Source: Apostichopus japonicus | Taxonomy: Eukaryota; Echinodermata; Holothuroidea; Aspidochirotida; Stichopodidae | Reading direction: 5' to 3' | DNA: 64,000 bases | NCBI RefSeq assembly: GCF_037975245.1 | Contig: NC_092566.1 | Span: forward strand, 1,860,001-1,924,000 | Part shown: piece after piece, positions 1-64,000 of the stretch | Numbering within the stretch: the stretch's first letter is position 1 | How the letters are laid out: each line of letters begins with the position of its first letter | Notes under the pieces: model-generated | What the model saw: only the letters and a program-made list of their open reading frames with translations | Told to the model about the DNA's origin: nothing | Database searches by the model: none | Made by a program: the position numbers and the translations under genes

Positions 1-2322
1 GTCAGCGTCAAGATAACTCAGGAATCAATGCAGCCTGCCTCTAATAAAGAGACTTTGGTAATAACGGGAGTCGAAGATGAAGAAGAGAGGAGCCGTAGCA
101 GAAAGGAATCAGACTCTCTCTCAGAGGGTACATCTCCTACAGATAAAGAAACTAAATCTAAGTCAAGTGGGCAGAGCAATGTCGGGGAAAAGGGAAAAGG
201 AGGTGGGAAGGGAAAGAAAGGGGGAGGTGGGGGCCATCAGAGAGGAGACCAAAAATCCAGGAAATCAAAGAATGGACAACAACAAGAACAATCCTCGTCA
301 TCACAAGGGGGTAGCAGTGGTGGAAAGGAGGGCAAATCAAAAGCAAAGAGGAAAGGAAGCAAAAGACCAGAACAAAGAAGGGAACAAGAGGTTAATTCCA
401 GGAATTCATTAGATTCAGAAAGACGGAATTCCAGAGGAAATGACAGCGGAGGGAGCAGATCCAGTTTGAACGGAGATAACTTTCCCGACCTTCTCGCCGA
501 GACGCCCAAAGTGAGAGACAGTGTAATAATTGACGACAACGGTAACAAGACGAGGAATCCCCGACAGGCAGTTGCAGCGTCTGCTCTGCAGGGGGCTGCA
601 GCAGCCATAGGCCATGCTCTTCCAGATCCAGCGACCAGGGCCGAACTTGAGGAACTTCCAGGGGACGAAAGAAGGTCTCGAAAGGACAAAACGAGAAGAG
701 GAAGAATGCTGTCCAAAGCGGACAGGTTGTCAAAGCTGGACTTATTCCGCCGAGCTCGTTCTGTCGATACCTCAAAGGCCCCTCGTGATAGATCACCAAG
801 TTTAGAGCGGCCTGGGCGCGGCGGGAGGGCCAGTTCAATGGATCGATCCAAAAAGCGGGACAAATCCCCCACCGGTATGAAGGGGAAAGGCAAAGATAAA
901 GATGGACAGAGAGGAGGCTGGAAGAGGATACTGAGAGCTTCCAAGTAAGTATTATGTGTACATGATGCCTGTCGCAACATTGTAACCTTGGATGGTCTAG
1001 TATGGTAATTATCTGTGACAATCTTTAATTGGAACCATTAGCATGGATCCTTGACACATCCTCCCTGCTGTTATTGCACTAAAATGTTTAACAGTAATTT
1101 ACTGCATTAGTGATTACTGTGAAAGAGAATAGGTTCTGCAAATGTTTGCCAATAACTAATTACCATAATCAGTTATGTGTTTACTGCACTGATACTACAT
1201 TTTGAGTCTTTTGCAATGAAGTTAATATTATATATACCTCTTCTATAAAACAAAAAAATCACTGTTGTATTATCATGTTAATATGGATTGTTTGTTGACT
1301 TAAATTTTCAAGTTTCCAGGATTGGCCCTTCTTGCTTCATGAATATGCATACCTTGCTAATTTTTGTTATTCTGCAGTTTCCTCGATAACTTCAATAAGA
1401 ATATACAACAACAAGAAGAGTATGGAATTATTGCTTATACCTCTTAACAACTGCGTGTTGGTTTACTCATTGTATTTATGGATATTAAATCTTCAATATT
1501 ATTTCATATACATTAATCACATTTTATTTCATGACTGTGTATCCCAGCACATACTGTACCACGTATCCGATTAACACACTCATTATTTACTATTCTCATC
1601 ACTGTTATATCTCAGCTGATATTTACTGTTTATTTAAAATCAAATATTGGACTGGATGTTAAGGAAATATTCGCACCTGAATGAAAGTCCAGGTTACGTG
1701 ATCAAGATAGTCTTAATAAGAGAATTGATATGTTTGGTTTTGAGTCTATTCGTCATGTTGTATGCATAACAAACTTGACTCCTTCCCAGCCATCCATAAC
1801 AAATTTTGATAAAACTGGATCAAAGAGTAGTTTATGAAAATTCCTCAGTCATAGCACTGTAAGAGGGTTACAAAGACCTACACAGACCTGCAATATTGAA
1901 AGTCAAAAAATTGGCCCAAAAAATGAAAAAAGAGGGCTTCAGTAATTGCACATTTCTATTGTCTGAATTGCTTGGGTTAGTTTGCTCCAGATTCAGGAAT
2001 TTATGTTTGAGATGAGAGAGCAGAAATTAGTTGATGCCCTTCAACTGTTCTCGTTTTATTTTTGTTATATGATTTTGCCTTTTCAAATTAATATATATAT
2101 ATGTGTTAACAAGGTTTTATCAATCCCCTTTATTGTTTCAGTGATTCTTTAGTAGATTCATTCACTGACAGTGAAGGTTATGATTCTTTAACCAACGGGA
2201 GTGCCAATTTACTGAATGAGTCCAGTTTCCCATCTCCTAATTTGCATGTCAAACCTGGTGATGCATGCTCAATAACTGAAGATGGTAACATGGTGGTTGG
2301 AGCCAGTGTATTCTATTGTTAA
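1..2322 (+). CDS. 3' part of an unrecognised basic, Ser/Lys/Gly-rich protein gene
   Basis: The frame is open from base 1, so the gene probably starts upstream. Exon A runs 1-944 and ends at a good GTAAGT donor. Exon B begins at 2142 after a TTGTTTCAG acceptor and keeps the frame (AA+T), reaching a stop at 2320-2322. The encoded stretch of about 370 residues is highly charged: an acidic start, then Gly/Lys-rich and Ser-rich low complexity, then a more ordered Ala-rich piece around 540-640 and a basic Arg/Ser segment with SPS and SPT phosphosite-like motifs (about 760-870). Exon B is acidic and Ser-rich. No domain, signal peptide or membrane segment was recognised. Alternatively exon B may splice out at 2284 (GTAACA) to an acceptor at 4217, which would add about 10 residues before a stop at 4246-4248. 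The codons and junction look genuine; the function is unknown. Confidence 0.6.
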
Positions 2323-5300
2323 CCATGGTAATCGTTGTTTTATTCATTCCGCAACATAGTCAGATCTAGTGTCCGAAGGGGGGGGAAAGGGGGGTTTAAC
2401 ATTGTTCTGATTGGTCTAGTGGTACTGTACCATGATGAAGGAGGAACTGGTCATAATTATGGTGAAGAACTGGCCATATAAATGTGGGTGGCAGCCTCCT
2501 TCAGCTTCATTCAGATTTGACAAGTACTGTCAGCCTCCAGTCAATGCAATCTCCAAATTACTTTTATAAACTGGAATTAGTTGAAACAAACGTCAGTGTA
2601 AATGTTAATATGTGAACTGTTTTGGTAGTTGTTGGTTAGTGTCAAATTTGTAATTTTTGCATATTTTAATATTTCTATAACAAGCTTATAAAGCTATATA
2701 TACATGTATACATATCATACTCACTAAAATAATTGCATGCAGCATGTTATAATCATATTTATGTTATTGATTAAAACCAGACTATTTTTTTTATTGGAAG
2801 CACTAACTCTCTGGGCATTGTACTGTTTGTCTAAGAGGAGAAAATGAGAGGGATTGGGAGGAGGTTGTATTTGTCTGTGTGTGGGTGGGTGGTTGGGTTG
2901 GCTTGGGGGAGGGGGATTTTTGGAACTGGTGAGAGGGGAAACTAACATTTTTGTGCTACCACTCAAACTACACCAGTTTCTCTAAGTATGTAAAGTCAAC
3001 CCACTATATGTATATCCGATTGCTTCACTTTCCTTGATCATGTTTACTTGTTATCAGAGTATTTTAACCTCTCTTTATTTCTCACCTTCCGTAATTTCTT
3101 TGTTTTTTACCATCTACCTATCATCCAGTAGATTATATTTTGGTGACATTGGCATGCGAAGGCAAGAGTCTGGAGGCAAACAGCATGGTTTGAAAAATTC
3201 TCTTTTTGATAATTCGTTTTTTGATGTGATCATCTTCTGACATGGTCTTTTGAAAGTTTGAAGTGGGATCTGTTTTGCAAGCATGCTACAACCACACAAA
3301 TCCAACCAACCCTCTTGCAACTTATAGTCCACTACATCAAACCCCTCTCTCCTCTCCCCTCTCCCACACCACTGACCATCGTTTTGGCTTCATTTTTGTT
3401 CCTCTAAGCAGGCAATACTTAATTTCAATAGATCTTGCTTTATATTTACATCCACGTGACATTAAAACCATAATATTGGTTGCCTTCAACACAGATGAAA
3501 TATAATTTTTAACAAGAAACTTTGTTGTTTCATATTTCTGATAACTGTTCCATTTAAATACATCTGGCTTTAAACCTTGTGAGTGGCCTACATTGACAAA
3601 AAGCTTCATTACTATGGGGAGTTGACCTTTCCATGGGTGGGAAAGGGGTGGGTGAAGATGACAGGGGGAACTGCAAATCTAGGAAGTTCACAAATTCATC
3701 TGAAACGTTAGACACTAAAGTATGCTGTAAATTGTTGTCCATCTGCCCACCCCCTTGCCCCTTCCTTAAATTATAAACCCCTAGAGGAGGGAGTGGGTCA
3801 CCTTACTTCCTTCGATTTGTTTAAACATGGGTTTTCTGTTAATACTTTGTTTCGTCCTGCTGCTTGGATCGTTATCACTGAAAAGTACAAAATAAAAAAA
3901 CAAATGGTGGGAAAAGGTTCCAAAAGAATTGCTATTAAAGAAAGCAAAAGAATTTTGACATCTCAAAGCAAGTTTGCTGAGTTTGAAAACATTATTGTTA
4001 CCTATCAGCTGATCATATCTCTTGATTTGAAGTATAAAGCTTTTGTTTCCATGGCTGCTTTGATTTTTTTCTTCAAGTTTTTTTGACCAAGAGTGGTGTT
4101 TTTATTCGCCATTGCTTTGCTGCTGTTTGCCCAAGTCTCTGAACTCGTTTGCCGGTGTCACCGAAACTTTCTAACTTTTGAACCTTTGGTTTTCATTCCA
4201 GTTTTTGTTCTTCACAGAGTATAGAGAGTCTGACCTCACTCTATTTTGATAATGCTTGAGTTCAAAAGCAGATGGTCAAAGGTCAAGCAAGACAATAATA
4301 TGGAACGACGACGAAGATGGAGAGGTATATTATGTCCGACTGAGGCTGGCTTCTCTCATCCTTTTAAGAGTGAGGAAATCTTCAGCTTCAGAGACTCAGA
4401 AAAGGTACCTCTTAAATTCCCACATCGACAGCATGGGGGTTGTATACCCACTTAATCAGCATAGTGGCTACCCAGGAGCGTGATGGACTCGGAATTCAAG
4501 TCAAGGACTGAAAAGGAGAGGATGATTTAAAAAGAGGAGAGAGGAGAGAATTAATGATTTGAACATATCATCGTAACAATCACATACAACTCAGAACAGA
4601 AATTTGTTTATATTTGTCACAATTGATTAAAGGGACTGTGTACTGGAAGAGACACTTTTGAGCCTCAAAGATGCAGCTGGGTGCATTTGCAACATTATTT
4701 CTCTTACCATAAAGTGCACTATCACATAACTTTGAGTTTGAACTCGTTCGTTAATTTTAACTCAGTTTTATTGCTTAAACTCATTCAATTTAAGTTGAAC
4801 TCATTCTGTTAACTTGAACTCATTGTCAAAGTTTGAACTTCATCAGTTAGTTTGAACGCATTCTCTTAGTTTGAATTCATTCTCTTAGTTTGAACTCACT
4901 CTGTAAGTTTGAATTCATTCTATTAGTTTGAATTCATTCTATTTAGTTTGAACTCACTCTGTAAGTTTGAACTCATTCTATTAGTTTGAACTCATTCAGT
5001 TAGTTTGAACTCATTCAGTAAGTTTGAACTCATTCTGTAAGTAAGAACTCATTCTGTAAGTTTGACCTCTTTTCTATTAGTTTGAACTCATTCTATTAGT
5101 TTGAGCACATCGTCTTAGTTTGAACTCATTCTGTTAGGTGGAACTCATTCTTTTAGTTTCAACTCATTCTGGTAGGTTCATGTCAATCTGTTTGTTTGTT
5201 GCAATAAGTACATTACAGAGCTTTAAAACTCTTCAGGAACTCTGTTGTTTTTCAACAAGAACATCAACAGTTCGACTAGACCTACTGCACTACCATAGCA

Positions 5301-8300
5301 GAGAAACCTAGCCTTTCTCAGCTGATTTTGCATATTTCATATCTGGTTAGAAATTAAAAATTCCTTTTATATCTTAGGTATAAGGTGTCCATGTTGCAAT
5401 GATCCAAGGAAAGTATTGAAATCAGGGAACAATTTTTTCCGAGGACATTACATGAAATTGACGTTTTGGATGAAGAGATTAATGTTTCAGATTCTTACCA
5501 AAAATATTGCTTAATTTGATTGAGCAAATCAGGTGAAAAGTAGAACATGATTATGAAAGGCAACAACCCGAAGATAAATATGCCATTATTGTCTGAACTG
5601 GTTTATCGACAGTATCTTTGTTAGGAGAGTTACCTAATGTTCGCTGTTTAGTTTCAGGCAGTTGAGTACTAACAAATTGAAACTTCTTCATAATCAGTGA
5701 GAACATTTGCTTGGTGTATGGGCCAAAGAAGAAGATGAGAGAAATGCACAATGCAACTGTTGAGGCTTTGAAACAGTTGATGATCTTACATAGATGTGAC
5801 GTTGATAAGAAATACATACAAACCTCACCAAAGTGAGGACCATGTGCACTGACACACTAGGTACTCCCATAACTCAGACAGGAGTGGATTGGTTACATGC
5901 AACTTGTATAACTACCAAGAGATGTAAACCAAGAAAATATGTTTAACATTTCATTTCATATATTGGCATTGCTTTTAATATGTGGTTGATTTGTATACTG
6001 AACTTACAAAGACGCACTGAATAGGAGGAGAGTTTAAGTATAAATATATCATCAATGTAAGCCATCATGATATGTGTTTTGATCCTGCGATGCTCTGTTG
6101 TCTGTTGGGAGTGAAAATGACAATTGAACAGAAAATCATCTGAATTGCCCCCAAATCTTGACTCGCTTACAGTTTCAAAAACCACTTTCGGACGGTTCAA
6201 CAGTGATATATTTCCTGGTACATTAAGGAGGCTCACATGAAAAGAGTCAGTGTTCTTATGACAACGATGTTTTTCTGAGAAGAACAAAGGTGACAATTTG
6301 TCATTTTCTGGCAAATTTGGGAGTTGAAGGCAGGGGTGGGGGGGGGTTGGCAGGGGCAACAAGCATCCTGTTTAATATTTTGAAGAACAGATGTTTAAAA
6401 CTCTTTAGGAAACTAAATGAGAAGAAATACCATCTAGGTTTTTGGCTGCTCAGGATTAAGTCTGTTCAATAACAATGAAAATACTTGAAAAATTCTTTAA
6501 CTGTTGCTTTTAACATCATCTTGAGGATATATTTTACCTTATGCTATAAACTGATGCTCATAAAGTTTGCAATATTGATATATTTGATTTTCATAGATTA
6601 ACTGATAAGAGGTGCTTCCTTTATGACAGCTCATATAAACATTGAAATCATGTGTAAAAATAAAATACAAATCTCTATGCAATCACTGTACAATTAACAC
6701 TTAATTAACATGCTAACTCAGTAATTTTACATGATGTATTTCATTTTCTGGTTGATGGTCATTATGATTATAAGCTAACCATGTTAGTTTGAATAAAAGT
6801 CCAGAGTTTATTTTTGGGTCAGTATTGGAACCAAATCTAATTTATGACAGAGCAGTACTTTAAAATTCAAGAATAACTGCTATAGGTAGGCACCTTTCAA
6901 TGATTGAAAACTAGAACAGAGGTTCTCAATAGGTGCTTGCAAAAACAGAACCCCCCCCCCAAAAAAAAAAAAAAGTGGAAAGAAACAAGAAAAACGAGGA
7001 AAAGAAAGAAGGCCCACAGTCATGCAAAACTTGGGTATGCAGTTCAACAGACCTTTTGACTTGAGTACTGACTTGAATACTTTGCTGGCCTGCCCTGAAC
7101 ATTGTTTAACCATTGCTTAAGGTATGGTGAGTTTTGAATTCTCTCTGGCTTTGACTCCAACCCACATTTTACTCTGGCCCACAAAGAACTTGACTGATAT
7201 ATAAAGTCTTCCTTAGATATTTCACTGTAAGGCAATCATCAAAATGTGCTGTTTGTATAATATGTGCCTTTTTGTTAGCAAAATGGGTTATTCCATAAAA
7301 CAAGAGAAAAAGTAAAAACCAGTGCTTCCAATCTTCTAGATCTCTTCCTTAGGAAAGTACTTTGTATATTGGCCTTAAACCTATGTAACTGTAAGGTGTC
7401 TAATTCATTCATCGATTTCTTTGTGAAGATTAATTTTAGTCCTATGTTGATGTAAATCGAACTTGTAACAGGCTAATTTAAGCGTGTAAAGTCTATAACA
7501 GCTGAAATAATCCTAAAACACGATCACCTAAGTCCGATTACTTGAGTCGGATGAAACTCCAAAGACTTCCCGTCACGGCCTTAACAGCTGCTAGGATTTG
7601 ATTACAGCTTCTTTATACCTTTAAGTTTAGAATGATCGTCCATGATTAATTATCCTCTATTATGTTCTGTTGTTTTTAAGTACCAAAATGGTTTCATTCT
7701 TGTACAAACTTGTGCCCATTATGTAACATAAGGTGACATTTCAAAACATCTACAAAATAACGTGCAGTTTACTTGGTTATTGTGATGTTCTGTATATACA
7801 ACATTGTAAGCAATGCTTCACCCTTCCTACACTATTGTGACATTAAGTAATGGGGATGTGTATGCATTTTTGTATTGATCACTTTTGATATCTGTTACCA
7901 GATTTGTGTCATCTTTCAAATCACGATAATCTAATGCAATCCTCATGTGATATGGCATGCTGGTCATGCCATTAGAAAACAATCAATTGTGATATTGTTG
8001 GAAGGAATGTAAAACTGTTGGATCACCTACATTGTTCTGTACAAATGTTCTACGTTTGTGTACAAACTTTACACCGGTACTGTATTTCTTTTGTATATGT
8101 TCTCAACAAATTCTGTCATCTGGACACAACTTGGTTGTGAATCATTTGTTGTAATGAAAAAAAAAATCATATCGTGTACAGTTTTTCTATACAGTGATAG
8201 AACAAAGTAGATTGTGTAACCAAGACCTTCTTTTTTTGATAAAAACTTCAAACAGGGTACTGTTTAGTTTGCCTCTCATATTATTCATATATATGGACAG

Positions 8301-10530
8301 AAGTATTAAACATATACTAAGAACTGTACAATAAATGACTATTGTATTCAGAAAGATATAATGGCAGATGTCACACACAGTTGATGAAGTGAACAGGGTG
8401 GATAAGAACCTGTCATTGATCTTGTTTCCCTTGATGCGGGGCTGAGATGAGGATGAAAAGAGAAGATCAGAAATGAATACTATCACAGATTGAGATTCTT
8501 GCTTTTTAAGGGTGTGGAGAGGGTTGGGGTAGGGGTAAGGGGGGGTGGTTAAACTGGTGTTTTGTAACACAATCAATACTTTGGTGATAGCTGTTTATGT
8601 CTTCTTAGAGGGTTCCTCCATAAGCTAGAGTGATTTCTTTCCAGAAACAAGTATCATTGCTCAGTATGTTGAAAGCTTGTTGACGTGGTGACAAAACTAT
8701 GAGGGTAGGGAGAGAGGAAGGGCAGGTGGGAGGGGTGTGATGACAAAATGATATCCCATTCAAGTATTCACCACTCCTTCCTCTCAAACCACTGTAAATT
8801 AATTTATCAATCTTATATAGTTTTTAATATTTGCTGGGAATAACTTCAGCTTGAAATTTCTATGGCATCATGTCTCACTTGAAATGACTTTTTTTTGTCA
8901 ATGTGGTGCAAAAAAAAAATCAAATTTATATCTTATTTCATAATTTTAATGACAAAACAAGTTACATTGAGAATAATGGTCCTAACAGCTACTTCTTTTA
9001 TGTGCAATCATGATGTAAGAAAGCAAACCAATATGTTCTTGCTTCTCATTAATTTCTTAAACTGGAAATATCTGTCAATGGAATATGTTTTGTGTTTCAA
9101 TGTCTTCAATTCGGGTGCATCGAAAGACAAGTGTGAATATGGTGGGGTAGGGAGTATAGGATGGTGATACTATGAAACTGGAATTTAATCCAATTACTCA
9201 GAATAAATGTATAATTTAATGTTTTTAGTTAAACAATGCAAAGGCCATCAAAACATGACATGCTTGTGTTTATTTGGTGAAATACTGACAACCACATTGA
9301 ATGAATTTTTAATCGGTGTAGCTGCCATTATGGTCAACTTTATTTACTTGTAGAAATTAACGGATCTGTTAACTTTATTTGTAATAATTTTATGTAGAGA
9401 GGTACAAATTAAGACTATTATTTATTGGACATTCATGTTGATTACCATATTTAAATGGAAAAAATCTTGACTCGGATTCGATGAATGTTTGTACAAAGAT
9501 GAAGCAATAAATGTGTCCTTTGCACAATTTAAAAGAACAATTATGTTATATCATCTTTATGTGTCTAATGGAAGACTTATGATCATATTATAAACAGACT
9601 CCATTCTAAAATAAATTGATTGACATTAGTGACAGCATCAGTGATATTACAAAAGTCATACCTATAGGAAGAGGAATATCCCATCCTCTCCCATCCCATC
9701 TTGATCTTACAAACCACATTTGTTGTATACCCTACCCACCATATGATAGCTGATGATAGCTTGCCCTATTGTGGTACTTCAAGATTTCTATAGCATGGCC
9801 ATTTAGATCATTTTGAGCTAGAATAGGAGCAAGCTTAGCATAGTGAAATCCAACCCTTCTGACTGCTCATGTAAAATGCTCTTAATGAAGGCAGGACCAT
9901 TGCTATAAGGGCACAGGGAATTTTCCTCCCAACCCCTCCTCCGTGCAGTAGACTACTGCCCCCCCCCCTCCTCTGTGCTGTGATGTTTAGGCCTACTTCA
10001 CAATTTACAGGACAAGAGTATTCTGCCTCTTCATCTGTAAATTGTTAGTGAAGCCCTTCCCTAAACTGTGGGTGCCCATCCAATTCCTGGCTCCCAGCCA
10101 GTGAATCACTTTATTGCCCCTAGTTTTACAACATCTTTTTAAGCAATATTCCTGATCACAAATTACTAATTATTCATTACTCCTATGATAATGATATGAT
10201 ATCACTATTGTGGATGTTACACTGATAAATTCTTGAACTGCAGGGTGTGCACCCCGCATTTCTCACGCATAAAATGAAGCATCACCTTTTGGTCTTTGGC
10301 GGGTATACAAATGCAGTTCTTCAAGCACAAAACTTAAATGACCAACATAGAACCTAAAAGCTCAAAACGATCTCCTCACTTTCGTTACATTACCAGAAAT
10401 TGGGCCCTTGCTATACTGAAATTAGGGTTCATGCGATAATTGGTTCTTCATCAGATTATTTGTACCTTGTTTGGCTCTAAAGAAGCAAGCTTAAATTGTT
10501 GCACTATTGGCGCTCCAAGTTAGGCGTTTA
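2323..10530. other. Long non-coding stretch between the first gene and KAT8
   Basis: No convincing exon was found beyond the possible short terminal exon at 4218-4248. The open frames here are short, lack family resemblance and have no good splice context. Part of it is likely 3' UTR of the first gene; candidate AATAAA signals occur near 6790 and 9506. It contains a 19-bp minisatellite, a DR1-like nuclear-receptor motif at 4273-4285, a C10/A14 tract near 6950, and scattered poly-G and poly-C runs. Confidence 0.6.
4731..5175 (+). repeat. 19-bp minisatellite (TTTGAACTCATTCTGTTAG type)
   Basis: About 23 imperfect head-to-tail copies of a 19-bp unit built around GTTTGAACTCATTC. Copies differ mostly in the CTGTTAG/CTATTAG/CTGTAAG part, with occasional 1-bp indels. 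There is no open frame across it. It lies downstream of the first gene, possibly inside its 3' UTR. Confidence 0.9.
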
Positions 10531-10537
10531 CAGCACA

Positions 10538-10600
10538 TGACGTCACTCACACATTTCCGAATGAGCATGCGCCTGTTTTTGTGAGGCACATTTCGCGCAA
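10538..10600 (+). promoter_or_regulatory. Probable KAT8 promoter: CRE, NRF1-like and E2F-like motifs
   Basis: A perfect palindromic CRE (TGACGTCA, 10538-10545) is followed by an NRF1-type GCATGCGC (10565-10572) and an E2F-like TTTCGCGC (10591-10598). All lie 150-210 bp before the KAT8 start codon in a locally CpG-richer patch. This set is typical of TATA-less housekeeping promoters. The assignment rests on motif identity and position only. Confidence 0.5.
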
Positions 10601-10747
10601 ATAGGTCCTCATCCGCGTCATAACAAACAATTTACAAACAACCTGCCTGAGAATACACATGTTGTGTGCACTACTGCTAATGCTATACACATCATTGCTA
10701 TAGTGTATGCATTATATGCACACAGTAAACGACACATGGTGATAGTA

Positions 10748-21064
<10,317 letters not shown>

Positions 21065-23380
21065 CAAAAGATCATCTGTGGTGTAAATTTTGCAGCATCC
21101 TTCCGTTTTTCGGACAGAGGTTTACAGAAAAGTTACATTTGAAACAGTTGGTGCTTGGATTTACTTACATAACATCATTGGTGACTTCCCAAGCAAACGA
21201 ATTAGAACAGTTAACCCCATTTTATTAATGTGAGATTAGTGTGGATCTATCCCAGCAATTACAGAAATAAGTGAACAAGAAGAAGTAATGGTAGATAATG
21301 ATGGAATGTGGAAGTCTACATGTAATGTGTTTTGTGTAACAGTAATAACTTGTATACAGCTATCAATCAACAGAGCTCCAAGTTAGCTTTTGATAAGTCA
21401 TTTCATTTCATTTTCATTTCATATATTTGTGGAAAGAAATGTAATGGCCTTTTCCAGGTCATTAGAGATATGCCAAGTCTATGGTGCACTCCAAATTTGC
21501 TAAAGCGATATGGCGATTCTTTCCTCTTGGCTCATTAATGTGGGGTGGGGGTAGGAGGGGGTGGGATGGGGTAGAGGGAGACATTGCAGCAGATGGGAGG
21601 GTACTTTTGTGGTGCTGTGGCTTTGCTGTTAGTAGCCATGTTGACAAACTCTGTACTTTAGTTTAGTCTGTCACCTCTGTGAATGAGTTACCATTTTTTA
21701 TGTTTTATCTATCCCTCAACTTACATAATATCATCCAGTCATATTGAGTTGTAACCCATGTTAGGTAGTGTGTAGTTATGGGCTTCCATTTTATTTGTGT
21801 ATAATTGTAATTTACTTTGTAAAAAGATGTAAATAAATGTTAAGTTTGAATAGCAGCTGTGCTTAACCTTACAACATTTTTTTGGTACTTTTTTTGTGGT
21901 ACTTTTTTAATCACTCTCTACCAACTTGCTAGCTAAATTGAATGATCATTGTTTTAGTTTATTCTAAATTAGGTGATGACAGTAGGGCAAACAGAACTAA
22001 CAACTTGCAGAAGTATGGAGCAGTGAATTAAGATGATGCTGATTCCATAGATTATACAATGGCTGGGGAATGGATTCAGGGAGACCCCTTTCTTATTTCC
22101 AAAACCAGCTACAAAAAAAAAAATGATCTTAAGGTAAACAGTGACAATTCTTTAGCATGCTTCCTAGGATGGCAACAGTTACATATCTGCAAATGGGCTT
22201 CTATTGGCTTCCTAACCCCTTGGATTCACTAAACTTAAACCTTTTTGGCCCTACCCTGTAGACAAACCCCTTGACAACTGAGTGAGTGATTGATCTTGCC
22301 CACTCTTTGACATTTGTTACATGAATCAACATACTCTTTTTATAATTCTCAAAGAAGAAAATAAATTGTGGTCTTCCGTTATCACAGTATTAAACTTTAT
22401 CATTGCCATATTTAGGTTGACTTAATTGCAACACAACACGAAGCTGTTAGTTGCTTAGATCATTGCGTCAGCCAGATTTACATCAGCAAATTTAAGTACA
22501 GAATATGCCAAATTAGTTGTGCTTTGCATAAGTGAGCTTACTTTGACAAACTGTTAGTAAAATAAGTTGCAATCCCCCACCTCTCCATTTGAAGACTATC
22601 AACTAGTCTATCATCGTTTCTCTCAGAAATTGCTTGGTTATACTTTCATGCAAAGGTTCTGCAAATCTCTTGTTTGTTGTTGCTTTGGGAAACCACCGAC
22701 ATTCCCAGGGTAATCCACATTACATGTGACATGAATCAGTTCGAAGTTCAAGGGGGAATTACAGAGTACTTGACGTGAACTAGTATCAACAGTAAATTCT
22801 TACCCAAGGTCAGTAATTCATCTTTCAAGACTGAATGCCCTTGTTTATTAACTACGTCTGTTAGGGTTACAAATTGTTACTGGTAAATGTCAATATCAGG
22901 AAGCAGCTGCCACCTGGTATGATGATCGGGCTCTGTAACTTAGACTAGAACCTAGGGCGAGGCCTCAGTTAGGCTACTGTGTGCCTAACTGAATACGACA
23001 TACATGATACACCGTACAAGCTAATTGGTATTCGGGCTTGGTTTTTTTGTAGTAGTAGGGTGGTATGCTAACTTGGCGATATTTAAGATGACACATGTAC
23101 TTATTAAAGAAGAAGGTAACAGTGTTTCATATTTTAATGTTAGGCCTACATTAATAAGGTATACCATACTTGTATCCATCAACTAGTTCATGATTGCATC
23201 AATAAGTTTATCAGGCTCCACCAATTTACTAAGTTAAAGATCTGCTCCAATTATAGCACACTATAGCTAGGAAAATTTTCAATTTCTATGGTTCTATCAT
23301 ATGACTGGTAATGTATGTTATTACTCTACAATTCAGGTTCATGTTCTCCATGCTCATTTCTCAGAAGTGTATAGGACAAC
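21065..23380. other. KAT8 3' UTR then intergenic DNA
   Basis: Bases 21065 to about 21855 read as the KAT8 3' UTR. From there to 23380 no exon, RNA gene or clear repeat was seen. A CATTTCTCAG acceptor-like site ends at 23364, 16 bp before the next start codon, so that gene may have an upstream untranslated exon. Confidence 0.55.
21832..21837 (+). promoter_or_regulatory. KAT8 poly(A) signal AATAAA
   Basis: The first canonical AATAAA downstream of the KAT8 stop, about 770 bp after it, followed by GT- and T-rich sequence. It implies a 3' end near 21855. Confidence 0.65.
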
Positions 23381-24792
23381 ATGGCTGCTGAAGAAGAAGA
23401 AACTAAAAGAATATTCCTCTGGGTTGTACCAAGGTCATGCAGCACAGCAATGACCAAGTGTATGACCTTTGTGGATAATGCTGTAGTGTGGATGGAACCC
23501 TACATGGCATGCCATTTCAATGAAACAGCATATAACCCAGACTGTAGGAAAGGCGATGAATTAGCAGAGAAGATGAGAACAGAGTTACGAAAGGCAGAAG
23601 AAGAAGAATCTATGAAACTTGTCAGAGCAGAAATGGCTAAAAAGATGGCCAAATCAGTTAACCTTATAGACCAGAAATCAATGAGGTTGGTATTATTGTC
23701 TTCAAAAATTATGACATCTTGAAAGTTTGGCGGATGAAAACATTCAGATATTCGAGCTTCTGTTAATTATATTTTTCTAACTTGACAAGGTTTTGATAGT
23801 TGAGCAGAGTTTGGGAGAGGAGAGAGGAGCTACAGTAGGGAGTGGATGATCGAGGATCCTGAAACTGAAAATGTGTGAAAATTACCTGACAAAATGTTTT
23901 ATCAGGTTCACTTATTACAAAAGATAGGCATGTAACATCTATATTTCAAACATTTATCTTTGTGTCAAAATATGACAGTACAGAAGAAAAGGCATTTGTT
24001 CTGTCTAACATTGATTCTTAATTGTACCAGCTATGTCCCTCCAGGAAATTTCAAATAAGATTTACACAGATTTTAGTATCTGTTTTGATTGGTAATTGAT
24101 TTCATTCTTTTTTTCATATTTTTAACCAATTAAGCTACTCTTACGTGAAGGAAAGACTAGAAAAACCAGAACCTGACAAGAATTTTATCTTCATCAAAGA
24201 TCAATCCATGGCCATTGATGAACACCTTGAATACTTGCCACAAGTTCCTGCCTCTCGCCAGACCTTCCTTATCCGACACCCACAAGAGGTCTATGTCAGT
24301 TGTAAGCTAGCCACTGTCAAGAGGTTATTCATAGATTCTAAACAGTGGGAGGCATCCCATCTTGGGAATATTTTGCCTTTCATCCCAGTCAGTGATGTCT
24401 TTAAGATTCACCACAAACTTTGGAAACATTTTCTGAACGCTGAGTACGAACCTGTCATATTGGATGCGCATGATCTAATGAGCCATCCGGATATCGTCTT
24501 GCCAAAATATTTTGAGAAGATAGGTATACCTTTTAAGAAGTCGTATTTAAACTGGGATGGTAACATGGAGGTTATATTGGACAAGTGGAAGGGGTCAGGT
24601 GATATTGTGCTATTAGAAGCGATGATGAAGTCAGGATTTACATCAAAGGCTGCAGAATCAACTAAATTTGACCCTCCTTCTTATCCAAGAGGTACCTCCA
24701 ACCCAGAGCTTCCAGTTACATCAGAACTGAAGGAATACATTGAAAATTCAATGCCCTTTTATGAAGAAATGTATGCGCACAGACTGTGTTAA
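23381..24792 (+). CDS. Sulfotransferase-fold P-loop protein, two coding exons
   Basis: Exons 23381-23685 and 24135-24792 join in phase (AG+C) to give 320 residues. Near the N-terminus WVVPRSCSTAMTK (14-26) is a 5'-phosphosulfate-binding loop of the PAPS-dependent sulfotransferase type. FLIRHPQEVYVS (146-157) resembles the 3'-phosphate-binding motif with its conserved Arg149 and Ser157. There is no signal peptide or membrane anchor, so it is probably cytosolic, unlike Golgi carbohydrate sulfotransferases. Similar stand-alone proteins in marine invertebrates are often labelled branched-chain-aminotransferase-like, although nothing here resembles an aminotransferase. The substrate is unknown. 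The donor GTTGGT is weak, but the join restores continuous homologous-looking sequence. The start ATG follows GACAAC and has G at +4. Confidence 0.82.
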
Positions 24793-26388
24793 ATGTTGGT
24801 AGGACAAGAGAGAGAGCCCAAACTCCACTGGGCTGCTGGAGAAAAAAAAAACTAACTTTAGGATCTTCCATGTTTTCTTTGCATATATCTTTCCAGGCAT
24901 TCGCTCCTTTGAATGTTTTATTTTCTGCTTTTTTTCCTTTGAATCTTGACACCAATGAGAAGTTATTTTAAGAGTCATACACAAAGAATACTGTATTTAT
25001 AGCAAATGGTCTACACGATAGCCAATATGTTTTAAGTTTGCAACAAAACTTTGTTACCGTAGTTGTTTGACTGTGTTTACATTTAGTTTGTTAACTGAGA
25101 ACAGTGAATTAATCTACTACGTACAGTTAAGTCCCTGTTGTTATCGAAGGGAGTTTTCAAGGTTTGGACTAATTTACTTTGTAAACTCATCATCCAACTA
25201 CTACCCTTTTCTGATTGACAAGTTGTCGCTGGGCAGGAAGGAAACCCCTTGGTGGATGGAATGGTTACCCGGGTTCATTTGATAGTTCCCTCTGTATTCT
25301 GAGTCAAGCATCCTGTCCGTTAATTGTTGCTTCAGTTGGCAGATGCTGTAGCCAACATCAGCCAAGTAAGATCATCTGCTACGCTACATTTCAACCAAGT
25401 CAACGATCATGACAAAACCTGCACGTGTTCTGCGGTTAAGGGGCTCGTCCAGCAGTTACTGAGTGTTTTGAGGTTTTCACGTTTCCCGGTATATTCAGAT
25501 TTATAAACAAAGGATTTCATGGAAGGATGGATAAAGTTTGCTGGGACTCTTGTAGGAAGAATAGTTTTGACAGAGAGCAGTGACAGAAAAAGTCTCTCAA
25601 CTTGAGATGGTATGACTCAGCAACCTGAAGATTCACTTGGTAAGTCTGTCATTTAAGAATTATGGATAGTCAAAGATTCACATCAGTTTTGTATCACTGC
25701 ATAGTCCAACGTCAGTTGCCCAAGATTTTGTCATATTAATTGCAATTTTAGTAATCGTTCAAAGGAAAATTCAACTTAATGGTTCTTCAGTGTGATTTTT
25801 AGTGTAAGTACAGAACAAAGAGTCAATGGCTAAGACCAGCTGTGCTGGGAGGGGGGACAGACGGGGGCATTTATAGAATATTTTGATTGCAGTCAATTAA
25901 AGTGGTTTATCAGGCGGTTGGGCTTTTAGTAAATTCGGGTTCTACCACTGCTGACATACATCACTAATTATGCTTACAATTGCATGTTCAGCTCATCCAT
26001 TGTTTGTGTGTAGTTATAGTTTGGAAAGAACCATCTATCTAGAAATTGATTGATTAATTCATGGATTGATTGTCTAATTTATTTTGGTTAGGGGGTGGGA
26101 GAGGGGAGCGGGATAGGGCCGTTGGGGAGTAAATGAAATGTGCAACAAAAGTTTGGTTATTTTATGCAGTATGAATATTTATTAACAAGATTCATATTCA
26201 GTGTTTTGACATTTTAACTTTAAAATTAAGTACCTTTCTTTGAATTTGCTTAGGATTTTCCTGTGAGTCTTCTGCAGCATAAATTTATTTCAAAAACATT
26301 GCAGGAAGCTTTCATCATAATTTCTTTTTTTGTAAACGTTTGTTTGTTTACGACCTGTTTTCAGGTGTTTATTAGATCCTGAGCTGCG
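24793..26388. other. Intergenic DNA with a likely 5' UTR segment at the end
   Basis: No coding exon was recognised. Immediately before the next start codon there is a TGTTTTCAG acceptor (ending 26364), so 26365-26388 may be the tail of a 5' UTR interrupted by an intron whose first exon was not located. Confidence 0.5.
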
Positions 26389-29300
26389 ATGGAGGTTATA
26401 CCATTCACCCGTGGGGATGTTCTTGTTAACGGTTGGCTGGTCACCAGAGGACCGAGTCGTCTTCCCTTTCGCCAGTGGAGGCCTTACTGGTGCGTTCTCG
26501 CCGGGGATCAGATATATTATTTTCGTCTGGCTGGATCCATTCCTTTGAAGGGATGTAAAGTTTTATCTCGTACCAGTCATGACCCCGAAGAGCCTCTCGG
26601 ATTTGTTTTAGAGCTTCGCCCCGGTGAGTAAATTTGAATGTTTTAGTAATTGCTGTGATGGGACAGCTTAGTGTTCAGGAATTAACTCATTACTGCTTTG
26701 TTCATAAGGCACAGAGCTGACTCAGTTGGGTTTTTGTTAGTCATTTTGAGATATGAAATCTTTTAACGTACGTATTGGTTGGACCTTTGGTGACACATTG
26801 GGCTAAGGCTACTGTAGAAAAGTTCACCTAGTCAATTCCTCATGTCACTGTCCCATTGGTCAGGTCTTTCAAAACCTGAAAAACTTGCAGCAACCATACC
26901 CCTTTAGAGTGTAGTTAAAGAACATTCGGTATGCCTTTTTACTCATTGATATTTTCTTCATCTCTAACAATTTCATCAACTTTGGTTTTGTTTGGCCTTC
27001 TTGGAGAAGTCACGATATTTACTTGTAATGTACAGGTTCACCCTCTCTCCCCTGACTGACAACATCCACAGCCGTGGCATGTAAAATGTTCTCCAGCAGT
27101 GCCCTAGAAATTCTGTATGAAATACCCAGTACTACTAATACCAATACAGTACTATACACTGTACATACCTGCACACTGTTTGATAGCAAGGAACCCACTG
27201 AAGTTTTAATTGGTTGACCCAGTGTTTTAATTTCCACGACAATTTAAAAGTGCTTAGAGTGGTGTATCACTACTCACTACAGACATCCTGTGACTAGGAA
27301 GAAATTAATTAATTTCATTGGTTTGTATGATACACCATTAAGTTGTTAAACCGCGTTTCTGTTCAAGGAAAAAAAAAACTGAGTTGACACATTTCGGGGG
27401 GTACAGTGGTGAGCTGCGACTTAGGACTTCAAAAACTGTGGGTTAACACCCAAAATTCTGTTTAATAATCAGAGGGAAACAAAGTAATAACTTCAAAAAC
27501 AGGAAATCTCTGGTGAAGTATTGAAGCAGCGAGTGTTTCATAGCACCGTGGGAGTTTTTTTGTTTACAAACTTTTAAATTGCGAAAGATTTCAGATGTGT
27601 TTTAATATCCTCTTCCGGGCTACAAGGTCATATGGGGTTACTGTACATCTAATCTTTTGTTTTCCTTTCCATTGTATGATGGTCTATAAGAACTTGGAAG
27701 TAGTTTTTGTCCTCAAAATCTACTTGCAACCCACCATCCATATACCCCCATATCAACTGGGTAATTCAGTTTGGTACATTCAGCCTAGTAGGGCATTCAG
27801 TGATCATATGTATCAGTAGCATTGGCAAAGGGGAAAAGAGATTTACAGACAAAAATTTGGGGTTGGGTGGTGGTGGTGGTTAGGGGGGGAGGGGGGTGGA
27901 GCGGGACAGGGGAAGTAGTTTGGAAATTTGGAGAACCATGTATTGTCTAATGCACCTGAAACCTAACTTGAAGCTCTGAAGTAGAATAATGTGACAACTT
28001 GGAATAAATTATTGCTCTGATCTGAATCTGACCTTTTCAAACATAAATAAATATTGATTCTATATTTATCAGAGTAGAGGAAATGCCAGGATGTAGTTTG
28101 TTTATATATTCCCTAATGATTTTGTTTTTTAATCATTAAAGTTAAATCAATATTACTATTTAAAGTACACTGCTCAGGAACTCTGATTAATTTACATTAG
28201 TTCCTGCCCCATATACAACATATATTCATAAATAGGACAATGTCTTGATATGAGTGAACATAACAATGCTTGGCAGAGATTGGAGGGGCTGGGGGGGGGG
28301 GCGGGTTGGCAGCAGCTTTTCTGAGAAGTTCAATGGATATTTGCAGTCAAAGTCTGAAAATGTTGTAAACATGAAAACTCTAGAAGTACATCTTTTTTGA
28401 ACTTAATACTTAGTATGTAGATCCAGCTTGGTGAGTACAAGAGTCATATTTGAAATTGGTACAAGAAAATGGTCACATGAGGTAAATAAGTGCTTAAGTC
28501 TGAAAACCTTTTGAACATTACAACTCAAAAACTTTACAATCACCCTGTGAATTCTCCAATGCTTTGATTTTCTTTTGGTGAACATAGTTCGGTCAAATTC
28601 AGTTCAGTTTCATTTTGTGATGGGGCTCTAAAGGTCTTCAACAAACTATATACATTAATCCAGGAATGTAATCTGCATCAAAGATATGATAGTCTTGCTT
28701 AAATGACACTCTCTGGCTCTTATCAGTTTTCACCCTCTGAACTTCAAGGTCTTGGTCAACAGGTTATCTCAAATGGTGCAAAAATTGGCTCAAGGGATCA
28801 ACAGGTTATGTCAATTGGTCTCAAAATTGGTCATTTTCTCTGTGATTTATACCAGATGACTTTTGCTTTGGCAGTAGGTTGTAAAAATATTTCAAAGTGT
28901 ATAAAAAATGTCATGTAGAGCTTAATAACAATTATTATTTGCTAGCTCAACATTGGTAAAAGAAAATGTCCTTTCATTCATACATCTATGTGTCTATATT
29001 TCACATTGGAAGTCTTTTCTTTCCGGATTTTTGAACATTTTGGAACAATTCTACAAATTCTAAAATCCTTACCAGTGAATGAAATGGTTGATGCCCACAA
29101 GGGAGTGCTACAAATCAGAGCCGGAAATCTCTAATATTTTCTGGTCCTCACTTAATTCTAGGACAAATTTAAATCACTTGCTCTACAAGTCTACATTAGT
29201 CAGATAGTTATGTGGAATTTTAAGCAAGTTGTATGGCAAGGAATCACAAAGCCACCTGGCTTAATTTCTGGCTAGATTACTCATTCCTGTACTGTACATC

Positions 29301-32300
29301 AAGGATACACTCATGTTATTAAGCCCTCAATAGAATCCGTAGCGAAATGAGTATGTCACGATCGTGTTGTTCCTTCGAGGATGTTCGTTTCCGATGAAAT
29401 GCATATATAGTATGCGATGACACCTATTTGGGATTATATCGGATGCAGTCACCCTTTTTCGGATACAAGGAAAATCCCCGAAGAGTTCAGGGGTGACTCG
29501 AATCGTAATGACATGATGACAACTATTTGACAAGGTTCATGGTTCATGGTCTGTACAGTGATGACATGTATAAAGTAACGTGTCATCACATTATAATGAT
29601 AACATGAAGCTATACGTGTTGCTTGATATGTCTTAGTGCAGGCAGGGATCCACCCATACAAAAACTTTACCTGGATCTACTTCTCAGACTGCAGTGGGCG
29701 GGGGGGGGGATGGGATTGGTGGTGTGGAGGGGATATCCAATCAGTAAGGTTGAGGTGGTAAGACCTGAGGACAAACCTTATAAGTTTGACATCAGCAGGA
29801 GTTGTAACTTTGAACAAGATGTATTTATTGTTCAGTAACTTGTTTGCATGCAGGCAATTTTTAATAATTCACTCGATAAAACTTTGTTTACCTCGTTGCT
29901 GTTTTCTGTAACTCAAGCTTCTGTCGTAATATTGACCTGAACTGCTCTTGCTATGCAAACTAAGACTATCTGAGTCTCGCTATGTTTTGTGTCAAAGCAT
30001 TATATGGTCCAATGCATTGTTAAATGTCAGTTCTGTTTTAGATGGCTGTTACCAAGGGCAATAAGAAAGTGTGGGGGGGGGGGGAACATTGGCTCTAACG
30101 GCCTCTAACTTCCAGCCTTGTCATTCAGGCTCTCTTCTAATCTGGATATTTGACATGGATCTTTCTGTTGATATTTTTCAGTGAAACAAAAATCCTCACA
30201 CCATGATTCGAATGAAGACAGCCAAAGACATGGGAAGCCTTATCCACTGTGTTCCCCTAAGCAAGCAGAACTGGACTTGTGGGAGAGAGAAGTACGCAAA
30301 GTGAGAGGTGGTAAGTAACCAAAAGGAACCGGGGGGGGGGGGAGGGGTGATGATACACAAGAACGACAGGAGCTAGGTAGCAAAGATGTAGCTCATTAAA
30401 CCAGCTGATTATGTTTGCAAGAACTCTCTCCTGCCATGTCATAATCTCCTGCCTAAAATAGTTTAAACATGATTTTAAGTCTTCAGAAAATACAGCTGAG
30501 GTTTTGAGTACTTCACAGAAGTGAGAGACACCTTATTGATGGAAATTTACCTCAAATGGAATGCAAAACCTTACGTAAACCTTCCTTGAGTGTGAAAATT
30601 GCTCTGTTGACATATATATCCGTCAGTCTAGTATAGAAGCAGTTGTTTGTGTTTGGTCAAGAACTTGATCAAATCAATTTATTACTCCAAGCAAGGTTGT
30701 AATATAGATCACATTAAAGACAAAATCTTATATATTTTTGCTGCCAATTGAAATATACCATGTGAAGGTTGATAAGGGAGTAAATGGATCCATTCCCGAA
30801 ATGTTGTCACTCAGAAACATTTTCATATCAGCATTCAAAAACACTTGTAACTTATATGCAAAATTTCAAAATGTTTATACTTATCACTTCATTATTTGAG
30901 ACCAAAGCTTGACCAACCAATCAAATTACCTACATTATTATGGGTGTTTCATATTGAAGCATCCCAAACAATAAGGTAAAATGTCTTGCTTTATTTTACA
31001 ATATATTATTGCTCAATACAGTACCACCTCCTCGCACCCCCCCCCATCCCACCCCCTGACACAAACACAAATTAAGAAGAAAACAAGAGGGCAAAAAAGA
31101 AAAGTTCACAGCTTAACTCTAGAATTGAGGTGAAACCTTTTCCCAGTTCTTTTGCTCTTTGGATGCGTACACATTGAATGATAACAGTGCAGATTGTTGA
31201 CTTGTTTGGGTTTATTGTCCGATGCCAAAGTATTTGAACTCCTTCTTTATGCAATTTCCTACTGATGGAAGCATGTGTCGAGTTGGGGGTGGATGTCTTC
31301 AATTAGACAGATGTGAATGCACTTCTATGACACCTAACTCTATACCCGATTCCCACCTGGTCAACAACAGGTGACATCTTTAATTTGGTTACGTGGGATT
31401 TGTTTACTTGGTCAGATGAATTGAAATGACTGGAATTCCTTATACAATTTCTTGAGGTTTATTTCATCGGGTAGTTATTGTCATTAATAAGGTCACTAAT
31501 CAATTAAACTTTGACTGAGGATTCTATCCCGACTCAAGAATTGCTAGATAAGCCAAAATGGCCACAATACTGAAAACTTAAATAACACACATTTGGCAAT
31601 CCTCTGAATGTGTGCTGTATCTATACATTCATGCTGTAGTACTTGCTATAGCAAGTACTACAGCATGAATGTGTATACATACAAGTTGAATTACCCTTTG
31701 TATGAGTACAAGGCTCAAAGCTTTAATTTTTTAATTTCTCAAAATATGTCTGCAGTTGTTCAAACTGAGAAACATTTTGGGATGTTGTCACCTCATGATT
31801 GTCATTCCGGAAGCAATTAATGATTCTATTTTATTGTGGTAGTTTTGGCATGTAGACTCATTTTATCATGTCAGTGTTAATCACTTTCAAAATTCCAAAA
31901 CAGAAAGTCTTAACCTGGTCTTTTTTGCTGCTTTAATATATAACTTGGCTATAGTTAACTAATGAAATGTATATCGATTTCTCGTTAGTATCGTAATTAG
32001 TATTGAACCAATATCAACATTTTCACAATGTCAGTGCAAAAGTTCCTATCGACGTTGGTACCACGATTAAATGATGCCTCTCTTTGCCTTATTGTGAAGT
32101 CTCTTTGAAATAGCAGTACCCCAAATGAGGACCAACTGAATTTCATCATTATTCATTTATTTCTCATTTGCTGAGGCAATCGGCATGGAGAACCAGGGCC
32201 CGGCCGGGTACAATAATGTTACCGGGCCCCACTTTGAAGTCTTTGTCTTTTCCTTAAGTGTATTATGGTTATGAGAATATAATATTCTTCATCTCATATT

Positions 32301-35300
32301 TCCTGGCCGGGCACTCTGATATACCCCGGGCCTTGTGACTGTGGCCCCTTGACCCTCCTCCTCTTGTCAGCCCTGCTTGTGGCTTGGAAATGATATACAG
32401 GAGTTACAAGGGGATTTTAAATGAACGTGAAAAATATAATGCATGTTGGGAATTGACAAACTCTGGGTAAGAAAGGTTTTTGCTTTTGTGCTGTAGTTTA
32501 AAGTTTTCCTTATTCGGCTCTCTGCCTTGGTCTGTTTCAAACCCTGTTACTCTCCTATTTGTTTGGGCAGGCATCTTTGGGTTGGTCTGTTTCACACCCT
32601 TGTTACACTCCTATTCGTTTGGGCAGGCATCTTTGGCTTGGTCTGTTTCACACCCCCGTTTCTCTCCTTTTTGTTCGGGCAGGCATCTTTGGCTTGGTCT
32701 GTCTCACACCCCCGTTACTCTCCTTTTTGTTCGTGCAGGCATCTTTGGGTTGGTCTGTTTCACACCCCCGTTACTCTCCTTTTTGTTCGTGCAGGCATCT
32801 TTGGCTTGGTCTGTTTCACAACCCTGTTACTCTCCTTTTGTTTGGACAGGCAACTTTGGGTTGATCTGTTTCACACCCCCGTAATTCTCCTTTTTGTTCG
32901 TGCAGGCATCTTTGGGCAGAGCTTAGAAGATACCATAACAGATGAGAGTGAGACGAGTACCAGATCAATTCCGAGTATCATTGAAATCTGCACAGAGTAT
33001 TTACAGAAACATGGTTTGAAAGAGGAGGGATTGTTCAGGTAAAACAATTATCTTTAAGATTTAGATTAAAGGCTTAATGTAGACGTACTGTATGAATGAG
33101 ATGAGGTATATTGGGATATGTATGGATAAACTTGTATTAGTCACATACACTGACATTGGCTCAATAATGGTTACCATGGGAACAAAATGATTGCAATTGC
33201 AGGAGGCTGCAGTTTGTGTTGAATATGCAACAGTTTATTCATACCACTGTGGATTATAAAAGGAAAGACCAGATACTTAGTCCAACATTGCAATTGGAAT
33301 GACAAAATTACTGGCAAGGTTTGCAAATGAAACTAGATTGAGTATGTGGGAAATAACATTCTCTATGATGGATTAAATGGTTAAGTACTTGTTTGGTGGT
33401 AAATGTGATTGTAACTACATAGATAACTTACTCAAGAATGGGAAGTATATAAATTCAATTATATAGTGAAAAATACATGCATAGCTTGGTCAGAGTGACA
33501 GGAAGTTTACAGCTCGATGCAGAATGCAACTTTTAAGCTTGGTATAAAGCTATGTATGACACCTGGTTGGATTAACATTTGATATATTAGGTTGGGTAAC
33601 GTAACATACTAGGAGCGCGAGGCTTATATTGTCAAACAGTGCCAGAGTAAGATCCTCTGGGCCCCTAACACACAGTATGCTCATCTACCCCCCCCCCCTC
33701 ACCCCTCCCTTCCTTTGAACTGGACGCAACCCCAAAATTGAAAGTTGTTAAGTCTAACCAGGGAGTTGTTATGGAACAACTCCCTGGTCTAACCTAGAAG
33801 TTTTCACTGGGGCCCATTGACCTTGGGTGCCCCTTGATATTAGGCCCTTAGGGCACTCCATCTGCATATTAGATGATGTAGATTTTTGTCTAAGTAATGG
33901 TTACCATGGAAACAAATATCATTGCAGTATACAGTGGCAATGGCATACATAGCAACTGTAACACATATGACATATATGTAATCATATATATATCTTTAAC
34001 ATTCAGCAGATAGAATGTCCAAGGATCCTTGAAAGACATGTAAAAGAGGGTGTGTAGAGTTAAGATCTAGTCATAATGAGGTAGTGATTGAATCATAGTG
34101 GGCGATGCTCGGATCTTGAATGACTCATTCTATTCAATTTGTGAGAACTGGTTAATATCGCTGGCCAAGCAATAGAATCAAACCCCTGGTAACATGGAGA
34201 CCACCAGGTCATTCAACCAGACTAACGAGCACTCATTTGGGAAATGGTTTTTTAATATGCGAGTGAAAGAGAGACAAGAAAACTAGGCCAGCATGTTGAG
34301 AACTGTCCAATATCTCTTCATGTTTAGATGGATTAGTTTGGAGACGGTCTTCATATATATATCTTTCCTGTCTAGGCATAGCCAGATCTAATTGACTCTG
34401 CTCATCATCATTTAAATTGTCTTTATTTAATTTTCCACCAAAATGAATCATTTCTTTGTCACCTTAAGCTTGGTCGGTAAATGGCAGTAATTATGCTAAT
34501 TAAATTACAATTAAAACAACTTGATGTGCTTTTTCTGTCGGTATTGACAAATCTCTTTACCATTCATATCTACCCAGCATGCAGTCCTGACTTTCTTGAA
34601 AGGGGTAAAAAGGGGCAGGGGAAAAATGGGGTAGGGCAGGGGTAAAAGGGGTAAGAGCAGGGGTAAAAAAGAGGTAGGGGCAGGGGGATTAGGATTGATC
34701 TTTCCAACTTAGAAGTAAAGGGAGGGGGGAGGGGGGAGGGCGGCGGCAAAACCTCCATATATTCATTTCCAAAGGAAACCATTTCTATGCTATTACAATC
34801 GTTAAGCATTTTCTCTTTGTGAATAAAAGTACAATTTTCATAACCATCTTGTCAAAATAATCAATGCCTTGTTGTGCCATAGCATCTTTGCCATGGAAAA
34901 CACTCAGTTTTATCAAGTTCTTGACAAAAATCCTGTCAAAGGAAAACATTGGTTGCCTGTTAAGAGGTGTTTAAAGTGTTTGCATTCAACACTATTTTTC
35001 CTTTAATTTTCCTTCCTTTGTCTTTTCTCTACCAGACATTTAACAACTGCTTAAGTATCACTTCCTTGATGTTTACATGTCACAATACTTTCATTAAGTA
35101 CAGTAACTTTCATGCTATATATTTCAATACATATATATCTCTATAGCAAAATGAAGCCTAACCTGAATAAAACAGAAATATTCCTGTTGCAGTGTTGCTA
35201 GGATCCAGTGGTGGATATCCTGAACACTGTTTTATATTTATTTTTATGATCTTTTTCTCTCTTTAATTCACAGATTGAATGGTAGAAATGGAACAGTCCA

Positions 35301-38033
35301 AGGACTTCAAGATGAATTTGACAAAGGTGAAATACCAGATTTTGAGCAACGAAATTCCAGCGTCCACACAGTAGCGTCGTTGATGAAACGGTACCTGACA
35401 CTGCTGCCCGAACCTATTATCCCATGGAGGCATAGCCGTTACTTCATACCAGCTATGCAACGGTTACACGAGAATGAACCCGATGGTCAGAAGCAACTCA
35501 TGATGCAGCTAGCCCTACTTCCTCGTGTCAATTACAATCTCTTGAAATATCTCTGCGAGTTTCTCCACGAGGTGCACAGATATCAGATATATAACAAGAT
35601 GAGCTTGGGGAATTTAGCCAACATCTTTGCACCGCATATTCTGCGACCGCAGCATGCAGAGGGCCAGTATCTGTTGGGGAGTACCGCCCTCAGTCTGCAG
35701 CTGGTGTATTACCTGATCCGTCATCACGACGTCATTTTCCCGCCATTCAGTGTCCTTCATGAGCAGATTTCGTACCAACCTCAGGAACTGATTAATCATG
35801 ACAGGTTAGCCAAGGAGTCTACCCTAAGACCGTCTTGCGAGGACCTGCCACTCCCTAAGGAAACAGAGGTGAGACTACGTAATCACGTCATGAATATCCA
35901 TTTACCAGACGGAAGTAATTACACAAATAACGAGGTCATCGAGAGAAACAGTTGTGACTCAGAGTGTGTGGATCAGCTCAAGAATCCCATTTACGAAAAT
36001 GTGGACTTGGCATTACCTAGAAGTAGCCCCTCGGCAGGGTCAATCGTAGAGGCCATGAGGACCAGGGTGCCCCCTAAGCCAAAGCCAAGAACGGATCAAA
36101 AAGCCAAACGCTATGGAATATCGTACAAGGACACCCCGTCGGTGCTGACAAAGCTTGGTGTAGGAGAGAGAACGTTTTCAAACGCCTCAAAGGCTATCAA
36201 GTCGTCAAACTTGTCAGATGATAGTAAAGAACTGGGAATCCTCTTTCACGGGAAGAAGAAGAAGAAATGGCAGAAAGAGGATATTCACAGTCAGATAATA
36301 TCCACTTATCAGAATTTAGAGGTCGGCTTACAACCGTTGGCTTGCCTTAAAGATCCCGGAGTAACATTCATGAACTTCAAGAATGCCAAGAACATTCCCA
36401 ACGGCAGAGAATCTAAAACCGTCGCGAGTAAGAGGGCGCTGTTTGCCTCGTCTCACGATATTATGAAGAAAGGCAGCGGACCTTTCGCCCCGGTCCCAGT
36501 GCCGAGAAGCTTCACGGGCGACTCCATCCAAGACGAGAATTGTAACGAGAGTTACGAAGTCAGCCTACCTCTGGAGATGAACATAAACAAAGACGTTGCG
36601 GGGACTGTGCTTGCATTGAGGACGTCTCTGGAAGAGAAGGATGACGAACTGGCCCAGCAACAAAAGATTACAGAGAAGCTGAAGAAGGATCTTGAGATCT
36701 TAAAGAATAGATTATCAATGGAGGTAATTAGCCATTCAAAATAGCTACTACCATCAGTATTACCTGACAAATATGCTAGAAAAGTCAAATAATGGTCACT
36801 TATAATCAAACTTCAACAGGTGTTCAACTGAATTCCTCAAAATGTCTTCCTCTTAGGAGACATCCATCAAATAAATGTATTCGGTAATGTCAATTGCAAA
36901 GTGCCATGGAAAATGGGCAAATTGCTATACAAGTGCAAAGATGCATGCATCGCAGTTTTTGTTCACAGGAACTATAGTATGCGATAAGAAACAAAGTACA
37001 TCAAAGCTGTATCAAAACTGCACAAAATTTTACACTAAATTATTATTCCCTGACATCCCTTCCATAAAGTCTGTTATAATCTCTTGGGGTAATTCTAACT
37101 TATTTCTGATGAAAAACACACTCTGGGTTGAAGTACAGCCTATTAATAAAGTTTTGCTTTTATATAATTTTAATTCTCTCATCTTGTTGCTAAGCAACAT
37201 TTCTATAGCACCATTGTGAAGCAGGATTTTATCTAGAGATTGTGTAGCAAACCTGCCATGCAAATGAGTATACTGAACCTGTATAGTATCTAATAGTTAC
37301 ACAGTACTCAGGGATGTGCCCAGGATTTCCTGAGTGCGGGGTATACTGATCGCTATCCTGGGGGAGGGGCCTAAGTGGAGGGGTGACATTTTTACGTACG
37401 TGGTGCACTCGCCCTACAACTGCCAGCCTGACATTGACAAGGGCAAGTTGTATACAAAGCTAGTGTAGTGTGATACTGCATGCTGCAGATTAAAGCCACA
37501 CCTACTCCATATCTCCGCACCTGTGTTTATGTGAAATTGACAAATGGGGGTAAACGAGGATACATGTGGCCCAATTTATGTTGAATATAATATTAGGAAT
37601 GTCTGAATATTAGATGATAATAGTGCTGGGCGGGATTCACGATTTTTAAGACAGTGCTGGGCGGTAATTTTTAGTGCTGGGCGGGGCCGCCCAGTGCCGC
37701 CCAGCGTGGGCACATCCCTGAGTACTGTTATATTTTATCAGGGACAAAATGCTATAAACCCTGACATTGTTATCCAAAATGGTAAAATTTTCACCACTTC
37801 TTGGGAATTGTTATTAGTTTTTACACACGATTTGATTAATGGAAGTATTATCAATGCAACAAAAGATGTTAGGAATTCTTTGATGTACATTTGGTGTTTA
37901 AATGTGAAGGGTTGATATTTCTCACATTTTGTTCTTTTTCTGACAGGCCATTGCTAGACGGCAGGCAGAGACAGAGAATGAACTCTTACAAGAGCAACTT
38001 CAGAGTTTGAGGCATCGTCTTGGATCCATGTAA
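26389..38033 (+). CDS. ARHGAP22/24/25: PH-RhoGAP-coiled-coil protein of the ARHGAP22/24/25 (FilGAP) family
   Basis: Exons: 26389-26623, 30182-30310, 32906-33038, 35274-36723, 37947-38033. All are in phase, giving 677 residues. A PH domain spans exons 1-2 (about 12-120), ending with the helix QAELDLWEREVRKV. The RhoGAP domain begins in exon 3; its arginine finger, in GLFRLNG, is Arg166, whose codon is split by intron 3. Family motifs HTVASLM, LPEPIIPW and NLANIFAPHIL follow. The large exon 4 then encodes a long low-complexity linker with a proline-rich PPKPKPR stretch. A coiled coil of about 65 residues closes the protein. Vertebrate relatives act on Rac/Cdc42 to control actin and protrusion; ARHGAP24 binds filamin A. 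This looks like the single invertebrate co-orthologue, which is inference. Intron 2 ends in a minisatellite that multiplies the exon 3 acceptor. Confidence 0.93.
28753..28840 (+). repeat. Dispersed repeat copy, internally duplicated (intron 1 of the RhoGAP gene)
   Basis: Two tandem versions of a 45-bp motif built on TCAACAGGTTATCTCAAATG. A copy in the opposite orientation lies at 41211-41250, sharing 25 consecutive identical bases. No terminal structure was recognised. Confidence 0.6.
31625..31672. repeat. Perfect 48-bp palindrome without spacer
   Basis: Bases 31625-31648 are exactly the reverse complement of 31649-31672, with the centre at CTATAG. The single-strand form would be a 24-bp stem with no designed loop. 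It lies in intron 2 of the RhoGAP gene. Flanking GTATCTAT and GTATACAT match at 6 of 8 positions, too weak to call a target duplication. Confidence 0.92.
32515..32916 (+). repeat. 56-bp minisatellite spanning the intron 2/exon 3 junction: seven tandem 3' splice sites
   Basis: The unit contains TTGGTCTGTTTCACACCC, a pyrimidine tract CTCTCCTTTTTGTTC, CAG, then the first 10 bases of exon 3 (GCATCTTTGG; GCAACTTTGG in the sixth copy). The acceptor AGs end at 32570, 32626, 32682, 32738, 32794, 32849 and 32905; spacing is 56 bp except for one 55-bp step. Only the last joins directly to the conserved GIFGQSLED sequence. One frame is open from 32527 into exon 3, so use of the acceptors at 32626 (+279 nt) or 32794 (+111 nt) would be in frame; use of 32849 would meet a TAA stop within the extension. 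Confidence 0.93.
33752..33794. mobile_element. Candidate miniature element made of two terminal repeats only
   Basis: CAGGGAGTTGTT at 33759-33770, a four-base spacer ATGG, then AACAACTCCCTG to 33786 form a perfect hairpin, flanked by the direct repeat GTCTAAC on both sides (33752-33758 and 33787-33793). CAGGG is a common hAT end. It may be a 28-bp internally deleted MITE remnant, or a chance hairpin with duplicated flanks. Confidence 0.5.
37309..37720. mobile_element. MITE-like element (412 bp) in the last intron of the RhoGAP gene
   Basis: The ends CAGGGATGTGCCCAGG and CGTGGGCACATCCCTG are inverted repeats (15 of 16). AGTACT flanks both sides (37303-37308, 37721-37726) as a 6-bp duplication; with the adjoining AC/GT the original target would have been the palindrome ACAGTACTGT. 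The right part repeats TGCTGGGCGG several times. There is no coding capacity. Its ends resemble those of the hAT-like elements elsewhere in the window, but the 6-bp duplication leaves the superfamily open. Confidence 0.7.
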
Positions 38034-38137
38034 TCTCTCGATCATCGTTTTATAAGATTGTCATTTACGGAAATACTTGACTATCTTTTGTGGTAGTAAA
38101 TGCAACCAGTCTTTAATAAGTGTAACTACATTGTAAC

Positions 38138-38143
38138 AATAAA
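38138..38143 (+). promoter_or_regulatory. First poly(A) signal of the RhoGAP gene
   Basis: AATAAA 105 bp after the stop codon. Further AATAAA signals at 38187, 39909 and 40667 could give alternative 3' UTRs up to about 2.7 kb long. Confidence 0.5.
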
Positions 38144-40356
38144 TTTACCATCTAGCACTCTATAGACTGTCATCCATTTAAAGAAAAATAAAGAAAAGAA
38201 TTGCTTCCAAACTGCTCTTCTACTGCAAAATGCCAGTGTAGGTAAAGAACAAATAACAACTTTAACATATACCCATTTAAAGGTATCAGATCATGAACCC
38301 CTCAGTTCTTGCTGCTGGCTTTAGGCGCAGTCACTTCATCATTGAACATTGTGAAATTTCATAATCAGTTTTGATAGTCAGCCACCCTGCATTAATCCAT
38401 TGAGGTCTGAAGTCAAGTCAGTTCTTCAGCTAAAGATATTCTCATAATTAATTTCATTCTAGTACTTTGAACATTACACTAGATGGCTATGATGACCGTA
38501 TGTTTTAATATATAGGCTTAACAATAACTAGGCTCAATAAACACAGAACGTATTCATATAAACAAAGTGATTCTGTCATGCTAGACCATACACTCAAGGA
38601 GGGTTCATCTTCTGCTTGCTGCAGATTCATTGGTTCCTTTTGGAAGTTCAACATTAGCTCATCAGAATTAAAATTCTTTTGCAAACGAGCAACTCTTTTC
38701 AAAATAATGTCATTTTATCCTCATAACAAGAAACAGACATGAAATGGGTACACCATATCCGTAAAAAGAATTTTGTTTTAGTATTGTATTATTTTATTAA
38801 GTGACTCCACAAATGTCCTATGGATTACTGATACAGGGGGTCGAGAGGTGGTGGTAAGGGGGGGGGGGTTGAGTTGGAGGTAACTATATTCCAGCTACGT
38901 ATATTATAGTTGATATAAGAGGCTCATTGGATATTTTATCATATTTTATTGACAGGAGAAAAATAAAAATGGTATTTCAAAGGTACCTTGTACAAGGATA
39001 TGTGCTTCAAATGAATGAGCTGTTTTATACCTTTTCTATAATCATCCTTTTCAGACAGACACAATTGTGATGTCAGATATACTTGCGTATGTGTAGGAAA
39101 CTCTTTATGATGTTGTTATCTTGACCCAAATAGTCTTCTCGGAATCAGAGAGTCGGCTATTAAATAACTGACTTTCTAAGTTGTAAGGAAGTCATTTTAA
39201 GTCAACTGTTATCTGTGTTTACAGAGGAGGAAGCAGATGTTGACGTAGTTGGTGGGGTTCTTGTAATGACCGGATTCCTCCTGTAAAGACTGCCTGTGGC
39301 CATCTTGGCACCTGGATCTGCTTGACCAACAGAATCATGGTGCAAAAATATATGTACAAAAGACAACTTGGCTGTCACACACTGATTGGTTCATTTCCAA
39401 GGAGTAGATTCAATAGGAAGTTTTTCATTTAAAGTTGGAGGGGCGAGTTGATGGTGGTGATAGACATGCTGTGACAAGTAAGATGCAGTGAAATTCTATG
39501 ATGTAGGTTTCTTTACAGGCCAGGAACTTTGTAGTAGCTATGTTGTAAAGCTTACCTGCCTTTGCCACTCATCACTCACTACAACATTCAGTGAAATGGA
39601 TACATTGAAATGTTTTTATGCTTGGTTAAAAGAGTGTATTTATGCTACGTACAAAACATGACAGACATTTTTGTCTCGCCAAACTGCCCCTCCACCAAGA
39701 CAGCCTTACAGAAAGTACTGTAAGATAACTTTTTAAAGTGGTATTTTTGTAAATTTTAGGCATCTGGTCACATGGCAACTGTATATATTGTATTAACAAG
39801 TAACTCAATTTGACACATCGGATAGATTTACATATGGTTGAGTTACATAAGTCATTGAAGGTGTATAGATGTTATTTACATAGGATGTATACAATGTGTG
39901 GGTGTGTAAATAAATGTAATACATATTAATAGATTATTTTGTCATCAATAGCTGTGATGTTTTTGGTTGGTCATGTTCCACAGGCTTCTCATTCAGCTGC
40001 ATGCAATGATCTATCAATGGCAAACTTAATTCTGGCAGTGCATAATTCGGAGTGGTTTAAGCGGAATATGTTAGAAATGGCCAAATTGCTTTAATTAGTT
40101 AAATTTGCAGAAAGAAGTTTGGTTGTGTGTCCAATCCAAAAGAATGCTGTACAAGTAGGGTAATACCATAATGTGTTGATTTATTCATCTCATGAATTTT
40201 TAAGTGATATATCAACATGATGCAAGTGTTATTTAAAGCTTGAAGTCACATTGCATGTGTGGGTAGATTGTTAATTTGTCTAACAGTTCACTTAAAGACA
40301 GCTAGTCTTGTTTAGTCTAATACATCTTGGCTGTAGCTTGGAATGGAAATGATTGT

Positions 40357-40493
40357 TGTGAGGGAGAGGGGAGAGATGGACAGGAAGGAGAGAGGGGAGG
40401 GAGGGCGAGGGAAGGAGGAGGAGGGAAGGAGAGTGAGAGGAGGACAGGCAGGGAGGAGGAGAGGTGAGGAGAGGAGTGGGATGGAGAGGGAGA
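40357..40493 (+). repeat. Polypurine tract, GGA/GAG-rich
   Basis: About 137 bases almost wholly A and G on the plus strand, built of GGAG, GAGG and GGGA words. It lies in the possible extended 3' UTR of the RhoGAP gene. Such tracts can form triplex or G-quadruplex structures; this is a property of the composition, not evidence of function. Confidence 0.75.
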
Positions 40494-41210
40494 CATGTAT
40501 ATATTGTTGGTATGTAAATAATGGAAGAAGGGGGGTCGTGGGGAGATAGGTAAAGAGATTCTTGTCCAATACCTTCCCTGTTCATTAGGTTTAATGGGTC
40601 AGGTGGAGGTTATATAAGGTACCATCTTGACTCGATCAATGAACTAATTAAGTATGGGCATTATTGAATAAAGATTGCTGCAAATGAAAACTATTCTTGT
40701 ATTTTGACATTTCATTATTTTGTTAAATATTTGTCTAGATTGTAAATGTCAGATTAAGATTTTCATTCATTGATGTTTAATAAAAATTTCTTGGTATGGA
40801 AAACCGAATAACCGTGTAAGTTTTAGTTTCTTGATGTTCATTTCCTAGATTCTTTGCAGAATGGTAGTTAAGAAATTTTTGGATTGTAAACTTGTCATTA
40901 ATTGTAAAACCATAAAGCCAGTTATATAAGTTGCTCAGAATTCAAAATACTGTAACTATATAACTCATGTAGAGGAAGTGAGTTAAATTTGTTGAATTAA
41001 GTGTAGAAATTCCCTGTGGGCATAAACCATGTCATTCACTCATGAGGATTTTACAGCATAGAATTTTAAACCAAAATGTTTCAATATCCAGAAAGAACAG
41101 TCTTCCTATGTGAAATATAGACACATTTTACCAACTGTTAGCTAACAAATACCTTTAAATAGTTGTTCAGAGTAATATACATTATATACTGTGAAATATT
41201 TTTGAGAAAT

Positions 41211-41250
41211 ATGGCCAAGTTTTCCACCATTTGAGATAACCTGTTGACCC
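41211..41250 (-). repeat. Dispersed repeat copy related to 28753-28840
   Basis: The reverse complement matches 28753-28791 with a 25-bp identical core (beginning GGTCAACAGGTTATCTCAAA) and a few mismatches outside it. Confidence 0.65.
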
Positions 41251-43884
41251 CTTGAATCCCTGGGAGAAACCCTCATAGGGGATGCAAGTGTCTTCCATGA
41301 GGACTGAACCACAACCCCATTAGACCCCCCCTCCCCCACCACCCCTTAGAATCAGCACATAGCATGCATAAATCTATGGACTTTGATCATTTCCATGGGC
41401 AACTTCAGAAGATTTCTCTGAAAAATTAATGATATGCAATGGAATTGTTTCGCGAACCCACTTTTGAGTCTCGCCTCAAGTCTGTGTACACTAGTGGTAC
41501 ACCATATCTAGTAATAGGAGAAAAAAATGTACAGAGACAAATAATTTGGATGAAGAATCCATGAAAAGTTTCTTGTGCTTTATTAATCTAAAATTTGTGG
41601 GGAAAAAGCTTCAAAACTTTTTCAAAACTTATTCAGATGGCTCTTGTAATTGATAATAGCAGAGTATTTATATTTTAGCATTGTTGTGGAATTAACACCC
41701 CCCCTACCAAAACAAAATACAATATAACAAAAAACATCTCATATATTACAGTCCACTAATCTTTCCTTAAAATTGTTTGGTTTTGTTTCCTTACAGAAAT
41801 GCCATAACCATGTTCCTGCCTTCTCCCACTCCCCATAGTCAAGGTTCACTAAATTTATTGTCATGTAGTATTCTTTTCCCCCAAAAATAATGAACAATAG
41901 TTAAAAAAAATAGGGAACCTTTTCACCTTAATTGTAACATCGATTTTGTATTGCAGGACATTGCCGTGACTTGTTTCATCCATTTATTGGAATTCACTAT
42001 ACCGTAATACTTTAATACAAGCTCAAATTTAGTGAGATTGTACCATCTTTGGAGCATTTAAAGTCAAGACATTTACACATATCTATCTCATTCTGGTGAA
42101 ATCTGATCAAAGCAATCAACGAAATCACCAAGTTCAAGGATAAAACTAGACCACAGAATAAAATCAGAGAGATTGTCATTTACCATTGTCAACTGAAAAC
42201 AACATTTGTAACCTTAGCATCACGAAGTTTACTGACAGTATACCAAACTTCATTGTACTTTAGAATATTTATATCGAGGATGAAATTATGTCCGTAACTA
42301 GGTATTCTACCCACAACGATGCTAGATATTAGAGAGCAAAAAAACGATGCTAGCTGAATTCTTTAATATCACATTTATGTCAATTATTGCTTGACACTCT
42401 TTAGTTTGCATGACATTTATTCAAACTGACATTTAACCAGACTGAGTAACTTAGTGATTCACACCGATATATCAATACTTTCACCTTTTAAGTGGTTATT
42501 TTTATGCTCTTGTTTTTTATCACAGTTAAAGTGAATGTGCTCAGTGAGCTGATGTATCTAAGCACCCAGATAGATGGAATATTAAGTTTGTACAACCACA
42601 AATCTGCATGTGCTGTGAACCAGCACATGCTGAACCAGCCCACATACTAAACTAGCATAGTTCAACTCCAAGATTTAATTTTCTATAAACACCTAAAACT
42701 CACTTTTATAAATGGTTGTTATAGTAATATAAACCATTATAATAAAACAGCTGATACACATGATTTACTGACTTAAAAATGTCTATAATGTTTTCTCAAA
42801 CAGTTATTAATAATCCATAATGGCTTCCAAGTTACGATTACTCCATCTTTTAGCAGCATATAAAGCCCTTTAGAACAAACTGTTTTGTCATAACATAGTG
42901 AGGATAGTGGTAATACTCTGCCAGAGCTCCATACAGATAGTTCTCAATTTCTATTGAATCTAAATTTTGGCTGGCTCTATCAAAACTGCTCAAAGACAAA
43001 ACTTGCAGGAGATTAAAAATAACTAACTGGTTTTAGGACACAAAACAATGACATCTTGCCTCAAGAGTAGCTGCAATAAATGTAGACATTACATTTCACT
43101 GTCGCTAACAAGGTGTAGTATTTATTAGCATATATGAATATTCAAACCAATTTGTCTTTCATAATAGAAAAACACTTCTCAAGTTGAAAAAATGGTAAAT
43201 ATTCTCTTAAAAGAGCTGCTGAAAGTAACTTGAAACAAAAGGACGGCAAGTTTTAACCTGCTTCTCTCAATTCTCCACAATATATACAATTGTCCAATGG
43301 TGTCATCCATGTTCTTCTGTGACTGACTACAAAATTTTAGAGTAATTACAAAGCTTTGACTGACCTTGTACCTGGGCTGATGAATACCAGATGTCATATT
43401 TTGGCCGTCATTCCCCTCCCCCCTTACATATTTTCATAAATTATTCATTGAAAAGAAAGTGACCACTAGAGAGGCCCTTTCCCTAATTTGGAAAAGACAA
43501 CAATTTCACACATGACTTCTGAAACAGGTTTGCTAAGTTCATGTTAAAAGCAAAACAAAGTCTGTCATTTACAAAGTATATAATAAAAGAGATTGTTAAA
43601 TGTTATTTAGTCTGACCCCCATTGTTGAGATAGAAAATATCAAAATTTATTCATTTTATTTGGATGATGTCATAATACAACAATATGTGATGTCATCAAT
43701 GGACTGAACAAAATACCTGCTTGTGGTTTCCTTTAAAACTTGTAATGATTATAAAACCTTGTAATGGCATCATCAAAACTGAACAGTGATATTTTGAAGT
43801 TGGTTATTTACAGTAGCAATTTCATCCCTAGTAGAATGCTGAGAAATGGTGATAAATAACACCCATATCTACCCATATCCCCCT

Positions 43885-44151
43885 CTAGCAATTTTCCTTC
43901 ACATACTTCCTCGACACTGAGCAGCAATAATCATCGGCATCTTCTATGGAGCAGTCTCCATAATATTCTGCTTGTATTCGTAGTTTGCATTGTGTTTCAG
44001 CAACAAATACAATAATTGGAACAGGCCTACTGTCATTTTCTCGACATGTCATAACTACAGTCTTGCACGGTTTGTCGTTTGTACAATCCACCACAAACTT
44101 TCGAACAGGCACAGTACTATAAAAATGCCCGTAACTTGAACTTTGACCTCC
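43885..44151 (-). other. Cysteine-rich open frame downstream of NOLC1, coding status uncertain
   Basis: The frame is open on the minus strand from 44151 to a stop at 43885. It has eight Cys in the last 66 residues (for example VDCTNDKPCKT and DDYCCSVS), ending EN-C-stop. No ATG opens it. A weak TTTTATAG acceptor ends at 44118, so it could be a terminal exon, or simply a chance frame in the NOLC1 3' UTR, which is the simpler view. I do not recognise a family. Confidence 0.2.
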
Positions 44152-44318
44152 TTACTTTGGTCTTCTTCTCATTTCAAAGTCCCTCATTAGGTCAAGTTAA
44201 CTGTCATGTTCTCCTCTGACGATGATCTTGTTATTTTCTGCCGAGAACTGACACCCACGACTGTGTCAGACTTCAGGTATCGGGTCGTTCTCTTCTTAAA
44301 GTTCTTTCTCTATAAATG

Positions 44319-47300
44319 TCAATTACCATCGCTGTCAAATTTGATGGAGTTCACAGATGTGTCGATGAAACCACCTTTGTAGCTGCCGCGCTTCTTTTTG
44401 GTCTTCTCGTGTCTGAAAGCTTTTCCTCTCACCACCCTCAGATCCTGGTTAGCTCTTTCACCCCATGAACCTCTGGCTCCTCTCTGAGGTTGGAGAAAGA
44501 TAGAGAACGGATTGAAAGTGTGGTGTAAAATGAAATAAGGTTCAATTGATATGAGCGCATTATAATAAACCTGAACAGTTTTATACAACTCCAACCAGGG
44601 GCGTAGCCAGGATTTTCAAAGTTGTAGGCACGCCTATCTGAGCAGAGCACCACCATTGGTTGGCGCGGAGCAAACAAGAAAAGTTTTGGTTTCACAAACC
44701 CCCAGATGGCCGGAAACCGCCCTTCCCGAGTGTTCATCCTGGTTCCCTGGCCTCTTTCTAACTTGAACACCTCATTCAATTATCACTTTAAACCCCAAAA
44801 AACAAACAAGTTAAAATATTAATATAGAATTATGAGTGTTTAAAAAAAAGATAACTTGGCCAAAAAAAGTGTAGGTCCGGGCCTACAGTGCTTCATATTG
44901 GCTACACCCCTGGCAAAATGGACAGACTGTTCACAATGATCAAGGTATAACTACTGGATTGTCATGGATAATAATTACAGCAGACTGTCTAAGTGTCTGG
45001 TCATTTTCAGGTGATTTATAAAGTTGTGGACCAATAGGTTGCACGCAAATGACTTTGAACAGTGTGTACTTGCATCTTTCTACAGTATAGGGACATCTCA
45101 TGCAAATATACTCAATTCAGTTCAGAAATTGTGTTGCCCTTTACTAAAGCTGAATTTTACACTATACAAATAGCAAATTGGTCATTTGATAATTTTTAAC
45201 ACTTTTCGTGATATCTGAAATGAAACGTGGACTGGCAACGAACTGCTGTTACAACTTAAATAGTATCATGAATCAAAATCAAATCTTTCCAGGGAAAAAA
45301 GTCACAAAAAGGGTTCTTTAGGTATATTGACATTCACATGGTATGCCAGATATCTGGATCAAAAGATGATCATATTGGGCGCAAAAATCAGACGATTTGA
45401 AGACAAAATATTATTGAAACCCAACACGAGAATCACTGACACAAGATGCTGAATAGGGCAAAGTCTTCATAAAACAAAAGTATTGATTTTGACCACCTGG
45501 AAAATTCATTATACGCATCTATTATAACTATTACCTTTGCTTCAAATGAATTATTGCTGAATTTGTTTTCTAATTCATGATCTTCTTCTCGTACTCGCCG
45601 AAAAGGTTCATTCTTCACTTCACCATTCTATGAGAAAATTGAAAAGAAAAAAACCCTATTTTGTTAAAACTTTCATGACCAGGCAATTAAATACAAAGTA
45701 AAACAGATTAAAGAGGCTAAGAGTGAAACAATAAGAAGCACAGCTTGGTGCTACTGTATCATATTTACAAAATTATGAATAGCATACAAAATAGGTATAT
45801 ACTGACGAGTAAATTGCCAGAAAGTTTGCTATAAAATGTGTTATTACCAGAGAAGCTTGATTCTTATAGTGTGTGCCTCTATGTACAGTATGTTCGACTC
45901 CTGCCACATAGACAATGGGCATTTCATGTCAAAATCAAATGACATTCTGTTTCATGATATTTCACATATCTGACAAGAGTCATGTGAAGTATGACATTAC
46001 ATATCAGATCAACATACAGGGAATATCTAAGAGTTCAAATTATTTAAAGGTTGTGAATTTTGTCTCTCATCAAATGCTGTTATTGCTTACTGTGTAAACC
46101 TACAGTACAAACCTACTATACGTCTTTGCAATTGTACAGTACAGCAGCAGGTGGACGGTTTGAGATATGATTGATACCGGTAAAATATTCCTGATATTGA
46201 TATCTTGATATGATATACTGTAAAGTGAGGCAAGGCACATTTCAGATGCCCAAAAAAAAGAGAGTTGTTTGCAAGCTGGTGAACATTTTTAAGCTTACTG
46301 ATTTTAGAAGGTAAAGAGCATATATCACTATTAATATAGAATGTCCTTTTCTCTAAAAAAAAAATTGAAATTTAAGAAAATGATAAAGAAAGAAAGATAC
46401 AAAAATCATAATGAGAGAAAGGAAAAATACTCATCAATTTCACCTTTTCAGACTGCAGTGAGTAGGTGAATAGATTTTACTTTACAGTATATTCATAAAA
46501 TATTTCTCATTAATTAATTGAAATCAGGTATTTTCAAGACATACCTTTTTCTTGTACTTTTTTGGCTTGGATGGTGTTTCTTGATTATCATCTGCTTCCT
46601 CAGGTGAGATTTCCTTGATTCCATTTGTCAAGTTTGCTGTTTCTGATGCAGCAGGGGTGCTAGAAGCCACTGGTTTTGGTTTCTCATCTTCACCATCTGA
46701 AGAATCATCACTACTGCTACTCTCATCTTTCTTGGCTGCTACTGGTGTTGCAGCTTTAACAGGGGCTGGTTTCTTTGCGGCTGGTTTCTCATCTTCACTA
46801 TCTGATGAATCATCACTACTGCTACTCTCATCTTTCTTGGCTGCTACTGGTTTTTTGGCTGCGACTGGTGTTGCAGCTTTAACAGGTGTTGGTTTCTTTG
46901 CGGCTGGTTTCTCATCTTCACTATCTGATGAATCATCACTACTGCTGCTCTCATCTTTCTTGGCTGCTACTGGTTTCTTGGCTGAGACTGGTGTTGCAGC
47001 TTTAACAGGTGTTGGTTTCTTTGCGGCTGGTTTCTCATCTTCACTATCTGATGAATCATCACTACTGCTGCTCTCATCTTTCTTGGCTGCTACTGGTTTC
47101 TTGGCTGCGACCGGTGTTGCAGCTTTAACAGGGGTTGGTTTCTTTGCGGCTGGTTTCTCATCTTCACTATCTGATGAATCATCACTACTGCTGCTCTCAT
47201 CTTTCTTGGCTGCTACTGGTTTCTTGGCTGCGACTGGTGTTGCAGCTTTAACAGGGGCTGGTTTCTTTGCGGCTGGTTTCTCATCTTCACTATCTGATGA

Positions 47301-50300
47301 ATCATCACTACTGCTGCTCTCATCTTTCTTGGCTGCTACTGGTTTCTTGGCTGCGACTGGTGTTGCAGCTTTAACAGGGGTCGGTTTCTTTGCGGCTGGT
47401 TTCTCATCTTCACTATCCGATGAATCATCACTACTGCTGCTCTCATCTTTCTTGGCTGCTACTGGTTTCTTGGCTGCGACCGGTGTTGCAGCTTTAACAG
47501 GGGTCGGTTTCTTTGCGGCTGGTTTCTCATCTTCACTATCCGATGAATCATCACTACTGCTGCTCTCATCTTTCTTGGCTGCTACTGGTTTTTTGGCTGC
47601 GACCGGTGTTGCAGCTTTTACAGGGGTCGGTTTCTTTGCGGCTGGTTTCTCATCTTCACTATCCGATGAATCATCACTACTGCTGCTCTCATCTTTCTTG
47701 GCTGCTACTGGTTTTTTGGCTGCGACCGGTGTTGCAGCTTTAACAGGGGTTGGTTTCTTTGCGGCTGGTTTCTCATCTTCACTATCCGATGAATCATCAC
47801 TACTGCTGCTCTCATCTTTCTTGGCTGCTACTGGTTTTTTGGCTGCAACTAGTGTTGCAGCTTTAACAGGGGTTGGTTTCTTTGCGGCTGGTTTCTCATC
47901 TTCACTATCTGATGAATCATCACTACTGCTGCTCTCATCTTTCTTGGCTGCTACTGGTTTTTTGGCTGCAACTGGTGTTGCAGCTTTAACAGGGGTTGGT
48001 TTCTTTGCGGCTGGTTTCTCATCTTCACTATCTGATGAATCATCACTACTGCTGCTCTCATCTTTCTTGGCTGCTACTGGTTTCTTGGCTGAGACTGGTG
48101 TTGCAGCTTTAACAGGGGCTGGTTTCTTTGCGGCTGGTTTCTCATCTTCACTATCTGATGAATCATCACTACTGCTGCTCTCATCTTTCTTGGCTGCTAC
48201 TGGTTTCTTGGCTGAGACTGGTGTTGCAGCTTTAACAGGGGTTGGTTTCTTTGCGGCTGGTTTCTCATCTTCACTATCCGATGAATCATCACTACTGCTG
48301 CTCTCATCTTTCTTGGCTGCTACTGGTTTCTTGGCTGCGACTGGTGTTGCAGCTTTAACAGGGGCTGGTTTCTTTGCGGCTGGTTTCTCATCTTCACTAT
48401 CTGATGAATCATCACTACTGCTGCTCTCATCTTTCTTGGCTGCTACTGGTTTCTTGGCTGAGACCGGTGTTGCAGCTTTAACAGGGGCTGGTTTCTTTGC
48501 GGCTGGTTTCTCATCTTCACTATCTGATGAATCATCACTACTGCTGCTCTCATCTTTCTTGGCTGCTACTGGTTTCTTGGCTGAGACCGGTGTTGCAGCT
48601 TTAACAGGGGCTGGTTTCTTTGCGGCTGGTTTCTCATCTTCACTATCTGATGAATCATCACTACTGCTGCTCTCATCTTTCTTGGCTGCTACTGGTTTTT
48701 TGGCTGCGACCGGTGTAGCAGCTTTAACAGGGGCTGGTTTCTTTGCGGCTGGTTTCTCATCTTCACTATCTGATGAATCATCACTACTGCTGCTCTCATC
48801 TTTCTTGGCTGCTACTGGTTTTTTGGCTGCGACCGGTGTAGCAGCTTTAACAGGGGCTGGTTTCTTTGCGGCTGGTTTCTCATCTTCACTATCTGATGAA
48901 TCATCACTACTGCTGCTCTCATCTTTCTTGGCTGCTACTGGTTTTTTGGCTGCGACCGGTGTTGCAGCTTTTACAGGGGTTGGTTTCTTTGCGGCTGGTT
49001 TCTCATCTTCACTATCTGATGAATCATCACTACTGCTACTCTCATCTTTCTTGGCTGCTACTGGTTTTTTGACTGCGACCGGTGTTGCAGCTTTAACAGG
49101 GGCTGGTTTCTTTGTGGCTGGTTTGTCATCTTCACTATCTGATGAATCATCACTACTGCTGCTCTCATCTTTCTTGGTTGCTACTGGTTTTTTGGCTGCG
49201 ACCGGTGTTGCAGCTTTAACAGGGGTTGGTTTCTTTGTGGCTGGTTTCTCATCTTCACTATCCGATGAATCATCACTACTGCTGCTCTCATCTTTCTTGG
49301 CTGCTACTGGTTTCTTGGCTGAGACTGGTGTTGCAGCTTTAACAGGGGCTGGTTTCTTTGTGGCTGGTTTCTCATCTTCACTATCCGATGAATCATCACT
49401 ACTGCTGCTCTCATCTTTCTTGGCTGCTACTGGTTTCTTGGCTGAGACTGGTGTTGCAGCTTTTACAGGGGTTGGTTTCTTTGCAGCTGGTTTCTCATCT
49501 TCACTATCTGATGAATCATCACTACTGCTGCTCTCATCTTTCTTGGCTGCTACTGGCTTTTTGGCTGCGACTGGTGTTGCAGCTTTAACAGGGGTTGGTT
49601 TCTTTGCGGCTGGTTTCTCATCTTCACTATCTGATGAATCATCACTACTGCTGCTCTCATCTTTCTTGGCTGCTACTGGTTTCTTGGCTGAGACTGGTGT
49701 TGCAGCTTTAACAGGGGTTGGTTTCTTTGCGGCTGGTTTCTCATCTTCACTATCTGATGAATCATCACTACTGCTACTCTCATCTTTCTTTGCGGTGACT
49801 GGTGTTGCAGCTTTTGCTGACAATGTGACCTGTTTTTTCATGGGTGGCTTCCCCGTTTTATTTGAAGGTGTTGCATCATCACTGGAGTCAGAATCATCCG
49901 ATGAGCTTGATTCTTTTTTTCTCTTCCCTACCATTACTTGTTTCTTCACAGCTTTTTCATTTTCACTTTCTGAGCTCTCTTCATCAGAGGATTCTCCATC
50001 ACTTTTCTTAATTTTCTTGGTATTCTGCTGCTCATTTAAAGCAGAGCCTTTTCGCTTTTGCCCTTGGTTTGGCTTTTGCCATCTCTTGAAAATACTTCCA
50101 AGGCCTGTGCCAGGTTTAGCACCATCATTCTTCTGTAATGAGAGAAGAGAATAATATGATTGAATGAAAAGGTAATTTGGAATTACTTGCTGAACTGGAA
50201 CATTGTCCATTTCTTCATCACATGGTTGCCTGAATGAGAATCCCAACAGCCTAATTTCTCAGTTTTCCAAACAGTATAAGCTCTGTCGTATAGCACTGTT

Positions 50301-51253
50301 CAAAAAGTCAAATGCTACTTGACAATTTTTATGGCAGAGAATTAATGATATTTAATGTGTACAGCAATTAGTAACACTTGGTACATTGCACAGATTCACA
50401 TAGGATTTATCTTATTTCCAAATTAGGCCTAACATTAGTTTAAGGTAGGCTATGTATTTCCCACACATATGCCCTGCATAATTTTGATTTCGCCACACAA
50501 GCATACAATCACAAGTGATCAATTTTAAGGCTCTAATTAAGAATCAGTGCACGGGAGTGCACCTAATACTAATGCATTGTTTACATGTGACAGTGACAAG
50601 CATTAGGGTCACAAGCAGGCCTCGACAATAGGGTCGCCAACTCACCATTGGCGAGTAGAATTTTAGCTTTGGCAAATAGAAAATGCACCACGCTCGACAT
50701 TAAATGTATTCAGTAGCTTTACTTATGCTATCCTAGCCCACTGTAGCCTTGTAGTACTTCATAGTTGTAGGACCTACTGTACAGTAGGCTGGGGTAAATT
50801 TAACTAGTGTGACCGAGTGCTTAATTTCCATCTGCAACAAAGGGCAAGATCTTCAACAATCCTCAATTTATACATTCATAATAATATCTTTGTGAAAGGC
50901 AGGGGGATTTCTCATCATAGCAACATGACCATCCAGATTTGGTATGCCAGTGAAGGCTGTACCTCCTCAGCACCATGCAGTTACACACCATGCAGTTACA
51001 ATAGTGTACACAATCCTACATTTAACTATGGATCCACGTGCATTATTATACTGCCCCTATCGTTGGTACTAGATTTGCTACATAGTGTTGCGCAAGACGA
51101 AACGCGACAGAAAATTTAGGCGATAAATTCAACATCCTTCACACTTACCAGTCCACTTTCCTCTTGAAACACTTCAACTGTTTTGGAATACTTGTTTTCT
51201 TTTAGAAACTTCATAAATGAGGGAATTAAGTTGGTAAATTTTGATGAATCCAT
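44319..51253 (-). CDS. NOLC1: Nucleolar phosphoprotein NOLC1 (Nopp140), four coding exons
   Basis: Minus-strand exons in order: 51253-51149, 50132-46545, 45627-45535, 44483-44319. All are in phase 0, giving 1316 residues (human NOLC1 has 699). Exon 1 encodes a LisH-type dimerisation segment. Exon 2 begins with a Lys-rich region, then about 25 copies of a 41-residue acidic/basic repeat. Exon 3 (NEPFRRVREED, NNSFEAK) and exon 4 (GSWGERANQD, FRHEKTKKKRGSY, VNSIKFDS) form the highly conserved SRP40 C-terminal domain that identifies the family. The protein shuttles between nucleolus and Cajal bodies, is heavily phosphorylated by casein kinase 2, and chaperones box C/D and H/ACA snoRNPs and Pol I transcription. 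DDSSDSEDE in each repeat offers many CK2 sites. The length is nearly double the usual because of repeat expansion. It is transcribed divergently from ATAD1. Confidence 0.95.
44596..44912. mobile_element. Shorter relative of the 19431-20362 MITE family (317 bp)
   Basis: CAGGGGCGTAGCCA at the left pairs with TGGCTACACCCCTG at the right (one mismatch). Internal sequence including CACCATTGGTTGGCGCG matches the element in KAT8 intron 9. I could not find a matching target duplication, so it is either old or internally rearranged. It lies in NOLC1 intron 3, about 110 bp from the last exon. Confidence 0.65.
46675..49795 (-). repeat. Coding minisatellite: about 25 copies of a 123-bp unit in NOLC1
   Basis: Each unit encodes 41 residues: an acidic serine tract (DESSSSDDSSDSEDEKP) followed by a basic Ala/Pro/Lys linker. 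Copies are nearly identical. Variation is concentrated at a few positions (Thr/Ala in KKPxPVK, Ser/Ala in PVxAKK, Ala/Thr in KPAxKK), and the last copy is degenerate (DSSDGEDEKPKP). All copies keep frame. The complementary strand is also free of stops for about 3.5 kb because a 123-bp in-frame unit lacks stops in that frame too. Confidence 0.95.
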
Positions 51254-53113
51254 GGTTGTCCAGAAATTCCAGCGTGGGCTGCTTAGTAGTTGTTCACACT
51301 AATGTCAGCCAATGGTAATGAAATGAAGTATACAAGCAGTCCGCTACGCAGGCTTTTCAGTTTTCGTTCTCACTCACCCCCACAGTACGTGTCGTGAAAA
51401 TGGTATTGACACTATTGCCCTACAACGAGTATACTGTAGCCTTCAAAGCGAAAGTGCTGGTCGACAGTGAGATTGCACCGGTAAACAGCGAGGGGAAATT
51501 CGAATGTAAATGCAGTGAAGATTCATAGACTAGAAGATTTTACAGGACTTCATCCATCTAAGTTTCGATCACGTTAGTAATAGATCAATTTTCAACACAA
51601 GCTCAGGTTTATGTTACTAGTAGTACTTCAGTTTTGTATGAACATTTTTTTTTCTCGAACGACTTTGTGTAATTCTATGCCCTCCCAACGTTGGCCACAC
51701 AGTGTCAGTGGGATTAGGCTTAAACTTAGGCCTTACCTAGGCTACAATTATAAATAATATTATTAAATTACTGAAGTACTGTGCTGCCAACGTTGGGAGC
51801 ATCCGTGTGCCTAACATCGTAATGATAATCAAAACTTAGCTTTAACCTTACCCCAGGCAATGTTGAGTGCTAACTTGTCTTGGGCCTTGTCTAACAGTAA
51901 CACATATTATTTATTTAGGCATTACTAGGCCTAGTCACTCACATTACAGTAAGTAGGATTAATGGTTGGTACAAAAAGGCATTGTACATAGCCTACTTTA
52001 GCCTAATGTTACTAGCCTTGTTATTAATTACTTATTTCAAGCTTATCTGAACAGTAAACATATTACAGCTAGGCTCTATCAATATATCCATTAGAAGTAC
52101 TTATGAACAAACCTTGCCACCCTTAACAGTGAATAATATCTGAAATGACACTCTTAAAATTGATAATTAGCAGTAGCCTAGAACGGGTACCGTTGTTTTC
52201 CGCACACGTTACTTTCCGCTGAAACAAAACGGTGTTTTCCGCAAACAAATTTGTCAGCGGAAAACAACTTTTTTTTCAGCGGAAAGTACCGTTTCTTTTT
52301 GGGAGGAACAGAATGACTTACTGAAATTATTAGGCACATGGAAGGATTTAGGAAGATGGATAAGATAGGATTTGACTGTAACAGGATGAAATGTAGCTTC
52401 GAGACTAGATTTAGGATAGCTAAGGTTGTACTTGTAGCTTAGGCTGTAAGCACAAGTTTAATTTTAGTTAAACAGCGCGACCCTTTTGGGTTGTAGTTTT
52501 CGACATGCCTTACTTATACAGCCATTTTATTTCCAGCGAAAATCAAAGATACCGCCTTTTACACCTTTTTTTTAAACCATCATTACGCGGGCCGAATTTT
52601 TAATACTTAATTAGATACTCAATCCTTCATAACGCGGGCGTCCCTTTGCCCTAGTATTATATGCTTCTTTAATAATTCGTAATTACAAACACCCCAAGCC
52701 TCCTCTAAATTATACGCAGCTTAACTTTTCTGACATGAACTCAGTCTAACCATCCTTGATCGACGTTCTTTGATACTTTCTCATGTTATTTTAATCATCC
52801 TGCCTGAATTTGGTATCTCAAAATTGCGGAAAAATATAGTGTTCAGGTAAGTGAAAAAATAGGTGTTTTCCGCAGAAGAATTTTTTCAGCGGAAAGTAAC
52901 GTATGCGGAAAACAACTGAAACCGCCTAGAACAGCCCTGGCTTTTACTTTAAGATTATGTAGATCTATATTAATTTTAGTTTCAGTGATTGCAAAGAGAA
53001 TAAGGATCAATAGGCCTAGTTTAGATATGAGGAGTGTATTGAACAACATTTATCTGACTTATGATTTTCCAATGTACTATGAAATGTAACATTTTGGTAT
53101 CTTCAGTTTCAGG
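51254..53113. other. Divergent spacer between NOLC1 and ATAD1
   Basis: Both genes probably start from this 1.86-kb region. A CCAAT box (51309-51313 on plus; ATTGG for NOLC1) lies 56 bp upstream of the NOLC1 ATG. An imperfect inverted repeat around CTCCCAACGTTGGC occurs at about 51684-51697 and 51786-51799. A 739-bp TIR element occupies 52185-52923. A TTTCAG sits directly before the ATAD1 start, so ATAD1 may have an upstream untranslated exon. Confidence 0.55.
52185..52923. mobile_element. Non-autonomous TIR element (739 bp) with 9-bp TSD, MULE-like
   Basis: About 40-bp terminal inverted repeats: the core GTTGTTTTCCGCAYACGTTA followed by CTTTCCGCTGAAA is shared by both ends, with divergence in the outermost 7 bp (GGGTACC versus GGTTTCA). 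The perfect 9-bp duplication GCCTAGAAC flanks it at 52176-52184 and 52924-52932. Further internal copies of TTTTCCGC/GCGGAAA motifs lie just inside the left end. No transposase frame. A 9-bp duplication with long TIRs suggests Mutator-like; this is inference. Confidence 0.8.
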
Positions 53114-56100
53114 ATGTCTGATAACGTTTCAAGGTTCAATGGTCTAAGCCACTGGTTCAAAGACCACAAGGATATCTTCGATCTTGCCTTCAGATTGGGA
53201 CTAGTGGGAGTTGTGACATACTTTGGAGTCAAATGGCTAGCAGAAGCTCTAGATCCCACCCAAAAACAGAAAAAAGAAGCCAAAAAGCAGGTACTGAGGT
53301 TGCCAGTTTGAATAGATAGGTTGTTAACTGCTAGTTTATGATTGGTAGGTGGCCCGTGTACTAGCGTTGTGCAGTAGTGCAAATTTCATACAACCTGTAG
53401 TGTTGCAACATGAATCCCAGTATCGTCAACCTACTACCTGGAATTTCCTCAACATTTCATCTATGGTTCAAAGCACTGAGTTACGAGACAGTCAATGTCA
53501 TACATTCAATGGCATAGCCTAGGCCATGTACATACTCTTACACGCACAGATATAAAAACCAACATCCAAAATAACATGCTATATTAGGGCCTTTGTTTTT
53601 TAACATACACTTTCAAAAAGAAAAGCACAAACCTTGTATAAAAGCATCCCACACCATCCTTCATTTCATACTCGACATACAATATTAAATTAACATGTTC
53701 GCACATGGATAAAACCAATAAGTCGTACACAAACAGAAATAGGGGATTCCCCGCTATTCCATGATATTGGAATAGGGCAACCCTTCAAGTTCAACAATTC
53801 ACAATTAAAAGTTTTCAACTATCAAGAAGTCACAACGTGTTTGGAACTTCAGACAAGAATAATGTAACATAGGGGCTATTTAAATACAGGATTATAAACT
53901 ATATACATGAGAATAGTACAGAATTATTCATATCGTTAATCGGCTGTTGTTTTCTCCAGAAAAAAAAGTACATTATCCATCTTTCGTACAAAAAGTTCTT
54001 AATAATTGTAAAGTAGCCAAAGATAACTATATATACAGTAAATAACATCGTGGAACCCTCCGCAATAATAAACGAATCCATTGTATTACAGCATCAAATC
54101 TCAAGTACCGTACTGCACTGTGTGTACCAGTACCATACAGGCTATAATAATAAGCTATACTCATTGCGGTTTTGGCTCAAAATTTATTAAATCGTTATAA
54201 TTATTATATCAAAATGAGGTGAAATACATATGGTAAGATTTTATACATGAGGACCTTCAGAATCATGGCTGAAGGAAGAATAAAATATAACAAAAATTTC
54301 AGAATAACTTTGAGGTCCCACAACATGCTGAGCTCAAGTAACGTTAGATATTTGGTGAAGCCTAGGTTCAAATTACTACGTGAAAAGTTGATTCCTTAAT
54401 ATATACAGTAGGTCTAGGCCAGTATGTAAATTGATCAGCATAAATTCAAACTAAGAACACAGACACCAGAAATAACGTGTTTTCTTTACTTATTTCAAAT
54501 AGTAACAAGTAGATATTTTTATTATGTCTGGGATTCCTGGGAATGATACCAAAATGAATGTTATAACGGGTTGTTTTCCCACTCCGGGTAGTATTTACAC
54601 ATTGCACTATGATCGGGACTAGTCAATACCAGGATCGGGAAACCAGGATTCACTTGACTATCAATATCTCGCACAACACTAACATGTACTGTAGTTTGCT
54701 ATCTGGATAAATCTTCAAGGGGCTATTTAGCATATATAGCAGGGACTATACATGATCATTTGTAGGTTTTAAGGGAAGAATAATGAGTGGAAGAATGCTA
54801 AACAGGGCATTGAAACTTTTTGTATTCTTACAGAGTACATCATAGAACATTATATTTAGAGACGTTTAGCTGTGTTTCATGAATGTTCTGCTTTCTGCAC
54901 ATATCGGATGTATGATGGAACATTGTTTTAAAGCTACTGTGCTGTACTTGAGTACCAGTTTCTTAGTAGGAAAGCTTAGTGTGTTTGAATGAAGAAATAG
55001 TTACAGATAAAATCATAGACAAAATAATTCACATCAGACATTTTGCAGTAGGATCAGTGCAAAGGAATGAATCTTCTTCTTTGTAATGAGTATTGAAGAG
55101 AGCAAAGGAAATGTCTGGCTAGAATGGGATTCCAACCAGTGGCCCCTGAGTTACAAGCCCAGTGCTCTACTTACTGAGCTATCCAGCCCTTAGTTGGTGG
55201 TGATCCCTGTATAGCCGTATCTTTGCTGGGGGTGCCTGTCAGAAACCACAGTACCTTGTATACCATTTAACCAGGGTTCAAGCCCTAGTTTCATTCAATA
55301 CGACCGAGAGAGCAGCATGAATAGCCACCAACTAAGGGTTAGATAGCTTAGTTGGCAGAGTTCGATTGTAAGTCAGAGGTCACCGGTTCAAATCCTGCTC
55401 TGCTCTTTTCGCTTGTCCAAAGTTTCCCAGTCAGTTTGCCAGTTATTGATGTACTTATATTTGTAAGAGCATTGGTCTTGCTCTCGTATCTTTACCAGTG
55501 CAAGACAATTTCCAAAATACTCATAAGAAATTGGGAATTTCAAGTACAAGTAAAAATAAAAGGGGGTTAGTACAATCATGGGCAACTATGCTAGAATACG
55601 ATTCAGATCCATTGCAAGTAGGCTTTACGTAAACAAAGAAAGGAATTTTATATTCGGATCATGATTTCATACAACGACTTGGTAATTTTTTTATCTTCAA
55701 CAGGCAGAAGATTTGATGAGAAAGATTGGGGTTAGCCCGACAGTCAAGCTGTCCGAATATGAGTTGTCCATTGCATCTCAGCTCATCGTTCCATCATCTC
55801 TGGATGTGACTTGGGATGATATTGGTGGTTTGACTGACGTCTGTCAGGAAATTCGAGACACTGTTATTTATCCCCTGAAAAACAGAGAGCTCTACAGAAA
55901 TTCGGACCTTATTGGACCACCAAAAGGTATGTTTAAGGCAGTTGGATTTGTTTTCCAATTTACAGTCCCTTGCCGTGCATATAAGTAGAATTTTGTTTTT
56001 ATTCCTTATATATTACAAGAATACACTCTCTAAATATCTTGTAAACTCAGTTAAAGTCCTAAAGTACAGCCTGGTCGAATCTCATACTTGGTATGAAGGT

Positions 56101-59100
56101 TCCCTTTAGAAGGAATATCTTCCCTGTTGATATTTATGAAAATCAAAGGTCGCTTGAGGTCACTATTGTACTAATCTACATACAGGGGTAGACATCATCC
56201 CACTGTTGGCTAACTCTTGATTAATATAAAGGTCTAACATCAGTCATCTTTAGTGATGCTGACATCATGAGATTTATCTGACATGATTATTCCAGTTTTT
56301 AGATATACTATAAAACTGGAGTTTCTGAAAAATCACTTACAGACTAATAACGTCAAGCTCAGAAAACTTGATATCGGAGGGATATCACAATGCAAAGCTT
56401 TGTCTAGATCCTTTGCCCTCCAGTCATGGAAGTTGAAAGGTATATGAATAAATTAATGCAATACCACATTGATCTTATTAATGTTATCTTCTATCTTCTC
56501 ATGCAGGAGTCCTACTGTATGGTCCACCAGGTTGTGGTAAGACTATGCTGGCCAAAGCCATAGCAACAGATGCTGGTTGCAGATTTATCAACTTACAAGC
56601 CTCTGGCCTGACAGACAAATGGTACGGAGAATCCCAAAAGCTAGCCTCCGCTGTATTTTCTCTGGTATGTATCTTGTATTTCATGCAAAGAAAAAGTTTG
56701 GCATTTTACCAATTCAACTTTCTCCAGTGCAGTGCATATCACCCCATTCAAAATATGCAGATGTTGTTGAATATTCAGTTAATCCCCAAATCTCCTTCAA
56801 AAATACTTTACATAACTGACATTTCTGTTTTGCCTTTTCACCTGATAATAGCTTATTTAGCTCCCAACCTACCAATGCTGAAGGCGTGAAAATGCTTGTC
56901 CATGCCCTTATACATGAGGGTTAACGTCAATATTTGGATGAAATAAGACTTAAAGGATGTGAAGACTCGCGCAAAAAGAAACGTCTAATGCCGGTAATTT
57001 GACCTAGTTTCAAATGAGGTGTAACAGAAGTGTTAGACACCACCATCGATCCCAGAAAATACACACACAGCTTGCTACCGTCGGTAATTAGACATACTAG
57101 TGTACAGTCAGTACATACAGCCACGATCAATACCCACAACACAGTATACAAACGATACAGCGATGGACATCTCAGGTCCAGCTAAAGATAGCAATTAAGG
57201 TGTCACGTTTCATGACTGTCTGCATTTTGTAGTGACACGAACAAAACGTCACTTGCAAGCAACAGAAAGTTAACTTTTGCAGATGGCCGCGCGCGGTTTG
57301 GGACAAGTCTTCAATGCCTTTAACCAAAAAAATCATATTTGTTTAAGAACTTCGCAATGTCTCTTTTTTTAAACAGGCAAAGAAGCTCCATCCAACGATA
57401 ATCTTTATTGATGAGATTGATTCCTTCTTGAGATCTCGAGGTTCCTCAGATCATGAAGCTACAGCTATGATGAAAGCTCAGTTTATGACTCTTTGGGATG
57501 GACTAATATCAGACAAAGATACTCAGGTAAGCAGGATTCGCTAACCGTCAAAGACACCATTAACCGCAAAGTACCCCGAGCATCACCTTTCAAGATTTAT
57601 TAGCTAGAAGATAAAGTTTCATTACCATATTGCACTTAATAGTAATATTTTTGAACATTACTTGGCAAAGTATTTATATCGTTCAAAAGGGCTGATGAAC
57701 TGGTCAGTTGTCTCAATAGTTTATGCCCAAAACCCTCAGTGGTGGTTGTGACACATTGCACAGTAGGCCAGCCTATATATATATGTATACATCTGCTATC
57801 AAAGCATGGTATGTCAATGCTAATGATGGAATATTTTTGGCCAAGTAAAAAACTTTGTTTCATTGGTTGTGCCATATACTGCAAAATGCTGTTTGGTAAT
57901 AGTTACCATTTATCTTTGCATTTTCTTGGTATTAAGCTGATATTGAGATCAGCCATTATTGAGATGTAACGTTAAATTAAGTCTAACGTTATTCAAGGAT
58001 AGGCCATCGTTTGGATTATCTCAGGTTTCCTGTGATGTTGGCTTGTCTTGGTTTGTCTTTTGTATAGTTTAAATTTGTATGCAAATTATTGAACATTAGT
58101 ATGTTAAAGAAATGGTGTTACTTTAATTGATCTCAGGACTTTTTGTTGCTGTTAAAATTCTTTATTTAGGAGGATTCTTGTAGATGGTGTTGTAATAGTT
58201 TTACAAAAATTGTTTTCTGATGGCTCAGTTTACACTAATTCTATTTCCAGATAATGGTGATGGGTGCTACCAACAGACCACAAGATGTAGATGCAGCTAT
58301 TCTGAGAAGAATGCCAACAACATTCCATATACCTAAGCCAGTAAGTTACAAAACACAAGATCTCTAACAACAATTTCCAAATTGGTGTTATTCTTTCCAA
58401 AATTTTATGTACTCGGAATTATTAGAGTATGAATTTTGTCTATTTTAGACCCTGGGCTAACCAAACCTTGGAAGGTATATTCACAAAAGGAGACTTTGAG
58501 CAAACACTTAGTATAGAAAGACAAAGACCTGGTCACATGATAATCAACGCTAAAAGGATCTTCTTAATCAACACTTCTTAATCATTAACTTTGTCTGGTT
58601 ATAAAACTTTGATGTTAGTTGACAAAGATCCTCTGAAAGTTTTTGTTAAGTTCAATCAATGTATTGGTCATAATTCTTAAATGTAGCATTTTGAAGTTTG
58701 CATTCGTCATGAGTAAGGGCATTCATAAATCGCGAAATGCAAATTGCTTTAACTTTGATTCTTCTCAAAATGAAGTAATTGAAAATATTAATTAAATGTC
58801 TTCCATATCTTTGACGATAATGTTCTTGTTTTTATTTTGTTACAGAATGAAGCACAGAGGAACAGTATTTTGTGTCTGCTCATGAAGAAAGAAAAGGTGC
58901 AAATTGTTTAAGAATTTTAATTTCTAACTCCAATAGTTTTTTTCAGTGTTAGTAACAGTACACGTAGTATTTTGTAATCAGTTTCCTTACTTGGACTCTG
59001 TTTTTGTGCCAGTACCCTGAACTCAAAGGGAGCAAAAAATAATGCTTTTTATACTCATTCTTCAATGGCACATTACATTCTTTTATTTAAATCAAATTTT

Positions 59101-60216
59101 CTTAGTATTTTGTCAAAAGGAAGCAGTTAAAAAACCTTACTTTCTTTGAAAATATTAAAATCTTTACTCATATATATGTATGAAAACTGTTGCATAAAAG
59201 ATTTAGATCTTCAATAGGTGAAACATACAGCAACAAGAAAAGGAATGATTTAAATGGCAAATTTTCACAAAGAAATTACTGTATAAAGTGAAATAACATA
59301 ACAAGATGAAGCCAATTTTTTTTAGATTGCGTTTTCAGTTCACATATAATTATGCATTGTGTGTATTTTTCGTGAATGGTACTGTTAACTTGAAAAATTT
59401 GTTACTTTCAGGTTGCAGAAAATGTAAATCTAGATGCAATTGCTAAGGATACCAAGGACTATTCGGGGAGTGACCTTAAGGAACTTTGCAGGAATGCTTG
59501 CATGGTAACTGTGAAAGACCACATCAGGGAGTTCCCGACATCCAGGTATGCAATATCTTATCTATCAAAACCATTAAACCACATTTTAGTTTTAAAGGAG
59601 ACTTAAAAGCTGAAACCCTTTCGGTAGTGTTTTTGCAATAATTTGTTTTATTTTTTCAACATTTGAAAATTGAATTCAATTAAATATATTTGTTTCTACA
59701 TTTGCAGCAGAACAAATACAATTGATATATACAAGAGAATAAAATTGAGCAAACAAGTCAATGCAGTAGTGTGATCCATGTCCTGGGGAGGGGTCTCCAT
59801 GGTGGGGGTCCCCCTCCCCATTGGAAATGTTTGCAAATCTTTTTCCTTTTCTGGTGCTATCTTCTGTGCCATAATATTCACCCATATTTTGGTAATGGTA
59901 AAATTTGTTAAACTAATCATCACAAAGAGTGTAGGGCCGAAAAGTTTAAAATCCTGTTTGTGCTGGGAGGCATTCTGTACTGCTGGGCGCCGTCGCTCGG
60001 CGTGAGCACGTCCTAGTGTGTCTGTCAACTTGTTCTAGATTCTGTTGCTGGCATCACCTTACATCTTCATCTTGATCTTTTTTTGCTCTTTACAGTGGTG
60101 CTGCAAAACCTCTTCGAGCAGTGGAAATGAAAGACATGCAGCTAGCCGTCCATATAATGGATAGAATGAAGAACATTTTGTCCCCTTTGGCTATCAATAG
60201 CCTCCCCTTGGACTAA
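53114..60216 (+). CDS. ATAD1: Outer mitochondrial membrane AAA-ATPase ATAD1 (Msp1), eight coding exons
   Basis: Exons: 53114-53290, 55704-55926, 56507-56664, 57377-57526, 58251-58340, 58846-58896, 59412-59545, 60096-60216. All are in phase, giving 367 residues (human 361). ATAD1 extracts mislocalised tail-anchored proteins from the outer mitochondrial and peroxisomal membranes and, in vertebrate neurons, disassembles AMPA-receptor complexes. An N-terminal hydrophobic segment (about 22-42) followed by the basic [13 protein letters not shown] linker fits the membrane anchor. Walker A is GPPGCGKT (139-146). Walker B is IIFIDEID (194-201) with Asp198 and Glu199. Sensor Asn244 lies in GATNRP, and the arginine fingers are Arg255-Arg256. 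The pore-loop segment DKWYGES is in exon 3. The C-terminal helix is shorter in acidic residues than in human. Everything needed for activity is present. Confidence 0.95.
55117..55188 (-). pseudogene. tRNA-Thr(TGT)-like sequence, degenerate
   Basis: The 72-nt minus-strand sequence folds as a cloverleaf: a 7-bp acceptor stem (GGCTGGA with TCTAGCC, one G-U), a 4-bp D stem, a 5-bp anticodon stem and loop CTTGTAA (anticodon TGT, plus-strand 55153-55155). The T stem has two mismatches and the T loop reads TTGGAAT instead of TTCGAAT, so it is probably a tRNA-derived SINE head or pseudogene rather than a working tRNA. It lies in ATAD1 intron 1. Confidence 0.6.
55336..55404 (+). pseudogene. Second tRNA-derived sequence, inverted relative to the first
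   Basis: A box-like TAGCTTAGTTGGCAGAG and B box-like GGTTCAAATCC are spaced as in a tRNA gene, but the anticodon arm is broken. The 14-bp CCACCAACTAAGGG at 55325-55338 is the exact reverse complement of 55187-55200, and similarity continues into both tRNA-like bodies, so the two form an inverted pair about 120 bp apart. Confidence 0.55.
56952..57149. repeat. Dispersed ~200-bp repeat, copy 1 (ATAD1 intron 3)
   Basis: Closely matches 62792-62991 in the same orientation, sharing long blocks such as GAGGTGTAACAGAAGTGTTA and CACCACCATCGATCCCAGAA. No TIR or target duplication was recognised; the B box-like TTCGAAAC on the minus strand of copy 2 hints at a SINE, weakly. Confidence 0.8.
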
Positions 60217-63200
60217 GTAACAATACCACTACCTACTTATGCTCTGGGGTTGAGGTGGCACTCTAATGAAGTCAGGATGATATGTTGCCAAAGAGAGAGC
60301 TGCTTGTTTGACACGATAATTGAAGAAATTCGGAAAGAGTGATATTCAAGTGCCGATTGCAGAATCCTGCTGTGAGATTTGTATTCCCTATGTCCCTGAA
60401 CATTTTATATGATATCCTTCTATCTATGAAAATGTTATGCATGGTTTAGTGCTACTGAAATAGGAGTGATTTTAAGTTTGATAAAAAAAAAATGTTCTTT
60501 CCTTTTCACTTTTTGCACCTGAAGCTTGTTTGATAAATTTTGATAACTATCGGAAACAAAAATTAAATTTGACAATAACTCAGCTCATGAGCCGGACTAG
60601 TTAACTTTTATTTGAGGTACTTAAACATAAATAAATAAAACAGTTTGAATGTTTCTGATTTTCATATACCCCTTGTATCAAAAAGCAAAATGTGACTTGG
60701 TGACAATAGGTTAACAATCGAATCAAACCACTAAAGAACTTGTTTCTTAAAGTTAACTTTGGACAAGAATCTGGGAGAGTGAATAACTTCAACCGATTGC
60801 AACAACATTTTTGAATTTGTTTTTCTAATACTAGGTTTGGACAACTTTAGAAAATGGTAACAACTGGTTAAAATGTTGTGACTAAAAGGGATATTCTGGT
60901 TACTAAAGTTCACTGTTTGGTCAAAGTTGCTGGAAATATTCGGTCTCTGGAGGTGAAAACCTCATCGTAATAGCAATTTGTATCGTGGAGAAACCAATTT
61001 ATTAAAAGCTTTGATGTATACAATTTTAATCATGCATTGATTATAGTTAGTGATATGATCACAACACCACAGACCAGATACTGTGATCCACTTCTGGGAA
61101 TAAGCAAGGGTTTGTCAGTTATACATCCAAAGAACCATATCTATAGTTTATAATATTAATATGGGCTTGTCAATTAATTAAAGACTAGAATATTCGTCTC
61201 TTTTGTTTAACTGGCACATTGTCAATCAATGGAATATCCCTTTTGTTAACAGCACAGGATTTTGGATTGCAACATAACTGATGTATAATTGCTACTCATG
61301 CAAAAGTAGTTTTTTGATCCAGCACTTAACTCAGATCATGATGAGAATACTGTTCTATATGGATTTTTTTTCCAAATTGGACATTGGTCTGTTTTGCCAT
61401 TTTGCAATTGAATTTTTCTGCTTTTGTATCATGCCCTTAAAGTCAATTGTATAATGTTGCTTCTACCATGGCAGGAGTATTGACTTGCCTTGTGGAATTT
61501 TTACAGTGATGTTAAGTATTGATCACCACTCTTAAGGTAAATGACTCTCTCCAATATTTAATTGGAGAAACTTGTAGCAGTTTTCTTCATTAAACTTGTC
61601 AACGTGTGACTGTTTCAGTTCTGATTGGCAGCAACTAAGAAATTAAAAGAAGCGATCTTTTTAAGTTGTAATACCATAAGAACAATGTAATGTTGTACCG
61701 TAATTTGTTCTTCTATTTGAGTCCATATTCATAGGGAATGTTTGCACCACAGATTCCTTTTATGTCATCAATCTTTAGTTTATACCAAATATTTCTTGGG
61801 GAGAAAGTTGTTAACCTTTGTTCCGATAGAAGATTGTGGATGTAAGTTGATCTGAAAATTGTCAAGAACTATACTACTATCTACTTTTGTCTTCACCTTC
61901 CCCCCCCCCCCCCCCCCTACCCACACTGTCTTAAATGATTCCTAACAAAGAATAATAAACAAATTTAATCAAGTCATTTGCTTGGATTCCTCTACCAATC
62001 TCCTTTCCTTCCCAATTTATTGTTACTTTTTAAGCACCTGCATAGAAACCATGATTCTCAGTATAGTTGATATTTTCTCAATAAGTGACATGTGTTACTT
62101 TGAACCATGGTTTAAACTGAACTGAAATATCCCAAGGTTAGGAGAGGGGATGGGAATACAGGTGCTCATTATCAACCAGTAAGGCCTCTTTATGTGCCTC
62201 TGTATGACACTTTGGCAGCCACCACATACACACCATCCCTTGCCTCCACCTTAGGAACATTATGCAATAAAAAAAGAAACTTTAATTTGGTCAAGACCCA
62301 TCTAAAGTACTGAAAGAACAAGTAGCAAATGTTTATAGTGAAGACTGGATGGCCGTTTGGCATTTATGAAAAGTTGTCACTGGTTTAAGGTTGTAAGTAG
62401 ATGTCCCTCTACCAGGAACTTGTTGCCTGTATAAAGAGGATAATTTATCCACAGTTGCTGATTTGAAATTAAGTTATTGCAGATCACCAATTATAAACCT
62501 TGCTGAGTAATAGGTAATGACTTGGTGGCACAAATGTGAAAGAATTGGAACATGTTTTATGTATGAAGACAAGATACTGTATGATAGGTATGAATGTGTA
62601 ACATGGTTTATTGTGTGGATCCAGAAATATGCAATAGTCAATAAAATTGACCTCCAATGTGATTGTTTGTTTGTTTTTGTTATTTTCATGTGTCAAAGAA
62701 ATTAACATGGGGAAGGGGTAGGGTGGGGATAATTCTTGAAGTAGAGGGGATACATTGAATTGACACAGTCCTTCACAGGTATAAAAAATGTAAAAGGATG
62801 TAAAACTCGCGCAAACAAAGAAATGTCTCATGCCGGTAATCTGACCTAGTTTCGAATGAGGTGTAACAGAAGTGTTATAGACACCACCATCGATCCCAGA
62901 AAATACACACACAGCTCGCTACCGTGGGTAATTAGACACTAGTGTACAGTCAATACATACAGCTACGGCCAATACCCACAACACAGTGTACCATAAGATT
63001 GCGTATAGCACATTTGTTTATTTGAAATCAGTGTTTGGTGGTTATCAGATATGCAACTCCGTGGATTGCCCTCTTTTATTCTTTTGGAAATCCTGTTCAG
63101 AGTTCCATGTAGTCGCCGACACCCTTCCAAAATGTCTAGAAATGTCGTCTTCTGACATCAAAGTGGTCCACACTAAACCGATCAGCCAATGCCAGTTTCT

Positions 63201-63274
63201 TCAGTTGGCGCACTACTCAAAATCTTGTAGAGAAGTTTTATTCCTTGACCTCTGACCTCCCCAAGTTTTCCAAA
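60217..63274. other. ATAD1 3' UTR and intergenic DNA
   Basis: AATAAA words near 60629, 61952, 62263 and 62640 are candidate ATAD1 poly(A) signals; I cannot tell which is used. No exon was recognised. A long poly-C run occurs at about 61900-61917, and a dispersed repeat copy at 62792-62991. Confidence 0.5.
62792..62991. repeat. Dispersed ~200-bp repeat, copy 2 (upstream of the last gene)
   Basis: Same family as 56952-57149, with scattered substitutions and small indels. Its right edge lies about 280 bp before the start codon at 63275. Confidence 0.8.
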
Positions 63275-63283
63275 ATGGCGGCG
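63246..63283 (+). promoter_or_regulatory. Perfect DR1 element and YY1-type motif at the start codon
   Basis: TGACCT-C-TGACCT (63246-63258) is a perfect direct repeat of nuclear-receptor half-sites with 1-bp spacing (DR1; AGGTCA on the minus strand). AAAATGGCGGC (63273-63283) is the canonical YY1 core, overlapping the initiation codon as in many housekeeping genes. Together they suggest that this is the true 5' end of a gene. Confidence 0.55.
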
Positions 63284-63608
63284 GAGAAGCCGGAGGACCC
63301 GCTGGGATCATATCCCAAAAGGCCCCGTTTGGGTTCTGAGATTGTCAAAATGACGGGTAAACCAGTGTCCCCTGAAGGAGAGGTGTCAGAATCACTCGAC
63401 AGGAATAATAGTGATCATAAAACGTCTTCTACTTTATCGGAAAATATTTCAGTGACTGGCGCTGGCGAACTAAACCAGTCAACACAACAATTTCCGTATA
63501 GTACTAGCTCAAGCAACACTGAACCAACGGAAGGCCCAGATCCAATCCCGACTGTTAGGCCTAACGTTATTTTAAGTGAGGAAGTACCGGGAACGGAGGA
63601 TGCCAGTG
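63275..63608 (+). CDS. First coding exon of an unrecognised gene, continues past the window
   Basis: ATG at 63275 within AAAATGGCGG (A at -3, G at +4) opens a frame of 111 codons plus one base, ending at a GTATGT donor (63609). The sequence starts MAAEKPEDPLGSYPKRPRLG; KRPRL looks like a short basic nuclear-localisation motif. The rest is Ser/Thr/Glu-rich and apparently disordered. The frame stays open to 63700, so an unspliced reading cannot be ruled out. An in-frame upstream ATG at 63245 is less likely because the YY1/Kozak context favours 63275. The family is unknown. Confidence 0.65.
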
Positions 63609-64000
63609 GTATGTCCAGTCAACCTTACCTAAGTTCGTTCGCCTTTGTGGAATGCATTACGTTAAGTAAATTTAAGCTATCAACGTCGACCGTACTTTAG
63701 ACTGTATTAATGGCAATCTAATTGTGTAACCATTGGTCAGATGCACAGTGAACGAGGTAAATTTTTAAGGTTGGAGTTAGTCACCCTTCAATAAGCATTG
63801 CTCTGGTGCTTATTTACACGATCATCGGTTACATAAGCAATGCACTGGTGCTTATTTACCTTACCGTTAAATAAGGTGTGCTTTTACTGCTTATTTACCA
63901 GATTGGCGTTGCACAATAAGTAACACACTGGTAGTGGTACTTATATACCCAATTGTCGGTTAAAAAAATTATGGTTCTCATACACATTTATCCTATTGTC
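63609..64000. other. Presumed intron 1 of the last gene, with a degenerate repeat
   Basis: From about 63800 to 63965 the phrase GCTTATTTAC...TCGGTTA recurs three to four times with heavy divergence. Related wording occurs near 12285-12350. Nothing coding was seen. Confidence 0.4.

Follow-up and report, generated by a model that had tools for sequence, protein, structure and literature searches.

The 3′ splice site of exon 3 in a PH-RhoGAP gene of Apostichopus japonicus lies within a 56-bp minisatellite of seven units, so that complete acceptor modules stand in tandem before a single exon. We consider the array probably a near-neutral mirage, that is, a minisatellite spanning an exon-intron boundary, with splicing mainly to the exon-proximal copy. 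Analysis of the window (the whole 64,000-nucleotide stretch of DNA) using TRF revealed the repeat at 32527-32916, with a period of 56, 7.0 copies, 88% matches and a score of 584; when the region from intron 2 through exon 3 to intron 3 was shuffled 200 times with dinucleotides preserved, the best TRF score reached 68. A search of the 671.6-Mb genome placed the 56-bp array at a single location.

For coordinates, the units were set in the register CTTGG...CAG|GCATCTTTGG, which gives seven units on the forward strand at 32526..32915, the array beginning in intron 2 and taking in the first 10 bases of coding exon 3. Copies 1 (32526..32580) and 6 (32805..32859) are 55 bp long, while copies 2 (32581..32636), 3 (32637..32692), 4 (32693..32748), 5 (32749..32804) and 7 (32860..32915) are each 56 bp. 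Identities between units range from 80 to 96% (one haplotype), and the 10 exon bases carried by each unit show one difference among 70 cells across the seven copies. The earlier note on this DNA had described a 56-bp minisatellite repeating the pyrimidine tract, CAG and 10 exon bases, with AG ends at 32570, 32626, 32682, 32738, 32794, 32849 and 32905; TRF and the unit register agree with this description, and all seven positions are correct. The array is flanked by CTCTGC (32520-32525, left) and GCAGAG (32916-32921, right), which are exact reverse complements and may be so by chance.

The splice signals are intact throughout the array, with a pyrimidine tract and a single CAG in all seven units and no further AG in the 46-nt intronic part of any of them. 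A yTnAy motif (TTCAC or CTCAC), its A lying 31-32 nt before the AG, is found in copies 2-7; copy 1 has TTCAA at this place and no consensus branch point. The earlier proposal that complete acceptor modules are repeated thus holds for tract and CAG in seven of seven units and for the branch-point-like motif in six. When the 3,786 forward-strand AGs of the window were scored, the seven acceptors all fell within the top 2.2%, using a textbook matrix that is approximate and not trained on A. japonicus. The acceptor 21-mers of copies 4, 5 and 7 are identical, and none of the three is therefore favored by its local strength.

The host gene was modeled from four coding exons on the forward strand, which join across GT-AG introns into one 655-aa frame. 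Exon 1 (26389..26623) encodes the N-terminal part of the PH domain and exon 2 (30182..30310, followed by a GTAAGT donor at 30311 in phase 1) the remainder. The RhoGAP domain starts in exon 3 (32906..33038), with its arginine-finger codon split by intron 3, and is completed in exon 4 (35274..36744), which also encodes the C-terminal region to the stop. Pfam detected an N-terminal PH domain (E 1.2e-6) followed by RhoGAP (E 2.2e-39). Among solved structures, the sole PH-domain match was KIAA0053 (1v89; ARHGAP25); RhoGAP matches comprised ARHGAP35, ARHGAP1 and others. The arginine finger of the EGLFR motif is present as KEEGLFRLNG, which lines up with the EGIYR region in solved RhoGAP structures. 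GIFGQ, the conserved start of the RhoGAP region, is encoded across the phase-1 junction (G|GC ATC TTT GGG CAG), and the acceptor in the conserved frame is therefore 32905|32906. The array had been said to contain the acceptor of exon 3 of a RhoGAP gene, in agreement with the PH-RhoGAP model and the boundary fixed in this way. PH followed by GIFGQ and then RhoGAP is the layout of ARHGAP22/24/25, and the domain order together with this motif suggests a gene of the ARHGAP22/24/25 type.

Copy 7, whose AG ends at 32905, is the predicted functional acceptor on the basis of the reading frame and the conserved GIFGQ/RhoGAP start. Translation from the upstream acceptors showed that two retain the frame: 32626 (copy 2) would add 279 nt, or 93 aa, and 32794 (copy 5) 111 nt, or 37 aa, precisely the insertions given in the earlier note. 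That note had also assigned a stop to 32849 (copy 6), which is borne out; to this should be added premature stops from 32570 (copy 1), 32682 (copy 3) and 32738 (copy 4), so that four of the six upstream acceptors lead to premature termination. A frame is open from 32497 through exon 3. The unit is pyrimidine-rich, with only five A in its 56 bases, and when it was shuffled, 28% of the resulting units had no stop triplet in any frame; since this composition accounts for the stop-free stretch, the open frame does not count as an indication of coding. Because the 56-bp period is not divisible by three, the reading frame rotates with each copy and no repeated peptide results.

Other splice junctions in the genome were surveyed using 120 exons identified with RhoGAP, myosin-head and ABC-membrane profiles (approximately 50 gene loci, three families), a junction being scored as duplicated when the 30 bases over it recurred within 345 bp at ≥80% identity. 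Duplication was found at 7 of 109 donors (L015, L026, L035, L041, L062, L091 and L100) and 1 of 93 acceptors (L089), or about 4% of the junctions surveyed. Control 30-mers were duplicated at 8.3% for random intronic positions and 0.5% for mid-exon positions. The difference between junctions and mid-exon positions was significant (Fisher p 0.0015), while that between donors and acceptors fell short of significance (p 0.07). The matches are confined to five of the approximately 50 gene loci by our grouping, and are thus not independent.

Two of the duplicated donors, L026 and L035, belong to two exons of one RhoGAP gene (G000:C18, ~529,100-532,800) and are spanned by minisatellites of 65 bp × 7 and 60 bp × 15, respectively; at L035, successive occurrences of CAGG|GTAAGT are 60 bp apart (14.6 copies by TRF, of which seven were examined). 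In one myosin gene (G000:C4, ~23.98-24.00 Mb), donors are tandemly repeated at three exons (L041, L091 and L100), with CTAG|GTATGC every 53 bp at L041 (TRF 17.4 copies, eight examined). The duplicated acceptor, L089 (G000:C19:15,108,583-15,109,441), consists of three near-identical copies of ~125 bp that take in the 3′ splice site together with ~50 bp of myosin exon sequence.

Across the survey loci, duplicated 30-mers become gradually less dense on passing from intron to exon, and no peak was found at the junction. Within 60 bp, tandem duplication is several times rarer near acceptors than near donors in these loci, presumably reflecting constraint on the branch point and pyrimidine tract. 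A concentration of splice signals in arrays was also considered and rejected: three AGGTAAGT donor consensus sequences at 50-80 bp spacing occur 342 times genome-wide, compared with 424 times in the reversed control, and thus show no excess. Lacking both a junction peak and a triple-donor excess, the junction arrays are best regarded as the tail of abundant intronic minisatellites, not as structures built around splice signals.

Arrays of this kind were previously described as mirages in the amphioxus genes Adh3, BflGb6 and BflGb9 (PMC3087553), and RT-PCR of the globin genes suggests regular splicing (PMC3087553). For Adh3, the same report likewise suggests regular splicing by RT-PCR, and gives unit sizes of 10-72 bp that overlap the 56 bp found here. 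One amphioxus array differed between two haplotypes, with 6 versus 3 units (PMC3087553). In lancelet PGBD5, repeats of 60 and 108 bp lie over splice sites, and TnC is cited as a further case in that paper (PMC3902484). The A. japonicus array resembles these in that a tandem repeat of minisatellite size (56 bp × 7) spans an exon-intron boundary, as placed by the gene model, includes the intron end and part of the exon, and keeps splice signals intact in many copies; like BflGb6, it concerns a 3′ boundary. It differs in phylum, being from an echinoderm, and in gene.

In human ABCA7, the unit of the intron 18 VNTR is 25 bp long and opens with the splice donor of exon 18; skipping of exon 19 correlates with VNTR length, and one-unit retention occurs at ~2% (PMC5954066). 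As in A. japonicus, a functional splice site lies inside a tandem repeat, offering a potential site per unit. In ABCA7, however, the repeated site is a donor and not an acceptor, the repeat starts at the splice site and not within the exon, and both polymorphism and the effect of length on splicing are proven. Intron gain by tandem genomic duplication has been reported for potato RdRp (PMC4974935), and human tandem repeats in segmental duplications have been described in the same context (PMC2812944). These share with the present array the principle that new splice choices can arise when sequence carrying splice signals is tandemly duplicated close to an exon boundary, but here the array occupies an existing intron and exon edge, with no new intron as far as the sequence shows. 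No splice-junction array from a sea cucumber or any other echinoderm turned up in the literature searched, which does not imply their absence elsewhere. The kind of structure is already known, though little studied, from amphioxus and one human case, and the sea cucumber is a new place for it to the extent searched.

Three other explanations of the array were weighed. The added copies could reflect repeats inserted or collapsed during assembly, as assemblies are error-prone at repeats. We regard this as scarcely credible: the array is just 390 bp long and its copies differ by substitutions and indels. The published A. japonicus HiFi/Hi-C assembly was built from PacBio HiFi reads averaging 14.7 kb, at 64x (PMC10344927), and single reads of this length span the array. 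It is also very unlikely that the repeat forms an exon extension coding for a hydrophobic linker that connects PH to RhoGAP. The open frame running into exon 3 would fit such a linker, yet stop-free units are readily produced by shuffling, the unit length yields no repeated peptide, and each unit keeps an intact acceptor with its pyrimidine tract. Moreover, in the ARHGAP22/24/25 relatives PH is presumably joined directly to GIFGQ, which also counts against an extension.

A functional length-variable switch, in which upstream acceptors would be used regularly and the balance between normal isoforms, extended ones (+37/+93 aa) and those subject to nonsense-mediated decay would depend on array length, is more likely than either of these and still improbable. 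The shared 21-mer of copies 4, 5 and 7, the two in-frame acceptors and the effect of VNTR length on splicing in ABCA7 (PMC5954066) all speak for it. Against it, the frame rotates with every unit and is broken by the indels in copies 1 and 6, most upstream acceptors lead to nonsense, and composition explains the open frame. Neither the density profile nor the triple-donor count gives any sign that junction arrays are favored, similar arrays recur at a few percent of surveyed junctions in the same genome, and amphioxus mirages appear to be spliced normally (PMC3087553).

We therefore favor a near-neutral minisatellite that overran a junction, given the absence of a junction peak and of donor-consensus enrichment in arrays. 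In the proposed pathway, a 56-bp segment in which the last part of intron 2 is followed by the first 10 bases of exon 3 would have been tandemly duplicated, followed by expansion through slippage, unequal exchange or conversion, with the whole 3′ splice site copied each time. Copy 7 would normally be chosen by the spliceosome, as judged from precedent and from exon definition, since it gives a 133-nt exon compared with 189-468 nt from the upstream copies. The latter would be used rarely, mostly yielding transcripts removed by nonsense-mediated decay. The array would then be near-neutral, one among many in a minisatellite-rich sea cucumber genome. Since the small survey suggests that such arrays are common here, this one is probably just tolerated and does not serve as a dedicated switch. 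As a counterpoint, the identical acceptors of copies 4, 5 and 7 leave room for some upstream use, and the two in-frame isoforms could be translated. The measurable use of donor-array variants in ABCA7 likewise indicates that the array need not be silent. By analogy with the known systems, variability in the copy number of the 56-bp array is plausible.

The frequency of such arrays in the sea cucumber is a more interesting result than the single array. Their presence at ~4% of surveyed junctions, together with the handful of amphioxus genes, suggests a general feature of minisatellite-rich deuterostome genomes. A stronger proposal, which we consider possible but rather doubtful, is that splice-junction minisatellites are pervasive here (a few percent of junctions) and that their copy number measurably shifts isoform and nonsense-mediated-decay output at many genes, including this RhoGAP gene. 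Near-identical tandem splice sites at one junction allow the spliceosome's choice between equal sites at differing distances to be studied in a natural experiment; intron sliding and gain might also draw on such arrays as raw material.

Several further repeats and domains were observed in the window and genome. On the reverse strand, 46728-49790 contains a coding array of 123 bp (41 aa) × 25 with 97% match, within a 1,224-aa open stretch in which SSSSDDSSDSEDE and PAAKKPTPVKAATPV blocks alternate; the stretch may resemble Nopp140/NOLC1. A 19-bp minisatellite of 24 copies with a higher-order period of 134 bp lies at 4735-5198. On the 16,099-base mitochondrial contig, COX1 translates sensibly only when AAA is read as asparagine, as in the echinoderm code. 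The contig G000:C29 (31,219 bases) contains two sets of COX1 matches and is about twice the mitochondrial length, and appears to be either a concatemer of the mitochondrial genome that was left unresolved or a nuclear copy. Ubiquitin-hydrolase (UCH) domains with equal scores were found on many chromosomes inside open frames of 1,000-2,000 aa, suggesting a transposon-borne deubiquitinase.
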